Below, piece by piece: positions 1-64,000 of a stretch of DNA of 64,000 bases. This DNA comes from Arboricoccus pini (GTDB taxonomy: Bacteria; Pseudomonadota; Alphaproteobacteria; Geminicoccales; Geminicoccaceae), in NCBI RefSeq assembly GCF_900187945.1, contig NZ_FYEH01000006.1, forward strand, positions 186,001 through 250,000. The letters run 5' to 3'. The notes under the pieces were generated by a model. That model was given only the letters and a program-made list of their open reading frames with translations. It did not search any database and was not told the DNA's origin. The position numbers and the translations under genes are program-made. Within the stretch, counting starts at the first letter, position 1. Each line of letters starts with the position of its first letter.

Positions 1-984
1 GCGGATCGTCTCCGTTCGGTCATTGACGATCGAAAGGGCCGCACCTCGCGGCATCGCCTGCTTAAGGCGCGGCACAAGTTCGCGAAGGCTCTGAACCGTC
101 TGGACAATGTTCGCGCCCGGCTGCCGTTGCACGTCGATCACGACCGCCGCACTCGCAGCCGACCAGGCGGCAACCTTGTCGTTTTCGACGCCATCAATGA
201 CGGAGGCGACATCACGCAGTCGGACAGGGGCGCCGTTCGCATAGGCAACGACAACGTCTTTATAGGCTTGTGCGTCCTCGAGCTGATCGTTGGCGGCGAC
301 GGTGAACGCCTTGTCCGCCCCGTTCAAGCTTCCTTTGGGCCCGTTCGTATTGGCATCGGCGATCGCCGTTCTAACGGTATCGAGGCCCAGCCCCAGACTG
401 GCGAGCTTGTCGAGATCGACCTGGATCCGGACCGCTGGCTTGATGCCCCCTTGAACGGACACGCGCCCGACGCCGGCTACCTGACTCAGGCGCTGTGCTA
501 GAAAAGTATCGGCAAGGTCCGCCAGCCTAGAAACGGGTAGCTCGCTGGAGGTCAGCGCGATGGTGAGGATCGGCACATCCGCCGGATTGACCTTCGAATA
601 GGTTGGCGGATAGGGTAGGTTGCTTGGTAGCGTCGAGTCGGCCGCATTGATGGCGGATTGGATGTCCTGTGCCGCCGCATCGATATCGCGGTCCAATGCG
701 AACTGAAGTGTGATCTGCGACAGACCGGCAGCGCTGGTAGAGCTCATCGACGTCAAGGACGGTACCTGGCCGAGCTGACGCTCGAGCGGTGCCGTCACCA
801 GGTTGGCCATCGTATCAGCGCTGGCACCGGGCAGGCGGGTCGAAACCTGGATGGTGGGGAAATCGACCTCCGGCAATGAAGCCACGGGCAGTTCGCGATA
901 GCCCATGATGCCCGCCAGCAGGAGGCCGACGGCCAACAACAATGTTGCTATCGGTCGGGCAATAAAAGGCGCCGAGACGTTCAC
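1..984 (-). CDS. RND multidrug efflux permease, N-terminal part (runs off left edge)
   Basis: Inner-membrane proton-driven pump subunit of a tripartite efflux system. Only the N-terminal part, about 328 codons, is in the window; the gene continues past position 1. Translating from the GTG at 984 gives an N-terminus starting VNVSAPFIARPIATLL, a first membrane helix, then GYRELPVASLPEVDFPTIQV, the usual start of MdtB/MdtC-type RND pumps. The periplasmic porter segment follows (FALDRDIDAAAQDIQ). The GTG overlaps the TGA of the upstream adaptor gene as GTGA at 981-984, so the two are probably translationally coupled. Family assignment is firm; the substrate cannot be told from this fragment. Confidence 0.9.
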   Translation of the reverse strand, partial: MNVSAPFIARPIATLLLAVGLLLAGIMGYRELPVASLPEVDFPTIQVSTRLPGASADTMANLVTAPLERQLGQVPSLTSMSSTSAAGLSQITLQFALDRDIDAAAQDIQSAINAADSTLPSNLPYPPTYSKVNPADVPILTIALTSSELPVSRLADLADTFLAQRLSQVAGVGRVSVQGGIKPAVRIQVDLDKLASLGLGLDTVRTAIADANTNGPKGSLNGADKAFTVAANDQLEDAQAYKDVVVAYANGAPVRLRDVASVIDGVENDKVAAWSAASAAVVIDVQRQPGANIVQTVQSLRELVPRLKQAMPRGAALSIVNDRTETIR

Positions 985-2168
985 GATCCTGATGCCGCAC
1001 GGCTACCGGCGGCACCCGCATCACCAGCCGTACTGCGATCGATCCGGACCGCTTCCCCGTCGGTCAATCGGACAAACCCGGTCGTTATGACCTCGTCCTC
1101 TGCCGACAGGCCGCTCGTCACCACCGCCCGCTTTTCATCTTCTTGGGCCACCTGGATGGACTTGAGGCGAGCCACAGTCGCTGTATCGCCCTGCCTCTCG
1201 ACAACGTAGGCAAAGGTACCATCGGGACCCTGCTGTACCGCTGCTGCCGGAATCGTCAGCGCATCCTTGCGAGTATCGATCTGCAACCTGACATTAACGA
1301 ATTGACCGGGCCAGAGCTGCAACTCCGCATTTGGGAAGGTTGCCTTCAGCTTGATCGTTCCGGTGGTCGTGTCGACCTCGTTGTCGACGACTTCCAGTGA
1401 GCCCCGATCCAGCGGTTCGTCGGCACCACTCCGGAAGGCCTGCGCGGCTAGCGGCACGCCCGCAGCCATTGCGTTGCCTAGCGATGAAAGCTGGGTCTCG
1501 GGGAGAGTGAAGAGGACGGATATAGGCCGAAGCTGGGTGATCGTCACGATACCCGTTGTGTCCGATGCGCGCACGATATTGCCGACATCGACTTTGCGGA
1601 TGCCAGTTCGCCCGTCGATCGGTGAGGTGATGCGCGTATAGCCAAGCGATGTGCGCGCGCTGTCGATGGCGGCCTGATCGGACTGGACCAGTGCCGTATA
1701 TTGACGGACCTGCGCTGCCGCCGTGTCGGCTTCCTGCTTGGTGGCATAGTCGGTCTTGGCCAGCCGTTGATACCTTGCCGCGTCGAGCCTGGCATTGGCT
1801 AACTGCGCGTAGTCCTGGCCCATCTTGCCGATCGCCTCGTCCAATTGCGCCTGATATAGGGCAGGGTCGATGAGGGCCAGCAGGTCGCCTTTCTTGATAT
1901 CCTGGCCTTCGCGGAAACGCAGCTCGAGCAGGCGGCCGTCGATCTGCGGCTGTACCAGCACGGATTGATAAGCCTGGACGGTCCCCACACCCTCCAAATA
2001 GACGGGCACGTTGGCTTGCTGAACGCGTGCTGTCAGAACCGGCACGATTGTCGATGAGGTAGCCTGCGCGTCGTGCTGGCCGGCGGTCTCGTGCCGCCGC
2101 CAAAAATACCAGCCAGCGCCGGCCAGAACGACGACCAGGAGAGAAATCAAGATCCACCGTTTGCGCAT
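981..2168 (-). CDS. RND efflux periplasmic adaptor (HlyD/MdtA family membrane fusion protein)
   Basis: Periplasmic adaptor that bridges the inner-membrane RND pump and the outer-membrane channel. The 395-aa protein starts MRKRWILISLL and has one N-terminal membrane anchor at about residues 4-23. A split lipoyl/barrel-sandwich domain follows (GRLLELRFREGQDIKKGDLL and later GYTRITSPIDGRTG), separated by an alpha-helical hairpin, then beta-barrel and membrane-proximal domains. I chose the ATG at 2168 because it overlaps the TGA of the upstream outer-membrane gene as ATGA and leads straight into the anchor. An upstream in-frame ATG at 2249 would add 27 residues with no family character. It is the middle gene of an OMF-MFP-RND operon. 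Confidence 0.92.
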   Translation of the reverse strand: MRKRWILISLLVVVLAGAGWYFWRRHETAGQHDAQATSSTIVPVLTARVQQANVPVYLEGVGTVQAYQSVLVQPQIDGRLLELRFREGQDIKKGDLLALIDPALYQAQLDEAIGKMGQDYAQLANARLDAARYQRLAKTDYATKQEADTAAAQVRQYTALVQSDQAAIDSARTSLGYTRITSPIDGRTGIRKVDVGNIVRASDTTGIVTITQLRPISVLFTLPETQLSSLGNAMAAGVPLAAQAFRSGADEPLDRGSLEVVDNEVDTTTGTIKLKATFPNAELQLWPGQFVNVRLQIDTRKDALTIPAAAVQQGPDGTFAYVVERQGDTATVARLKSIQVAQEDEKRAVVTSGLSAEDEVITTGFVRLTDGEAVRIDRSTAGDAGAAGSRAASGS

Positions 2169-3724
2169 CACGGACGCCCACCGGCTCTGGAGACGCTGAC
2201 GAGCTGCGCTTGCGCCGGTGTTTGGATAGGGTCGCCCGGTCGACTCCATCCACCGCCCAATGCCTGATAGAGGGTAACGATGGCTTGCAGACGGTCCAGC
2301 CGGACCTGTGCCAGCGAGTCGCGCGCGCTAAAGAGCGTCTGCTCCGTGCTGAGGGTGGTTTGGAGATCCACGATACCTTCCCCAAGACGCGCCAACGATA
2401 TGTCATAGGCGCGTTGCGCCGCCTCAACTGAACGTTGTTGCAGGATTTCCTGCTCCTTGCTCTTTTGCACGGCGATGAGCGCGTCATCGACGTCCTGAAA
2501 TGAGGCCAGGACGGCAGCTCGGTAATTAGCGAGCAGTTCCTCATAGACTGCCCTCTCGCCCGCGACCTGACCCTCCAACCCATAGAGGTCGAAGAGCGGC
2601 TGCGTGACGCCGGTGGCGAGTTGCCAGAACCGGCCGACGGGATCGAACAGTTCATGCAGGGCCGAACTCGTATAACCGGCGCTTCCAGTGAGCTGAATCG
2701 AGGGGAACATTTGCGCCTTCAACGCCTGGACATCGAATCGCGCTGCATCCAGGCTCGCTTCGGCATAAGCCACATCCGGCCGCCGGGCGAGAAGCTCGGA
2801 AGGAAGGCCGGGCAGGATTTGCGGCAACTGTAGGGAGGCAGGGTCGCTGCCCGCCACCTTCAACCGTTCTGGAGGTTCACCGACCAGAATGGCCAGAGCG
2901 TTGGTGTTCTGCTCGATAGCCTGCTCCAGCGGCGGAATGGCGACGCGAAGATCTGCTACCGCCGATTCCTGCTGGGTCTCGTCGAGCGCTGTGGCAAGGC
3001 CCGCTTCGCGTCTCGCCTGTAGGGCCTTGAGAATGTCCTCTGCCGCCTGGAGATTATCGTGCGCGATGCGAAGCCGTTCTTGGCCGACCAGGATGGCAAA
3101 ATAAGTATTGGCGATCGACGCATCGATCCCAATCGCCACGTTTGCCTGATCGAAGCGCGTCGCTACCGCGCTAGCTTCGGCCGATTGGCGTTGCGCCCGG
3201 TTCTTGCCCCAGAAATCGATTTCATAGGATGCATCTAGCACCGCTTCATAGCTCTTCGAATCGTTGGAGCCGCCGGACGAGCTTCCCAGACTGGTTCCAT
3301 CGACGCTCGTGAGTTTAGATGACGTTCCGCGCGTTTCCTGATGCGTGCGCGTCGCCGTCCCCGAGGCATCCAAACTGGGAAGCAGTGCTTGGGTAGCCAC
3401 GCGGATCTGCGCGTCCGCCTGACGAACACGGGCGACGGCCGCCGCGATGTCCTGGTTGCTTGCTCGACCCCGGGCGATCAGGCCATCAAGTTCACCGGAC
3501 CCGAACCCTCTCCACCATTCAGCATCAGGCCAAGCCGATGCGGCGCTCGCCGGCGTGGCTTTGAATGCTGCGGGAATATCGAGATCTGCTGGCGGTACGT
3601 TCGGGTTGAGCGCACACGCAGAGACCATGGCCGCCATCAATACCGTTGCGGATCCGCGAATGAGCACTGCGCGATGGAACGGGCGCCAGAACATTGCGCA
3701 TGATTGGAGGTTCGGTGGGGCCAT
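2168..3724 (-). CDS. Outer-membrane efflux lipoprotein (NodT/OprM family)
   Basis: Outer-membrane channel of the tripartite efflux pump, first gene of the operon. The N-terminus is a lipoprotein signal: a basic start, a hydrophobic stretch and a lipobox ending VSAC (Cys about residue 37 of the long form), followed by LNPNVPPADLDIPAAF, typical of NodT-type factors. Two OEP repeats follow, each of long amphipathic helices flanking strand segments (for example SYEIDFWGKNRAQRQ and the late region starting GVTQPLFDLYGLEG). Length is normal for the family. The ATG at 3724 is used here; the ATG at 3694 (MFWRPFHRAVL) is an equally good start. No regulator gene lies beside it in the window. Confidence 0.9.
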   Translation of the reverse strand: MAPPNLQSCAMFWRPFHRAVLIRGSATVLMAAMVSACALNPNVPPADLDIPAAFKATPASAASAWPDAEWWRGFGSGELDGLIARGRASNQDIAAAVARVRQADAQIRVATQALLPSLDASGTATRTHQETRGTSSKLTSVDGTSLGSSSGGSNDSKSYEAVLDASYEIDFWGKNRAQRQSAEASAVATRFDQANVAIGIDASIANTYFAILVGQERLRIAHDNLQAAEDILKALQARREAGLATALDETQQESAVADLRVAIPPLEQAIEQNTNALAILVGEPPERLKVAGSDPASLQLPQILPGLPSELLARRPDVAYAEASLDAARFDVQALKAQMFPSIQLTGSAGYTSSALHELFDPVGRFWQLATGVTQPLFDLYGLEGQVAGERAVYEELLANYRAAVLASFQDVDDALIAVQKSKEQEILQQRSVEAAQRAYDISLARLGEGIVDLQTTLSTEQTLFSARDSLAQVRLDRLQAIVTLYQALGGGWSRPGDPIQTPAQAQLVSVSRAGGRP

Positions 3725-3956
3725 TCATGTCTCGACAGCTTCTTCGATAGAACCGGTTGTGCCAAGCTGGGTCATAAGGATCGAACGTTCGATCCGGGCA
3801 ATCCCGTCGGTACAAGATGTGATCGTTAGCTTGGCCGCAAAATTGCCGGCGAAGCTACGCTGATGCACTCGCCTCGGCACTTCTTGCGCGACGCCGAGTT
3901 CCAGATTGATCGGGGGACGCAAGGTTCCGCGAATTGACGACAGCAAGGAGCTGCCT

Positions 3957-4634
3957 ATGGCAAATGACGAGCAGGGTTTCCTCTTCGATCTCGACGGAAC
4001 GTTGATGGACAGCGTGTATCAGCATGTGGTCGCCTGGTCCGAGGCACTGCAAAGCGTGGGGCTCGCCATTCCCGTCTGGCGCATTCACCGTCGCATCGGA
4101 ATGAGTGGTGGGTTATTTGCCAGGGCATTGCAAAGAGAATCACCCATCCCGATCACCGACGAGCTCAGAGAGCAGCTCAACACGCTCCATACGGCCGCCT
4201 TCGAGCGCCACCTCGTCAACGTTCGTCCCCTGCCTGGAACCCGCGAGTTGCTCCAACGCCTCACCGACGAAGACGTGCCTTGGGCGATCGCAACGAGTGG
4301 AAGGGCGAGAACTGCTATGCCCATGATTGAGACGATCGGCCTCGACATGAGCAAGATGAAGATCGTCACCCGCGACGTGGTGCCGTATGCCAAGCCCAAC
4401 CCAGACCTATTCCTGGAGGGTGCGCGTCAAATCGGCCTGCCGCCTGAAAAATGCTTCGTGATCGGTGACAGCATCTGGGACATCCTGGCGGCCCGCAGGG
4501 CAGGGTCCCTGGCCGTCGGCGTGCTGAGCGGCGGTTATGGCGAAAACGAACTCGTTCAAGCCGGGGCCTTTCGCGTGTTCGAGGATCCGGCACACCTCGA
4601 TCGAGGCCTCTTCGAGCTGGGAGTTCGAATCTAG
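3957..4634 (+). CDS. HAD-superfamily phosphatase (phosphoglycolate phosphatase / beta-phosphoglucomutase-like)
   Basis: Haloacid dehalogenase-type hydrolase of 225 aa, presumably cytosolic, acting on a small phosphorylated metabolite. Motif I is FDLDGTLMDS with the nucleophile Asp11 and the acid/base Asp13. Motif II is IATSGR, motif III has the lysine in YAKPNPDLFL, and motif IV is VIGDSIWDILAARRAG. A helical cap lies between motifs I and II, as in subfamily I. The ATG at 3957 is chosen because AAGGAG at 3945-3950 lies the right distance upstream; a longer reading frame from 3906 has no such site. Its stop overlaps the stop of the convergent nadE by four bases. The exact substrate is unknown. 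Confidence 0.88.
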   Translation: MANDEQGFLFDLDGTLMDSVYQHVVAWSEALQSVGLAIPVWRIHRRIGMSGGLFARALQRESPIPITDELREQLNTLHTAAFERHLVNVRPLPGTRELLQRLTDEDVPWAIATSGRARTAMPMIETIGLDMSKMKIVTRDVVPYAKPNPDLFLEGARQIGLPPEKCFVIGDSIWDILAARRAGSLAVGVLSGGYGENELVQAGAFRVFEDPAHLDRGLFELGVRI

Positions 4635-6682
4635 GCGCCCTCCCGATCGGGCACATACCGCTCGATGTCTGCAAGCCAAGCCCTCGCATTACCGTCCGAG
4701 GGCGCACGCCAGTCTCCGCGCGGGCTCAGTGAGCCGCCTGCCGCGACCTTGGGGCCATTGGGCAGGGCAGAGCGCTTGAATTGGCTGAACGCGAAGAACC
4801 GGCGAACGAACACCGTCAACCAGTGCTTGATGGCAGCGAGGTCGTAGGAAGGCCGGCGATCTGCCGGAAAATTCGACGGCCATGCGCCGGCGTCAGCGTC
4901 GCGCCAAGCGTGCCAAGCCAGAAAGGCAATCTTGGAGGGCCGCATTCCGTAGCGGAGCGTGTAGAAAAGGTTGAAGTCCTGCAAGGCATAGGGTCCGATG
5001 ACCGATTCCGTGCTCTGGAGCGGCTGGCCTTCGCGCTGCGGCACCAGCTCGGGGGATATCTCCGTGGCGAGAATATCGGCCAGCACGGCCTCCGCCTGGC
5101 CCTTGAAGGCGGGCGTCGCCCCGACCCAACGGATCAAATGCTGAATGAGCGTCTTTGGCACCCCCGCATTCACGTTGTAGTGGGACATCTGATCGCCCAC
5201 ACCGTAGGTGCACCAGCCAAGCGCCAGCTCGGACAGGTCACCCGTGCCAAGGACGATGCCGTCATGCATGTTGGCCAAGCGAAAGAGATAGTCGGTGCGC
5301 AGGCCCGCCTGGACGTTCTCAAACGTGACGTCGAATTGCTCCTCACCTCGCGCGAACGGATGGCCGAGATCCGCCAGCATCAGGCGTGCCGCCGGGCGAA
5401 TATCGAGTTCCCGCGCCGTCACACCCAGAGCAGTCATCAGGCGGTGGGCATTGGCCTTCGTCGCCTCGCCCGTGGCAAAGCCCGGCAGGGTGTAGGCGAG
5501 GATGTCGGCACGGGGCTTCTTGAGGACGTCCATGGCATGCGCCGCCACGATCAGAGCGTGGGTTGAATCGAGGCCGCCCGACACACCAATGACGATCTTG
5601 CCTATTCGCCCTGCTCGAAGGCGCTGCACCAGACCCGAGACCTGGATGTTATAGGCTTCATAGCAATCCTCTGAAAGTCGCGCTGCATTGGCAGGCACGA
5701 AGGGAAATCGCTCGAGCGGACGGCGTAAACCCAGGTCGATCGTGGGGGGATCCAACTCGAAGGTGACGCGCCGGTAGTCATTCGCGTTGACGGCAGCCTT
5801 GCGCGCATCGTCGAACGTACCGGTAGTCATCCGCTCCTGAGCGAGAAGGCCAAGATCGATATCGGCGATCGTGAGGGCCTCCACGTCGCTGAACCGGGGG
5901 CCCTCGGCCAGCAAAGCGCCATTCTCGAAGATGGATGTCTGTCCGTCCCAACTCAGATCTGTCGTCGATTCGCCAGCGCCTGCTGCCGAATATATGTAGG
6001 CGGCAAGACAACGTGCCGACTGCGAGCGGCAAAGGAGGGCCCGTTGCTCGGCCCGTCCGATCGTGATGGGGCTGCCCGAAAGATTAAAAAGCATATGCGC
6101 GCCAGCCAGCGCCAAGCTCGAGGAAGGCGGATTAGGAATCCACATATCCTCGCAAATCTCGATGCCGAAGGTGACGAGAGGAAGATCGGTGGCCGCAAAA
6201 AGGAGGTCCCAGCCAAATGGGACTTCACTGCCGCCGATAACGAGGCTGGCATTTGCGACGTCGTCGCCGGAAGCAAAGTGTCGACGCTCGTAGAACTCTC
6301 GATAGTTTGGCAAATAGATCTTTGGGACGATGCCCAAAATGGTCCCACGATGCAGGGCTATGGCGGTATTGTAGAGCCGCCCGCGATATCTGAGCGGGGC
6401 GCCGACGATCAGGACGGGCATCAATTCCCGCGTCGCCTGGCAGAGCTCGATCAGAGCGGCTTCAACGGCATCCAGAAGGGCGTTCTGATGCAAGAGATCT
6501 TCGATAGAATAGCCCGATAGGCTGAGCTCCGGGAACACCGCAACAGCCACGCCTTCGGCATGACATCGATGGGCGATCTTCAATATGGCGGCGCCATTGC
6601 CGCTAGGATCGGCCAACACCGTCGAGAAGGTACAGGACGCAGCCCGCACGAATCCGTGACTATAGAGCGAATGGAACGTCAT
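4631..6682 (-). CDS. nadE: Glutamine-dependent NAD(+) synthetase
   Basis: Makes NAD+ from deamido-NAD+, ATP and glutamine, the last step of NAD biosynthesis. The protein is about 683 aa, the long two-domain (Mycobacterium-type) form. The N-terminal nitrilase-fold glutaminase shows the Glu in FPELSLSGYS, the Lys in VPKIYLPNYREFYERR and the Cys in EICEDMWIPNP. The C-terminal synthetase has the PP-loop GVSGGLDSTHALIV and ends in a long helical region. The start MTFHSLYSHGFVRAA is chosen because it matches the usual N-terminus; an upstream ATG at 6742 would add 20 unlikely residues. It stands alone and is convergent with the HAD gene. Confidence 0.95.
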   Translation of the reverse strand: MTFHSLYSHGFVRAASCTFSTVLADPSGNGAAILKIAHRCHAEGVAVAVFPELSLSGYSIEDLLHQNALLDAVEAALIELCQATRELMPVLIVGAPLRYRGRLYNTAIALHRGTILGIVPKIYLPNYREFYERRHFASGDDVANASLVIGGSEVPFGWDLLFAATDLPLVTFGIEICEDMWIPNPPSSSLALAGAHMLFNLSGSPITIGRAEQRALLCRSQSARCLAAYIYSAAGAGESTTDLSWDGQTSIFENGALLAEGPRFSDVEALTIADIDLGLLAQERMTTGTFDDARKAAVNANDYRRVTFELDPPTIDLGLRRPLERFPFVPANAARLSEDCYEAYNIQVSGLVQRLRAGRIGKIVIGVSGGLDSTHALIVAAHAMDVLKKPRADILAYTLPGFATGEATKANAHRLMTALGVTARELDIRPAARLMLADLGHPFARGEEQFDVTFENVQAGLRTDYLFRLANMHDGIVLGTGDLSELALGWCTYGVGDQMSHYNVNAGVPKTLIQHLIRWVGATPAFKGQAEAVLADILATEISPELVPQREGQPLQSTESVIGPYALQDFNLFYTLRYGMRPSKIAFLAWHAWRDADAGAWPSNFPADRRPSYDLAAIKHWLTVFVRRFFAFSQFKRSALPNGPKVAAGGSLSPRGDWRAPSDGNARAWLADIERYVPDREGA

Positions 6683-6994
6683 GTTGCCCAACGTCGGCCG
6701 ATCATTTGCCGCCATGATAGAACGCGCTCCGTTCCTTGTCACAGCCAGGTTGGGGCCCTGCCGCGCGGCGGCCGGAGGTTCGCGAAAAAACGCGACGGAT
6801 CAGGAACTTCTATGCCCTCTCATCGCTTTATTTGCTGGCTGCAAATGAGCGAACCGTCGTATCAAGCGATGTCGTTATTTGAGGCCATCAACCTTGGGAT
6901 CAGGGCAGCACGAACTTATCACGCCAAGGATTGGTTCCGCGATCGTGGCATAGGTTGTTGTGCTTCATGATGGTGTAGAGATGGATCGGATCGC
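6683..6994. other. Intergenic region between nadE and the glycosyltransferase
   Basis: A gap of about 310 bases between divergently oriented genes, so it should hold both promoters. The only structure I can point to is a small hairpin, TCGCG-A6-CGCGA, at 6780-6795. It is not followed by a T-run and so is not a terminator. No convincing small gene, RNA gene or clear sigma-70 promoter pair was recognised. Confidence 0.5.
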
Positions 6995-8098
6995 ATGAGA
7001 ATTGCCCAGGTTTCGCCGCTCTTCGAGAGCGTGCCGCCCAGGCTTTACGGGGGCACGGAACGCATCGTGTCGTTTCTGACCGAGGAATTGGTGCGCAAGG
7101 GGCATCAGATCTCTCTGTTCGCCAGCGGTGATTCTTTGACGACATCCGAGCTTGTTCCTTGCGCACCGCGTGCGCTGCGCCTCGACAGTCGGGTCAAGGA
7201 CCCCCTGCCACACTACACGCTCATGATGGAGAAAGTTCGCCAGCGGGCGCACGAGTTCGACATCATCCACTTCCATATCGACCATCTTCAGCATCCGCTC
7301 ATGCGCATGGTCGACGTTCCGCACGTAACCACACTGCACGGCCGCCAGGACATGACGGATCTGCAGCCGCTTTATCGCGAATTCGACCGCGATCCGCGGG
7401 TATCGATCTCCATGTCGCAGCGCCAGCCTGTGCCTTTCTTGAACTTTGCGGGAAATGTCTATCACGGCCTGCCCAAGGATCTCTTGACGTTCAGCCCTTC
7501 GCCGACACGGGGCTATCTGGCGTTTCTTGGCCGCATGTCGCCAGAGAAAGGGCCGGAGGAAGCCATAGAGATCGCCGTTCGCGCGGGCATCCCCTTGAAG
7601 ATGGCTGCCAAGATCGATCCCGCTGACCAGGCCTATTTCGACCAGCGCATCAAGCCGCTACTCGATCAGCCGCTGATTGAATATGTGGGCGAGATCAACG
7701 ATCATCATAAGGCGGAATTCCTGGGCGGCGCCCAAGCGATGCTCTTCCCCATCAATTGGCCCGAGCCCTTCGGCATCGTGATGATTGAGGCCATGGCCTG
7801 TGGAACGCCGGTGATAGCGTTTCCCTGCGGCTCGGTTCTCGAAGTCATCGACGATGGCGTAACCGGGGTACTCGTCAACGACATCGAGCAGGCCGTTGAA
7901 GCGGCTCGAACCATTCATCGCTTCGATCGCCGGCGAGTCAGGGCGCATTTCGAGCGACGCTTTACTGCCAACCGCATGGCGGATGATTATTTGGCGATCT
8001 ACGAGCGCGTGATCGCTGAGCGGCGACGAGACAAAGGTGAGCCGACGTCTGCTAGGTCAGGGATTGCCTCCATGAAGGCCAAGCCTCTGGCCTCGTGA
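6995..8098 (+). CDS. GT4-family glycosyltransferase
   Basis: Retaining glycosyltransferase of the GT-B fold, 367 aa, cytosolic. The N-terminal acceptor domain begins MRIAQVSPLFESVPPRLYGG, whose glycine-rich YGGTER loop is typical of GT4 enzymes. The C-terminal nucleotide-sugar domain carries FLGRMSPEKGPEEAIEIA and the donor-binding E-x7-E motif in EPFGIVMIEAMACGTPVIAF. Acceptor and donor are not predictable. It stands alone, upstream of dps, and its product may be a glycan or glycolipid. The ATG at 6995 starts directly on the conserved first beta strand; the ribosome-binding site (GGATCGG) is only moderate. Confidence 0.88.
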   Translation: MRIAQVSPLFESVPPRLYGGTERIVSFLTEELVRKGHQISLFASGDSLTTSELVPCAPRALRLDSRVKDPLPHYTLMMEKVRQRAHEFDIIHFHIDHLQHPLMRMVDVPHVTTLHGRQDMTDLQPLYREFDRDPRVSISMSQRQPVPFLNFAGNVYHGLPKDLLTFSPSPTRGYLAFLGRMSPEKGPEEAIEIAVRAGIPLKMAAKIDPADQAYFDQRIKPLLDQPLIEYVGEINDHHKAEFLGGAQAMLFPINWPEPFGIVMIEAMACGTPVIAFPCGSVLEVIDDGVTGVLVNDIEQAVEAARTIHRFDRRRVRAHFERRFTANRMADDYLAIYERVIAERRRDKGEPTSARSGIASMKAKPLAS

Positions 8099-8283
8099 GA
8101 TAGGCGACGGAATGATGGGCAGGAAGCGGTCCGCGAGCAAAAAGTACGGTCAATTCATCATTGCTTATTGCCCTATCACGACATTGAGCGATCGGGTCTG
8201 CTCGTCGATCCGACGCGAGACTTCTACCAGCCCAAATTCCCGCTAGAGCCAGAGTTGGACGATCCTAGGAAAGGACCCTCGCC

Positions 8284-8847
8284 ATGGCTACCGCCAAGAA
8301 GCCCGCCGACCTAAAGAGCCAAGGCGACGGCGCTCGCATGCATGCCACCCGTAACAACACGACCTCGAACGCGAAGACGGTATCGATCGATCTTCTATCC
8401 AAGCGTTTGGCCGACGGCATCGATCTCTCTTTGACGATCAAACAAGCGCACTGGAATCTCAAAGGACCGCAATTTATCGGCATCCACGAGATGCTAGACG
8501 GCTTTCGTGACGAGATGGACGATTTCAACGACAAGGTTGCCGAGCGCATTGCGCAGTTGGGCGGCACGGCCAAGGGTACCGTCCAGGCGGTTAGTGCATC
8601 GACTGCGCTCGATCCTTATCCAACTGATATCTATGCCATCGCCGATCATCTAGCGGCTCTTATTGATCGTTTTGCGGCTTACGCGAATGCGGTCCGTCAG
8701 AACATTGATGAGACAGACGAGGCGGGTGATCCCGGGACCGCCGACCTGTTTACCGAGATCTCGCGCGGCGTCGACAAGCAGCTCTGGTTCCTCGAAGCTC
8801 ACGTGCAAGAGCCCACCGGCAAGCTGCGGGATGGCAACAAAGCCTGA
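8284..8847 (+). CDS. dps: Dps-family DNA-protecting mini-ferritin
   Basis: Ferritin-like dodecamer-forming protein that oxidises and stores iron and protects DNA under starvation and oxidative stress. It has 187 aa: a lysine-containing hydrophilic tail of about 30 residues, which may bind DNA, then a four-helix bundle. The inter-subunit ferroxidase residues are visible in KQAHWNLKGPQFIGIHEMLD and DEMDDFNDKVAERI. The ATG at 8284 follows AGGAAAGGA at the usual spacing. It stands alone, convergent with betA, with a weak stem-loop (about 8844-8870) between them. Dps is usually induced by stationary phase or peroxide, but I cannot identify a binding site here. Confidence 0.93.
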   Translation: MATAKKPADLKSQGDGARMHATRNNTTSNAKTVSIDLLSKRLADGIDLSLTIKQAHWNLKGPQFIGIHEMLDGFRDEMDDFNDKVAERIAQLGGTAKGTVQAVSASTALDPYPTDIYAIADHLAALIDRFAAYANAVRQNIDETDEAGDPGTADLFTEISRGVDKQLWFLEAHVQEPTGKLRDGNKA

Positions 8848-8885
8848 CCATACCAAAGCAGGTCGGGCTGCTAGGTAGCATTGCT

Positions 8886-10610
8886 CTAGGCAGCTTGTTC
8901 CTGATTGCCGGCGGCAGTGCTCGTCGCGCGAAGCGGTTGTCGCTCGCGAGGCGGTGCGGAACCCGCGACATGGTAGGGTGCATTGTCGCGCGGCAGAGGC
9001 TGCCGGCGTCGTAGGACATCAGCCATTTTTTCCGCGATCATGATCGTAGCCGCGTTGAGATTGCCCGTGATAATTTCCGGCATGATCGACGCATCGATGA
9101 CTCGTAATCCTTCGATTCCATGCACGCGTCCCTCGGCGTCCACGACGGCATGATCGTCTGTTCCCATCCTGCAGGAACAGGAGGGATGATAGGCGGTCTC
9201 GGCGTGTCCTCTGACGAAGGCATCAAGCTCGGCGTCGCTCTGCGCGTCGATCCCCGGCTTGAGTTCCTGGCCACGGAACGGATCGAGCGCCGGCTGCGCC
9301 ATAATCTCCCGCGTCAGGCGGATAGCCTGGCGAAACTCCAACCAATCCTGCTCGTGGCTCATATAATTGAAGAGTATGCTGGGCATGCTGCGAGGGTTTC
9401 TGTCGCGTATCTGGACGCGGCCTCGCGAAGGTGAACGCATAGAACCCACGTGAGCTTGAAACCCGTGCATTTCTATACCCTTCGAGCCATTGTAGTTGAT
9501 GGCTATCGGCAGGAAATGAAACTGGATGTTGGGCCAGGCGAAACGCTCATCGGATCGGATAAAGCCACCGGCTTCGAATTGATTGGACGCTCCTATGCCT
9601 CGGCCGAAGAGAAGCCATTCAAGACCGATTTTCGGCTGGTTCCACCATTTTGTCGCGGGATAGAGCGACACGGGTTTGAGGCAGGCATATTGCAAATACA
9701 TCTCAAGGTGATCCTGGAGATTACTTCCTACCCCCGGCATATCCTGAACAAGTTGAATATCATGCTGCCGCAGGAGGGCAGCCGGCCCCACGCCAGAGCG
9801 CTGTAGAATGATTGGCGAGGCGATGGCACCGGCGCAGAGCAGAACCTCGCGCTCGGCAATGGCCTCGAAGATCTGGCCCCTATGTTCGTAACGTACCTTA
9901 GTTGCCCGCCTGCCGTCAAAAACGATCACGTCGGTTAGAGCGTGCGTCCGGATGGTGACGTTCGGTCTACTCTTCGCCTGATCGAGATAGCCCCGGGCGG
10001 TTGAGGAACGACGCCCGTTGCGGGTAACCGAACGGTCCATCGGACCAAAGCCTTCCTGGCTATAGCCGTTGAGATCCTCCGTGCGTCGATAGCCAGCCTG
10101 AACGCCCGCCTCGACCATTGCTTCAAAGAGCGGATTCGCCCCGGGCTTGGACGTGGTGACGGATAGCGGCCCGCTATCCCCGTGATAGTCGTTGCCGCCA
10201 ATATCGCGCGATTCCGCCTTCTTGAAATAGGGCAGGCAGTCGGCATAGCTCCAGTTCTGGAGGCCCGGCTTCTGCGCCCAGTTGTCATAATCCAACGCGT
10301 TCCCGCGGATATAGCACATCCCATTTATCAGAGATGAGCCGCCCAGCCCCTTGCCTCGCCCGCATTCCATGCGGCGATTATCCATGAATGGCTCGGGTTC
10401 GGTCTCATAGGCCCAGTTATATCGCCGTCCCTGGAGGGGATAGGCTAGTGCCGCTGGCATCTGCGTGCGGAAGTCGAAGCGATAGTCAGGTCCACCTGCC
10501 TCAAGCAAAAGCACGGTGATGTCTGGATCTTCGCTCAGTCGGGTGGCCAGAACGTTACCCGCCGAGCCGGCGCCGATGATGACATAGTCGAATGAGGTGC
10601 GCGGCTTCAT
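8886..10610 (-). CDS. betA: Choline dehydrogenase (GMC oxidoreductase)
   Basis: FAD enzyme that oxidises choline to betaine aldehyde and can go on to glycine betaine; membrane-associated in other bacteria. The 574-aa protein begins with the FAD-binding motif [20 protein letters not shown], then the GMC signature region ([20 protein letters not shown]). Near the C-terminus are the catalytic His region [14 protein letters not shown] and the closing FAD segment ([18 protein letters not shown]). It lies 44 bases downstream of betB on the same strand, an operon in the order betB-betA. No betI regulator or betC is adjacent. The C-terminal tail of about 30 residues is unremarkable. Other GMC alcohol dehydrogenases are less likely given betB. 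Confidence 0.93.
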
Positions 10611-10654
10611 TGGGATAGCTCCGATCGCTGAAATCTGCAGGCACGCATCCGGAC

Positions 10655-12142
10655 CTAAAAGCTCGGCGGATAGGGACCCAACTCGACCTGAACGGCCTTG
10701 ATGCGCGTATACTGCTGTAAAGTAGCCAGGCCATTCTCGCGCCCGATACCTGAACGCTTGAACCCGCCGACGGGCATCTCAGGTGGCGAACCGCCCCACG
10801 TATTGATCCAGCATATGCCGGCTTCCAGCCGGTGGATGACCCGGTGGGCACGGGCCAGATTTTCGGTCACGACCCCGCCGGCCAAGCCGTACGGCGTCGC
10901 ATTGGCACGCCGAACAACCTCCTCTTCATCATCGAAGACAAGCAGACAGAGTACGGGCCCGAAAATCTCCTCGCGGACGATACGCATCGAATCATGGCAA
11001 TCGGCGAAGATGGTGGGCTCGACGAAGCAGCCTCTGACAAAGGCGCCCTCCATCCTGTTGCCCCCGCTAAGGAGCGTCGCCCCTTCCCTTTTGCCGGCGG
11101 CGATATAGTCCAGCACCTTGGCCATGTGGGCAGCGCTGACCAGCGGGCCGAAATTCGTCGCCGGATCTTCGGGATCGCCGACGCGGACACGCTTGATCCG
11201 CTTCAGCAGACGTTGCACGAAGTCATCATAAACGCGCCGTTCGACGAAGACTCGGGTACCGTTGGTACATACTTGGCCGGAGCTATAGAAATTGGCCGTC
11301 ATCGCAATGTCGGCGGCACGCTCAAGATCGGCATCGGCAAAGACGATAAGCGGCGACTTGCCGCCCAACTCCATCGTGACGTCTTTCAAGGTCGAGAGGG
11401 CTGCATCGGCCATGACCCGGCGTCCGGTTTCGACGCCGCCAGTGAACGAAATCTTCTCGATACCATTATGCTTGGTGAGGGCGCTCCCGACCTCCCGGCC
11501 GCCCTGGACGACATTGAAGACGCCCGGAGGAAGACCGGCCTCCAGGTAGATGCGTGCAAGCTCCAGCGCACTCAGCGGCGTGACCTCCGAGGGCTTGAAG
11601 ATCATGGCATTCCCAGCGGCTAGCGCCGGTGCTGACTTCCAGAGGGCGATCTGGATGGGATAGTTCCAGGCTCCGATCCCGGCCGTGACACCCAGAGGCT
11701 CCCGGCGCGTATAGGCAAAGAGCGTCGAATTGAGCGGGATCGCTTCGCCTTCGATGGCACTGGTCAGGCCCGCGTAATATTCGAGCACATCGGCGCCCGT
11801 GGTGATATCGACGGTGCTTGTCTCGGCGATCGGCTTGCCGGTGTCCCGGGTCTCGAGCAGGGCCAGCGCCTCATTACGCGCGCGCAGAATATCCACTGCC
11901 CGCCGCAAAACGCGACCGCGCTCGACGCCGGTATAAGCGGCCCAGCGGCCCTGCCCCTCCGTGGCGCTTCGAACGGCCATGTCTATTTCAGCCGGGCCAC
12001 TCGGCACGATCTCCGCTAGGATCTCGCCATTAGCCGGGTTGATCGAGTGGAAAGGTTCACCGCCAGCCTGGACTTCCCGTCCGTCTATGAAGCTTCCAAC
12101 CCGTCCAACCATGCTCTTGGCTCCAATAACCGGTACGCCCAT
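10655..12142 (-). CDS. betB: Betaine aldehyde dehydrogenase
   Basis: NAD(P)+-dependent enzyme that oxidises betaine aldehyde to glycine betaine, the second step from choline. It has 495 aa in the ALDH fold. The catalytic Glu is in [13 protein letters not shown] and the catalytic Cys in [14 protein letters not shown]; the nucleotide-binding region includes [13 protein letters not shown]. The C-terminal [13 protein letters not shown] segment is typical of BetB. The ATG at 12142 is used; an in-frame ATG ten residues later ([11 protein letters not shown]) is also reasonable. It is the first gene of betB-betA and diverges from the CitE-like gene across a short AT-rich gap. Confidence 0.94.
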
Positions 12143-12150
12143 TATTTAAC

Positions 12151-12172
12151 TTGGATGATCAATATAAATCCA
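12151..12172. promoter_or_regulatory. Possible operator in the betB/citE-like divergent promoter
   Basis: AT-rich stretch in an otherwise GC-rich gap just upstream of betB, with the imperfect dyad TTGGATGATCAA followed by TATAAATCCA (TGGAT at 12152-12156 and ATCCA at 12168-12172 are inverted repeats). From memory it resembles the TTGAACGTTCAA-type half-sites bound by BetI in other bacteria, but no betI gene is in the window and the match is imperfect. I treat it as a candidate operator only. Confidence 0.3.
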
Positions 12173-12239
12173 GAACGGATTGGTCATAGGTGTCCACGGG
12201 TCTAAAGCTCGCGGATCACCACCTGTCGGACGAGGCGCA

Positions 12240-13118
12240 ATGATTGGCCAGGATCGACCGCGACGAAGCGGTCTCTTTCTGCCGGCATCGAACGAGCGGG
12301 CGTTGAAGAAGGCGCGAAGCTTGGCAGCCGATGCCCTGATCCTGGATCTCGAGGATGCTGTGGCCCCGGAGAAAAAGCACTTGGCGCGGGATGCCATGAT
12401 CGCGGCATTGACGGAACGGTCGAGCTTCAGGCCCCGGGAGATCGTCATCCGCGCGAATGCGCTGCGCACTCCTTGGGGGGAAGCTGATCTTACTGCTATC
12501 GGTAAGGCTGGACCGGATGCCGTCCTGTTGCCCAAGGTGGAGGCGGTGGCCGAGATCGAGGCTGCCTGTGCCGTTTTGGCTCATACTGGCAACAAAGACC
12601 TGCCCGTCTGGTGCATGATCGAGACTGCGTTGGGCGTCGTCAATGTCGAGGCGATCGCGTTCCATTCCCGGGTCCGGGGAATCGTCATGGGCACGTCCGA
12701 TCTCGGCAATGACCTGAGGCTTCGCCCAGGACGAGACCGAGCACCGCTCCTCTATGCGCTCGGACGCTGCGTCCTGGCGGCTCGGGCCGCCGGCAGGATC
12801 GTCCTGGATGGCGTCCATCTCGACATGGACGACATGGAGGGCTTTCTGAGCGCTTGTCAGCAGGGCCGCGACATGGGGTTCGATGGCAAGACGCTGATCC
12901 ATCCAGCTCAGATCGAGGGAGCGAACACCGCTTTCGGCCCATCGGCCGACGAAATCGAGGCGGCGTACCGCGTCATCGAAGCCTTCGAGTCGGCCCGTCA
13001 ACACGGCAGCGGCCTTGCCGTCCTCGATGGCCGGCTTGTGGAGAATCTGCATGTCGAGGAGGCACGGCGCCTCCTGGCCCAGGCCGATGCTATCAGCGAC
13101 GTTCAGGCGCGCTCATAG
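12240..13118 (+). CDS. CitE/HpcH-family CoA-ester lyase
   Basis: Aldolase-fold lyase or thioesterase acting on CoA esters such as malyl-CoA, beta-methylmalyl-CoA or citramalyl-CoA. It is 292 aa, the usual length for stand-alone CitE-like proteins. Visible family motifs are SGLFLPASNERALKKA, the acidic LDLEDAVAPEKK, the metal-binding Glu in WCMIETALGVVNVEA, GTSDLGNDLR, and GKTLIHPAQIE. The ATG at 12240 follows GAGG at 12232-12235. It is divergent from betB and its last 16 bases overlap the end of convergent serA. The citrate lyase alpha and gamma subunits are absent, so it is not part of a citrate lyase complex. The substrate is not deducible. Confidence 0.85.
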   Translation: MIGQDRPRRSGLFLPASNERALKKARSLAADALILDLEDAVAPEKKHLARDAMIAALTERSSFRPREIVIRANALRTPWGEADLTAIGKAGPDAVLLPKVEAVAEIEAACAVLAHTGNKDLPVWCMIETALGVVNVEAIAFHSRVRGIVMGTSDLGNDLRLRPGRDRAPLLYALGRCVLAARAAGRIVLDGVHLDMDDMEGFLSACQQGRDMGFDGKTLIHPAQIEGANTAFGPSADEIEAAYRVIEAFESARQHGSGLAVLDGRLVENLHVEEARRLLAQADAISDVQARS

Positions 13119-14341
13119 ATGAAACGCGCGCGAATGGTCCCCTCGATGCTGACCAGATCGTTCAAAATGCCTTCGGGGTTGGCAGCCGTTCCCTCGACGT
13201 CCATGACGACATAGCCAATATCGCTATCGGTTTCGAGATATTGCGCGTTGATGTTGACGCCGCGCCGCGTGAAGACATCGACGGCGCGTGCCAGCATGCC
13301 CGGCATATTGCGATGCACATGCATGAAGCGGAGCCCCGACGGGCGCGGGTGTAACTGGACCTGAGGGAAATTGACGGCACCAGCAGTGGTGCCGACGTCG
13401 GAATACTCGATCAGTTTTTGCGCCACCTCATGGCCGATCCGCGCCTGTGCCTCGGATGTCGAACCGCCGATATGGGGGGTGAGGATGACGTTCGGGATGC
13501 CTCGCAGAGGCGAGATGAAGTCTTCATCGCCGCCCTTTGGCTCTCGGGGAAAGACGTCGACCGCAGCACCCAGGAGATGGCGGCGCCGCAAGGCATCGGC
13601 TAGCGCCTCAACATCGACCACGCGGCCCCGGGCGGCATTAATGAGAAAGCTGCCCTGGCGCATGCGGGCCAGTTCCTCGGCGCCGATCATGCCTTGCGTG
13701 CTAAGGGTGTCGGGAACGTGCAGGGAGATCACGTCCGCTGCTTCCAAAAGCTCGCCTAAGGATGAGACGCGCTCCGCCTGGCCCAAGGCTAGCTTGGGGA
13801 CGGGATCGAAGAACAGGACGCGCATGCCGAGGGCCTCGGCCATCACCGAGAGCTGAGTGCCGATATTGCCATAGCCGACAATGCCCAACGTCTTGCCACG
13901 GACCTCCCAGCTGTTGGCAGCCGATTTGATCCACTGGCCCTCGTGCGCGGCGCTGGATTTAGGAAAGATCCCACGCATGAGCATGATGATCTCGCCGATG
14001 ACCAATTCGGCCACGCTGCGCGTATTAGAGAAAGGGGCGTTGAATACCGGGATGCCCCTGCGTTTCGCACTGCTCAGCTCAACCTGGTCGGTACCGATGC
14101 AAAAGCAGCCGACTGAGACTAGGCTGTCGGCAGCCGCCAGCACGCGTTCCGTCACCTGGGTCCGCGAACGAATGCCGAGGAACCAGACGCCCGGGATTCG
14201 ACGGATCAACTCTTCCTCGGAAATGGAGGCCGGATAATGTTCGACGTCGAGATAACCGGCGTTGTGAAGATCCAAAACGGCGTTCTCATGCACGCCTTCC
14301 AGCAGCATGATACGGATCTTGTCCTTGGCTAGAGGTGCCAT
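13103..14341 (-). CDS. serA: D-3-phosphoglycerate dehydrogenase (with ACT domain)
   Basis: First enzyme of the phosphorylated serine pathway; oxidises 3-phosphoglycerate with NAD+. The 412-aa protein is the short E. coli type. It has a D-isomer 2-hydroxyacid dehydrogenase substrate domain, an NAD domain with GIVGYGNIGTQL, the catalytic Arg in INAARGRVVDVEAL and the catalytic His in VILTPHIGGSTSEAQ. A C-terminal ACT domain (from about residue 335, LRFMHVHRNMPGMLARA) suggests serine feedback control. It stands alone and is convergent with the CitE-like gene. Serine also appears as an intermediate of betaine breakdown in this window. Confidence 0.93.
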   Translation of the reverse strand: MAPLAKDKIRIMLLEGVHENAVLDLHNAGYLDVEHYPASISEEELIRRIPGVWFLGIRSRTQVTERVLAAADSLVSVGCFCIGTDQVELSSAKRRGIPVFNAPFSNTRSVAELVIGEIIMLMRGIFPKSSAAHEGQWIKSAANSWEVRGKTLGIVGYGNIGTQLSVMAEALGMRVLFFDPVPKLALGQAERVSSLGELLEAADVISLHVPDTLSTQGMIGAEELARMRQGSFLINAARGRVVDVEALADALRRRHLLGAAVDVFPREPKGGDEDFISPLRGIPNVILTPHIGGSTSEAQARIGHEVAQKLIEYSDVGTTAGAVNFPQVQLHPRPSGLRFMHVHRNMPGMLARAVDVFTRRGVNINAQYLETDSDIGYVVMDVEGTAANPEGILNDLVSIEGTIRARFIYERA

Positions 14342-14549
14342 GGTGACATTGCTTTCTCGTAGTGACCCGATCGGTCAAAGGGCGCCCTGAATAAGCCCCT
14401 CGACATCGGAGGGGAAGAGCCGATCCGAGGATCCTGCCACAAGAGGCGAGGCAGGCGTTCATGCTCTGAGGAAGAGGGCCGCGAGGGAACTGGCTTATCT
14501 CTATGCCGTTTGCCGTGTCGAGACGCAGGGATATCGGGGAGTTGTATTG
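14342..14549. promoter_or_regulatory. Divergent serA/glgE intergenic region with a perfect palindrome
   Basis: About 208 bases between divergent serA and the glgE operon, expected to contain both promoters. The perfect 10-base palindrome AGGGCGCCCT lies at 14379-14388, close to the serA side. GGGGAG at 14536-14541 is the ribosome-binding site for glgE. I see no clear promoter pair; the palindrome is a possible operator, but short GC palindromes are common by chance in this genome. Confidence 0.35.
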
Positions 14550-17500
14550 ATGCCGTCAGTGGCGCCGAGAATCTATGACCTCAACCCCCTGCTGGCAGGA
14601 CCGATCGAGAGTTGGGGGCCACATCTAGAACGCATAGCCGCCATGGGATTCGACACTGTCCATGTGTTGGGGCTCATGGCGCCGGGCGCATCAGGCAGCT
14701 TGACGGCCGTCGCGGACCCTTTTGAGCTGCATCCGAGTCTGAGAGGCAACTCCCCACTATCTGCTGAAAAGCTCATCGCAGCGATGGTCCTTGCTGCTAC
14801 CGGGCTTGGACTCAAAGTTTCGACCGATCTCCCGGTGTCACGGGTCGCAATCGATGCCAAACTGGTGCAATCCAACCCCAGCTGGTTCTCCTGGGAAAAT
14901 GGACGCCCAGCGATTGCCGTCGAGGCAGGCCCAGGCGGCCAACCTCACGCCCTGGGCGATAGCACGGATCTTCCTTTCGACAATTCCAATCTTCTGGTCG
15001 AACAAGCAGACCATTCGGCAAAGATCGCAAGCCATTTCCTGGATCTGGGGCTGGCCGGATTCCGTTGCCCTCGAGCTTCGGCCGCACCATCGGATCTCTG
15101 GCGGAACCTTATCGGCCGGGTACGTACGTCCCATCCTGACGCGACCTTCATCGCAGCATCGTTGGGCGTGCCCTTCGAAGCCGTGGCGGCACTTGAGGGG
15201 TGCGGCTTTGATTACGTGCTCGACAGCAGCCGCTGGTGGGATCTTCGCGAGCGTTGGTTTCCCATGCAGCGCGAAGAACTCCGTCGGGTAGCCTCTCCGG
15301 CCGCTTTCCCGGAGGAGCCGCAAGGGCAGCGGCTGGCCGAATCGTTCGATGTCGGTGATACAAAATCACTACGCCGCCTCTATCTGGCGCGTTACAAAAT
15401 CGCAGCTTGCATCGGCACCGCGCTGATCATGCCCATGGGCTACGAGTACGCCTCCCGCCGACGCTTTGATCCCATCCACGGAACGAAGGACGAATGGGAC
15501 GCCGACGTGGCGGCAGCTGAAATAGAGCTCGGCCCCGACATCGCGATCATCAACGCCGCCAAATCGGCAAGCGCCGCGCTCAATTATAACGGCCCGCTGA
15601 TCGTGGCGACGCCACCCAACGGTAATATCGTCGGCCTCATCCGTCTGGATAAGAGTGCAGCCGGCCTGGCGACGGCAGGGGCTGCTCTGGTCATCAACCC
15701 GGATCTGTCCCGCGTCTTTCCGGCTGAGGCCGGCCCCCTGCTCACTGCATCCGGCGGCAAACTCGGCGCCTTCGTTGAGATTGGCGATGGCGGTGCTCTC
15801 GACGCCAACCGGACCCTCGACGTCCAGCCCTTGGAAGCACGCCTCTTTCTGGCGACCGAGCCGCCTGCGCGAGCAATGCCCGCTCTCGAACCGCCAATTA
15901 CCCACGGGCGCGTCGCCATCGAACGGGTCGAGCCCGAGGTGGATGGCGGCCGTTTTCCCGCCAAGCGGATCGTTGGCGAAAAAGTGGACGTCGAGGCCGA
16001 TATCGTTTGCGACGGGCATGACATCATCGCAGCGCAGGTTCTCTTCAGAGCGATCGACGAGGCAGGGTGGCAGACGGCCCCGATGGCGTTCGTCAATAAC
16101 GATCGCTGGCGGGGCAGCTTCATCGTCAGCCGCAACACACGCTATGTCTTCACCCTCGAAGGCTGGAAGGATCCGTTCGCCTCCTGGCGTTATGAGGTCA
16201 CGAAAAAATTCGACGCGGGCGTGCCGATTGCCCTGGAACTGATCGAAGGGCGCCACATCGTCGAGCGGGCCGTCAAGGAGATGGACGGGAAGGAGAATGC
16301 GGCCGACGGCCAAGCACTGGCCGAACTTTTGACAAAGCTGAACCAGATCGAGGATGCGGACCAGGCCGGACAGTTGGCTCTTCTCCTCTCGCCTGCGGTG
16401 CAAGCACTGATGGAGCGGGTCGGCCCCCGCAACCAGATCAGCCGCTACGAGCGCGAGCTCGAAATCACTGTCGATCGCACGGCTGCCGCTTTTGCCGCCT
16501 GGTATGAGCTTTTTCCCCGCTCGATGAGCGATGATCCGGCACGACATGGGACGTTCGACGACGTCATCAAGAAGCTGCCTTACGTCAAATCAATGGGGTT
16601 CGACGTTCTCTATTTTCCTCCTATCCACCCGATTGGCCGGAGCAATCGCAAAGGCCGAAACAACACGCTCAAAGCCACAAAGAACGACCCTGGCAGCCCC
16701 TACGCGATCGGCTCCCCAGAAGGAGGCCACGACGCTATCCATCCGGAGCTTGGTACTATGGCGGGCTTCAAGCGCCTGATCGATGCAGCTGCGGATGCCG
16801 GTCTTGAGATCGCAATTGACTTCGCCATTCAATGCTCGCCGGATCACCCCTGGATAAAGACGCATCATGGCTGGTTCGAATGGCGGCCCGACGGCAGCAT
16901 CCGCTATGCTGAGAACCCGCCCAAAAAATACCAGGACATCGTCAATGTCGATTTCTACGCGAAGGATGCCGTTCCTGGCTTGTGGGAGGCTCTGCGCGAC
17001 GTCGTTCTTTTCTGGTGCGAGGCGGGCATCAAGATCTTCCGGGTCGACAATCCGCACACCAAACCTCTTCCGTTCTGGGAATGGCTGATTGCTCAGGTCC
17101 AAAAGCGCTATCCCGAGACGATCTATCTGGCCGAGGCCTTCACCAGACCAAAAATGATGAAGCGACTGGCAAAGCTCGGCTTCACACAGTCTTATAGTTA
17201 TTTTACTTGGCGAAATACAAAATTTGAACTTTCTAATTATTTGACAGAACTCATTCAGGAAGATACCAAGGAGTATATGCGAGTCAATTTCTTCGTGAAT
17301 ACGCCCGACATCAATCCGGTCCCGCTGCAGACGGCCGGCCGTGCCGGTTTCAGGATTCGCGCGCTCATGGCGTCGACCCTCTCGCCCGTCTGGGGGCTCT
17401 ATTGCGGTTTCGAGCTCTGCGAGGCAACGCCGATCCCGGGCCGGGAAGAGTATCTGGATTCGGAGAAATACGAGATTAGGGCCTGGGACTGGGATCGGCC

Positions 17501-17870
17501 CGGCAATATCCGCGAGGATATTGCGTTCTTCAATCGGCTACGACGGGAAAATCAGGCGCTTTGGGGTTTTCGCAATCTCGAATTCTTGCCGAGCTCAAAT
17601 GACCAAGTGCTAGTCTACGTGAAGTCGACGGCAACCTTGGATAATATTATCGTCATCGCGGCCAACCTCGACACTTACAATCCGCAGCAGACCTATTTCG
17701 AGCTGCCCCTATGGCGTTACGGCCTTGCCGACGACGCTGCCGTCATCGTCGAGGATCTAGTAAGCGGCCAGCGCTTCGACTGGCACGGTAAAAATCAGCA
17801 CGTGTGGCTCGACCATAATAACAATCCCTACGCAATTTGGCGCGTGGTGCTGCCTGGGCTTCCATCATGA
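14550..17870 (+). CDS. glgE: GlgE maltosyltransferase with an N-terminal degenerate GH13-like domain
   Basis: Transfers maltosyl units from alpha-maltose-1-phosphate to the non-reducing end of alpha-1,4-glucans. The protein is 1106 aa, against about 660-700 for a classical GlgE. The GlgE core starts at about residue 450 (RVAIERVEPEVDGGRFPAKR). It shows FPPIHPIGRSNRKGRNN, the nucleophile Asp of FRVDNPHTKP (about residue 833) and the acid/base Glu of YLAEAFTRP (about 862). The first 430 residues look like a second amylase barrel, but the catalytic positions are replaced: GFRCPRAS, FIAASLG and FPEEPQGQRL. It therefore looks catalytically dead. The ATG at 14550 follows GGGGAG; its TGA overlaps the treS start as ATGA. 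Confidence 0.93.
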   Translation: MPSVAPRIYDLNPLLAGPIESWGPHLERIAAMGFDTVHVLGLMAPGASGSLTAVADPFELHPSLRGNSPLSAEKLIAAMVLAATGLGLKVSTDLPVSRVAIDAKLVQSNPSWFSWENGRPAIAVEAGPGGQPHALGDSTDLPFDNSNLLVEQADHSAKIASHFLDLGLAGFRCPRASAAPSDLWRNLIGRVRTSHPDATFIAASLGVPFEAVAALEGCGFDYVLDSSRWWDLRERWFPMQREELRRVASPAAFPEEPQGQRLAESFDVGDTKSLRRLYLARYKIAACIGTALIMPMGYEYASRRRFDPIHGTKDEWDADVAAAEIELGPDIAIINAAKSASAALNYNGPLIVATPPNGNIVGLIRLDKSAAGLATAGAALVINPDLSRVFPAEAGPLLTASGGKLGAFVEIGDGGALDANRTLDVQPLEARLFLATEPPARAMPALEPPITHGRVAIERVEPEVDGGRFPAKRIVGEKVDVEADIVCDGHDIIAAQVLFRAIDEAGWQTAPMAFVNNDRWRGSFIVSRNTRYVFTLEGWKDPFASWRYEVTKKFDAGVPIALELIEGRHIVERAVKEMDGKENAADGQALAELLTKLNQIEDADQAGQLALLLSPAVQALMERVGPRNQISRYERELEITVDRTAAAFAAWYELFPRSMSDDPARHGTFDDVIKKLPYVKSMGFDVLYFPPIHPIGRSNRKGRNNTLKATKNDPGSPYAIGSPEGGHDAIHPELGTMAGFKRLIDAAADAGLEIAIDFAIQCSPDHPWIKTHHGWFEWRPDGSIRYAENPPKKYQDIVNVDFYAKDAVPGLWEALRDVVLFWCEAGIKIFRVDNPHTKPLPFWEWLIAQVQKRYPETIYLAEAFTRPKMMKRLAKLGFTQSYSYFTWRNTKFELSNYLTELIQEDTKEYMRVNFFVNTPDINPVPLQTAGRAGFRIRALMASTLSPVWGLYCGFELCEATPIPGREEYLDSEKYEIRAWDWDRPGNIREDIAFFNRLRRENQALWGFRNLEFLPSSNDQVLVYVKSTATLDNIIVIAANLDTYNPQQTYFELPLWRYGLADDAAVIVEDLVSGQRFDWHGKNQHVWLDHNNNPYAIWRVVLPGLPS

Positions 17871-20800
17871 CGAAAACTATTTCGAATCCCTCGCCGATCA
17901 GCGCCGCCCTGGGAACCATCCCGGAGTCGGTGACCGTACCGCCTCTGCACGAAAAAGATCCTCAGTGGTATAAAGATGCGGTCATCTATCAGACCCACAT
18001 CAAGGCTTTCGCTGATAGTAATTCCGACGGAATCGGCGACTTCGAGGGACTTATATCGAAACTAGATTATATTGCTGAGCTTGGTGTTTCGGCAATCTGG
18101 CTTTTGCCATTCTATCCCTCGCCTTTACGCGACGACGGGTACGACATCTCCGACTATCGAACGGTCAACCCGGCTTACGGGACGATGCGGGATGTTCGAC
18201 GCTTGGTACACGAGGCCCATAGACGCAATCTACGTGTCATCACTGAGCTGGTGATCAACCACACCAGCGACCAGCACCCCTGGTTTCAGAAATCCCGTGC
18301 GGCTAAGCCCGGCTCCAAATGGCGGGACTATTATGTCTGGAGCGACAGCGACCAGAAATACAAAGACACCCGGATCATTTTTATCGACACCGAGAAGTCA
18401 AACTGGACTTGGGACCCGGTGGCGGGTGCTTATTACTGGCATCGGTTCTACAGCCACCAGCCTGATCTCAATTTCGACAATCCACGTGTGATGGACGAGG
18501 TGCTGGCCCTGCTCCGCTACTGGCTGGACATGGGTATCGACGGGCTGAGGCTTGACGCGATCCCCTATCTTATCGAGCGCGATGGCACAAATTGCGAGAA
18601 CCTGCCCGAGACGCATGGCGTCCTCAAGCGTATCCGCGCTGCGATGGAGGAACGCTACCCCGACAAGATGCTATTGGCCGAGGCCAATCAGTGGCCCGAG
18701 GACACGCGACCTTATTTCGGTGACGGCGATGAATGCCACATGGCCTTTCATTTCCCGCTCATGCCGCGAATGTACATGGCAATCGCCCAGGAGGACAGGC
18801 ATCCGATCACCGATGTGATGCGTCAGACCCCGGAGATCCCGGAGAATTGCCAGTGGGCAATCTTCCTGCGCAATCATGACGAGTTGACGCTCGAAATGGT
18901 GACGGAGAACGAGCGGGAATATCTTTGGAACACATATGCCGCCGATCGCCGGATGCGAATCAATCTCGGCATCCGCCGGCGCTTGGCCCCGCTCCTGGAC
19001 AATGACAGGCGGCGTATCGAGCTCATGAACGCCCTGCTGTTTTCCATGCCGGGCACGCCGGTCGTCTATTATGGCGATGAGATCGGCATGGGCGACAATA
19101 TCTATTTGGGTGACCGGGACGGCGTGCGGACCCCTATGCAATGGTCGGTCGACCGAAACGGCGGATTTTCGCGCGCGCAGCCTCAGCGACTCTACTCACC
19201 GCTCGTGCAAGATCCGATCTACGGTTACCAGGCGGTCAATGTCGAGGCGCAACAGCAGAGCCCTTCGGCGCTTTTGAACTGGATGAAGCGGATCATCGCG
19301 GTCCGCCAAGGTCGCAAGACCTTCGGACGCGGCTCCCTGACGTTCCTCTATCCACGCAATCGCAAGACTCTATGCTATCTGCGCGAATATGAGAGCGAGA
19401 CTATTCTTTGCATCTTCAACCTTTCGCGCAATGCGCAGGCGGTCGACCTTGATCTTCGCGCCTACAAGGACCGGATACCCGTCGATCTGATCGGCCGGAG
19501 CCCATTTCCGCCAATCACCGAGCAGGCCTATCGCTTCACGCTGCCGCCTCATGCGTTTTTCTGGTTCACGCTGGCGGAAGCAAGCCAGGTCAGTGCGCTC
19601 GGCAGTCAGACGCCCGAGCCCTTGCCCGACTTCATCACGATGGTACTGGGGCCGGATTATCAGGAAATCCGGGGCGGCCACGCCGGCCGGGACCTCGTCC
19701 TTCAGGTCATGCCGGAATATCTACCCAAACAACGATGGTTCGCCGCGAAAGATCGGGTCCTCCAGAAGATTACGCTGGGCGCTCGTGCTCTACTGCGCGA
19801 GCCACAAGGAGGCGGCTTTTTCCTGGGAGAGCTCGAGGTCGCCTTCAAGGATGCGGCCGACCAGCGTTATCTTCTGCCTTTGACGATTGCCTGGGGCGAA
19901 GAGCATCTGGATCAAAATAGCGCTCTTCTTCCCTACATACTCGCACGCGTTCGCCGTGGCCCGAAGATCGGCGTCCTCTATGATGCGACCCAGTCGGATG
20001 AATTTCCACGGCGTATCATCCGGATGATGGCAGCCGCCCGAGATATCGCCGTCGAAGGTGGCAAGCTCAAATGCTACTCAGGCAGGCTGAGCAATCGGCT
20101 CGAGATCGAGCCGGATGTCAGCGTTCGACGGCTGAACGCCGAGCAGAGCAATACGTCGATCCTGGTCGGCGACGATGCGATCGTTAAGATCTACCGACGC
20201 CTCGAGCCTGGCATCCACCCGGAACCCGAGATCGGCCGCTTCCTGACCGACGTCGCAGGATTCGCCAACACACCGCCATTGCTGGGGTCGATCGAGCGAA
20301 TCGCCGAGGACGGGACGTCCTGTTCCTATGCCGCTTGCTTCGGCTTCGTCGCCAATCAGGGCGACGGTTGGAGCTTCACGCTCGACCATATCGACCGCAC
20401 GCTCGACGAATATCGGGTGGCGACCGACGAGGTTCGCGCATCGGAAGAACCGCACGGGATGTATCTCGCCATTGCCCGTTTGCTTGGGCAGCGCACGGGC
20501 GAGATGCACAAGGCCTTCGCCATCGACACCGACGATCCCGCCTTCGCCCGCGAGCCGCTGACTCGAGAAGACCTCGAGCTTATGCGAAGAGAGGTCCGCC
20601 AACAGGTCGAGGCGGGTTTTGCGGCACTCGAGGCCGCCCGAGAAGGGGCGAGCGACGCCATGCGCGCCTCGATCGACGAGGCACTCACCTACAAGGCCGA
20701 GGCGGAACAGATCATAGATGCCATCGCCGAGGTACCTGAGGGCCTGACAAAGACGCGCTTTCACGGCGACTATCACCTGGGTCAGGTGCTGATCGCCCAA

Positions 20801-21235
20801 GGCGACATCATGATCCTCGATTTTGAGGGAGAACCCGCAAAGTCGATCGACGAGCGTCGCGCGAAAAGCTCGCCCATCAAGGATGTGGCAGGCATGATGC
20901 GCTCGTTCGACTATGCCGCCTGGGCAGCCGTCTTCCGCTACGCGGAGAGCGATCCGGCCGCGTTTGATTCGCTCCTGGTGCCAGCTCTAAGCTGGCGGCA
21001 ACAGGCGCAGGAAGCATTTCTTGCCGGTTACAACGACGCCATTGGCGAAGCCTCGTTCTACCCCGCCGACCCAAATTCGGCCGCGGCCCTCTTGGAACTC
21101 TTCACGCTACAAAAGCTCTTCTACGAAGTTGCATACGAGGCGGCCAATCGCCCGACTTGGCTGAGCATTCCGCTAAGCGGCCTGCACGACCTCTTCAGGG
21201 GTACAGGAACGGAGGACACTGATGGCCACGATTGA
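17867..21235 (+). CDS. treS: Trehalose synthase - maltokinase fusion (TreS-Mak/Pep2)
   Basis: Bifunctional enzyme: TreS interconverts trehalose and maltose, and the maltokinase domain makes maltose-1-phosphate for GlgE. It is 1122 aa. Residues about 30-580 are the GH13 TreS domain ([20 protein letters not shown]) with the nucleophile Asp of [10 protein letters not shown] (about 230), the acid/base Glu of LLAEANQWP (about 272) and HD of [11 protein letters not shown] (about 337-338). From about residue 615 the maltokinase domain begins ([15 protein letters not shown]), with the kinase motifs HGDYHLGQV (Asp about 968) and ILDFEGEP (Asp about 985). The ATG at 17867 is used because it overlaps the glgE stop as ATGA. 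The gene overlaps glgB by 14 bases. Confidence 0.96.
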
Positions 21236-23441
21236 GCGAAAGGCGCCAGCTTACGCTGCCGAACCGGCGGCTGTGGCCGCTTTGGTCGAAGGTCGCCACG
21301 GCGATCCTTTCGCGATCCTCGGCATGCATGGCGGCAATGGCCAGCCACTGGTGGTGCGCACTTTTCAGCCCGGCGCCCGAGCCGTGCGTGTCCTGGCGGG
21401 CGAAGCGCTTGTCGCGGAACTGACGCAGACGCATGCGGCCGGTTTTTTCGAGGGTGAAATCCCGCTTCGCCAGGAGCCCTTCGCCTATCGCCTGCGTATC
21501 GCTTGGGCAGTAGGCGAGAGCGAGATCGAGGATCCCTACCGCTTTGGCAATATTCTAGGGGAGATGGACGTTTATCTCCTGCGTGAGGGGACGCACCGCA
21601 AGCTCTATGAAAAGCTGGGGGCTCATCCCAGCGAGATGGATGGCGTGGCGGGCACAAGCTTCGCGGTCTGGGCACCTAGTGCGCAACGCGTAAGCGTCGT
21701 CGGCGGCTTCAACTACTGGGACGGGCGTCGCCATCCGATGCGCAACCGTATCGAATGCGGGGTATGGGAACTCTTCATCCCGGGCGTGGGGGAAGGCGAA
21801 CTCTACAAATACGAGATCATTGGTGCCGACGGCACGATGCTGCCGCAAAAATCCGATCCTGTGGCACTGGCGACTGAACGATCGCCATCCACCGCATCGA
21901 TCGTCAAGGGTCTCGTCGACCGCCCTTCCCGCTCGAATTCATGGATGGTCCGGCGCGAAGCGCGTCAACGTCGCGATCAGCCGATCAGCATCTATGAGGT
22001 GCACGCTTTTTCATGGCGGCGCGTGCCGGAAGAAGACAATCGCCAGTTAAGTTGGCGTGAACTTGCAGAACAGCTCGTGCCCTATGTCAAGGATATGGGC
22101 TTCACGCATATCGAGCTTCTTCCTATCAGTGAGTTCCCGTTTGAGGGCTCATGGGGCTACCAGCCGATCGGCCTCTTCGCCCCCACAAGCCGGGGCGGCG
22201 ATCCGCGCGACTTCGCGCTCTTCGTTGACGCCTGTCATGATGCCGACCTTGGACTGATCCTGGACTGGGTACCGGGTCACTTCCCGACCGATCCTCACGG
22301 CCTTGGCCATTTTGATGGGACCGCGCTCTACGAGCATGCGGATCCGCGCCAAGGCTTCCACCAGGATTGGAATACGCTGATCTATAATTACGGCCGCCGC
22401 GAGGTCAGTAATTTCCTGCTGTCCAATGCGCTTTTTTGGCTGGATCGATTTGCCATAGACGGGCTCCGCGTCGATGCGGTGGCCTCAATGCTCTATCTCG
22501 ATTACAGCCGCGCCAGTGATCAGTGGGTGCCGAACAAGTATGGTGGCAACGAGAACCTTGAGGCTATCTCCTTTCTCAAGCAGATGAACGAGCTTGCCTA
22601 CTCCGAGGTCGACGGCGCCGTCACGGTGGCTGAAGAGTCGACGTCCTGGCCTGGTGTCAGCCGCCCCGTCTACCTGGGCGGCCTCGGCTTCGGCTACAAA
22701 TGGAACATGGGCTGGATGCACGATACGCTGAACTACATCCAGACCGATCCGCTCTATCGCCGATTTCATCAAGGAGAACTGACGTTCGGGCTCGTCTACG
22801 CCTTCTCGGAGAATTTCGTTCTCCCGATCAGCCATGACGAGGTCGTTCATGGCAAAGGCTCGCTGATCAACAAGATGCCAGGCGACCTCTGGCAGAAATT
22901 TGCCAATCTGCGAGCCTATCTCGCTTTCATGTGGACCCACCCGGGCAAGAAGCTTTTGTTCATGGGCTGCGAGATTGCCCAATGGCGCGAGTGGAACCAC
23001 GATAGCAGCCTGGACTGGCATCTGCTCGCCGACGGACCTTACCACAAGGGCGTGCAATCGCTGGTCCGCGACCTCAACCACACCTACAAGAAGACGCCAG
23101 CACTCCACGAGTTCGACTGCGAGGCCGAAGGCTTCGAGTGGATCGACTATCTCGATGCCGAGAAAAGCATTCTCGCCTATCTTCGCAAGGGCACGGACAG
23201 CAACAGGTTCGTCGTCGTGGTCTGCAACTTCACGCCGGTCGTGCGTCACGGCTATCGCCTCGGCGTGCCACACGGTGGCCTCTATCGCGAGGTGATCAAT
23301 ACCGACGCCGGCGACTATGGCGGTAGTGGCGTGGGTAATGGCGGTGTGGTCGAGGGTGTGGAGGAGGGCTTTCACGGCCGGCCCGCTTCGATCACGCTGA
23401 CTTTGCCACCTCTGTCGACGCTCGTCCTCGAGCCCTACTGA
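21222..23441 (+). CDS. glgB: 1,4-alpha-glucan branching enzyme
   Basis: Introduces alpha-1,6 branches into the glucan elongated by GlgE. The 739-aa protein has two N-terminal CBM48-like beta domains ([20 protein letters not shown]; then [18 protein letters not shown]), followed by the GH13 barrel. The catalytic Asp is in [17 protein letters not shown], the acid/base Glu in [14 protein letters not shown], and the third acid in [14 protein letters not shown]-terminal all-beta domain closes it. Translation is helped by AACGGAGG just before the ATG, which lies inside the end of treS (14-base overlap). It is the last gene of the glgE-treS-glgB operon; no debranching enzyme or phosphorylase is adjacent. 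Confidence 0.96.
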
Positions 23442-23554
23442 GGCTGATCATGATCGCCGATTTGTTGACCTGTGGGAAAGCGACTAGATAAGGGTCCACG
23501 AGACGGCCTTTGCCCGATACCCGTAAGCCTGACTATCTGGATCGATCCCCTCGC

Positions 23555-24511
23555 ATGAGCAGCCTACTGGATTTCGAAAAGCCAATCGCCGAACTCGAGG
23601 GCAAGGTGAAGGAGTTGCGTCACCTCGCGGATAGCAGTGACAGCGGGTTGGACGAGGATATCGCCAAGCTCGAAACACGCGCCGCTAAGATGCTGGCGCA
23701 GACTTACGCTAAGCTCACACCTTGGCAAAAGGCCCAGGTCGCCCGCCACCCGGACCGGCCGCATTTCAAGGATTATGCGGCGGCGCTGGTTCCTGATTTC
23801 CAACCTCTGGCGGGCGACCGCAGCTTTGCCGACGATGCCGCCATCCAGGCGGGATTGGGCCGTTTTCGCGGCCGCTCGATCCTGCTCATCGGGCACGAGC
23901 GAGGCTCGGACACGGAAGAACGCGTCAGACATAATTTCGGCATGGCTCGGCCCGAGGGTTATCGCAAGGCCATCCGCCTCATGCGCTTGGCCGAACGCTT
24001 CGGACTCCCCGTCGTGACCTTGGTTGACACCATGGGCGCACATCCTGGCATCGACGCCGAGGAACGCGGCCAGGCCGAGGCCATCGCCCGCTCGATCGAG
24101 TGCTGCCTGGATCTGGCGGTGCCGGTCGTCTCGATTATCGTCGGAGAAGGGGGCTCGGGCGGCGCCATCGCTCTGGCCGTGGCCGACCGGGTGCTGATGC
24201 TGGAACATTCGATCTATTCTGTCATCTCACCGGAGGGATGTGCCGCAATTCTCTGGCGAAGCGCGGAAAAGGCCGCCGACGCGGCGGAGGCATTACGGTT
24301 TACCGCCCAAGACCTTCGCGAGTACCGGCTGATCGACGAGATAATCCCCGAGCCAGTGGGCGGTGCTCATCGCGCGCGCGACGTCACGATCGATGCTGTT
24401 GGCGACGCCATCGAACGCCATCTTGCTGATCTTGAGGGTGTGCCCGGTCTCGATCTTCGGCTTCTGCGCCGCGAGAAGTTCCTGGCCATGGGCAGGCCCG
24501 CAGCGGCATAA
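23555..24511 (+). CDS. accA: Acetyl-CoA carboxylase carboxyltransferase subunit alpha
   Basis: Alpha subunit of the carboxyltransferase that moves CO2 from biotin to acetyl-CoA to give malonyl-CoA for fatty acid synthesis; the beta subunit AccD is elsewhere. It is 318 aa, normal length. The start MSSLLDFEKPIAELEGKV is the conserved beginning; a TTG further upstream (23510) is unlikely. Family motifs include GHERGSDTEERVRHNFGMARPEGYRKA, the oxyanion-hole region VSIIVGEGGSGGAIALAVAD and the later SVISPEGCAAILWRS. It lies about 110 bases after glgB and 10 bases before the next gene, probably its own transcription unit with the deacylase gene. Confidence 0.95.
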   Translation: MSSLLDFEKPIAELEGKVKELRHLADSSDSGLDEDIAKLETRAAKMLAQTYAKLTPWQKAQVARHPDRPHFKDYAAALVPDFQPLAGDRSFADDAAIQAGLGRFRGRSILLIGHERGSDTEERVRHNFGMARPEGYRKAIRLMRLAERFGLPVVTLVDTMGAHPGIDAEERGQAEAIARSIECCLDLAVPVVSIIVGEGGSGGAIALAVADRVLMLEHSIYSVISPEGCAAILWRSAEKAADAAEALRFTAQDLREYRLIDEIIPEPVGGAHRARDVTIDAVGDAIERHLADLEGVPGLDLRLLRREKFLAMGRPAAA

Positions 24512-24521
24512 GGCGACGACC

Positions 24522-25028
24522 ATGTTATGCGACGTTTCCGCTATGCTGGCCTATCTCGACGAGCTGGGCATTGCTGCACGGACACAGGAGCATCCGCCGG
24601 TCTTCACGGTTGACGAGGCAGCCCTCCACACCGCCCATATGGCGGGTGGCCATACAAAGAACCTCTTTCTCGAAGACAAGGCCGGTGGTTTCTGGCTGGT
24701 GACCTGCCTCGATCGGCAGGTCGTCAAGATAAACGGCTTGTCCCGGCTGCTGAATGTGCCGCGCTTTCGCTTTGCGACACCGGAAAGACTGGTCGAGTTC
24801 CTTGGCGTCGAGCCAGGCTCGGTGAGCCCGCTGGCACTCGTCAATGATAAAGATCTACGGGTAAAAGTAGTCTTCGATAAAAAAATGCTGGCATTGGCGG
24901 AGCTCAATTTCCATCCACTGCGCAATACGGCGACCACGACTCTGGCGACGAGCGACTTTCTCCGCTTCGTCGCGGCGACCGGCCACGATCCCATGGTCGT
25001 AGATCTTGATCTGACCCTGACGAGCTGA
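24522..25028 (+). CDS. YbaK/ProX-type prolyl-tRNA deacylase domain protein
   Basis: Stand-alone trans-editing enzyme of the YbaK/EbsC superfamily, likely hydrolysing mischarged aminoacyl-tRNA such as Ala-tRNA(Pro). It has 168 aa. It begins MLCDVSAMLAYLDELGI and then reads HPPVFTVDEAALHTAHMAGGHTKNLFLEDK; the KNLFLEDK segment matches the lysine-containing strand of this family. VNDKDLRVKVVFDKKMLA and the late LRFVAATGHDP complete the fold. The ATG at 24522 sits 10 bases after accA, with AAGGCGACGACC upstream, so co-transcription with accA is likely. The longer reading frame from 24363 is an overlap with accA and is rejected. The exact tRNA specificity cannot be read. Confidence 0.85.
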   Translation: MLCDVSAMLAYLDELGIAARTQEHPPVFTVDEAALHTAHMAGGHTKNLFLEDKAGGFWLVTCLDRQVVKINGLSRLLNVPRFRFATPERLVEFLGVEPGSVSPLALVNDKDLRVKVVFDKKMLALAELNFHPLRNTATTTLATSDFLRFVAATGHDPMVVDLDLTLTS

Positions 25029-25103
25029 GTGTCATTTTTCGATCCCAGGCCCTTGCCAAAATCCGGCCACCCGGATAGATACCGCCTCCGCAAACGGAGC
25101 GTC

Positions 25104-25178
25104 GCGGGCGTAGCTCAGGGGTAGAGCACAACCTTGCCAAGGTTGGGGTCGAGGGTTCGAATCCCTTCGCCCGCTCCA
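25104..25178 (+). tRNA. tRNA-Gly (anticodon GCC)
   Basis: A complete cloverleaf. Acceptor stem GCGGGCG (25104-25110) pairs with CGCCCGC (25168-25174). The D arm is GCTC..GAGC. The anticodon arm AACCT-TGCCAAG-GTT holds the loop TTGCCAA with anticodon GCC. The T arm is AGGGTTCGAATCCCT, the discriminator is T and an encoded CCA ends at 25178. It directly precedes the accessory stretch, a common position for integration of mobile elements. Glycine codons GGC/GGT would be read. Confidence 0.97.
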
Positions 25179-25210
25179 AATTTCCATCAGAAATCAGAGC
25201 GATATAGACA

Positions 25211-25228
25211 GCCCATCGGGCCGTTTTT
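25211..25228 (+). terminator. Likely rho-independent terminator of tRNA-Gly
   Basis: GCCC-ATC-GGGC stem-loop followed by CCG and five Ts, about 33 bases after the tRNA. The stem is only four pairs, so strength is uncertain, but position and T-run fit a tRNA terminator. Confidence 0.5.
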
Positions 25229-25274
25229 GCTTACCCAAGCCCATTCCAAATTCTGGGTAAGCAAAAGGTAAGCA
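25227..25274. repeat. Inverted and direct repeats just downstream of tRNA-Gly
   Basis: TTGCTTACCCA at 25227-25237 and TGGGTAAGCAA at 25254-25264 form a perfect 11-base inverted repeat around a 16-base loop. GGTAAGCA then repeats directly at 25256-25263 and 25267-25274. Repeats like these beside a tRNA resemble recombinase arm or core sites of integrative elements, but no integrase gene is present, so this is inference. Confidence 0.6.
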
Positions 25275-25380
25275 GGCGGTGATTGACTCCGCTAGTCGGG
25301 CGCCAGCGGGCTGGCAATGCCCCGTGGTCTTCCGCATGAGCAAAGCTCGCCTGCTAAGATCAACGCGATAACCAGGGCCA

Positions 25381-25404
25381 CCGCGGGCGCCCGGTTGCCC
25401 GCGG
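25381..25404. repeat. Perfect 8-base inverted repeat
   Basis: CCGCGGGC (25381-25388) and GCCCGCGG (25397-25404) around an 8-base loop. There is no T-run on either side. It lies between the tRNA and the LysR remnant in a segment with no recognisable gene. Confidence 0.6.
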
Positions 25405-25453
25405 AACGCTAAGGAACGAAAAGCCGAGCGGTGCTGCGTCGGGCCAACCAGCG

Positions 25454-25733
25454 TCAAGACATGCGGCCGTGCTGCGCCAGATGATCGAGAAGCACTCGAA
25501 CCCAAACCGGGAGGATGCGGGCTGGTACCACAAAGACGGCATCGAACGGCTCGCGGCCGTCGGCTGACTGGGTCCGAGCCGGGCGGGCGGCCGAAAGATC
25601 ATCGCGCACGGAGAGCTCCGCGACATAGGCCGGTCCCAAATCCAAGCGTGAGGCGGAACGTTTAGCCGCCGTTGATTCGGAAGCAGTGACCTAGACACGG
25701 CACAGGACATGGTCGACATAGCCTGCTGAACTA
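25454..25733 (-). pseudogene. Deleted partial copy of a LysR-type regulator
   Basis: A broken copy of the C-terminal part of the intact LysR gene at 26978-27844. The reading frame ending at 25454 gives GREPFDAVFVVPARILPVWV and LLDHLAQHGRMS, nearly matching REPFHAVFVGPARILPVRV and LLDHLAEHGRVS of the intact gene. The DNA similarity continues to about 25676, then jumps: CACGGCACAGGACATGG (about 25697) corresponds to bases roughly 280 further along in the intact copy. An internal segment is therefore deleted, and the DNA-binding N-terminus is missing. It cannot make a functional regulator. Confidence 0.8.
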
Positions 25734-25734
25734 A

Positions 25735-25758
25735 GGCCCGAAATCGTCGTTTCGGGCC
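25735..25758. repeat. Perfect 9-base hairpin at the edge of the LysR remnant
   Basis: GGCCCGAAA (25735-25743), loop TCGTCG, TTTCGGGCC (25750-25758). It begins where similarity to the intact LysR gene stops. No T-run follows on either strand, so it is not an obvious terminator. It may mark a recombination or transposition breakpoint. Confidence 0.65.
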
Positions 25759-25959
25759 AAAAGTGTATGTCCACCGGAAAGGCCGACAATCCAGATTGCG
25801 CCACCGCGCCCGACCATCCTCCGTGGCCATCTGCATTACCGAACTTCGAGCATCTGAATCGTTCGTGCCTCCGGCCGTCCGGTTGCAGCCAGAGTCACGT
25901 ATTTCAAGGATGTCGACGGCGCACAGAGCGTGGCGACATGTTCTCCTAGATGTTCATGA

Positions 25960-26277
25960 TCAAAGTGCCACGGCCCTGGCGAGGTCCGGCTGGACATCGG
26001 TAAAGCGTGCCACGTCCGCCATCACTGCTGGCGTCTCAGGCGCAGCAAACGCGGCCTCCATTGCGGCGGTGTCGCGAAAACGGATTTCACAGATCGCGAT
26101 CGTGCCGCTGGCTTCGACCGCCGGGAAGAATGCGGATGCGCTCTCCAAGCCGTGGCGCTGCCAAGACCGTACGACGAGCGGCAGATGATGGGCGACATAA
26201 TAGTCGCGGTCAAAGCGCGTCTGCGGTGTTCCCTGGTAACTGACATAGACGATTGCGGGTGCGTTCTGCTCGGTCAT
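25960..26277 (-). CDS. EthD-domain protein
   Basis: Small ferredoxin-fold (dimeric alpha-beta barrel) protein of 105 aa. The start MTEQNAPAIVYVSYQG is followed by the typical RFDRDYYVAHHLPLVVRSW, with the HH pair of this family, and ends in a helix and strand (AMEAAFAAPETPAVMADVAR). EthD-like proteins accompany oxidative or degradative pathways, but their biochemical role is mostly unknown. AAGGGGAAAG lies just upstream of the ATG at 26277, supporting this start over a longer frame. It follows a decayed SDR gene by 16 bases on the same strand, so it probably belonged to an SDR-EthD operon whose first gene has died. Confidence 0.82.
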   Translation of the reverse strand: MTEQNAPAIVYVSYQGTPQTRFDRDYYVAHHLPLVVRSWQRHGLESASAFFPAVEASGTIAICEIRFRDTAAMEAAFAAPETPAVMADVARFTDVQPDLARAVAL

Positions 26278-26293
26278 GATCTTTCCCCTTGAT

Positions 26294-26800
26294 TCAGGCG
26301 CCGAAGCCGCCATCGATGGTGTGCATCGCATCTGTGATACCACGCGCCCGCGACCTGGCGAGATAGAGGACGAGGCTGGCAACCTCATCGGCGATGCCGT
26401 GGCGCCTGATAGCCATGATGCTATGCATCGCGGCCACTAGAGGGCCACCTGCCGCATTCATGTCAGTGTCGGTAGAATTCCGGCTGAACAACGCACACAG
26501 TGATGCCTCGCGCGCCGAAACTCAGGCCATTCCTTGTAGGGCAGATTTGCTCATCGCGTAAGACGCAAATCCCTCGAAAGGCATGCGCTCGCCATTGACC
26601 GGACCGATGATGAGGATCCAACAACCAGCGGGCATGTTCCGGGAGGATTCGCCGCTAGGTGGTAGTGACGACGGCGGCCTTCTGCTCGATACTCTTGGTG
26701 CGACCTCGTTCCCATGTGTCATCGTGATCTTGATGACTGCAACGCTTGGCAGTTGCCTGGTCTGCCAGCGCACACGGCTTTCCAGCCAATGCGCGACAGA
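26294..26800 (-). pseudogene. Decayed short-chain dehydrogenase/reductase gene
   Basis: Pieces of one SDR lie in different frames on the minus strand. Near 26800 is a Rossmann-like remnant (SRIGWKAVCA). It is followed in another frame by VAVIKITMTHGNEV, and then by NMPAGCWILIIGPVNGERMP and the catalytic YAMSK in FASYAMSKSALQGMA, which stops at 26522. The C-terminus reappears in another frame as TDTDMNAAGGPLVAAMHSI and ends TDAMHTIDGGFGA at 26294. The middle of the protein, with the NAG motif and the catalytic Ser, is missing. At least two frame changes plus an internal deletion make this a pseudogene. It was probably an FabG-like reductase. Confidence 0.8.
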
Positions 26801-26977
26801 TGCGTTGATTTATTAGGCGTCGTCACACCTATTTCGAGGTCTCCGCCATTGCCAAAAGGCGTCGCTGGCGGCGTTCGTCTTCCCTTAGATCCGGATTTAG
26901 ATCGGGGCCGTCCAGAGCACTGGATGCCTGGCGGAACGCCGAAAGGGGCTGTCATGCGAACGCTGGATCACCCGACG

Positions 26978-27844
26978 TCACGACACGCGGCCATGCTCTG
27001 CCAGATGATCGAGTAGCACACGCACCCGGACCGGGAGGATGCGGGCCGGACCCACGAACACGGCGTGGAACGGCTCGCGCGCGCCGGTTGACCCGGTTCG
27101 GATTTCGGCAAGGCGACCGGCCGAGAGATCGTGACGTACCGTGAACTCCGCGACACGTGCCGGTCCCAGACCGGCCAGTGCGAGAAGCCGGACTCCTTCG
27201 CCATCGCTGATCCGGAAGCGTTGCTTCCCACCGCCATCGGATGACTGCCAGGGATCGCTCTTGCGCGGATAGGTGAAACCGATCGACGGGGTGGCAACCC
27301 CGGGCTCGTCATATCGGGCAAGCCAGTCAGGGGCCGCCACCTCAATGATGCGGGTCTCGCCCAACGAGCGGGCGATAAGATCCGCGTCCGCCATCGGGCC
27401 CGCGCGGATGGCGATGTCAATCGGCTCCTTCACCAGATCGACCACCGCATCCTGCTGGACGATGTCGATGGCGATTGCGGGATAGCGCTGCGCAAAGCTG
27501 GGCAAGATACGGCACAGGACATGGGCGACATAGCTGGCGGAACTGCTGATCCGCACCCGCCCGGTTGGCTCCGCGGCACTGGCCGCCTCGCGTTCCGCGG
27601 TTTCGAGGTCGGCGAGAATCGCGCATGCCCGGGCATGAAAGCTGCAACCTTCATCGGTCAGACTGAAGCGCCGCGTCGAGCGGCGCAAAAGTTGGACGCC
27701 GAGCCGCCGCTCCAGCCGGGCAATGGTGCGGCTCGCCGCCGACGGAACGATGCCCAGAGTCCGCCCCCCTGCCGCGATACTTCCCGCTTCCACGGTCGCG
27801 ATGAAAACTTCCAGTTCTCCCAGCCGATCAGGGCGTCGCGGCAT
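26978..27844 (-). CDS. LysR-family transcriptional regulator
   Basis: DNA-binding regulator of 288 aa. The N-terminal winged helix-turn-helix (residues about 8-66) reads LGELEVFIATVEAGSIAAGG and SAASRTIARLERRLGVQLL. The periplasmic-binding-like effector domain follows (GRVRISSSASYVAHVLCRIL) and ends RILPVRVRVLLDHLAEHG. It is divergent from the PRISE-type reductase gene across 100 bases, the usual arrangement for a LysR regulator and its target, so that reductase is the likely target. The former SDR/EthD genes downstream could also have been. A truncated second copy lies at 25454-25733. Confidence 0.9.
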   Translation of the reverse strand: MPRRPDRLGELEVFIATVEAGSIAAGGRTLGIVPSAASRTIARLERRLGVQLLRRSTRRFSLTDEGCSFHARACAILADLETAEREAASAAEPTGRVRISSSASYVAHVLCRILPSFAQRYPAIAIDIVQQDAVVDLVKEPIDIAIRAGPMADADLIARSLGETRIIEVAAPDWLARYDEPGVATPSIGFTYPRKSDPWQSSDGGGKQRFRISDGEGVRLLALAGLGPARVAEFTVRHDLSAGRLAEIRTGSTGAREPFHAVFVGPARILPVRVRVLLDHLAEHGRVS

Positions 27845-27856
27845 TCGTTACCTCAA

Positions 27857-27868
27857 GACACGTATGTC
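27857..27868. promoter_or_regulatory. Possible LysR operator in the divergent promoter
   Basis: GACA-CGTA-TGTC dyad in the 100-base gap between the LysR gene and its divergent neighbour. LysR regulators usually bind dyads of a T-N11-A type in such gaps; this dyad is short and its assignment is a guess. Confidence 0.25.
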
Positions 27869-27944
27869 GTTCCGGAGATGATTCTAGCGCCGTCCTGATG
27901 CCTCGGCCATGTGGACACGAGCGCGACATTCAAAGGAAAGCACG

Positions 27945-29027
27945 ATGGCGGACGACGGCGCGGGACAACGTCACCTCGCGGTATTCGGCGGCTATGGCGT
28001 GGTAGGCACAGGCATCGTCAGCCGGCTGCTGGATCAGCCAAGGTGGCGAATGACCACCATCGGGCGCACAGCGGCGCCTGCCAGGCTCATCGACGGACGA
28101 TCACCGCCTCGACATCTCCAAGCTGACTTGCTCGATGCTGTTAAGACAAGGACTGCCCTGGCGAGCCTGTCCGATGTGACCGACATGATATTCTGCGCCT
28201 ATGTCGAGCGCGATACGATGGCGGCGACGGTCGCACCCAACGTGGCCATGCTCGCCCACGCTCTCGATGCCCTGGAGGCTGCATGCGCGCCGCTACGCCG
28301 GGTCGTGCTGATCGGAGGCGGCAAGTCCTATGGCGAGCATCTCGGCCCTTACAAAACGCCCGCGAAGGAACGCGATCCGCGTCACCTCGGCCCGATCTTC
28401 TACAACGATCAGGAGGACCTGCTGCGCGAGCGGGCGAAGGGTTCCGGCTTCGAATGGACGGTGCTGCGGCCGGATGGCGTACTGGGCCCGAGCATTGGTT
28501 CGCCGATGAACATGCTCATGGGGGTCGGCGCCTATGCCGCAATATGCAAAGAGCTTGGTATCCCGCTGCGGTTTCCGGGCAGCCCGGCAGCATGGTCGGC
28601 GCTGCATCAGGCAACAGACGCCGGGGTGCTGGCCAGTGCGGTGGAATGGTCGCTCACAACGCCGTCTGCGTCCGGCCAGATATTCAACGTCACGAATGGC
28701 GACAATTTCCGCTGGCAGAACGTCTGGCCCGAGATCGCCGCTGTCTTTCAGGTCGACGTGGCGCCGCCGCAACCCATGCACCTCGGCGAGCAGATGGCGG
28801 ACAAGGCCGGGCTTTGGCAGCGGATGGTCGACCGGCACGGCCTGCTCCCCATCGCATGGGAGAAGCTGGCGGCATGGCCGTTCGTCGACGCCTGGTTCCA
28901 CATGTCCTTCGACATGGTGCAAAGCACGATCAAAATCCGCCAGGCCGGCTTCAACACGTGCATCGACACGCACGACGCCCTGGTAACCGGCTTGCAAAAG
29001 CTGCGGCGCCATCGCGTGCTTCCGTAG
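27945..29027 (+). CDS. PRISE-type SDR (progesterone 5-beta-reductase/iridoid synthase-like)
   Basis: NAD(P)H-dependent oxidoreductase of the extended SDR fold, 360 aa. The cofactor motif is AVFGGYGVVGTGIVSRLL, a G-x-x-G-x-x-G pattern. The segment GPIFYNDQEDLLRERAK matches the family Y-N-x-x-E-D-x-L segment, in place of the classical YxxxK context. VLRPDGVLGPS and NVTNGDNFRWQNVWPEIA are also typical of the 'NAD-dependent epimerase/PRISE' family. These enzymes reduce the C=C bond of enones. The ATG at 27945 follows AAAGGAAAG. It is probably under control of the divergent LysR protein. The natural substrate is unknown. Confidence 0.85.
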   Translation: MADDGAGQRHLAVFGGYGVVGTGIVSRLLDQPRWRMTTIGRTAAPARLIDGRSPPRHLQADLLDAVKTRTALASLSDVTDMIFCAYVERDTMAATVAPNVAMLAHALDALEAACAPLRRVVLIGGGKSYGEHLGPYKTPAKERDPRHLGPIFYNDQEDLLRERAKGSGFEWTVLRPDGVLGPSIGSPMNMLMGVGAYAAICKELGIPLRFPGSPAAWSALHQATDAGVLASAVEWSLTTPSASGQIFNVTNGDNFRWQNVWPEIAAVFQVDVAPPQPMHLGEQMADKAGLWQRMVDRHGLLPIAWEKLAAWPFVDAWFHMSFDMVQSTIKIRQAGFNTCIDTHDALVTGLQKLRRHRVLP

Positions 29028-29407
29028 AACCGTAGATCGGATCGATGGAGAAGACGGGGGCTGCGCGCGGCGATCGGAGCCGGCTCAGGAGGAGACGATC
29101 CCGTAGCGCTCCAAGAAGATACCGCACAATCGCCCAGGGTGATGGGTTGTCCGATCGCTCCCAAGGTCGGCAGCGACGACGCCCAGGATTGTCTTCATCT
29201 GGGCCGCGCCGGGCGACATGGGGCGTGAAGCCGGCGTTAGTGCGGGCTCGAGGAGCGTCGCCTGCAGCCTGGGCGAATTCGCCGGAGCGATCTTTGGGGA
29301 GCAGGCATGTTCTTCCGCTTGATGAAGACCAATATGCGTTAGGGCATCGTTGCGGCCGGACGGATCGCGGTGCCGCAATGAGCGTCCACGCCTCAAGGAG
29401 AAACGCG
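29028..29407. other. Non-coding or decayed stretch before the DUF427 gene
   Basis: About 380 bases with open frames on both strands but none I can support. The minus-strand frame 29085-29396 would start at TTG, and its product matches nothing I recognise. AAGGAG at 29395-29400 belongs to the following gene. No repeat or RNA structure was recognised. Confidence 0.4.
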
Positions 29408-29782
29408 GTGGCCGACCGAATCGTCAAAATTCCAGGTGCCGATCACCCCATCAGCATCGAGCCCAGCGGCGAGCGGATCGTCGTTACCGTCGCCGGGCAG
29501 ATCGTGGCGGATAGCCGGAACGCGTTAGTCCTGCGCGAGGCCGATTATCCGCCAGTCTATTATATTCCGCGCGGCGACGCGGAGCCGGGCCAGCTGACAC
29601 GCAGCGCGCATGCTACCTACTGCCCCTATAAAGGCGAGGCTTCCTATTTCGACATTCCGGCGGGAGGCGAGCGTTCGCGTAACGCCGTCTGGAGCTACGA
29701 GGCGCCCTACTCAGCGGCCGGAGCGATCAAGGACCATCTGGCATTCTACCCGAACCGCGTAGACGCGATCGAGATCGGCTGA
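29408..29782 (+). CDS. DUF427 domain protein
   Basis: Small beta-rich protein (124 aa from the GTG start) of the DUF427 family, whose function is not established. Recognisable features are RIVVTVAGQIVADSRNALVL, YPPVYYIPRGDAE, the conserved THATYCPYKGEA-like segment (SAHATYCPYKGEASYFDI), WSYEAPYSAAGAIKDHLAFY and the C-terminal VDAIEI. I chose the GTG at 29408 because AAGGAG at 29395-29400 is seven bases away; an ATG at 29378 would add ten residues. It stands alone in the accessory patch and has no visible operon partner. Confidence 0.85.
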   Translation: MADRIVKIPGADHPISIEPSGERIVVTVAGQIVADSRNALVLREADYPPVYYIPRGDAEPGQLTRSAHATYCPYKGEASYFDIPAGGERSRNAVWSYEAPYSAAGAIKDHLAFYPNRVDAIEIG

Positions 29783-30150
29783 GACGGCCAGCCCCGCGCG
29801 GGCGGATTGCCTCGATGGCTGTGCCTCTTCAGCGCCGAGCCGCACATGATCGCCACGGGCAACGCCTCGCAACGGAGGATCGCCTGCTCTGGTCACTGGC
29901 AAGCGGCCTGCCGCGCCGCGCCATCGCCCAAGAATACGGCGGAGCGCATGGGCCGGGAGTGCCGCCCCGGAGGAAATTGCCGCTATCGGCAGACGGACCT
30001 CGGCGAAGGCCGCCCCTTGAGGCGTTCGAAGCGACCACGCAAATCGACTGCGTCTACAGGACGGCAATCAAACGCACCACCCTCAAGCTGCGCAACGGCG
30101 GGAACTGACACATGGATGGATGAACGATCCTGCATCCACGTTTTCATCGA
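29783..30150. other. Stretch without a supportable gene; possible HTH remnant
   Basis: About 370 bases. The plus-strand frame around 29815-30108 contains EDRLLWSLASGLPRRAIAQE, which resembles the start of a small helix-turn-helix protein, but the rest of the frame loses this character. It may be a frameshifted remnant. No repeats or RNA genes were seen. Confidence 0.35.
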
Positions 30151-30255
30151 CTAGAAGCGACATGACAACCTGCAAAACCTTGCGTTCGGTCCTGCTCGTT
30201 GCTGTCGTCGGAGCCAGCCGTCCTTCCGCCTTACGCGGTCGTGAAGTTCGGTCAT
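30151..30255 (-). pseudogene. 34-codon frame with a consensus ribosome-binding site (5' gene remnant or leader peptide)
   Basis: ATG at 30255 preceded by GGAGGAGAA (complement of 30261-30269), one of the best ribosome-binding sites in the window. The frame then runs only 34 codons, starting MTELHDRVRRKDGWLRRQQR, before TAG at 30151. Such a strong initiation site on such a short frame suggests the preserved 5' end of a truncated gene. A leader peptide is possible, but nothing downstream on this strand would be controlled by it. Confidence 0.4.
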
Positions 30256-30301
30256 GTTATTTCTCCTCCGCCGCAAGACCTATCTTATCTACAGCCGCAT
30301 G

Positions 30302-30454
30302 TCAGTTTGTGATGTAGCGACCGTCCACAGCCTGCCTTTGGGAAAGCGATTTGGCGCTATTAGTAAGCTTCTTATAGGCTGTCGCTAGGTCACAAAACTC
30401 ATCCGCCGAATTCCCATTTCCGACGCCAGAAAAGTACCCCCTACTCGTCCCCAT
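30302..30454 (-). CDS. Small hypothetical protein (50 aa) overlapping the upstream gene
   Basis: I do not recognise this protein. It starts at ATG 30454 inside the last codons of the 82-aa gene (14-base overlap) and runs 50 codons to TGA at 30302. Its N-terminus is MGTSRGYFSGVGNGNSADEF, followed by a probable helix (CDLATAYKKLTNSAKSLSQ). The composition is that of a soluble helical protein rather than random out-of-frame translation. The overlap suggests translational coupling with its partner. A two-gene unit of small proteins in an accessory region recalls toxin-antitoxin or phage/plasmid modules, but I see no family motif that proves this. Confidence 0.5.
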   Translation of the reverse strand: MGTSRGYFSGVGNGNSADEFCDLATAYKKLTNSAKSLSQRQAVDGRYITN

Positions 30455-30689
30455 AAGACCGCTTTGCTTCGATCTTCGCGTACCGGTCGGCGACCATGCG
30501 CCTCAGTAATTCAGTATTATCGATGCCCAAGCGAGCACGCAAAAGAGCTATCTGCTCGATTGTCTCTTGCGCCGGATAGGCGCCGATGTGCTTGCCTCTC
30601 GGTTTGGCTATCGGTTTCGCGACCGGCGCGACTTCTGTTTTCTCCGCCGTCTTAGGCTCTGATGCGAAAGTGGGCTTAGGCTCCCTCAC
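30441..30689 (-). CDS. Hypothetical 82-aa protein with a C-terminal helical (RHH-like) segment
   Basis: Not a family I can name. It starts at GTG 30689; no ATG lies upstream in frame before a stop at 30774-30776, and the frame upstream of the GTG is also open (AKPKVNPFLAVLGV), so the start is uncertain. The first 35 residues are rich in Pro, Lys and Ala and look disordered (VAPVAKPIAKPRGKHIGAYP). The second half, QETIEQIALLRARLGIDNTE followed by LLRRMVADRYAKIE, looks like two helices with a turn, in the manner of ribbon-helix-helix or small HTH proteins. It overlaps the 50-aa gene, probably in one transcript. Confidence 0.6.
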   Translation of the reverse strand: MREPKPTFASEPKTAEKTEVAPVAKPIAKPRGKHIGAYPAQETIEQIALLRARLGIDNTELLRRMVADRYAKIEAKRSYGDE

Positions 30690-31004
30690 GCCCAGGACCG
30701 CCAGGAACGGATTTACCTTAGGCTTCGCTCTTGCAAGTATAGCTTTGACCTTATGTGCACGTGTGCCCCAGTGCTAAGACCCACTTATGCGGATATGCAC
30801 ACCTCAGCTGCTGCGGAGAAATGAGGCCGCCCGACCGGCGAAAGAGCAATGCCGATAGCCGTAAGGCGGCCTAATCAAGCACCTTGGCAGCCCAGGAACA
30901 AAGAACTCTACTCATAAAAACGCGTCGGGAGTTTATGAGGAGCGACAAGCCAAGAATGGCTGATTATATGTTGATGTGTTCTTAATAATTTAGGGCTCAT
31001 CAAG
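30690..31004. other. AT-richer divergent intergenic region with an inverted repeat
   Basis: About 315 bases between divergent small genes, visibly less GC-rich than the surroundings. AGGCCGCC (30824-30831) and GGCGGCCT (30865-30872) form a perfect 8-base inverted repeat. The last 60 bases before 31005 are A/T-rich and could hold the promoter of the next gene. A 16-codon frame starting MRSDKPRMADYMLMCS ends just before it and might be a leader, but this is weak. Confidence 0.4.
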
Positions 31005-31373
31005 ATGATTCATGGATTTACCTTCGAACCGAGCGACCCACAAGAACACGGCGAATTCGTCACCTGTAATGGAACGCTAGATAGCCCCCTACGAATCGAA
31101 GGAATAAATCGGGAACTCGATTTTACTTTCCGGAAAGGCGACAGACGTGTGGTGACCAGAGTAACACTCGGGCGCGTGCGGGTAGACGTGACGCTTCCAG
31201 ACGACGAATTCGAAGAAGTCAATGAGCGCGTCCGAGCCCCGAACGGGCTGCCTTTGCGCGCAGCTGTGATGAATGTCATCGACACTCAGCCTTATGATAG
31301 AGCGCTACGGACGGTGCCTCCTGGGGAGCCTGAGATCGACAATATTCGCACGCTGACAGCCCCATCTAAATGA
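31005..31373 (+). CDS. Hypothetical protein (122 aa)
   Basis: I cannot assign this protein to a family. It is acidic to neutral and beta-rich in appearance, with HGFTFEPSDPQEHGEFVTCN, then DFTFRKGDRRVVTRVTLGRV and VDVTLPDDEFEEVNERVRAP. The alternating pattern suggests a small beta-barrel or sandwich. There is no signal peptide or membrane segment. Codon and base composition are closer to neutral than in neighbouring housekeeping genes, consistent with recent acquisition. The ATG at 31005 has only a weak AGGG about nine bases upstream. It is flanked by other orphan genes. Confidence 0.6.
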   Translation: MIHGFTFEPSDPQEHGEFVTCNGTLDSPLRIEGINRELDFTFRKGDRRVVTRVTLGRVRVDVTLPDDEFEEVNERVRAPNGLPLRAAVMNVIDTQPYDRALRTVPPGEPEIDNIRTLTAPSK

Positions 31374-31548
31374 CGAGCGGGACAATACGACGCGCGTAGC
31401 GTCCTCCGTGCGGTCCCAAGCGAGCAACGAGGCCGCCCGTGTGCCTATCCACCGACTTCGCGGAGCACACAACGCACCCGCGATCGTCGAGTACAGGGGC
31501 CAAAATCCCGTGCTCGCAGAAAAGCTCGCGCGGCGGAAACACCGCCAT
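31366..31548 (-). CDS. Possible small zinc-ribbon-like protein (60 aa)
   Basis: Weak candidate. The frame from ATG 31548 encodes MAVFPPRELFCEHGILAPVL followed by DDRGCVVCSAKSVDRHTGG, giving a C-x-H...C-x2-C arrangement that could bind zinc. It ends eight bases inside the convergent 122-aa gene. There is no good ribosome-binding site, and competing frames exist on the other strand. It is listed because it would otherwise be missed; it may be noise. Confidence 0.25.
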   Translation of the reverse strand: MAVFPPRELFCEHGILAPVLDDRGCVVCSAKSVDRHTGGLVARLGPHGGRYARRIVPLVI

Positions 31549-31567
31549 TACCTAGGAGAACGCGCGC

Positions 31568-31828
31568 ATGATCAGCATCCCGCATCCGCCACCAAGCCCT
31601 CCAGAGACCCGCACCAATTGGGTCCGTTGGCTGGCGCAAGGGTACCCTATCTCGCTGGCGGTCGTGCTGAACAGCTTGCCTCGCGATCCCGAAACAGGTT
31701 GGCCGGCGGGCGGCTTGCCCGCACCACCGCTCCGGCTATTGCTGGGCCTTCCCGAGGAGCCCGAGGCCGATAAGCCCGCATCGCCTAAATCACCCGCCCA
31801 AGCCACGCCCCCAGGCGGGAAGCCATGA
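31568..31828 (+). CDS. Proline-rich hypothetical protein (86 aa)
   Basis: Unrecognised small protein. A good ribosome-binding site (AGGAG at 31554-31558) precedes the ATG. The N-terminus is proline-rich (MISIPHPPPSPPETRTNWVR); a short hydrophobic segment (YPISLAVVLNSLP) is too short for a secure membrane helix. A leucine/proline stretch and a charged, proline-rich tail follow. Its TGA overlaps the next ATG as ATGA, so the two products are made together and may work together, one cytosolic and one exported. Confidence 0.55.
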   Translation: MISIPHPPPSPPETRTNWVRWLAQGYPISLAVVLNSLPRDPETGWPAGGLPAPPLRLLLGLPEEPEADKPASPKSPAQATPPGGKP

Positions 31829-32061
31829 CGCGCCTTGGAGCGGCCCTGCTGCTGGTGCTGTTAGCCCAGCCTCACGCGGCGCTTGCGCTTGAGCCGGAGT
31901 GGAAGCCGGGCCACACGGCTGCCGAAGCACGCCAACTACGCGAGAAGCGCGAGGAGAATCGGAAGGCAGAGCAACGGTATTGGCGGTCGAAGCCCCTTCA
32001 TTGTGACACGGCCACCGAATGCCAGCGCGCACGCCGTTTGCGCGGCGACGGCTCTTACTAG
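31825..32061 (+). CDS. Small secreted hypothetical protein (78 aa)
   Basis: A short exported protein. MTRLGAALLLVLLAQPHAAL is a typical Sec signal peptide, with cleavage probably near ALA-LEP. The mature part, about 55 residues, is very basic and hydrophilic, with a helical stretch of charged residues (AEARQLREKREENRKAEQRY) and two cysteines (HCDTATEC) that could form a disulfide in the periplasm. It is translationally coupled to the 86-aa gene through ATGA. The arrangement recalls small phage or plasmid exported proteins, but I recognise no family. Confidence 0.6.
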   Translation: MTRLGAALLLVLLAQPHAALALEPEWKPGHTAAEARQLREKREENRKAEQRYWRSKPLHCDTATECQRARRLRGDGSY

Positions 32062-32530
32062 GACCATGTCGTTACCGACCTATAGCGCGCGCCCTCGCTG
32101 CGATAGGCTCTGCTGAGGGCCAGAGCCGGACACCGGCGTGTTTGCTCGATGGCGGCGGAATAGTTGTTACCCGATATCTTCATGCCAATTGCCTCATGGA
32201 GCGACCGAGGGTCACCTGCCTCGAGCTGGTCCGGATCGCTTCCGCCTGGAGGTAAAGCAAAATCAATCGGGCTTTGGGGTGCTAGGCTCGCGGACAAATC
32301 GCGCCGGCGATGGCCAACGCTGCAGTCGTACCACGTTGACGATGACCTCAGGCGCCTGGCGATACAAGGCTGCCGCTTCGGAGCCACTGGCGACGAAGCC
32401 TGGGAGTCCATCGGTCGCATGGGCTCGAGCCCTGCCGTCGCATTCATGGCCGGGCCAAACACGGTAGAGCCCAAGCGCTCCAAGCCGCCGCGGCGCCTTT
32501 ATGGCGCATCGTCCGGCACCTCGGGTCAGT
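32062..32530. other. Stretch without a recognisable gene
   Basis: About 470 bases between the small secreted-protein gene and the end of lolA. Long frames exist on both strands (for example minus 32058-32483 and plus 32164-32607), but they lack ribosome-binding sites and give no family signature, and the plus frame runs into lolA antisense. It may be decayed DNA at the right border of the accessory patch. No copy of the tRNA-Gly 3' end was found here. Confidence 0.4.
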
Positions 32531-33169
32531 TCAGTCGGAGGGCCAGCCGAAAAGCTTGGGATCCCGCCAATGAAAGAGGTCGGGATCGAGAGTCACGCCG
32601 GTCTTGATGTCGGCAAGGACGACCTGCGTGACCAGGCCTTGCGGGTCGGTCACCGTCCAGCGGCGCAATTCCATGGGCGACTGGGCGAAATAGACGATGA
32701 CGTTGCCCTGATCGGGCTTATCCTTCTGGATCACCTTCACGCCGACCTCGTTGCCGACATGCTGGACGGCCTCGACCTCGACCGAATTGTTGAGGTCCAC
32801 CTGGCTGGCCAGGAGGAAGGCCAGGGGTGTCTGTGAGAGAGGAATCTGGTTGACCTGCTTGACGGCCGCGTCCTGGAAGATCAGGCGCCAGTCGGTGGCG
32901 ACCAGCGTGATCTTCGAGGGCGGGTCATAGTCGAGGCGCATCTTGCCCGGCCGCGAGATGTAGACGGTGCCGGCAGCCATGCCCCCATTGGGGTTGATTT
33001 GCTGGAAACGGGCCTGGAGCGTCTTGATCCCGTCGAGATAGGATTCGACGGCGTTGACGGCACTCTGGTCACTCGGCGGCAGCGCGGCCCTGGCACTTTG
33101 CGCGAGGAGACCAGTCAGGAGTCCGGCGGCTGAGGAGCCAAGAAAAAAACGGCGATCGAAAGCGGACAT
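32531..33169 (-). CDS. lolA: Outer-membrane lipoprotein carrier LolA-like protein
   Basis: Periplasmic chaperone that ferries lipoproteins from the LolCDE transporter to the outer membrane. It is 212 aa from MSAFDRRFFLGSSAAGLLTG. The leader has a twin-arginine-like DRRFFLG followed by a hydrophobic stretch and an ARA-A cleavage site, so export could be by Tat. The mature domain has VESYLDGIKTLQARFQQINP, GTVYISRPGKMRLDYDPPSK and PLAFLLASQ, typical of alphaproteobacterial LolA. It lies about 107 bases downstream of ftsK on the same strand, a conserved alphaproteobacterial order. An alternative start three codons earlier (33178) is possible. Confidence 0.9.
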   Translation of the reverse strand: MSAFDRRFFLGSSAAGLLTGLLAQSARAALPPSDQSAVNAVESYLDGIKTLQARFQQINPNGGMAAGTVYISRPGKMRLDYDPPSKITLVATDWRLIFQDAAVKQVNQIPLSQTPLAFLLASQVDLNNSVEVEAVQHVGNEVGVKVIQKDKPDQGNVIVYFAQSPMELRRWTVTDPQGLVTQVVLADIKTGVTLDPDLFHWRDPKLFGWPSD

Positions 33170-33276
33170 GGAAACCATCCCAGGGGTCGAGGCGCCGGCG
33201 ACCCTGGCCGGCCGAGCCTATGAATAGGCGATCTTGAGGCGCGCTCCAAATCGCCGGCCGACGCCGTCCTTCAGGA

Positions 33277-36159
33277 TCAGTCGAAGTCGCTGACCTCGTT
33301 GCCGTCGACGCCACCCCGGCCCATCAGCACCTGCCGACGGCCGACATGGTCGGCCGAGGAGATAAGGCCGTCCTGCTCCATGCGTTCAATCAGCTTGGCG
33401 GCGCTGTTATAGCCGATCGACAGCTTGCGCTGCAGATAGGAGGTCGAGGCCTTGCCGTCGCGCGCGACGATCTGAATTGCCTGATTATAGACGGCATCGC
33501 CGCCAGCCGCACCTTCGACGCCGCCGAACGCCCCGACATCGTCGCCGCCACCCTCCATGCCACCCTCACTGGTCACGGCATCGTCGTAATCCGGAGTTCC
33601 TTGGGCCTTGAGATGCCTCACCACCTGCTCGACCTCGCCGTCCGTGACGAGGGCGCCATGGACGCGCACGATACGGTCGCCTGGCATCAGGTAGAGCATG
33701 TCGCCCTGACCCAGTAGCTGCTCAGCCCCGCCGTCGCCCAAGACCGTCCTGCTATCGATCTTGGAGGAAACCCGAAAGCTGATGCGGGATGGGAGGTTTG
33801 CCTTGATGACGCCGGTGATGACGTCGACGGAAGGCCGCTGGGTGGCGACGATCAAGTGAATCCCGGCGGCGCGCGCCTTCTGCGAGAGGCGCTGAATCGC
33901 GTTCTCGATCTCCTTGCCTGCCGTCAGCATCAGATCGGCCACTTCGTCGACGACGACGACGATCAGGGGCAACGGATCGTTGGCGAGCGGCTGCTCTTCG
34001 AAAATGGGCTGGCCTGTCGCGGGATCGAAGCCGGTGCGCACGCGACGTTTCAGCTCCTCGCCGCGTGCTCGCGCCTGCTCCAGGCGGCGGTTGAAGGCGA
34101 AGATGTCGCGCACGCCCAGATGCGACATCAGGCGGTAGCGCTCATCCATCTGACGGACGACCCACTTGAGCGCCACGACGGCCTTTTGCGGCTCAGTGAC
34201 GACTGGCGAGAGCAGATGCGGAATGTCGTCATAGACCGACAGCTCGATGACCTTGGGGTCGATCATGATGATACGGCACTGGTCGGGGGTCAGCCGATAT
34301 ACCAGCGAGAGGATCATCGAGTTGATGGCGACCGATTTGCCAGAGCCCGTCGTGCCGGCGATCAGAAGATGCGGCATGCGGGCGAGGTCGACGATGACGG
34401 GCTTGCCCGAGATGTCCTTGCCCAGCGCCAGCGCCAGCCTTGCCTCGCTGGAGCCGAATGGGCCGCTCTCCAGGATGTCGCGCAGATAGACCGTCTCACG
34501 GCGATCGTTGGGCAGCTCGATACCGATGACGTTGCGCCCCGGCACGGTCGCCACGCGGACGGAGAGAGCACAGAGCGAACGGGCGATATCGTCGGCAAGG
34601 CCGATGACGCGTTGCGAGCGGGTACCCGGTGCTGGCTCCAGCTCGTAGAGGGTAACGACCGGCCCTGGCTTGACGTCGATGATCTCGCCCTTGACGCCGA
34701 AATCGTCGAGGACGCTTTCAAGCTGGCGGGCATTCTCTTCGAGGACGCCCTTGGTGAGACCGGGATTGGCCGTGCGCTGCGGCACAGCCAGAAAATCGAG
34801 GCTGGGCAGCTCGAAGGATCGATCGCGTTCGCGATCGACAGGCGCCGGCGGTGAGGGGGGCGCGTTGCTACGCACGGGCGGGGGCGCATCGGCCGGACCG
34901 GCCACCCCGCGGAGCGGCGTCGGCAGTCGGCGCGCGGGCAGGGGACTCTCGGCCCGGGACTCGAGCCCGTTCTCGTCGTCATCGACATCGTCGTCGAGCG
35001 CGAGTGGCTCAGGCACCGGTACGGCGACCGCGCGTGCATCGCGGCCAAATGGCTGTTGCGGTTCGCTTGCGACTAGCGGACGCTCTTCCTGCGGCTCCGC
35101 TGGGGGTGTTTCGTCCTGCGGCTCCGGCCGGCTTCGCCGCCTCAGCTGAACGACCTTGCCATCCTCGCCGGTCTCGCCGCTGCTCAGCTTGGCGCGCAGA
35201 TTGCCGCCCAGGCGGCCCATGAGGCCGGGTTTGGCCTCGGCAGGCTCGGGCGGCTCGAATTCCGGCCGCTGGCGACGCGTGAAGCTCGGCACGACGTCCG
35301 GGGTGTTGTCGACGGCGTCCAAGTGGTCCTGGCGGGCAGCCCGCCGCGCGCGCATGGCTTCGAGCGCCACATCGTAGCCAGCGCTGGCCATGCCGGCAGC
35401 TGCGCCCGCCATGCGACCGGCGGCGGGACGTAGGAGCCGGCCTGTCCAGCCGGCGATGCGATTTAGGGTGCGAAGCAGGGTGGCGACGGCCAGCCGCGTT
35501 TCCCGCACGCGCAGGCCCAGCGCGACGAAGGCGAAAGCCGCGCAAACGACCGCCGCTATGAGGGCGAAGCCGCCGCGGCTGCCGCCGGCGATGGCGCCAA
35601 AGATGAAGTCGCCAGTGAAGCCGCCGAGGCCAACGCGATAGGGCCAGACGTCACGCGATGGCAGCGGGGCCACCGTCGCCAGCATCGCACTGGCGGCCAT
35701 GACGGCGAGCGGCAGGGCCAGGACCGGTAGCCAGGGCCAGGCGAGGGGGCGGTTGAAGACCAGCCGGATGCCCCACGCGATCGCCGCGACCATGGGCAGC
35801 CAAGCGGCGAAACCCACGACTTGGTAAAGGAGGTCGGCCAGGATCGCCGCCATGTAGCCGCCGGGATTGGTGACGGCAGCCGCCGTTGCCTGGCCCCAGG
35901 ACGGATCGTGTGGATTATAGCCGGCAAGAGCCACGAGGCCGAAGATGCCGAGCGCGATCACGCCAAGCCCGCCAACGAAGCGGCTGGCATTGCCGAAGAC
36001 GATGCTCGTCAGCGAAGCCTCGTCTTCCACAATTTCGGGACGCACGCTACTGCTGGTCGTCAGCGCCGGCGAGCGCACGGCACGACGCGTGCTCGGCAGA
36101 TCACGGGCACGACGTCCCTGATCTTCAGAGCGTCTGGGCGATACGCTCGAGCGCCGCAT
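33277..36159 (-). CDS. ftsK: DNA translocase FtsK
   Basis: Septal motor that pumps the chromosome termini into daughter cells and activates XerCD at dif. It is 960 aa. There are several N-terminal membrane helices (from about residue 60 to 220), a long Pro/Glu-rich linker (about 270-460), and a RecA-like motor with Walker A GTTGSGKSVAINSMI and Walker B LIVVVVDEVADLM. A C-terminal winged-helix gamma domain that reads KOPS contains STSYLQRKLSIGYNSAAKLI and ends GRRQVLMGRGG. The start overlaps the end of the upstream aminotransferase by 35 bases, so a later start cannot be excluded, but both genes are clearly in one operon. Confidence 0.95.
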   Translation of the reverse strand: MRRSSVSPRRSEDQGRRARDLPSTRRAVRSPALTTSSSVRPEIVEDEASLTSIVFGNASRFVGGLGVIALGIFGLVALAGYNPHDPSWGQATAAAVTNPGGYMAAILADLLYQVVGFAAWLPMVAAIAWGIRLVFNRPLAWPWLPVLALPLAVMAASAMLATVAPLPSRDVWPYRVGLGGFTGDFIFGAIAGGSRGGFALIAAVVCAAFAFVALGLRVRETRLAVATLLRTLNRIAGWTGRLLRPAAGRMAGAAAGMASAGYDVALEAMRARRAARQDHLDAVDNTPDVVPSFTRRQRPEFEPPEPAEAKPGLMGRLGGNLRAKLSSGETGEDGKVVQLRRRSRPEPQDETPPAEPQEERPLVASEPQQPFGRDARAVAVPVPEPLALDDDVDDDENGLESRAESPLPARRLPTPLRGVAGPADAPPPVRSNAPPSPPAPVDRERDRSFELPSLDFLAVPQRTANPGLTKGVLEENARQLESVLDDFGVKGEIIDVKPGPVVTLYELEPAPGTRSQRVIGLADDIARSLCALSVRVATVPGRNVIGIELPNDRRETVYLRDILESGPFGSSEARLALALGKDISGKPVIVDLARMPHLLIAGTTGSGKSVAINSMILSLVYRLTPDQCRIIMIDPKVIELSVYDDIPHLLSPVVTEPQKAVVALKWVVRQMDERYRLMSHLGVRDIFAFNRRLEQARARGEELKRRVRTGFDPATGQPIFEEQPLANDPLPLIVVVVDEVADLMLTAGKEIENAIQRLSQKARAAGIHLIVATQRPSVDVITGVIKANLPSRISFRVSSKIDSRTVLGDGGAEQLLGQGDMLYLMPGDRIVRVHGALVTDGEVEQVVRHLKAQGTPDYDDAVTSEGGMEGGGDDVGAFGGVEGAAGGDAVYNQAIQIVARDGKASTSYLQRKLSIGYNSAAKLIERMEQDGLISSADHVGRRQVLMGRGGVDGNEVSDFD

Positions 36160-37333
36160 CGATCATCCCTTCTTCATGAACCAGGGCGACTCGGAGATAG
36201 TCGCGACCCGGGTTGATACCGTTCGTGTCGGTGACAGCCAGATAGCTGCCAGGCAGGACCTTTACCCCTGCCTCACACCACAATTTCAGCGCTGCCGCCT
36301 CGCCGGACAGGCCGGTCTCGGCGACATTCAGCCAGAGAAAGAAGCCGCCGGCCGGGCGGAAGAAGTCGAAGCGTCCCTGCAGTCTCTTGGCAGCGAGATC
36401 GAATTTGCGGCGATAGGCCAGCCGGTTGCTCTCGACATGCGCGTCGTCGCGCCAGAGCGCGGTCGCCGCTGCCATCAAAGGCATCGGCTGGACCGCCGCC
36501 CCGTAGGCACGCAGGCGGAGGAAACGACTAAGCACCTCGCTGTCACCCGCAACGAATCCTGAGCGCAGGCCCGGGGCACTCGAGCGCTTGGAGAGCGAGT
36601 GCATCGTCACGACGTTGGAAAAGTCGCCCCCTTCGGCCAGCGCAGCGTTCAGGCCCGAAGCGGGCGGCTCGCGATCGAAGATCTCTGCATAGCATTCATC
36701 GACGATGAGCAGGAAACCGTGGGTCCGGGCGAGGCGGACCAGCCGGCGCAGATACGCAAGATCGGCTACGGCACCCTGGGGATTGGCGGGCGTACAGATG
36801 AAACAGGCCGAGGTGCGATCCAGCACCGCGGGCTCCAACTGATCGAGATCGGGCAGGAAGCCGCTTGCCGCGTCCGCTCTTAGGTAAATGGGCTCCGCGC
36901 CGGCGATCGTGGCGGCACCGACATAGGTCGAGTAGACCGGGTTCGGAACCAGAACCACGGGCCGCCCACCGAACCGCGATACGTCCGGTGTGACGATCTG
37001 GGGCAGCATGAACAGCCCCTCCTTCGTGCCTGCCAGCGGTACGATATGCCGCTCCGGATCGAGCGCTGCCTCTGGCAGGCCGAAACGCCGGATCATCCAA
37101 CCGGCCGCGGCCTCGCGAAAGGCAGCCGTACCGGCCATGGGCGGATAGCGGTTCCAGTTCGCCGACTCCTCGGCGATCGTGGTCGCCAGAAGAGCTGGAG
37201 GCGCGTGCTTGGGCTCGCCTATCGAGAGATCGAAAGGAGGTGCGCCCGGCGTCTTGCCCGCCAATAGCTGGGCCAGTCGCCGGAACGGAAAATCGTTCAG
37301 GCCGTCGAGCCGGTCGTTCCACTTCATCGGCAT
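36125..37333 (-). CDS. Class I/II PLP aminotransferase (DapC-like, succinyl-diaminopimelate aminotransferase family)
   Basis: Fold-type I PLP enzyme of 402 aa, likely cytosolic. The substrate-binding N-terminus reads FDLSIGEPKHAPPALL. VPLAGTKEGLFMLPQ, the Asn-Pro loop CTPANPQGAV and the Asp of LLIVDECYAEIFD contact PLP. The Schiff-base Lys is in MHSLSKRSSAPGLRSGFVAG. The late Arg (DYLRVALVHEEG) binds the carboxylate. This subgroup is often annotated DapC, in lysine/peptidoglycan precursor synthesis, which suits a place beside ftsK and lolA, but aromatic or other amino-group donors are possible. The start is ATG 37333 or 37327; a frame from 37507 is less likely. Confidence 0.88.
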   Translation of the reverse strand: MPMKWNDRLDGLNDFPFRRLAQLLAGKTPGAPPFDLSIGEPKHAPPALLATTIAEESANWNRYPPMAGTAAFREAAAGWMIRRFGLPEAALDPERHIVPLAGTKEGLFMLPQIVTPDVSRFGGRPVVLVPNPVYSTYVGAATIAGAEPIYLRADAASGFLPDLDQLEPAVLDRTSACFICTPANPQGAVADLAYLRRLVRLARTHGFLLIVDECYAEIFDREPPASGLNAALAEGGDFSNVVTMHSLSKRSSAPGLRSGFVAGDSEVLSRFLRLRAYGAAVQPMPLMAAATALWRDDAHVESNRLAYRRKFDLAAKRLQGRFDFFRPAGGFFLWLNVAETGLSGEAAALKLWCEAGVKVLPGSYLAVTDTNGINPGRDYLRVALVHEEGMIDAALERIAQTL

Positions 37334-37460
37334 GAGGCGGCTTTTCGCTCGCTCCTTTCGGTCGCGGCCTGGGCGGGGCCGCTCAAAGGGATTTCGATCC
37401 AGCTTTAACACCAGGTCGCAAGTTCCTTCAACCACGTGATTTCTTTGCGACGAGAACACC

Positions 37461-37470
37461 ACTCGAGTGT
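37461..37470. promoter_or_regulatory. Palindrome in the aminotransferase/TAXI divergent region
   Basis: CACTCGAGTG is a perfect 10-base palindrome in the 240-base gap between two divergent operons, a position expected for an operator. No matching regulator gene is nearby, so the function is a guess. Confidence 0.25.
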
Positions 37471-37572
37471 GTCTGTCATGTCGGTCGAGACGGCCTCGCG
37501 GCAGCAATGTACTGGCGATTTCGCGCTGTTGCGCTACCTCTTGAGCGCCACCAAACCCCTGTCAGGTCCGCC

Positions 37573-38610
37573 ATGTCCGCGCCATTGACGCTACCCCGCC
37601 GGAGCCTGGGTCTGGCGGCTCTCACCCTGGCCTTCTCCGCTTCTCGGTCCCGAGGTCAGGATGCGTCGACGACGACATTCTTTCGAATCGGCACAGGCGG
37701 CGTCAGCGGCGCTTATTTCGCCGTGGGTAGCGCGCTCGCCAGCGCCTTGAGCGATCCCCCGGGCTCGCCGCCCTGCCGGCGGCAGGACGAATGCGGGATC
37801 GAGGGTCTGGTAGCAACGGCCCAGACCAGTGCGGGCTCGGTCGCCAACGTGGGCGATCTCGCCTCGGGTGTGGTCGAAAGCGCCTTCGTGCAAAGCGACG
37901 TCGCCTTTATGGCGACGCAAGGCAAGGGACCGTTCAAGGCCGGACCGGTCGGCGATCTGAGGGCACTGGCGGCCTTCTACACTGAGAGCCTGCATCTCGT
38001 CCTTAGAGCCGGCCTGGAGGCTAAGAGCATTGCAGAAGCACTGCACGGCCGCCGCGTGGCGTTGGACGAGGAGGGCTCGGGCACACTGCTGCAAGCTCGA
38101 TTTCTGCTGGAGGCCTCGGGGCTGAACGAAAAGGACCTTAAGCCCTTTTACGTCAAGCCAGCAGCCGCGCTCGCCATGCTGGGAGAAGGCCGTCTTGATG
38201 CCATGCTTGTCACGGGCGGCGTACCGATGCCGCCCGTCGCTGAGGCCATCTCCTCCAAAGCGGCAACACTGCTGCCGATCGAGGGCAAGGCGATCGATTC
38301 CCTGCTCCAGCGCTATCCCTTCCTCACCCGCACCATCATTCCGGCCAGCGCCTATGGACTCGCCGCCGACACACCCAGCATCGGCGTGACGGCGCAATGG
38401 CTGGTCAGCGACAAGCTCAGCGACGCCATGGCCTTCAATCTCGTACGCGTTCTCTTTACCAAGCGGACCATGGACATTTTGGCAAAATCCCATCCTCGCG
38501 GTGCCGACATCACGCCGGCCAATGCCTTCTCCGGCCTGGCGGTGCCGCTGCATCCAGGCGCCTTGCGCTTCTATCGCGAGCAGGGCCTGGCGCCAGCCGA
38601 TGCGCATTGA
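37573..38610 (+). CDS. TAXI-family periplasmic solute-binding protein
   Basis: Extracytoplasmic binding protein of the TAXI (TRAP-associated extracytoplasmic immunogenic) family, 345 aa. The leader contains LPRRSLGLAALTLAFSA, a twin-arginine-like motif, and a cleavage near SRG-QDA. The mature start FFRIGTGGVSGAYFAVGSAL is the TAXI ligand-loop signature. Then come GIEGLVATAQTSAGSVANV, DVAFMATQGKG and a late FNLVRVLFTKR. TAXI proteins usually serve TRAP permeases, but here the next genes are an ABC-2-type ATPase and permease, with an 11-base overlap. The ligand is unknown; glutamate-like or carboxylate ligands are known for some members. Confidence 0.87.
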   Translation: MSAPLTLPRRSLGLAALTLAFSASRSRGQDASTTTFFRIGTGGVSGAYFAVGSALASALSDPPGSPPCRRQDECGIEGLVATAQTSAGSVANVGDLASGVVESAFVQSDVAFMATQGKGPFKAGPVGDLRALAAFYTESLHLVLRAGLEAKSIAEALHGRRVALDEEGSGTLLQARFLLEASGLNEKDLKPFYVKPAAALAMLGEGRLDAMLVTGGVPMPPVAEAISSKAATLLPIEGKAIDSLLQRYPFLTRTIIPASAYGLAADTPSIGVTAQWLVSDKLSDAMAFNLVRVLFTKRTMDILAKSHPRGADITPANAFSGLAVPLHPGALRFYREQGLAPADAH

Positions 38611-39373
38611 GCCAGGGCTGGAGCCGAACCGCCTCATCGAGCCGGCCATCAATGTCTTCGAACTCAGCAAGAGCTATGGCGAGACGGTGGCGGTCGACCG
38701 GCTGAGCTTCAGTGTCGCCCCGGGGCAGACCGTGGCCCTTCTTGGTGCCAATGGTGCTGGGAAAACGACGACCATCGCCATGCTCCTCGGCCTCCTGTCG
38801 CCGAGCGAGGGCAGTATCCGGCTCTTTGGTCTCGAGATGCCGAAGCACCGCTACCGGGTGCTGTCGGCCATGAACTTCTCCAGTCCTTATGTCGACATGC
38901 CGATGCGCCTGACGGTCCGGCAGAATCTGCGTATCTATGCGGGCCTCTATGGCATCGAGCGACCGCACGAACGCATAGCGCAGTTGGCGCGCGACCTCGA
39001 TCTCGAAAGCTTCTTCGACCGGGCGACGGGAAGGCTTTCAGCCGGGCAAAAGACCCGCGTGATGCTGGCCAAGGCGCTCATCAACGAGCCTTTGCTCCTC
39101 CTCCTGGACGAGCCCACCGCCTCGCTCGACCCGGATACGGCCGATCAACTGCGCACGATGCTCCTGGATTATCAAAGGCGCAAAGGTGCGACGGTCTTCC
39201 TGGCGTCGCACAATATGGGCGAGGTCGAACGCATGGCCGATCGCGTCCTCGTCCTTAATCGGGGCCGGCTCGTCGACGAAGGCACGCCCGAGGAACTCAT
39301 GACCCGCTACCAACGCCTAAATCTCGAGGAGGTCTTCCTCGACATCGCCCGCGAGCGTCGCCATGTTCGCTGA
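38600..39373 (+). CDS. ABC-2-type transporter ATP-binding protein
   Basis: ATPase subunit of an ABC exporter, 257 aa. Walker A is LLGANGAGKTTTIAMLLG, the signature is RLSAGQKTRVMLAKAL, Walker B is LLLLLDEPTASLDPDT, and the H-loop is VFLASHNMGEVERM. The N-terminal YGETVAVDRLSFSVAPG and the late LEEVFLDIAR are typical of the DRA/NodI-like ABC-2 class. The ATG at 38600 lies inside the end of the TAXI gene and the stop lies inside the permease gene (11-base overlaps on both sides). The three products are therefore made together. Export of a polysaccharide, lipid or drug-like molecule is usual for this class. Confidence 0.9.
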   Translation: MRIEPGLEPNRLIEPAINVFELSKSYGETVAVDRLSFSVAPGQTVALLGANGAGKTTTIAMLLGLLSPSEGSIRLFGLEMPKHRYRVLSAMNFSSPYVDMPMRLTVRQNLRIYAGLYGIERPHERIAQLARDLDLESFFDRATGRLSAGQKTRVMLAKALINEPLLLLLDEPTASLDPDTADQLRTMLLDYQRRKGATVFLASHNMGEVERMADRVLVLNRGRLVDEGTPEELMTRYQRLNLEEVFLDIARERRHVR

Positions 39374-40214
39374 ACCGGAACAGAGCTTCGTGCCGGCCGA
39401 GCTCGGCTTCGATCCGCGCCGCTCGGTCCGGCGCATGCTGGCGGTCATGCAGCGCCATCTGTTTCTTCTCACCGGCTCCTGGCCAAGGCTCTTCGAGCTG
39501 GTCTACTGGCCGACGGTGCAGATGATCCTTTGGGGCTTCATTACGCGCTTTCTGGTCACGGAAAGCAGCTTCGTTGCCCAGTCAGCCGGTATCTTCCTCT
39601 CAGCCGTTCTCCTTTGGGACACGCTTTTTCGTGGCCAGCTCGGTTTCTCGCTCGCCTTTCTCGAAGAACTCTATGCGCGCCATCTGGGCCATCTCTTCGT
39701 CAGTCCGCTTAGGCCCTGGGAGCTCGTGGTCGCCGTCTTCGGCATCAGTCTCGTGCGCGTCCTGGTCGGCATCGGCGGCGCCATGCTGCTGGCCGTGCCG
39801 ATCTTCCATTTCTGGTTGCCAGGCGTACTCGGCTGGGCCCTGCTTCCCTTCTTCGCCATGCTCTTGATGTTCGGCTGGTCGATCGGCCTGATCATTGCAG
39901 GGTGCCTCCTGCGCCTTGGACTGGGGGCAGAAAGCCTAGCCTGGGGCATCGTCTTTCTCCTCCAACCCCTCTCGGGCGTGTACTATCCGGTGAAGACCTT
40001 GCCAGGATTCCTGCAGCCCATCGCTTGGTGCCTCCCTTCCGCGCATGTCTTTGAGGGCATGCGTGCCGTCCTGGTCGAGAATAGCTTCGATCTGACGCAT
40101 TTCTTCCTGGGGCTGCTGACACTGGCCGTCTGGATGGCGGTCGCGGCCTTCTTTTTCATTCTCTGCTTCCGGCACGCGCTCCGCGAGGGACTCCTGCTGC
40201 GCCAGGGAGAATGA
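39363..40214 (+). CDS. ABC-2-type transporter permease
   Basis: Membrane subunit of the same ABC transporter, 283 aa with about six membrane helices: ELVYWPTVQMILWGFITRFL, then a long amphipathic coupling region (FLEELYARHLGHLFVSPLRP, the usual EARxxG-like loop), LVVAVFGISLVRVLVGIGGA, LLPFFAMLLMFGWSIGLIIA, WGIVFLLQPLSGVYYPVKTL and a last helix before LCFRHALREGLLL. The PLSGVYYPVKTLP segment is diagnostic of ABC-2 permeases. It overlaps the ATPase gene by 11 bases and ends the operon. Confidence 0.9.
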   Translation: MFAEPEQSFVPAELGFDPRRSVRRMLAVMQRHLFLLTGSWPRLFELVYWPTVQMILWGFITRFLVTESSFVAQSAGIFLSAVLLWDTLFRGQLGFSLAFLEELYARHLGHLFVSPLRPWELVVAVFGISLVRVLVGIGGAMLLAVPIFHFWLPGVLGWALLPFFAMLLMFGWSIGLIIAGCLLRLGLGAESLAWGIVFLLQPLSGVYYPVKTLPGFLQPIAWCLPSAHVFEGMRAVLVENSFDLTHFFLGLLTLAVWMAVAAFFFILCFRHALREGLLLRQGE

Positions 40215-40316
40215 GGCAAGAGGACGAGATTAGGAAGAACGCGGCCGATTTGACGCCCAGTACGAAGGGGTCGAAGGAGGCGCAGAACACAGGTTTGGCA
40301 AGCAACGGATATCGCC

Positions 40317-41540
40317 ATGACGCATGCGGGCGGCAGTGACAGCCTTATGGACAGGATCGTGGCGAGCCCGGCTTTCGCACGCGCGGTGACAACGCTGGCG
40401 GCAGAGCATGAGCAGACGGTAGCCGACATCATCGAACTGACCGAGATCCCCGCACCTTCGCGCCAGGAGGCAAAACGGGCGGCGGCATTCGAGGCGAAGC
40501 TCAGAGCGCACGGACTTGAGGACGTCGAACAGGATGTCATGGGCAATGTCCTGGGACGGCGCCGGGGGACGGGCAACGGCGCCGTCTTCATGCTGGCGGC
40601 GCATCTGGACACGGTCTTTCCGGCGGAAACGGAGATCAAGGTCCGCCAAGAGGGCACGCGACTGCTCGCACCTGGCATCGGCGACGATACGCGCAGCCTC
40701 GCCATGCAGCTGGCTCTCCTCCGCGCCATGGATCAAGCCGGGATCAGGACGCGCAGCGACATCGTCTTTGTCGGTAATGTGGGCGAGGAGACCGATCTTC
40801 GTGGCTCGCGCTATCTTGTCAGCGAGGGGCACTACGCGCAGCGAATCGGTGCCTTCGTCACGCTGGACGGCGCTGATCCCGGACAGCTGACGATCCAGGG
40901 CGTCGGCGCGCGCAGCTACCGCCTGACTCTGCGGGGTGCAGGGGGCCACGCCTATGGTCGCTTCGGCGCGCCCAATCCGGCCTTCGCGCTTGGCCGCATC
41001 ATTGCCGATTTTGCCTCGATGCCGGTGGCTCTGGAACCCAAGGGCAGCCTCAATGTGGGTCGGATCGGCGGTGGCACGGCTACCAATGCGATACCCGAGA
41101 TTGTCTGGGCGGATTTCGAGATCCGGGCGCCGGACGCCCAGGAACTCGATCGCATGGACGAGACCTTCAAGGCTATCGTGCGAGAGGCGATCGCGGCCGA
41201 GACGCTGGCGCGTCCGGGGGAGGACGAAACGCTCGTCTTCGAGCTCGACCTCGTCGAGGATATTCCGGGCGGCCGGACGGACGAGGGAGCGGAGATCGTC
41301 CAGCATGCGAAAGCGGCCTTGCGAAGCCAGGGGTTCGAGCCCGAACTCAGGCCCGCCATCACCGATGCCAACAGTGCCATGAGCGTCGGCATACCGGCCA
41401 TGATGCTCAGTGCCGGCGGCAGCGGCGGAGGTGCCCACACGCTGGATGAATGGATCGACATCGAGCCGACCCAGCATCTGCGTGGGATGAAGGCAGCGCT
41501 GGCGGCAATCCTGGCCGTTGCCGGCATGGAACTCGACTAG
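40317..41540 (+). CDS. M20-family metallopeptidase (PepT-like)
   Basis: Zinc-dependent amino-/di-/tripeptidase or amidohydrolase of 407 aa. Metal ligands appear in order: the His of LAAHLDTVFP, the Asp of PGIGDDTRSLAMQL, the catalytic Glu pair in GNVGEETDLRGSRY, the Asp of VTLDGADPG, and the late His in GGSGGGAHTLDEWID. The dimerisation lid domain (SYRLTLRGAGGHAYGRFGAP) lies between. It is cytosolic, with no signal peptide. It is a single gene about 100 bases after the ABC operon and convergent with the ferredoxin gene. The natural substrate is unknown. Confidence 0.88.
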   Translation: MTHAGGSDSLMDRIVASPAFARAVTTLAAEHEQTVADIIELTEIPAPSRQEAKRAAAFEAKLRAHGLEDVEQDVMGNVLGRRRGTGNGAVFMLAAHLDTVFPAETEIKVRQEGTRLLAPGIGDDTRSLAMQLALLRAMDQAGIRTRSDIVFVGNVGEETDLRGSRYLVSEGHYAQRIGAFVTLDGADPGQLTIQGVGARSYRLTLRGAGGHAYGRFGAPNPAFALGRIIADFASMPVALEPKGSLNVGRIGGGTATNAIPEIVWADFEIRAPDAQELDRMDETFKAIVREAIAAETLARPGEDETLVFELDLVEDIPGGRTDEGAEIVQHAKAALRSQGFEPELRPAITDANSAMSVGIPAMMLSAGGSGGGAHTLDEWIDIEPTQHLRGMKAALAAILAVAGMELD

Positions 41541-41571
41541 GCGGCCAACGCCGCGCCAGCCGGATCGGCCC

Positions 41572-41886
41572 TCAGGCCGGTTTTAGGCTTACGCGCATGC
41601 CGTCGAGTTCCGGCCGGAGACGGATCTGGCAGCCAAGGCGGGAGGTCTCCTCGATACCCGGGACGATATCCAGCATCTCGTCCTCTTCGGGCGCCGAAGG
41701 CGGCAGAAGGTCGAACCAGGGATCCGAGACGACGACATGACATGTGGCGCAAGCGCAGGCGCCCCCACAGGTTCCCTCGATGAGATCGGCATCCCGGCCA
41801 ATCTCCATGAGAGAGCGCCCTGCCTCTGCCTCGAGCGTCTGCTCCCGACCGTCGGGCAGGATGAAGGTAACGGCGAGGCCCGTCAT
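41572..41886 (-). CDS. [2Fe-2S] ferredoxin (adrenodoxin/plant-type fold)
   Basis: Small electron carrier of 104 aa. The cluster ligands are in TCGGACACATCHVVVSD: C-x5-C-x2-C, with an extra Cys inside the loop, and the fourth Cys in SRLGCQIRLRPELDG. The N-terminal VTFILPDGREQTLEAEAGRS is the usual beta-grasp start. This adrenodoxin-like type feeds electrons to P450s, Rieske oxygenases or Fe-S assembly. It lies 12 bases after the ProV-type ATPase gene on the same strand. In a region of betaine breakdown it could serve the missing Rieske-type betaine monooxygenase, but that is only inference. Confidence 0.9.
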   Translation of the reverse strand: MTGLAVTFILPDGREQTLEAEAGRSLMEIGRDADLIEGTCGGACACATCHVVVSDPWFDLLPPSAPEEDEMLDIVPGIEETSRLGCQIRLRPELDGMRVSLKPA

Positions 41887-41898
41887 CGACTCGCGAAC

Positions 41899-43191
41899 TC
41901 AATCCTTGTGGAGCACGTTGAGCAATTGGCTGCGCGACAGAGCGCCGAGGAAACCGCCGCTCTGATCGACAATCGGCACGGGGCAAGGTGCGCGGGCCAC
42001 GTCGCGCATGATATCGCTCAGCCGGCTATGACCGGCGATGGGGCTGACATCAAGGCCCGCAAGGTCGTTCAGGTTCTGTCGGTTGAGACGCACAGCCTCG
42101 CTTACGGCCTCGCGTCCAAGGGTGCCTCGATAGCGGCCCTCCGCGTCGACCACGTAAAGGACGTTGCTCGCAGCGACGTCGAGCTGGCGAAGAAGTACGA
42201 CCGGGCTGTCGGTGTTTTCAGCCGATGCGATTGGTAATCCTTCGGCGCGGACGACGTCGCAGGCACGCAGTACCTTGGCAAGGTCGACGTTCTTGAAGAA
42301 GGAGGCGACATAATCGTCATAGGGATTGAGGAGGATGTCGTAGGGTGTTCCCACCTGAACGATTCGGCCGCCTTCCATGATGGCGATGCGATCGCCGATG
42401 CGCATGGCCTCGTCGAGATCGTGGCTGATGAAGATGATCGTCCGCTGCTGCTCCTTTTGCAGGCGGATCAGTTCGTCCTGCATCTCGGTGCGGATCAGGG
42501 GATCGAGTGCCGAAAATGCCTCGTCCATGAACATGATCGAGGGGTTCTTGGCCAGCGCTCTCGCCAGGCCCACACGCTGCTGCATGCCGCCCGACATCTC
42601 ATGCGGATGACGCTCGGCATATTGCTCGAGGCCGACCTTGGCGAGCGCAGCCCGGGCGGCCTCGCGGCGCTTGCGCAAGGGGCTGCCCGACAGGGTCAGG
42701 CCGAACGCTGCATTGTCGAGGGCTGAGAGGTGCGGAAGGAGGGCGAAGGACTGGAAGACCATGCTCATCTCGCGCCGGCGCACGTCGATAAGTTCCTTGC
42801 GGCTCATCCGGACGAGATCCTGGCCACCCAGCAGCACCTGCCCGGCCGAAGGCTCGATCAGCCGGTTGAGAAGGCGCACCAACGTCGACTTGCCCGAGCC
42901 CGAAAGGCCCATGATGACGAAAATCTCGCCGGTCCGGACGGCGAAGCTGGCATCGTCGACGCCGACTACGGCACCTGTCTCGTTATAGATCTCGTCCTTG
43001 CGCCGACCGTTCTTGAGCATGGCCAGCGCCGGCCTTGGGTCCTGGGCAAATACCTTGAAGACGTTTTTAGCTTCGAGGCGGATGTCCTCGCTGATCGGCC
43101 GGCGGTTCGGGTCAGTGGCGCGCGGCGCTGCCCGGTCTGCCGGATCGACCCGGGCTGGAGCATTCGCGTCGTTCGGCAGTGTAGCCCGCAT
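41899..43191 (-). CDS. proV: ProV-type glycine betaine/proline ABC transporter ATPase with CBS domains
   Basis: ATPase subunit of an osmoprotectant/quaternary amine importer. It is 430 aa: an ATPase with Walker A MGLSGSGKSTLVRLLNRL, signature EMSGGMQQRVGLARAL and Walker B IMFMDEAFSALDP, then two C-terminal CBS domains from about residue 305 (DVVRAEGLPIASAENTDSPV to the end), which in OpuA/ProU sense ionic strength or nucleotides. The N-terminal 40 residues are unusually rich in Ala/Pro/Arg. The permease (ProW) and binding protein (ProX) are not in the window, so it must work with parts encoded elsewhere. The terminator upstream separates it from etfB. Confidence 0.92.
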   Translation of the reverse strand: MRATLPNDANAPARVDPADRAAPRATDPNRRPISEDIRLEAKNVFKVFAQDPRPALAMLKNGRRKDEIYNETGAVVGVDDASFAVRTGEIFVIMGLSGSGKSTLVRLLNRLIEPSAGQVLLGGQDLVRMSRKELIDVRRREMSMVFQSFALLPHLSALDNAAFGLTLSGSPLRKRREAARAALAKVGLEQYAERHPHEMSGGMQQRVGLARALAKNPSIMFMDEAFSALDPLIRTEMQDELIRLQKEQQRTIIFISHDLDEAMRIGDRIAIMEGGRIVQVGTPYDILLNPYDDYVASFFKNVDLAKVLRACDVVRAEGLPIASAENTDSPVVLLRQLDVAASNVLYVVDAEGRYRGTLGREAVSEAVRLNRQNLNDLAGLDVSPIAGHSRLSDIMRDVARAPCPVPIVDQSGGFLGALSRSQLLNVLHKD

Positions 43192-43213
43192 GTGATGTCG
43201 CCTTCTCGATCTT

Positions 43214-43240
43214 TAAAAAAAATGGCTGCGCGCCGCAGCA
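43214..43240 (-). terminator. Rho-independent terminator of the sox-sda-dgc-etf gene block
   Basis: Read on the minus strand, GCTGCG-GCG-CGCAGC (complement of 43225-43239) is followed by CA and eight Ts (complement of 43215-43222). A six-pair GC stem with a long T-run is a strong intrinsic terminator, placed directly after the etfB stop at 43246 and before proV. It is the clearest terminator in the window. Confidence 0.85.
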
Positions 43241-43245
43241 CCCGC

Positions 43246-44076
43246 TCAGCGTTCCGTTCGTCCGTCAGTGTCTCTTGAAGTGACGGATTGATGACTAGCA
43301 CGAATCAGGCCGATTTCGCCAAGTCGATCAAGAATCTGGGCGGCCGCGGTCTCGGGATCGGGATCGACGAGCAGCCGACCTTTGGCCTCGCCCCCGCCCG
43401 TCATGCTCTTCAGCCTGTCGATGGCGCTGCCCTTGAGGCGCCGGGGCTGCGGTCGTGGCAGTTGGCGCCAGGGCTGGCGCTCGATGGCCACCAGATGCGG
43501 ATCGGGTGATGCAAGGGCGGGCAGGGAGACAATGCGGCCTCGCCGTGCGGCCGCGAACGAGGGTAGGGGCAGGCCAGCGGTACCGGCCGGGATCGTAGCT
43601 GCAAGCGGCAACCGGGCCTCAATCTGACGTCGGCGTCCGCGCGGCAATGCCTGGGTGAAGCGGCCCTGGTCTCCTTGGAGGTCCAGGCCGACCACGCCCG
43701 GCACCAGCGTCATGCCCAGCGCCTCGGCCAGCAGATAGGGCAAAAGCCCGCTGGCCTCGCCATTCTCCGCCCTCTGGCCGGTCAGGAGCAGGTCCGGTGA
43801 TAGGGCGACCAGATGCTCACGCAAGGATGGTAGCGGATCACTGCCTGACGGCATATCGAGGACGGTGAGTTCGTCCAGTCCCTGGCCCAGATAATCGCGG
43901 AGTACTGGCGCCCTCGGATCGCCCGCATGCACCGCCAGCACGCGGCTGCCGGACCGCGTTGCCGCCAGGGCCAGCGCCGTCGCGAGTGCTCGGGCGTCGT
44001 CCGGATTGCGGCGCGGCCTGCCGGTCGCCGGATGGCGGCCAAGCGAAAGGAGCACGACGATGGCAAGGCCGGTCAT
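43246..44076 (-). CDS. etfB: Electron transfer flavoprotein beta subunit (dimethylglycine catabolism)
   Basis: Beta subunit of an electron-transfer flavoprotein that accepts electrons from the dimethylglycine-demethylating enzyme. It has 276 aa in the ETF-beta fold: an N-terminal strand-helix (GLAIVVLLSLGRH), the AMP-binding-like region, LLTGQRAENGEASGLLPYLLAEALGM (the ETF signature area) and a C-terminal arm. Its ATG overlaps the etfA stop as ATGA. Gene order dgcA-dgcB-etfA-etfB is the same as in Pseudomonas glycine-betaine catabolic clusters, which supports the dedicated role. It is the last gene before the terminator. Confidence 0.85.
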   Translation of the reverse strand: MTGLAIVVLLSLGRHPATGRPRRNPDDARALATALALAATRSGSRVLAVHAGDPRAPVLRDYLGQGLDELTVLDMPSGSDPLPSLREHLVALSPDLLLTGQRAENGEASGLLPYLLAEALGMTLVPGVVGLDLQGDQGRFTQALPRGRRRQIEARLPLAATIPAGTAGLPLPSFAAARRGRIVSLPALASPDPHLVAIERQPWRQLPRPQPRRLKGSAIDRLKSMTGGGEAKGRLLVDPDPETAAAQILDRLGEIGLIRASHQSVTSRDTDGRTER

Positions 44077-45272
44077 GGTTTCTCCTGCCGCTGGCGGGCA
44101 AGGCGAGCCAATGCCGGCATGACCGCCTGGGCATCGGCGATGATCGAGAGATCGGCACGCTTGATCATCTCGGCATGCAGGTCGGTATTGACGGCAATGA
44201 CATGGCGCACGCCGGTAATACCCTGGAGGTGCTGCGGAGCGCCGGCGATGCCGAGTGCCAGGTAGCAGCGTGCCGTGACCACGGTACCGGAAGCACCCAC
44301 CTGCCTGTCACGCGGCAAGAGCCCTGCGTCGCAGACGACTCGGCTGCCGGCCCGGGTCGCGCCCAGTGCCGCTGCCGCCTCGGCGAAGGCCGCAAAATCG
44401 GTAACGCCGTTGCCGGCGGAGGCGATGAAGTCCGTCTCGTCCAGCGGCAGGGATTCGGGATCGACCGGGAGAAGCCCGATGTTGGCAAGACGGGCCGCCT
44501 CGAAGGCGATGGGCGGCAGTTCGAGCGGCCTCGCCTCGCGGAGCGCCTGTTCGTCGGCGGCGAAGCTGCCGGGCATGATCGTCATGAGGGCGGGCGCTGG
44601 CTGCAACCAGGTCTCGTCACCTGCGCGCCGGCCGATACGGCCATCGGCCGTCAGCGAGTTGACGGCCGACACGAGCCGGAGGCCCGCTTTGGCGGCAAGG
44701 CGGCGGGCGATGTCGCCGCCCGCCACGGGATCGTCGCTGCAAAGCACATGGCGTGGCTTAACGCTCTCGACCAACGCTTGGACCGTGGCAGCCCGGGCCT
44801 CGGCCGCCGCTGGATCGACGGCCGAGGCCGGCCAGACAGCAAGCCGGTCCGCCCCGGCAGTGGCTAGGACCGGATCAGCCAAGGCCAAGGCGACGACACC
44901 ACCCTCATCGCCGGCGAGCCGCCGCGCTACGGAGAGAAGCTGCAGGTCGGTCTCGTCCAATGCACCCGTCGATTGGTCCAGAACCGCGAGCACCCAGAAT
45001 GCCGGAGATTCGACCCGGATCGGCTCATTTGCCGGCACCGGGTCCACAGCGGGCACCGCCGACGGGGCGCCGGACGCAGCATCGCGCTTCCAGTCGTAGC
45101 GTGGCCGCCGCGCGCCCGGCACCAGGGCCCGCATGCGCAAAAGGCGTGGATCTCGCCGACGGCTATGCAGAGCTGGCGGGTCAGCCTTCAAGGCGAAGCG
45201 TGGCCGTTTTCCGCCGCCTTCGACCTGACGTGCCAGGCGCAGGGCGCGCGGGTCGAGGCGTGGCCGGCTCAT
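44073..45272 (-). CDS. etfA: Electron transfer flavoprotein alpha subunit (dimethylglycine catabolism)
   Basis: Alpha subunit that carries the FAD of the ETF. It has 399 aa from MSRPRLDPRALRLA. The C-terminal FAD domain shows SRVVCDAGLLPRDRQVGASG, LALGIAGAPQHLQGITGVRH, the VIAVNTDLHAEMIKRADL segment, and SIIADAQAVMPALAR; these are the ETF-alpha signature. A longer N-terminus than in mitochondrial-type ETF-alpha is usual for the Dgc-linked version. The ATG at 45272 overlaps the dgcB stop (ATGA), which decides the start; the much longer open frame from 45515 is out of keeping with the family and is rejected. Confidence 0.9.
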   Translation of the reverse strand: MSRPRLDPRALRLARQVEGGGKRPRFALKADPPALHSRRRDPRLLRMRALVPGARRPRYDWKRDAASGAPSAVPAVDPVPANEPIRVESPAFWVLAVLDQSTGALDETDLQLLSVARRLAGDEGGVVALALADPVLATAGADRLAVWPASAVDPAAAEARAATVQALVESVKPRHVLCSDDPVAGGDIARRLAAKAGLRLVSAVNSLTADGRIGRRAGDETWLQPAPALMTIMPGSFAADEQALREARPLELPPIAFEAARLANIGLLPVDPESLPLDETDFIASAGNGVTDFAAFAEAAAALGATRAGSRVVCDAGLLPRDRQVGASGTVVTARCYLALGIAGAPQHLQGITGVRHVIAVNTDLHAEMIKRADLSIIADAQAVMPALARLARQRQEKP

Positions 45273-47188
45273 GCGGGCATGCCGGATCTGGCAGCGGCGA
45301 TGCCGCCACGCTCGACGGCCTGCCAGAGGAGCTCCGCCACATCCAGAACTTCCGGCCGCTTGCCCGTCACCCCCTCCAGCATGACGGTGCAGGTAGGGCA
45401 GGCGACGGCAATGACGGCGGCACCGGTCTCTGTCGCCTGCGCCATGCGAATGTCGGGAATGCGACGCTTGCCCGGGATGTCGGTGAGCGTGGCACCGCCA
45501 CCGCCACCGCAACATTGCGAGCGCAATCCCGAGCGCTCCATCTCGACCCGCTCCAGGCCCAGCGCGTCCAGAAGGGCGCGCGGCGCTGCCGTCTCGCCAT
45601 TGTAGCGCCCGAGATAGCAGGGATCGTGGTAGGTCACCTTGCGCCCATCCGGCGAGAGCGGACCGAAAACGCCGCGCTCGATCAGACCCGCCAGAAAGGT
45701 CGTGTGATGAACGACCTCATAGCCGCCCCCGAAAGCAGGATACTCGTTTTTCAGCACGTGCAGGCTGTGCGGATCGGCGGTGACGATGCGATCGAAGCGA
45801 TAACGGCTAAGAGTGGCGATGTTCCGTCCTGCCAGGTCCTGGAAGGTCGCCTCATCGCCAAGCCGCCTTGCCGTATCGCCGCAATCCAGCTCCTCGGGGC
45901 CGAGCGTCGCGAATACGACACCTGCCTGGCGAAGCAGCCGCACAAGCGCGCGCAGGGTCCGTTGCGCGCGCAGATCGAACGCGGCCTCGCCCAGCCAGAG
46001 GAGAACCGGTGCCTCCATGACCTCGCGCATGAGCGGTATCCGGAGATCGACTGCCCAGTCCAGCCTTGCTCCCGGTCCGCGACCGGAGAGCGTATCGGTC
46101 AGGCGGAGATCCTCCAGGACCAGGGCCGCCTTGCCGGGCAGGGCCGCCAGTTCCAGCGTCTGGAAGCGACGAAGATCGACCATGGCATCGACATGCTCGA
46201 TCATCATCGGGCATTCATGCACGCAGGCGCGGCAGGTCGTGCAGGACCAGAGCGTAGCGTCGCTGATCATGGCGCCGATCAGAGGCTCCCCTGGGCCGCC
46301 ATGGGCGCTGCCCAGGGCCTGGCCAGGATGACCGTGCCCTGCATAGGCATCGTCACTGGCGCCAGGCGCCAGTGCCATGGCGAGATCCTGGATGAACTTC
46401 TTGGGATTGAGTGGCTGTTCCGCGGCATAGGCCGGGCAGACCTGCTCGCAGCGGCCGCATTGAACGCAGGCATCGAAGCCCAGCAGTCGGTTCCAGGCAA
46501 AATCGACGGGTCGTTCGACTCCGAGTCTCGCCGAGGCGAGGTCCAGAGGCACAAGACCCGTATCTCGCTTGCCGCCAACAAAGCGTGCTGGTCTCGGATG
46601 AAAGGCCAGATGCAGCATGCCGTTGATGGCGTGCTTGAGTGGACCGCCGATCGCCAAGGAAATGATGCCGGCGAGCCCGAACGTACCGACGATCAGCCCC
46701 AGCGAGGAGAAGAGGGTCGCCGCGGGGCCGGTAAAGAGCTCGGCCAGGGCAAGGACGAGAAAACCCCCAGCATAGAGAAGGAGGGCCAGCGGCAGCCGAT
46801 CAAAGCCCCCGCCGGAAAGCTCGACCGGCCGATCGACTTGGCGGCGCCGCCAGACGCTGATCGCGCCCATGAGCATGAGCGCCAAGACCAGTGCCAGGAC
46901 GCCCCAGAGCGGCCGGTAACGCAAGGGCGGCACCGCGAGGACGCACCAGAGCGCCAGGGAGGCCAGCAGGCCGCCCGCCGCCAGGGCATGGAAGCGGGCA
47001 TTGCGCGGCCGCCTTGCCACGACCTGGTGGACGTCGACGAGATAGCGCCCGGGCATGGCGATCAGGCCCTGAAGGCGCGCCACACGAGCCGGGGCGCCCT
47101 GCAGCCACCGGCGCGTCTGCCAGGCGGCGGCGACGAGGCCGCTCAGGAGGCACGCAAGGACGATGAGTGGGGCAAGCCCGGCCAGCAT
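45269..47188 (-). CDS. dgcB: DgcB-type membrane Fe-S/heterodisulfide reductase-like subunit
   Basis: Second subunit of the dimethylglycine demethylating system, 639 aa. About five N-terminal membrane helices (roughly residues 1-20, 70-90, 95-112, 135-155, 160-182) anchor it. Two 4Fe-4S motifs follow: CVQCGRCEQVCPAYA and CTTCRACVHECPMMIE. The C-terminus has two CCG-type cysteine domains as in heterodisulfide reductase D (for example HDPCYLGRYNGETA, and RSQCCGGGGGATLTDI). It likely passes electrons from DgcA to ETF or the quinone pool. Five bases separate it from dgcA, and its stop overlaps etfA, so all are translated together. Confidence 0.92.
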   Translation of the reverse strand: MLAGLAPLIVLACLLSGLVAAAWQTRRWLQGAPARVARLQGLIAMPGRYLVDVHQVVARRPRNARFHALAAGGLLASLALWCVLAVPPLRYRPLWGVLALVLALMLMGAISVWRRRQVDRPVELSGGGFDRLPLALLLYAGGFLVLALAELFTGPAATLFSSLGLIVGTFGLAGIISLAIGGPLKHAINGMLHLAFHPRPARFVGGKRDTGLVPLDLASARLGVERPVDFAWNRLLGFDACVQCGRCEQVCPAYAAEQPLNPKKFIQDLAMALAPGASDDAYAGHGHPGQALGSAHGGPGEPLIGAMISDATLWSCTTCRACVHECPMMIEHVDAMVDLRRFQTLELAALPGKAALVLEDLRLTDTLSGRGPGARLDWAVDLRIPLMREVMEAPVLLWLGEAAFDLRAQRTLRALVRLLRQAGVVFATLGPEELDCGDTARRLGDEATFQDLAGRNIATLSRYRFDRIVTADPHSLHVLKNEYPAFGGGYEVVHHTTFLAGLIERGVFGPLSPDGRKVTYHDPCYLGRYNGETAAPRALLDALGLERVEMERSGLRSQCCGGGGGATLTDIPGKRRIPDIRMAQATETGAAVIAVACPTCTVMLEGVTGKRPEVLDVAELLWQAVERGGIAAARSGMPA

Positions 47189-47193
47189 CGGCG

Positions 47194-49236
47194 TCAGATA
47201 TCCTTCATCAGCCGGGCGGCATCATAGATGGCCGCATGCACGTTGCGCCCGGCCACCGCATCACCGATCCTAAACAGGGCGAAGCCGCCGGCACCGTTCG
47301 GCAGCTTGGGCTGGATGCGACCCTCCGTGAAGGCGTCGAGATCGAGCTCGCCTTTGTTAAGCGAGCGCGCCTTCAAGTCGAAATAGAGCTGGTCGACCGG
47401 CAGCGTGCCCAGTTCGACCACGATCTGGTCCACGACCCGCTCCTCCTCCTCGAGCGTATAGTCGTTGCGCAGGACGACGATGCGCTTATTGCCCTCTGGA
47501 TAGACCTCGACCAGGTCGTGATTGGGCGTCAGCATGACGCCAAGCTTGTAGAGCTCGCGCAGATGGACCGGCCGGTTGGTGCCGCCGATATCCTCGCCGA
47601 TCATCTGGTCCTGCGTCGCCAGCTCGACCATGGCGCCACGCCTTGCCAGAAATTCGGCGGTCGAGGCTCCATTATGCTGTCCCATCCGGTCGAACAGCAG
47701 CACCGTCTCGGCGGGATCGACCCTGCCCTCCAGAATGTCCCAGGTGGTGGTGACGAGATCCTTGCCCTTGAAATCGCCGTCGTTGGGCAGCCCGCCCGTC
47801 GCAATGACGACGATCTCGGGCATTTCAGCCTCGATCAGGGCGGCCGTCGCCTTCGTATTCAGGCGGATATCGACGCCCTTCTTCTCGACCTGCTGGCCAA
47901 GCCAGCGGGCCACGCCCGAGATGGCCTCGCGCCAGCCGGCCTTGGCGGCGACGTTGATCTGCCCGCCCAGTTGCGCCTTGGCCTCGAAGAGCACCACCTC
48001 GTGTCCCCGCTCGACCGCCACGCGGGCGGCCTCGAGGCCGCCCGGCCCGCCGCCGACGACCACGACCTTGCGCTTTTTCGGCGAGGGAGTGTGAACATGG
48101 GGCATTCGCGACTCGCGCCCGGTGGCGGCGTTCTGGATGCAAAGCGCATCCTTGCCCTCATAGATGCGATCGATGCAGTAGCCGGCGCCGACGCATTGGC
48201 GAATATCGTCGACCCGGCCTTCCATGAGCTTGCTCACCAGATAGGGGTCGGCAATGTGGGCGCGGGTCATGGCGACCATGTCGGTATGACCCTCCTCGAC
48301 CGCGCGGGCCGCCGTCGCGATGTCGGTGACCCGCTGGGCGTGAAAGACCGGCACGCCGACCTCGCGCTTGATGCCGGAGGCCAGATGCAGGAACGGGGCC
48401 ACCGGAAAAGCCATGTTTGGCAAGGAGATGGCGTGGGCCAGATGGTCCCTGGCCTGGCCGCCTATGACGTTGACGAAATCGATGAGGCCGCGCTCGCTAT
48501 AGGCCTTGGCGATGGCAATGCAGTCTTCGTTCGTCAGGCCGTTTTCAAGGAGCTCGTCGCCCGACATGCGCATGCCGACGACATAGTCCTGGCCGACCTC
48601 GGCACGAATCGCCTCGAAGACCTCGATGCCAAAGCGCATCCGGTTCTCGAGGCTGCCGCCGTAGGCGTCGGTCCGCTCATTGACCGACGGGCTCCAGAAC
48701 TGGTCGATGAGATGACCATGCGCGCAAGACACCTCGAAGCCATCCAGCCCGCCTGCCTTGCATCGCCTTGCCGCCGCCGCGAAGGCCTTGGTGATCCGGA
48801 CGAAATCCTCGCTCTCCATGGCCTTGGGCACGGATTTATGCGCCGGCTCCCGCTTGGGGCTGGGGGCCACGGTCGGCAGCCAGTTCTCCAGGTCCCACTT
48901 GGTGCGCCGGCCCATGTGGGTGAGCTGGATCATCAAGGCGCCGCCATAGCCGTGCACCCGGTCGGCGAATTCCTTGAAATAGGGGATGACGCTGTCATCG
49001 GCGACGGAAATCTGATTCCAGGGCGTGGCCGGGCTGTCGACGGCGACCGAGGAGGAACCACCGAACATGGTCAGACCGATGCCGCCTTTGGCTTTTTCGG
49101 CGTGGTAGAGCTGATAGCGCTCCTTGGGCTTCCCGTCCGAGCCATAGGAAGGCGCATGGCTCGTGCTCATCACGCGGTTTCGCAGCGTGAGACCCTTGAT
49201 TGTCAGCGGCTTGAGCAGAGCGTCGAAGGCGGCCAT
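47194..49236 (-). CDS. dgcA: Dimethylglycine dehydrogenase-type flavoprotein (DgcA; OYE/TMADH family)
   Basis: FMN/Fe-S flavoprotein of the trimethylamine-dehydrogenase family, 680 aa, likely demethylating dimethylglycine to sarcosine. The N-terminal OYE barrel has LLKPLTIKGLTLRNRVMSTS and HGHLIDQFWSPSVNERTDAYG. The cluster region reads CVGAGYCIDRIYEGKDALC, with three visible Cys where TMADH has four. Two nucleotide-binding domains follow, including VVVVGGGPGGLEAARVAVERG. N-methylproline demethylase (StcD) is similar, so the substrate is inferred from neighbours (sarcosine oxidase, serine dehydratase). The start MAAFDALLKP at 49236 is preceded by an AGGA; ATG 49275 is the alternative. Confidence 0.88.
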   Translation of the reverse strand: MAAFDALLKPLTIKGLTLRNRVMSTSHAPSYGSDGKPKERYQLYHAEKAKGGIGLTMFGGSSSVAVDSPATPWNQISVADDSVIPYFKEFADRVHGYGGALMIQLTHMGRRTKWDLENWLPTVAPSPKREPAHKSVPKAMESEDFVRITKAFAAAARRCKAGGLDGFEVSCAHGHLIDQFWSPSVNERTDAYGGSLENRMRFGIEVFEAIRAEVGQDYVVGMRMSGDELLENGLTNEDCIAIAKAYSERGLIDFVNVIGGQARDHLAHAISLPNMAFPVAPFLHLASGIKREVGVPVFHAQRVTDIATAARAVEEGHTDMVAMTRAHIADPYLVSKLMEGRVDDIRQCVGAGYCIDRIYEGKDALCIQNAATGRESRMPHVHTPSPKKRKVVVVGGGPGGLEAARVAVERGHEVVLFEAKAQLGGQINVAAKAGWREAISGVARWLGQQVEKKGVDIRLNTKATAALIEAEMPEIVVIATGGLPNDGDFKGKDLVTTTWDILEGRVDPAETVLLFDRMGQHNGASTAEFLARRGAMVELATQDQMIGEDIGGTNRPVHLRELYKLGVMLTPNHDLVEVYPEGNKRIVVLRNDYTLEEEERVVDQIVVELGTLPVDQLYFDLKARSLNKGELDLDAFTEGRIQPKLPNGAGGFALFRIGDAVAGRNVHAAIYDAARLMKDI

Positions 49237-49422
49237 GTCCGTCCTGGTCTTTCTATGAACTGCTTCAATCAACAAAAACTGCTGCTACACGACTGTCCGC
49301 CCCGCGACGGCAAGGCTTCGAATTGCGACAGCGACTCGCCCTCATGTGGGTCAGAGGGACTTTCGATTTCTTCTAAAACATCCTGACAGCGGGCGAAATC
49401 GAGCGCTGCCCTGGTCCCGCGG

Positions 49423-50799
49423 CTAACACTCGACGACGTTGACTGCCAGTCCGCCCAACGAAGTCTCTTTGTATTTCGATGCCATGTCCGCGCCCGTCTC
49501 GCGCATCGTCTTGATCACCTTGTCGAGCGAGACGAAATGCGTGCCGTCGCCACGAATGGCCAGGCGCGCGGCATTGATCGCCTTGGTGGCACCAATAGCG
49601 TTCCGCTCGATACAGGGGATCTGGACGAGGCCGCCAATGGGATCGCAGGTCAGCCCGAGATTATGCTCCATGCCGATCTCGGCCGCGTTCTCTATCTGGC
49701 TAGGCGTCGCCCCCCAGGCAGCTGCCAGGCCGGCCGCCGCCATCGAGCAGGCCACGCCCACCTCGCCCTGGCAGCCAACCTCCGCCCCGCTGATGGAGGC
49801 ATTGCGCTTATAGAGCGTACCGATAGCGGCGGCGGTCAGGAGGAAGTCGCGCACCCCGTCGCGCGTCGCCCCATGGCAGAAGCGATCGTAATAATGAAGG
49901 ACGGCCGGAACGATGCCGGCAGCACCGTTGGTCGGCGCCGTGACGACACGGCCGCCAGCGGCATTCTCCTCGTTGACGGCGATCGCATAGAGGCTGATCC
50001 AGTCCATGACCGCCAGCGCATCGCGAAAGCTCATCTCGGCCTTGGCCTTGAGCTCGCGATGGAGGGCCGCTGCACGACGTTTGACCTTGAGCCCGCCCGG
50101 CAGGATGCCGTCGGTGACAAGCCCGTGGGCGACGCATGCCTCCATCGTCGTCCAGATCCTGTCGAGCCCGGCATTGATCGCTGTGTCGTCATGACGCGTG
50201 CGCTCGTTGGCGCGCATCAGTGCGGCGATCGAAAGACCGTTCGCCTCGGCCATGGCGACCAACTCGTTGCCGGTGTGGAAATCAAACGGCAACGGCGCCT
50301 GTTCGGGCGCTGGCGCGTTGCCGTGCAACTCCTCCTCGGCGAGGACGAAGCCGCCGCCCACCGAATAATAGATCCGCTCGTCGATGATGCCGCCATCCTG
50401 GGCATAGGCGAAGAAACGCATGCCGTTGGGATGGCCCGGCAGTGTCTCGGACATGCGGAAATCGAGGTCCGGCCGCTCGAAGGGAATGAGGCGGCTGCCC
50501 AAGAGAGCGATAGAATTCCTCTCGTGCACGGCCGCGACCTTACAGTCCACCGAATCCGGATCGACCAGATCCGGCGCCTCTCCCATGAGGCCGAGGAGGA
50601 TGGCACGATCGGTGCCATGGCCGAGACCGGTCAGCGCCAGCGAGCCGAAGAGTTCGACTTTGACGCGGGCGACATCGCCCAGCACGGCGCGCTCTTCCAG
50701 CCGGCGAACAAAGGCCATCGCCGCCTTCATCGGCCCTACCGTGTGCGAGCTGGAAGGGCCGATACCGATCTTAAAGATGTCGAAGACGCCAAAGGTCAT
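49423..50799 (-). CDS. sdaA: L-serine ammonia-lyase (iron-sulfur type)
   Basis: Deaminates L-serine to pyruvate. It has 458 aa, the single-chain form with beta and alpha parts in one protein. The N-terminal [19 protein letters not shown] and [20 protein letters not shown] belong to the beta domain. The alpha domain carries the 4Fe-4S cysteines in [18 protein letters not shown] and [19 protein letters not shown]. It lies between the sox and dgc genes on the same strand, about 20 bases after soxG. It thus completes a route in which glycine from betaine breakdown is made into serine (GlyA, elsewhere) and then pyruvate. Confidence 0.95.
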
Positions 50800-50820
50800 G
50801 CTCGGGGCCGATCCTCGTGA

Positions 50821-51432
50821 TCAGGCGGCGTTGAGGAAAACACCCTCATGATCGCGCATGGCATCTACGAGCCAGGCCACGACATAAGGCGCGAAGGAGC
50901 GGCGCGGAAAGAGGTCGAAGGTCGGCGCGTCGTCCAGAAGATGCAAAAGCATCGAGGTCCGCGCAAGCACGGTCTGCGCACAACTGCCGGGCTTGAACAT
51001 CCTCGGGTGCAGATCCAGCGGGCAGCCCTTCGCCAGGACCTCACGTGCGGCGGCCCCCTTCAGACGGAGATGCGCGCGGTTACCGGAGACATCGGTGACG
51101 GCGACGTGCGTTTCAAGGAGAGCTTCCTCCAGCCGCTCGGCAAGCGAAATCTCACCGCCGGGTGCCGTCAAGACGAGCCATTCGTCCGGTCCAAGCCAAA
51201 GGACGGTCAATTCGCCTGCCGATTGCACGCTGTTGGGGGCACGCGGCAGCTCGCAACCGAGCACGGCGCATGCCTTGCTAACGAAACCATGATCGGCGAG
51301 ATCACCACGGAGATTGAGGGCGCCAGGCGGCACCAGTTCCGCAAGGGCTAGGCGGGTCCCTGCGGCCTCCGCGAAGGCTTTCGCCGACAGACCCAAGGGT
51401 ACCGTGCAGGCAGCCCGATCGAGTTCAGACAT
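50821..51432 (-). CDS. soxG: Sarcosine oxidase subunit gamma
   Basis: Gamma subunit of heterotetrameric sarcosine oxidase, 203 aa from MSELDRAACTVPLGLSAKAF. It has the GcvT-like fold seen in SoxG: LRGDLADHGFVSKACAVLGC, TVLWLGPDEWLVLTAPG, AVTDVSGNRAHLRLKGAAAR and the late SFAPYVVAWLVDAM. The start at 51432 is preferred because GGGGA precedes it at good spacing and it gives the usual length. A TTG at 51525 overlapping the soxA stop (TTGA) would add 31 residues and would couple it to soxA directly, so it cannot be excluded. It is the last sox gene in the order B-D-A-G. Confidence 0.88.
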   Translation of the reverse strand: MSELDRAACTVPLGLSAKAFAEAAGTRLALAELVPPGALNLRGDLADHGFVSKACAVLGCELPRAPNSVQSAGELTVLWLGPDEWLVLTAPGGEISLAERLEEALLETHVAVTDVSGNRAHLRLKGAAAREVLAKGCPLDLHPRMFKPGSCAQTVLARTSMLLHLLDDAPTFDLFPRRSFAPYVVAWLVDAMRDHEGVFLNAA

Positions 51433-51521
51433 GAGATCGTCCCCGATGAGAAACCAGGCCCCGTCCAGGGCCAGGAAGATGCTGGAACCTCCGGTTCCTG
51501 CCGGCATTGGGCGGCAATGCC

Positions 51522-54500
51522 TCAACCATTGGCTCGCTTGCCCTCGGCATCATAGAAGACCGGACCCGTGATCGTGCAGCGCACGGCGCCCGTTGTGAGC
51601 GGCGCCATGATGACCTGGCCGTGGCGTGCAGAGCCGCCCTTGACGAGAGCCAGCGCGATCGAGCGACCGAGCGTCGGGCTCCAATAGCTGGAGGTGACGT
51701 GGCCGATCATCGGCACTGGCGCCGGCAGAGGCGAGGTTCCACCCTTGGTGAGGGCCGGATCGTCGCTGACCTCGACCAGTTGCGCGCCTTCGGGCAGGAC
51801 CGTCTGCGGCTCGTCCGTGAGCAGGCCCACCAACTGCTTCCTGTCGACACGTGCGGTATCGGCGCGGGTATAGGCACGCTTGCCGACGAAGTCCGGTTTC
51901 AGCCTGGAAACCATGCCGCCCATGCCCAGATCCTGCGGCGTCACGGTGGCGTCCGTCTCCTGGCCGACGATGATGAAGCCTTTCTCCGCCCGCAGGACGT
52001 GCATGGCCTCGGTACCGAACGGCGTGATGCCGAATTCGTCGCCCGCGGCGAAGATCGCCTCCCAGAGTTGTTTGCCCTGATGGGCGGGGACGGCCACCTC
52101 GAAGCTGAGCTCGCCTGTAAAGCTGACACGGAAGATGCGCGCCTTCAGGCCGGCCACGGTCGCATCCTTCACCGCCATGAAAGGGAAGCTCTCCTTGTCG
52201 AGCTTGGTGTCGGTCAGTTTCTCGAGAACCGCCCGCGCCTTGGGACCGGCCACCTGTGCGACGGTCCATTGCTCCGTGATGGAGGTGAGATAGACCTTGA
52301 GATGGGGCCACTCCGTCTGGAGATAATCCTCCATCCAGTCCAGGACCTTGGCGGCCCCGCCGGTCGTGGTCGTGAGGTAGAATCGGGAAGGCCCGACCCT
52401 TGCCACGATGCCGTCATCCATGACCATGCCGTCCTCCTTGCATAGGAGGGCGTAACGCGCCTTGCCGATCTCGAGCTTGGAGAAGGCGCTCGTGTAGAGA
52501 AGGTTGAGGAACGTGACGGCATCCTGTCCCTGGACGTCGATCTTGCCGAGCGTGCTGGCATCGAGCACGCCCACCGACTCGCGCACGGCACGGCACTCGC
52601 GGCTGACGGCTGCCTCCATGGTCTCGCCGGGCCTGGGATAATACCAGGCCCGCTTCCACTGGCCGACATCCTCGAACAAGGCCCCTCTGGCCACATGCCA
52701 GGCATGGATCGGCGTGTGGCGCTCCGGATCGGCCAGATGCCCGACATCGCGGCCGGCAAGGGTGCCGAATGTGACCGGCGTGTAGGGTGCCCTGAAAGTG
52801 GTCGTGCCGATTTCGGGAATCGACGTCCCGAGCATGGTCGAGAGATAGCCCAGCGCGTTGACGTTGGATGTCTTGCCCTGGTCGGTCGCCATGCCCATCG
52901 TCGTGTAGCGTTTTAAATGCTCCACGTGCTTGTAGCCCTCGCGATGGGCAAGAGCGACGTCGGCGGCCGTGACGTCGTTTTGGAAGTCGATGAAATGCTT
53001 GGCCTTGCCGTGGCCCACGGGCCGCAGCGAGGGCACGACCCAGGTCTGCTTGATGGTCCCGAAGGCGCGACTTTGCGCAACGGGCGCCACAAGCTTCGCC
53101 GTCGCGGGAAAGCCAGCAGCCTCGGCTGCAGCCGCGCCGGCATCGAGCCCCTCGGCCAGGCATGCGCCAAGCTCGAAGCTGCCATTGCAAGCGCCGACCG
53201 AGGCCTGATGCTGGGCGGCGACGTCGGGCACGAAACAGGCTTTGGCGTCGTCGAAGCGCAGTTTACCCTGGCTCTGCGAGAAGAGGTGGACGGCAGGACT
53301 CCAGCCGCCCGACATGGCGATCGCGTCGCATTCCAGCTCGGCCGGCTGCGTGTCGGCGAAGGCCTCGCCAGCCTCGGCCAGGCGCATCACCAAGGCGCCG
53401 GCCACCCGCTTGGTCCCCTTGACGCCGACGATGGCCCCCTGCGCGATGACAGGAATGCCCAGATTGCGCGCACGCTCGAGCAGGCCCTGGCCTGCCTCGG
53501 GCCGGAGGTCGACGATGGCCGGGATGGCGGCACCGGCGATCTTGAGATCGAAAGCCGCTTCGTAGGCACTGTCATTGTTGGTGAAGACGACGACCTTCTT
53601 GCCGACCAGGGCCCCGTAGCGGTTGGCATAGGTCCGGGCGGCGGCCGCCAGCATGACTCCCGGCCGGTCATTGTCGGCGAAGACCAGGGGACGTTCATGC
53701 GCGCCGGTCGCCAGAACGACGCGCGCCGCCCTGATCTTCCAAAGACGCTGGCGGGCCGTCTTGCCGGCCGCGCGGCGGGGCAGATGGTCGGTGCGACGCT
53801 GGGCGGCGATCAGATAATTATGATCGTAATAGCCCGTGACCGTCGTGCGGGTCAGGATTCGCACTTCGGGATTGGCCAGGAGCTCTGCCTGGATGCCGGC
53901 GACCCAATCCAGGGCCGGGTTGCCGTCGATCAGCTCATCGGCCGAGAGGAGGGCACCGCCCAGTTCGTTCTGCTCGTCGATCAGGATAACCCGCGCGCCG
54001 CTGGCAGCCGCCGCGCGTGCTGCCGCAAGGCCGGCCGGGCCGCCACCGACGACAAGCACGTCGCAATGCGCGTGCATCTTGTCATAAATGTCGAGATCTC
54101 CTTCAGTCGGCGCCTTGCCGAGGCCGGCCGCTCTCCGAATGAAGGGCTCGTAGACCTTCATCCAGAAGCTCTTCGGGCTCATGAAGGTCTTATAGTAGAA
54201 GCCGGCGACGAAGAGCTTCGAGAGAAGGCCGTTGACCGCGCCAATGTCGTGCTCGACCGAAGGCCAGGCATTCTGGCTGGTCGCCGCGAGGTCGTCGTAG
54301 AGCTCGACCACCGGTGCCCGCATGTTGGGCTCGGTCAGGCCGCCTTTTTCCAGTTGGACCAGGGCCGAGGGCTCCTCGCAACCGGCCGAGAGAATGCCGC
54401 GGGGCCGGTGATATTTGAAGCTTCGCCCGACCAGATGGACGCCGTTGGCCAGAAGAGCGGAGGCCAGGGTGTCGCCGGCGTGGCCCGCATACTGGCGACC

Positions 54501-54572
54501 ATTGAAGGTGAAGAAGACGGGCCGGCTACGATCGATGCGGCCACCCTGGGCGGTGCGGAATGGCTGCTTCAT
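51522..54572 (-). CDS. soxA: Sarcosine oxidase subunit alpha
   Basis: Largest subunit (1016 aa) of sarcosine oxidase, which demethylates sarcosine to glycine with transfer of the methyl group as 5,10-methylene-THF. The N-terminus is a ferredoxin-like domain (GRQYAGHAGDTLASALLANG). An NAD-binding domain follows with DVLVVGGGPAGLAAARAAAA (about residue 170), then a second nucleotide site around VVVFTNNDSAYEAAFDL. From about residue 620 the GcvT-like folate domain begins (SRECRAVRESVGVLDASTLG) and carries on to the end (PTLGRSIALALVKGG). Length and layout are normal. It overlaps soxD by ATGA. Confidence 0.95.
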   Translation of the reverse strand: MKQPFRTAQGGRIDRSRPVFFTFNGRQYAGHAGDTLASALLANGVHLVGRSFKYHRPRGILSAGCEEPSALVQLEKGGLTEPNMRAPVVELYDDLAATSQNAWPSVEHDIGAVNGLLSKLFVAGFYYKTFMSPKSFWMKVYEPFIRRAAGLGKAPTEGDLDIYDKMHAHCDVLVVGGGPAGLAAARAAAASGARVILIDEQNELGGALLSADELIDGNPALDWVAGIQAELLANPEVRILTRTTVTGYYDHNYLIAAQRRTDHLPRRAAGKTARQRLWKIRAARVVLATGAHERPLVFADNDRPGVMLAAAARTYANRYGALVGKKVVVFTNNDSAYEAAFDLKIAGAAIPAIVDLRPEAGQGLLERARNLGIPVIAQGAIVGVKGTKRVAGALVMRLAEAGEAFADTQPAELECDAIAMSGGWSPAVHLFSQSQGKLRFDDAKACFVPDVAAQHQASVGACNGSFELGACLAEGLDAGAAAAEAAGFPATAKLVAPVAQSRAFGTIKQTWVVPSLRPVGHGKAKHFIDFQNDVTAADVALAHREGYKHVEHLKRYTTMGMATDQGKTSNVNALGYLSTMLGTSIPEIGTTTFRAPYTPVTFGTLAGRDVGHLADPERHTPIHAWHVARGALFEDVGQWKRAWYYPRPGETMEAAVSRECRAVRESVGVLDASTLGKIDVQGQDAVTFLNLLYTSAFSKLEIGKARYALLCKEDGMVMDDGIVARVGPSRFYLTTTTGGAAKVLDWMEDYLQTEWPHLKVYLTSITEQWTVAQVAGPKARAVLEKLTDTKLDKESFPFMAVKDATVAGLKARIFRVSFTGELSFEVAVPAHQGKQLWEAIFAAGDEFGITPFGTEAMHVLRAEKGFIIVGQETDATVTPQDLGMGGMVSRLKPDFVGKRAYTRADTARVDRKQLVGLLTDEPQTVLPEGAQLVEVSDDPALTKGGTSPLPAPVPMIGHVTSSYWSPTLGRSIALALVKGGSARHGQVIMAPLTTGAVRCTITGPVFYDAEGKRANG

Positions 54573-54883
54573 GGCTGGCCTCCCTGGCGCGCCGGGCTCG
54601 TGGCGTCGGCTGAGGCCTCGGGCTGTTCACCCATCTTGTAGATGCGGGTGATCTCGTGGGTGATCGTGCTGCGCTCAAGGTTGAACCAGCGCCGGCAGCC
54701 CTGGCTGTGGCACCAGCGCTCGCGCTGCAGCCCCTTGGGGTTGGTGCGCATGAAGAGAAAGTCGGCAAAAGCGGCGTCGTCCGTGGCCGCCGGATCCTGG
54801 GGCCGCGCGCGATGCGCCTCGCCACCGCAGGTGAACTCGATCTCGTCGCGCGGCCCGCACCAGGGGCAAGTGATCAAAAGCAT
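54569..54883 (-). CDS. soxD: Sarcosine oxidase subunit delta (zinc-binding)
   Basis: Small zinc subunit of 104 aa. The four ligands known for SoxD are in place: Cys6 and Cys9 in ITCPWCGPRDE, and His59 and Cys63 in RWCHSQGCRRWFNLER. The C-terminal tail after YKMGEQPE is low-complexity. Its stop overlaps the soxA start (ATGA), and it follows soxB by about 96 bases. It is needed for assembly of the alpha-beta complex. Confidence 0.95.
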   Translation of the reverse strand: MLLITCPWCGPRDEIEFTCGGEAHRARPQDPAATDDAAFADFLFMRTNPKGLQRERWCHSQGCRRWFNLERSTITHEITRIYKMGEQPEASADATSPARQGGQP

Positions 54884-54979
54884 CGATCGTCTCCGAGAAG
54901 ACCAGGGTGCGGCCCTGGACTAACCTGGGGTCGCAGGACCCCCGGATTCATTGTTCCAACCGCCAGACCGGGCGGACCC

Positions 54980-56230
54980 TCAGTGCGCCACGGCCGCGGC
55001 GCCATGCTCGTCGATGAGCTTGCCGGTCTCGAAGCGTGAGAGGGCGAAGGGCGCGTTGATCGCATGTGGCTGGCCGGTCGCCAGCGTATGGGCAAAGACC
55101 CAGCCCGAGCCCGGCGTCGCTTTGAAGCCGCCCGTGCCCCAGCCGCAATTGATGAAGAGATTGTCGACCGGCGTCTTGCCGATGATCGGGCTCGCATCCG
55201 GCGTCACGTCGACGATGCCGCCCCACTGGCGCAGCATGCGCATGCGACTGAAGATCGGAAACAGCTCCAGGAGCGCGCCCATCTGGTGCTCGATCACGTG
55301 GAAGGACCCGCGCTGGGCGTAGGAAGTATAGGCGTCGACGCCGGCACCGATGACGAGTTCGCCTTTGTCGGACTGGCTCACATAGACATGGACTGCGTTC
55401 GACATGACGACGCAGTCGATGATGGGCTTCACCGGCTCCGAGACCAAAGCCTGCAAGGGATGGCTCTCGACCGGCAGGCGGATGTCGGCCATGGCCGCCA
55501 CGACCCCCGAATGACCGGCGGTGACGATGCCCACCTTGCCGGCCTTGATATAGCCCTTGCTGGTCTCGACGCCGACCACCTTGCCGCCCTCGCGACGGAT
55601 GCCCTGCACCTCGCAACGCTCGCAGATGTCGACGCCGCGCTCGGAGGCGGCGCGCGCGAAGCCCCAGGCCACCGCATCGTGCCTGGCTGAGCCGCCCCGC
55701 CTTTGCAGGGTGCCGCCCCAGACCGGATAGCGGACGTCCGGCCTGATATCGATGATGGGGCAAAATGCCTTCACCTCGTCCCGGCTCAGATATTCGCTGT
55801 CGATGCCATTCAGCCGAAGCGCGTGCACCCGCCTTTGCGCCTCGAGGACATCACCGTGATTATGGGCGAGATTGAGGACTCCGCGCTGGGAGAACATCGT
55901 GTTGTAGTTGAGGTCCTGCGAAAGGCCCTCCCAGAGCGAGAGCGCCTTTTCGTAGAGGGCGGCACTCTCGTCCCAGAGATAGTTGGATCGCACGATCGTG
56001 GTGTTGCGCCCGGTATTGCCAAGGCCGATCGGCCCCCGCTCCAGAACGGCGACATTGGTGATGCCGTGCACTTTGGCCAGATAATAGGCCGTAGCCAGAC
56101 CATGGCCGCCGCCACCGATGATCACGACATCGTAGCTGTCCCTGGGCTCGGCCTTGCGCCAGGCGGGGGCCCACGCCTCGTGATGCGAGAACGCGTTCTT
56201 GAGCAGCGAGAGAGCCGAATAGCGCGTCAT
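54980..56230 (-). CDS. soxB: Sarcosine oxidase subunit beta
   Basis: FAD/FMN-containing catalytic subunit, 416 aa from [20 protein letters not shown]. The FAD Rossmann motif is [19 protein letters not shown], followed by [19 protein letters not shown], the typical SoxB strand. The DAO-fold continues with [20 protein letters not shown] and ends with the second FAD segment [20 protein letters not shown]. The start at 56230 is chosen because the residues before it in the open frame are not family-like. It is the first gene of the sox block, divergent from the peptide-type ABC importer. The palindrome CGGCCATGGCCG lies 21 bases upstream. Confidence 0.95.
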
Positions 56231-56441
56231 CGAACGTTTACCCTCAAAGCCGGCCATGGCCGAAAAGCACGCCATGGGTACCTGGACCCTAGTCTTAGGC
56301 TGAGAGCCGCCATGGGGCCTAGAATGAACCAGTCGTTCCACTTGAATAAATCCGACAAGGATGGTGTCGGCCGACCAGGGGGGTGCGCTTGGCATAGATC
56401 CTGCCTGATTCCTGGCAACCAATTGCCTTGGAGAGCGTGCG
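56231..56441. promoter_or_regulatory. Divergent soxB / ABC-importer promoter region
   Basis: About 210 bases shared by two divergent operons. CGGCCATGGCCG (56251-56262) is a perfect 12-base palindrome in the soxB leader and a reasonable operator candidate, although such GC palindromes arise by chance. No clear promoter hexamers were recognised and no regulator gene is adjacent. Confidence 0.35.
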
Positions 56442-58049
56442 GTGGGGGAAATCGATCACAGGAATGTCCTGGCAAAGATGCTCGATCGGCGCTTTGCCAG
56501 ACGGGGCCTGCTGCGCGGCGCCGGCCTAGGTGCCGCTGCTTTGGCGGTCCCGGCTTTCGGCCCGCAGCCCGTTCGAGCAGCCGAACCCGGGCATATCAAC
56601 CTGGCTTTCATCGAATATATCGACACGCTCGACCCGCATTTCACCGGTTTTCTCGGCGCCATCATGGTGCACAACAATATCTTCAATGGTCTTTTGAAGA
56701 TTACCTATGATGGGCAGAAGGTCAGCTTCGTGCCGGACCTGGCCGAAAGCTGGGACATGCCGGACGACAAGACCCACATCTTCAAGATCAGGCCGAATGT
56801 CCATTTCCATGACGGCACGGCCTGCGATGCCGAGGCCATCAAATGGAGCCTGGAGCGCGTGGCCAGCGGCAAGCCCACCTCGCCGCACGCCTGGAAACTA
56901 AGCAAACTCCAAAAGATCGAAATTATCGATCCGCTTACGGTGAAGTTGAGCTTCGCTACCCCCTACGCCTTCCTGCCGGTGGCCCTGACAGGGAGCACCG
57001 GGCGAGCCGGCACCATCGTCTCGCGCGCTGCGGTTGAAAAATACGGCAAGGATTTCGGCCGCAATCCGGTAGGCACCGGCCCCTTTCGTTTCGTCAGCTG
57101 GCGTGAGAACGATTCGATCGAGCTGGAACGCAATCCAGATTATTTCGAGGAGGGCCTGCCCAAGCTCGATCGCGTGACGATCAAGATCATGAACGAGGCC
57201 TCCTCGGCGGTGGCGGCCTTGATGGCCGGCCAGGTCGACGGGATGAACGAGAGCCCGCTGCAGTTCGTCAAGGCGTTGCGCGCCAACCCCAACCTCACCG
57301 TCTATGGCGAGCCCGAGGGCAATTACTCCTTCGTGGCGATGAATGTGCGCCGGGCGCCCTTCGACGATGTCGAACTGCGCCGAGCCGTTGCCTTCGCCAT
57401 CGATCGTGAGGCCATCATCAAGCAGGCCTTTTTCGGCATTGGCGAAATTGCCTACTCGCCGATCTCGCCGCCGATGACGGGTTTCTTCAACAAGGACATC
57501 GCCAAGACCGGACGTGGCCAGTTCTTCGATCCGGAACGGGCCAAGAAGCATCGCGCGGCTGCCAAGAACCAGGACGTGATTGAGCCCGTCTTCATCATGA
57601 GCGAGCAGGGTCCCTATGGGACGCGGGTGGCGCAGACCGTGCTGCCGATGCTCGAGAAGATCGGCATCAAGCCCAAGCTCGAACTGATGGAGCGGGCCGC
57701 CTGGGTGGCCAGGCGCAATGCCGGCGATTTCGACATGTTCGACCTCAACTGGGTGGGCGATCTCGATCCGGACGAGACGCTCTATCCGGAATTCCATTCG
57801 GGCGAGGACTGGAATTATCCGGGCTGGAGCAATGCCACCTTCGATAAGTCGGTCGAAGAGGCCCAGGTCGTGCTCGACGTCGAGACGAGGCGCAAGCTCT
57901 ACGAGACGGCCGAGGATGCGCTCATGGACGAGGCGCCGATCGCCATCATCTCGCACATGCCGGCCTTCAAGATCATCTCCAAACGGGTGCAGGGCTTCCA
58001 ATATATCCCGGCCGATCTCTTCAATCTGCACACGGTAAGCGTTGCCTGA
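56442..58049 (+). CDS. ABC transporter substrate-binding protein (family 5, dipeptide/opine type)
   Basis: Periplasmic binding protein of about 535 aa (522 from the second start). The GTG at 56442 gives a slightly long leader; the ATG at 56478 ([20 protein letters not shown]) gives a clean Tat-like signal peptide (RRFARRGLL). The mature chain begins [20 protein letters not shown], then [20 protein letters not shown] and [20 protein letters not shown], typical family 5 strands. The late [20 protein letters not shown] closes the site. It overlaps the permease gene by one base. The ligand could be a peptide, opine or betaine-like compound; the divergent sox operon is the only hint. Confidence 0.92.
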
Positions 58050-58996
58050 TGCTCCTCTTCGTCGGTCGCAAGTTGGCCCAGACGATCTTCATTCTCCTCA
58101 TGGTCTCGATCGTCAGCTTCACCCTTTTAAAGCTGGCGCCGGGCGATCCGGTTCAGATGGCGCTGGGCTCCGAATATTCGCAGGAAGCCTACGCCTCCCT
58201 GACCCATGAGATGGGCCTGGATCAGTCTTTGGTCGTCCAATACGGCCATTGGCTCTGGGGTTTTATCACCGGCGACTGGGGGCGCTCCTATGTGGGCCGC
58301 ACGCCGATCTTCCAATATGCCTTCGTGGAGGCCCTGCCGGTCACCTTGACGCTGGCTGCCTCCGCATTGTTCCTGGCGATCCTGATCGGCGTGCCCCTTG
58401 GCGTGCTATCGGCTGCCCGCCAGGACACGATCCTGGATGCCGGAACCGCCGCCCTGTCGCTGACCGGCACGGCCTTTCCGAGCTTCTATCTGGGCATCCT
58501 CCTGATCTGGATCTTCGGCGTCCATTTCGGGCTCTTTCCAACCATGGGGTTCGTGGCGCCCTGGCAGGATTTCCTGGATGGCGTCTATCACATGACCCTG
58601 CCGGCGCTCACGCTCAGCACCTATTTCATGGCGATGATCGTCCGGCTGGTGCGCGCCAACCTGATCGAGGCGCTCCAGCAACCCTATGTGGCGGCTGCCA
58701 GGGCAAGGGGCGAGAGTGAAAGGCGGGTCATCTGGCTGCATGGCATGCGCAACGTACTCATGCCGCTGGTCACCGTTTTGGGCCTGCAGCTGGGTGCCCT
58801 CCTTCAGGGTGCCGTGCTCACAGAGACCGTCTTCTCCCTGCCGGGGGTCGGGCAGATGATCACCAACGCGGTGCTGAACCGCGAATATCTGGTCGTCCAG
58901 GCGGGTGTCATGATGACTGGCTGCCTCTTCATCTTCGTCAATCTTCTGGTCGACCTCGCCTATCCCTGGCTCGATCCCCGCCTGAAGCCGCGCTAG
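58049..58996 (+). CDS. ABC transporter permease (DppB family)
   Basis: First inner-membrane subunit of the importer, 315 aa. The N-terminal helix begins VGRKLAQTIFILLMVSIVSF, followed by the long periplasmic loop (GDPVQMALGSEYSQEAYASL), and about five more helices. The EAA loop that contacts the ATPase is AARARGESERRVIWLHGMRN. The ATG at 58049 overlaps the stop of the binding-protein gene. Together with the next gene it forms the translocation pore. Confidence 0.93.
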   Translation: MLLFVGRKLAQTIFILLMVSIVSFTLLKLAPGDPVQMALGSEYSQEAYASLTHEMGLDQSLVVQYGHWLWGFITGDWGRSYVGRTPIFQYAFVEALPVTLTLAASALFLAILIGVPLGVLSAARQDTILDAGTAALSLTGTAFPSFYLGILLIWIFGVHFGLFPTMGFVAPWQDFLDGVYHMTLPALTLSTYFMAMIVRLVRANLIEALQQPYVAAARARGESERRVIWLHGMRNVLMPLVTVLGLQLGALLQGAVLTETVFSLPGVGQMITNAVLNREYLVVQAGVMMTGCLFIFVNLLVDLAYPWLDPRLKPR

Positions 58997-58998
58997 CC

Positions 58999-59883
58999 AT
59001 GAGCGAAACCCTGCTCGTCGACAAAATTGCGCGCCGTCCGGCCTGGTGGGCCGGGCTCGGCAGCTATATCCGCCACCGCCCCTTCTTCATCCTGGCACTG
59101 CTGGTCACGCTGGCCTTTTTGGCCATCGCCCTGCTGGGGACGGCCGTCACACCATTCGATCCCACCTTCCAGGACATGGAGGCGCCCATGTCGCCGCCCA
59201 GTTCGACGCATTGGCTGGGGACCGACTCCTATGGGCAGGACCTGCTCTCGCGCGCCATGGCCGGTGCCCGCTATGCCTTCCTGACCGGCATCTGCTCGGT
59301 ACTCCTGGGAGCCCTGGGCGGGCTGGCCGTCGGCCTGATGGCCGGTCTTGCTGGCGGGCGGACCGAATGGTTCTTGATGCGGATCGTGGATGCGATCTTG
59401 GCCCTTCCCTCGCTGGTGATGGCGATCGCCTTCATCGCGATCCTAGGCCAGGGGGTCGACAAGGTGATCCTGGCGGTGGGCCTGGCCCTGATCGGCCCTT
59501 TTGCCCGAACGGTGCGCGCCGACGTCCTGCAGGTGCGCGCTTTGCCCTTCGTTGAGGCAGCGGGCCTGATGGGCATCGGCAAGCTGGCCATCGTCCGGCG
59601 ACACATTCTCCCCAACGTCTTCTTTCCGCTGGTGGTCCAGGCGACGATCCGGATCAGCGAGGCCATCCTGGTCTCCTCCAGCCTGTCCTTCATCGGCATC
59701 GGCATCGTGCCGCCGACGCCGGACTGGGGTCTGATGATCGCGGAAGGCCGGGGCTTTGTCAGTTTCGCGCCCTGGATGTCGGGCGTGCCGGGCGCTGCGC
59801 TCGCCATCCTCCTGATCGCTCTTGCGATCGTCGGCGACGGGATCCGCGAGCAGATGGACCCCAAGCAGCGCGCCGGTCACTAG
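58999..59883 (+). CDS. ABC transporter permease (DppC family)
   Basis: Second inner-membrane subunit, 294 aa, about six helices. The typical N-terminal extension ends in FFILALLVTLAFLAIALLGT. THWLGTDSYGQDLLSRAMAG is the DppC signature, and the EAA loop is EAAGLMGIGKLAIVRRHILP. It begins two bases after the previous stop and is followed ten bases later by the first ATPase gene. Confidence 0.93.
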   Translation: MSETLLVDKIARRPAWWAGLGSYIRHRPFFILALLVTLAFLAIALLGTAVTPFDPTFQDMEAPMSPPSSTHWLGTDSYGQDLLSRAMAGARYAFLTGICSVLLGALGGLAVGLMAGLAGGRTEWFLMRIVDAILALPSLVMAIAFIAILGQGVDKVILAVGLALIGPFARTVRADVLQVRALPFVEAAGLMGIGKLAIVRRHILPNVFFPLVVQATIRISEAILVSSSLSFIGIGIVPPTPDWGLMIAEGRGFVSFAPWMSGVPGAALAILLIALAIVGDGIREQMDPKQRAGH

Positions 59884-59892
59884 GAGCAGCCC

Positions 59893-60873
59893 ATGTCGCT
59901 TCAGATGAGCAGCAGCGCGGTGCAAGCAACGAGCCGGCCTTTGGTCGAGCTCGAGGACTTCTCGCTCTGGCGCCAGAACCGCTCGGTGCTGGACGGACTG
60001 AGCTTTACCCTGCCGAAAGGCCAGAACCTGGCGCTGGTGGGCGAATCGGGTGCCGGCAAGTCCACCATCGGCCTGGCGCTCATGGGTCTGCTTCAAAGCC
60101 AGGGCGTGAAGATGGCCGGGCGGGCCCGCTTTGACGGGCAGGATCTGGTCAGCCTGAACGCACGGGCCTGGAACGGATTGCGCGGCCGCAGGCTCGGCAT
60201 GATCTTCCAGGATGCCGGTGCGGCACTCGATCCCTGCTTTACCATCGGTCACCATCTGGCCTTTCCGCTCCGCCGGCTCTTGGGCCTGAGCAGCAGGCAG
60301 GCGACCGAGCGCGCATTGGCACTTCTGGAGAGCGTCGGCATCAACGACGCCAAGGCCCGACTCAAGGCCTACCCGCACGAGCTCTCGGGCGGCATGCAGC
60401 AACGGGTCATGATCGGCATCGCGCTGGCCTGCGAGCCCGATCTCTTGATCGCCGATGAGCCCACGAGCGCTTTGGACGTCACGATCCAGGCGCAGATCGT
60501 CCGCCTGATCCAGGATCGCGTACGAATGCAGGGTGCCAGCTGCATCTTCGTCCTCCACGATCTGGCCTTGGCCTCGCAGGCCTGCGAGCGGATCGTCGTC
60601 CTCTATGCGGGCCAGGTGATGGAGGCTGGGCTGGCCGAGGTGGTCCTGGGCCGCTCGCGCCATCCTTATACGCAGGCGCTTAAATCCTGCGTCATCGAAC
60701 TCGATACCGCAGCCCTCGAACCGCCACCAGGTGCCGCCCCCTCCTTGGACCGGATGCCCTCCGGCTGTCGGTTCGCGCCCCGCTGCCCGCGAGCCAGCGA
60801 ACGCTGTACCGCGGAAAAGCCGCCTTTGCAGGGCACAGAGGCGCATCAGATCGCCTGCTGGCATCCAGGATGA
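59893..60873 (+). CDS. ABC transporter ATP-binding protein (DppD family)
   Basis: First ATPase of the importer, 326 aa. Walker A is LVGESGAGKSTIGLALMG, signature HELSGGMQQRVMIGIAL, Walker B LLIADEPTSALDVTIQAQ, H-loop FVLHDLALASQA. The C-terminal oligopeptide-type extension carries cysteines (GCRFAPRCPRASERC and the last Cys), which in this family bind a 4Fe-4S cluster. An AGGAG-like site precedes the ATG at 59893. Its stop overlaps the next ATPase by four bases. Confidence 0.93.
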   Translation: MSLQMSSSAVQATSRPLVELEDFSLWRQNRSVLDGLSFTLPKGQNLALVGESGAGKSTIGLALMGLLQSQGVKMAGRARFDGQDLVSLNARAWNGLRGRRLGMIFQDAGAALDPCFTIGHHLAFPLRRLLGLSSRQATERALALLESVGINDAKARLKAYPHELSGGMQQRVMIGIALACEPDLLIADEPTSALDVTIQAQIVRLIQDRVRMQGASCIFVLHDLALASQACERIVVLYAGQVMEAGLAEVVLGRSRHPYTQALKSCVIELDTAALEPPPGAAPSLDRMPSGCRFAPRCPRASERCTAEKPPLQGTEAHQIACWHPG

Positions 60874-61850
60874 CCGCCTTGTTGTTCGAACTTTTGGACG
60901 TCGAGAAGAGCTATGAGTTGAGGGGCGGCGGTGCTGCGTTCCGGCCGGGTCCCAAGCGCCGGCTGCGTGCGCTGGATGGCGTGCGCCTCACCGTGGCGCG
61001 CGGCGACAGCGTGGCCCTGGTGGGCGAGAGTGGCTCGGGCAAATCGACCTTGCTCCGCGTCCTGATGGGCCTGACATCGCCAACCGACGGGCGGGCCCTT
61101 TATGGCGGCCAGGACGTGACACAGCTCAAAGGAGAGCGCCGCGCTGCCTTCCAGCGCGAGGTCGCGATGGTCTACCAGGACGCCCGAGGCTCGCTCAATC
61201 CGCGCCTGCCGGTCCTAGATCTCATCGCCGAGCCGATCCGGCATCATAAACTGCGCGCCGGGCCGGCGGTGCGCGACCGCGTTTTGGAGTTGCTGGATCA
61301 GGTGGGCCTGCCGGCCGCCACCCTGAAGCGCTATCCGAGCCAGCTCTCGGGCGGTCAGGTCCGGCGCGTCGCGATCGCGCGCGCCTTGGCCAGCGAGCCG
61401 CTCACCATCGTAGCCGACGAGGCCGTCTCCGGCCTCGATGTCTCGACCCAGGCCCAGCTCTTGAACTTGCTGGTTGAGCTGCAGCGGCGGATGGGCCTGA
61501 CCTTGATCTTCATCACCCACGATCTGGGAGTGGCGAGCTTTCTTTGCGACCAGATCGCCGTCATGTATCTGGGCCGCATCGTCGAGACCGGCCCCACGCG
61601 CGCCATCCTGGAGAGGCCCGCCCATCCCTATACGCAGGCGCTCTTAAACGCCCAGCCACGCTTCTTCGCCCCCATCGCCCAGCCCTTGCAGGGTGAAATC
61701 CCGAGCCCCATCGACCTGCCGCCCGGCTGTCGCTTTGCCGGTCGCTGCCCGCGCGCCGTTCCAGCCTGCCGAGAGGACGATCCGGCCCTCATGCCGAGCG
61801 GCCAGGGGCGTGCCGTGGCGTGCATCCGCCCGCTGACGGCCGCCGCCTGA
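60870..61850 (+). CDS. ABC transporter ATP-binding protein (DppF family)
   Basis: Second ATPase, 326 aa. Walker A is LVGESGSGKSTLLRVLMG, signature QLSGGQVRRVAIARALA, Walker B LTIVADEAVSGLDVSTQAQ, H-loop LIFITHDLGVASFL. The family C-terminal Cys cluster is present (GCRFAGRCPRAVPACRED). In the Walker B motif the residue after DEA is V instead of the usual P/T, a small deviation that keeps the catalytic Glu. The gene ends the importer operon; the MOSC gene follows closely, about 70 bases away. Confidence 0.93.
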   Translation: MTALLFELLDVEKSYELRGGGAAFRPGPKRRLRALDGVRLTVARGDSVALVGESGSGKSTLLRVLMGLTSPTDGRALYGGQDVTQLKGERRAAFQREVAMVYQDARGSLNPRLPVLDLIAEPIRHHKLRAGPAVRDRVLELLDQVGLPAATLKRYPSQLSGGQVRRVAIARALASEPLTIVADEAVSGLDVSTQAQLLNLLVELQRRMGLTLIFITHDLGVASFLCDQIAVMYLGRIVETGPTRAILERPAHPYTQALLNAQPRFFAPIAQPLQGEIPSPIDLPPGCRFAGRCPRAVPACREDDPALMPSGQGRAVACIRPLTAAA

Positions 61851-61918
61851 GATCAGACTTGCAATCAAGCCGCATCGCCGGCTTGCTGGCGATGCGGCTA
61901 CGAAGCTTCGCTCTGGCA

Positions 61919-62713
61919 ATGGGAGTCTCGACGGTGACCGGCAGGCTGCTTTCCATCACCCGCTTTGCGGTCAAGGGCCTGACCGGCGAGGCGCTGGAAG
62001 AGGCCTTGCTTGAGGCCGGACGAGGCCTGAAGGACGACCGGCGCTATGCGCTGGCTCTCCCGGGCACGGTCTTCGATCCGGCCCATCCCGTCCCCTTGCC
62101 CAAGACCCGGTTCGCGGTCTGGGCACGCTTTGCCCGCATGGCGGCCCTCAAGAGCCGGTACGTACCGGCCACCACCATGCTGACGCTCGAGGTGCCAGGC
62201 GGCCCGGCCGTAACCGCGAGGCTGGACCGGCCGGAGGACTATGCGCGGATCGAGCGGGCGGTCGAAGAAATCATCGGTGCCGAGATCGACGGGCGCGTCC
62301 GGCTGATCGACGGCCGGAGCCATCGCTTTACCGATGTCAGCGTCGTTTCGCCCGAAATGATGGAGGCGGTCTCGCTGATCAACCTCTCGTCGCTCGAAGC
62401 CTTCGCCGCTCACCTGGGCCGGCCCATTGATCCCCGGCGCTTTCGCGGCAACCTACTGATCGACGGCATCCCGCCCTTCGCCGAGCTGGATTGGGTCGGT
62501 CGCACGATCGAGATCGGCGGGGTGCGCTTCAAGGGAGCTCTGCGAACGCAACGCTGTGCGGCGACAGAGGTCGATCCGGACCGGGCGGTGCGCGACATCC
62601 GCCTGCCCTTGGAACTGCGGCGCGCCTACAGGCACGCGGACATGGGGATCTATCTCTATGTCGAGACAGAAGGCGTCATCCAGCCTGGCGATCCGGTCAG
62701 GATGGCGGCCTGA
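61919..62713 (+). CDS. MOSC-domain protein
   Basis: Molybdenum-cofactor-sulfurase C-terminal (MOSC) type protein of 264 aa. An N-terminal MOSC_N beta-barrel starts GRLLSITRFAVKGLTGE, then the MOSC core with RFRGNLLIDGIPPFAELDWV and the conserved Cys of LRTQRCAATEVDPD. This pattern matches YcbX/YiiM-like proteins that reduce or transfer using Moco. The ATG at 61919 gives the usual N-terminus; an upstream frame overlapping the ATPase gene is rejected. Its end overlaps the convergent kinase gene by 17 bases. It may be read through from the importer operon, though no functional link is evident. Confidence 0.88.
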   Translation: MGVSTVTGRLLSITRFAVKGLTGEALEEALLEAGRGLKDDRRYALALPGTVFDPAHPVPLPKTRFAVWARFARMAALKSRYVPATTMLTLEVPGGPAVTARLDRPEDYARIERAVEEIIGAEIDGRVRLIDGRSHRFTDVSVVSPEMMEAVSLINLSSLEAFAAHLGRPIDPRRFRGNLLIDGIPPFAELDWVGRTIEIGGVRFKGALRTQRCAATEVDPDRAVRDIRLPLELRRAYRHADMGIYLYVETEGVIQPGDPVRMAA

Positions 62714-64000
62714 CCTGTTCTGGCCCCTCGAGGCCGGCCGCCTCCAGGCTTGCCGCCTGACGCCTTGCCAGCGCGTCGACGTCGAAATCCTCGATCAGCC
62801 CCATGAAAAGCCGGTGCCAATTGATCTCGGCCTTGAGATGCAAGAACACCGAGCCCAGGCCGACAGCTGCCCTGTCCATGAAGACGAACTCGCGCGGGGG
62901 GCGCACACCGCCTGCTTCCCGCAGCTTAGCGCGCACGTCCTGGACTATGTTGCGACCGTCATTGCCGGGCGCGGCCTTTTCCTGAATCAGACGGGTGCGA
63001 TCCTCCAAAAGCGGTGCATAGATGAAAGACGCCCAAAGATTGAGCGATTCGACCAGATCGTTGGTGAGATTTTTAAAGCCCCATTGCTCATAGGCGCTGA
63101 CCGCCAAGGCGCGATCGCCGGATTCGAGGGCACGGTAGAGATCGATGACGCCTTTGACGAAGGCCGGCGGGAAAATGCGCACACAGCCAAAATCGAGCAG
63201 ATTGATCCCCAGATCAGGGCGGACGGCGTAGTTGCCCAGATGCGGGTCGCCGTGGATGAGGCCATAACGATAGAACGGCGTGTACCAGGCCTTGAACATG
63301 TTCATGGCCAACCTGTTGCGCGCCTCGATCGGCCGGTCCTTGAAGGTCAAGAGCGGCTGGCCCTCCAACCAGGACATGGTCAGGAGTTTGCGCGTCGAGA
63401 GCTCGCCCACGATCGCCGGCACATGAATCTCGGGCTCGCCGGCCAGCATGTCGGCATAGAGCCTGGCATGTCTGGCCTCGCGGTCATAATCCACTTCCTC
63501 GCGCAGGCGGTCCGCCAGTTCGTCGTAAATGTCGGTGGTGTCGATGGACCGTTCATAGCGGCCGAAGATGCCGAGGATGACGCGAAGCTGGCCGAGATCG
63601 GCATCCACGGCGGCGCCGATATTGGGATATTGCAGCTTGCAGGCGACCAGACGGCCGTCGCTCAAGGTCGCCTTGTGGACTTGGCCCAGCGAGGCTGCCG
63701 CGGCGGCGGTCAGGGGGAACTCCTTGAAGTGCCTTTGCCAGTCCGGGCCAAGCTCGCTCATCATCCGGCGCCGGACGAAGGGTGGCCCCATCGGCGGCGC
63801 GTTGCTCTGCAGCTGTGCCAGTTCCGCCTGAAACTCCTTGGGAACCGCCTCGGGGATCGTGGCCAGGATCTGGGCCACCTTCATGAGTGGGCCCTTCAGC
63901 CCGCCCAGGGCCGCACGCATGTCCCCAGCAGCGGCCGCCTTGTCATAGTCCGGTCCGCCGAAGACGCGCCGGCCAGCCAGCCTCGCCCCCACGCCCGCGA
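62697..64000 (-). CDS. ABC1/AarF/UbiB-family kinase-like protein (runs off right edge)
   Basis: Atypical kinase-like protein of the UbiB/ADCK family, linked in many bacteria to ubiquinone synthesis or lipid transport. At least 434 codons are in the window; the frame is still open at 64000, so the true start is outside. The K-x-G-Q-like motif region is GLKGPLMKVAQILATIPEAV. The A-rich loop and Lys follow (AAAASLGQVHKATLSDGRLV, then ACKLQYP), and the catalytic and metal motifs are YGLIHGDPHLGNYAVRPDLG and INLLDFGCVRIFPP. The C-terminus PEQVRPPS is short. It is convergent with the MOSC gene, with which it overlaps by 17 bases. Confidence 0.9.
   Translation of the reverse strand, partial: AGVGARLAGRRVFGGPDYDKAAAAGDMRAALGGLKGPLMKVAQILATIPEAVPKEFQAELAQLQSNAPPMGPPFVRRRMMSELGPDWQRHFKEFPLTAAAAASLGQVHKATLSDGRLVACKLQYPNIGAAVDADLGQLRVILGIFGRYERSIDTTDIYDELADRLREEVDYDREARHARLYADMLAGEPEIHVPAIVGELSTRKLLTMSWLEGQPLLTFKDRPIEARNRLAMNMFKAWYTPFYRYGLIHGDPHLGNYAVRPDLGINLLDFGCVRIFPPAFVKGVIDLYRALESGDRALAVSAYEQWGFKNLTNDLVESLNLWASFIYAPLLEDRTRLIQEKAAPGNDGRNIVQDVRAKLREAGGVRPPREFVFMDRAAVGLGSVFLHLKAEINWHRLFMGLIEDFDVDALARRQAASLEAAGLEGPEQVRPPS

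Follow-up and report, generated by a model that had tools for sequence, protein, structure and literature searches.

The window, i.e. the whole 64-kb stretch of Arboricoccus pini DNA analysed here, belongs to a contig of 294,770 bp (C8) and encodes accA, ftsK and lolA. Its minus strand carries an 82-codon ORF with a GTG start (30441-30689) and a 50-codon ORF with an ATG start (30302-30454), which share 14 bases. The frame of the 82-codon ORF extends open to 30773 (110 codons), and the ORF itself is the portion, from GTG 30689 onward, of a 99-codon frame on the same strand (30441-30740, from the ATA at 30738-30740 to the stop) that is an orphan relative of a ParA-partner protein. A degenerate tandem array of six 8-bp units lies just upstream of the orphan (30753-30800, minus strand). 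A sequence-only reading of this DNA had described the two ORFs as an overlapping pair of small genes in a degraded island, possibly a toxin-antitoxin, anti-defence or partition module. The ORFs, their lengths and their overlap are as described; the gene pair does not stand, since the 50-codon frame behaves at chance level.

The 50-codon frame and its surroundings

The window holds 441 ORFs of at least 50 aa (6.9 per kb); when 29801-30800 was resampled 2,000 times (first order), such an ORF turned up on a given strand in 1,958 cases. The codon log-odds against shadow frames are -0.035 per codon for the 50-codon frame and +0.10 for the 82-codon frame, to be compared with 0.22-0.46 for nine clear genes that are themselves the training set. 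When the 66-codon stop-to-stop frame was compared by tblastn with 36 relative loci, the best match had an E of 4.4; among the other 30 family genomes, the top match to the 50-codon frame (E 0.012) spans two stops. ORFs beginning in the last 40 nt of the ribbon-helix-helix (RHH) gene of 37 relatives range from 1 to 320 codons, the longest resembling a replication gene by eye, and have no common sequence beyond near-duplicate loci. Neither Pfam nor PADLOC yielded a match to the 50-codon frame (PADLOC returned no family at E up to 1 for either frame), and the PHROGs match is at chance level (E 0.15). We conclude that the 50-codon ORF looks like a chance reading frame (unsupported as a gene), and the expected conservation of a second overlapping gene was contradicted by the 36 loci searched with tblastn as well as by the 37 sets of ORFs at the RHH gene end. 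The sequence-only reading had itself named the lack of a 50-aa homologue beside the 82-aa gene as evidence against the pair, and this lack is what the examined loci show.

The gene lolA is present in 30 of 31 genomes of the family; this, the size of the contig and the genes accA and ftsK speak for a chromosomal setting. In 11 family loci that were opened downstream of it the content, judged by eye from the ORFs, varies between genomes, thus the orphan sits in a variable stretch. The tRNA-Gly gene at 25104-25178 was considered as the attachment site of an island and rejected: its last 20 bases are single-copy in the window and no second boundary was found. An ORF of 122 aa and unknown family on the plus strand (31005-31373) has one weak relative (E 4e-4) in the 30 other family genomes; having neither a plasmid match nor any tie to the orphan that we could find, it was not retained as part of the feature. 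Two further stretches of the minus strand are worth recording. By eye, the ORF at 25194-25836 is similar to the C-terminal portion of an intact LysR-type regulator (26978-27844), of which it looks like a decayed duplicate. A fragment at 26294-26816, whose match is to a short-chain dehydrogenase (PF13561) in its C-terminal part, is probably a broken gene.

Plasmid relatives of the 82-codon frame

The 82-codon frame is homologous, as judged by sequence comparison, to a small, probable RHH protein encoded beside a ParA ATPase. With a hmmsearch profile built from 10 relatives, the window excluded, the window frame is the sole match among 1540 frames (71.2 bits, E 7e-21); the window thus carries a partner homologous to the plasmid partners. 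The window protein matches one further site in its own genome, on contig C4 (44% identity), and 12 plasmid records, of which 11 regions were opened, all 11 from Alphaproteobacteria. Additional relatives were found in 24 genome contigs and two contigs of the viral collection. The phage-collection record MT838365 matches with an E of 9e-12; queried with the window protein alone, the viral collection gave no match. The 11 opened plasmid regions, the 24 genome contigs, the two contigs of the viral collection and the C4 locus make 38 loci, near-duplicates included, many of them plasmids.

In 38 of 38 loci the RHH gene starts close to the end of a ParA-like frame, which falls between 8 bases inside that gene and 70 bases ahead of it, and the KGGxGKS motif is present in the ParA frame examined in 33 of them; at one locus (L031) the ParA frame is partial only. 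A ParA beside its partner, with a deviant Walker A, characterizes type Ib; such a ParA occurs in all 38 relatives, the motif being read in 33, and is missing from the window, where tblastn with nine ParA proteins gave scattered matches (best E 0.13, none adjacent) and a ParA profile search with filters off gave a best E of 0.55, not adjacent to the orphan.

Contig C4 (locus L052; 10,352 bp) has ends that are identical over 95 bp and is therefore probably a circular plasmid of about 10 kb. It encodes a RepA (PF10134, E 2.6e-86), the ParA-RHH pair, a resolvase, a BsuBI/PstI-type restriction enzyme, a methylase and an AAA ATPase; one protein of C4 has a match to the impB/mucB/samB C-terminal domain. 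When 18 proteins of C4 and of the relative plasmids were compared with the window, one weak and distant match was obtained (E 0.006, 43433-43585). As the window holds no other plasmid gene that we could find, a plasmid integration there is putative.

No relative of the orphan was found in the 30 other genomes of the family. An order-wide search in which all candidates were scored gave a match in one of 31 genomes, the window's own, and a class-wide search likewise in one of 385, again the window's own, the latter being a weak negative with at most 12 candidates scored per genome.

The closest parallels are the alphaproteobacterial plasmid pairs of ParA and a small hypothetical protein (CP113521, NZ_KM659096, NZ_CP023191, NC_006675), with which the homology covers the whole length and the iterons occupy the same place; in contrast to them, the window copy, which lies on a chromosomal contig, has neither parA, nor the upstream array, nor the start codon. 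The type Ib systems ParF-ParG of TP228 and delta-omega of pSM19035 likewise combine a ParA ATPase, short centromere repeats and a small partner with a flexible N-terminal tail (PMC5016525, PMC9499535), which is of RHH type in them and probably so in the relatives. The relatives described here differ from both in that 8-bp GTGCANNN iterons are found both upstream of parA and within its 3' end, and they have no sequence match to the solved RHH partition proteins. The class Ib PAR module of Paracoccus pMARC3 also consists of ParA and a small ParB on a small alphaproteobacterial plasmid (PMC3832669); the likeness is one of description, and pMARC3 differs by its three 13-bp repeats in the parA promoter (PMC3832669).

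Members of the ParA-partner family are mostly annotated as hypothetical protein, and in the libraries searched the family is matched by generic RHH models only. Literature searches covering partition by RHH proteins and ParA, ParG, incompatibility and orphaned partition genes listed nothing about it, as judged by titles and the opening lines of abstracts.

Start site, iterons and predicted fold of the orphan

The homology of the 82-codon frame continues beyond GTG 30689, to about 30731, so the called GTG start truncates a conserved N-terminus; a start at this GTG would drop an N-terminal motif (the alignment's invariant Leu 13). In the alignment with C4 and the relatives, their ATG corresponds to AGA in the window (30729-30731, minus strand), the sequences being AGA GCG AAG CCT AAG GTA here and ATG GCA AAG CCG AAA GTG on contig C4. 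There is a length difference of about 2 nt immediately upstream of the AGA, and ATG, GTG and TTG are all absent in frame upstream of 30689 within the 110-codon open frame, thus the window copy does not constitute a translatable gene with its own start at the conserved site. From the sequence we noted a Shine-Dalgarno-like AAGG (30749-30752, minus strand) 8 nt upstream of ATA 30740; that this ATA may act as a rare AUA start codon is speculative. A scan for one promoter type found no sigma-70-like promoter for the orphan. A terminator-like hairpin with a T-rich tail, a weak consensus match, directly follows the RHH stop (30404-30425, minus strand), within the 50-codon frame.

Divergence is seen in the coding part as well. 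The window protein shares 44% overall identity with its nearest relative and keeps 17 of the 22 columns whose conservation among 32 relatives reaches 90% or more; this retention is the lowest of 33 members, and so is its profile score (74.8 bits, the next lowest being 77.2). Two of the changes, A82M and L86R, fall in the second helix. As the retention of conserved columns far exceeds the overall identity, the comparison suggests that the orphan frame was under selection for most of its history, and the gene may not be dead.

The iterons of the relatives are 8 bp long, with a consensus of about GTGCANNN, and in most relatives tandem units with a GCA core precede parA and recur at the parA/RHH junction. 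In some Paracoccus loci (L044, L045, L047 and L048) an array resumes immediately past the RHH stop, so that three arrays surround the par genes. The position of the window array (30753-30800) matches that of the relatives' junction array, and its units read, in order, GTGCATAT CCGCATAA GTGGGTCT TAGCACTG GGGCACAC GTGCACAT; GCA is present in five of these six and missing from one. With a matrix trained on 192 units from 32 relatives, the window left out, this array has the top score of the whole 64-kb window on both strands (30.3 bits, within the 19.3 to 50.9 bits of the relatives' junction arrays), and the next five scores all overlap it. Five units out of six with GCA were found nowhere else in the window on either strand at periods from 5 to 14. 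A pattern of the window site has one match in the 4.07-Mb genome and none in the control, which, the pattern being drawn from the site itself, shows rarity only. A strict four-unit pattern has three occurrences in the entire genome, each of them in C4 and around its par genes; its reversed control gave no match. The window thus possesses tandem short repeats as a putative centromere, and we regard the array, from its sequence and placement, as centromere-like iterons in a degenerate state.

In an AlphaFold2 monomer model based on 24 sequences, whose mean pLDDT is 69, confidence is low in the tail (until roughly residue 50) and high in two helices, at 58-71 and 75-95. The model contains no strand; the ribbon of RHH proteins is built from two molecules (PMC5016525). 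The two-helix model agrees with an RHH protein and does not prove one. The disordered Pro/Lys tail and the two-helix segment able to bind DNA that the sequence-only reading had seen in the first product both fit the 82-codon frame, with the low-confidence tail, the modelled helices and the homology to ParA partners. Against Pfam, the window protein matches RHH_1 at E 0.017, under the curated cut-off; at family level, with E up to 0.1, Antitox_RHH is matched by 21 of 24 members and RHH_1 by 11 of 24. Foldseek against the PDB gave no significant fold match (best E 3.5). The search of solved structures and RHH partition proteins by sequence gave no usable match, the best being 2kel, an RHH protein, at E 0.15-0.3. 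For the window protein itself, the assignment to RHH is therefore weak.

A proposed remnant of a partition locus and its alternatives

We propose that the feature is, very probably, what remains in the chromosome of a type Ib-like plasmid partition locus that has lost its motor, and in which the 50-codon frame has no part. The intact locus would have comprised a ParA-type ATPase followed by a small DNA-binding partner, plus arrays of 8-bp iterons. If the locus worked as ParG and omega do, dimers of the RHH protein would coat the tandem iterons and the RHH tail would stimulate ParA, whereby the plasmid copies would be moved over the nucleoid. A plasmid would then have integrated into, or recombined with, the chromosome, and parA would have been deleted subsequently, conceivably (this is a guess) between two direct iteron arrays. 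The partner gene would today be unexpressed, or made as a shortened protein. The partition module put forward by the sequence-only reading is thereby retained for the 82-codon frame, as a homologue of ParA partners, and dropped for the 50-codon frame, while the degraded island that it suggested would fit a locus without parA and without its start codon. The 110-codon frame that is still open and the 17 of 22 conserved columns that are kept count against a relic. Also weighing against the proposal are the weak RHH assignment and the lack of any other plasmid gene among the window's matches.

The open frame and the kept columns, with the retention of the adjoining array and the presence in the same genome of a plasmid contig whose iterons are alike, speak for a functional orphan, a DNA-binding protein made from GTG 30689 or ATA 30740 that binds its own array and perhaps those of the plasmid, in the role of a repressor or of a brake on the partition of plasmids (incompatibility). 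We consider this unlikely: the conserved position is without a standard start, no sigma-70-like promoter was found for the one type scanned, and both the profile score and the column retention are the lowest of the 33 members. The units of the array are also broken, with at most three consecutive GCA units, whereas stimulation of ParA by the pSM19035 system, which differs from that of the window, requires at least four contiguous repeats (PMC9499535). The more specific proposition that a motor-less centromere-binding protein and its array are kept as a brake on like plasmids, titrating or mis-tethering the ParA of a C4-like plasmid, is very unlikely.

Being the most diverged of the 33 members and having no ParA, the 82-codon frame might instead belong to an independent chromosomal RHH regulator that merely resembles the plasmid family; this is highly improbable given a homology that is full-length and includes the N-terminal tail motif, an iteron array placed as in the plasmid loci, and no homologue in the 30 other family genomes. 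A two-gene toxin-antitoxin or anti-defence module is scarcely credible: the frames are small and overlapping and the Antitox_RHH matches reflect a fold common to antitoxins, but the 50-codon frame is missing from all relatives examined, and nothing that Pfam, PHROGs and PADLOC gave for it rises above chance. The RHH protein has ParA as its neighbour at each of the 38 loci, models of toxins and defence proteins gave no match, and the sole antitoxin-like signal is that of a generic DNA-binding fold.

The chromosomal remnant itself is of modest interest. Through it a false gene pair is corrected, and a small "hypothetical" gene becomes nameable by its iterons and its missing partner. Were the brake on C4-like plasmids real, it would amount to partition incompatibility encoded by the chromosome. 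The ParA-partner family, whose neighbouring parA genes contain 8-bp GTGCANNN iterons at their 3' end, deserves a name.
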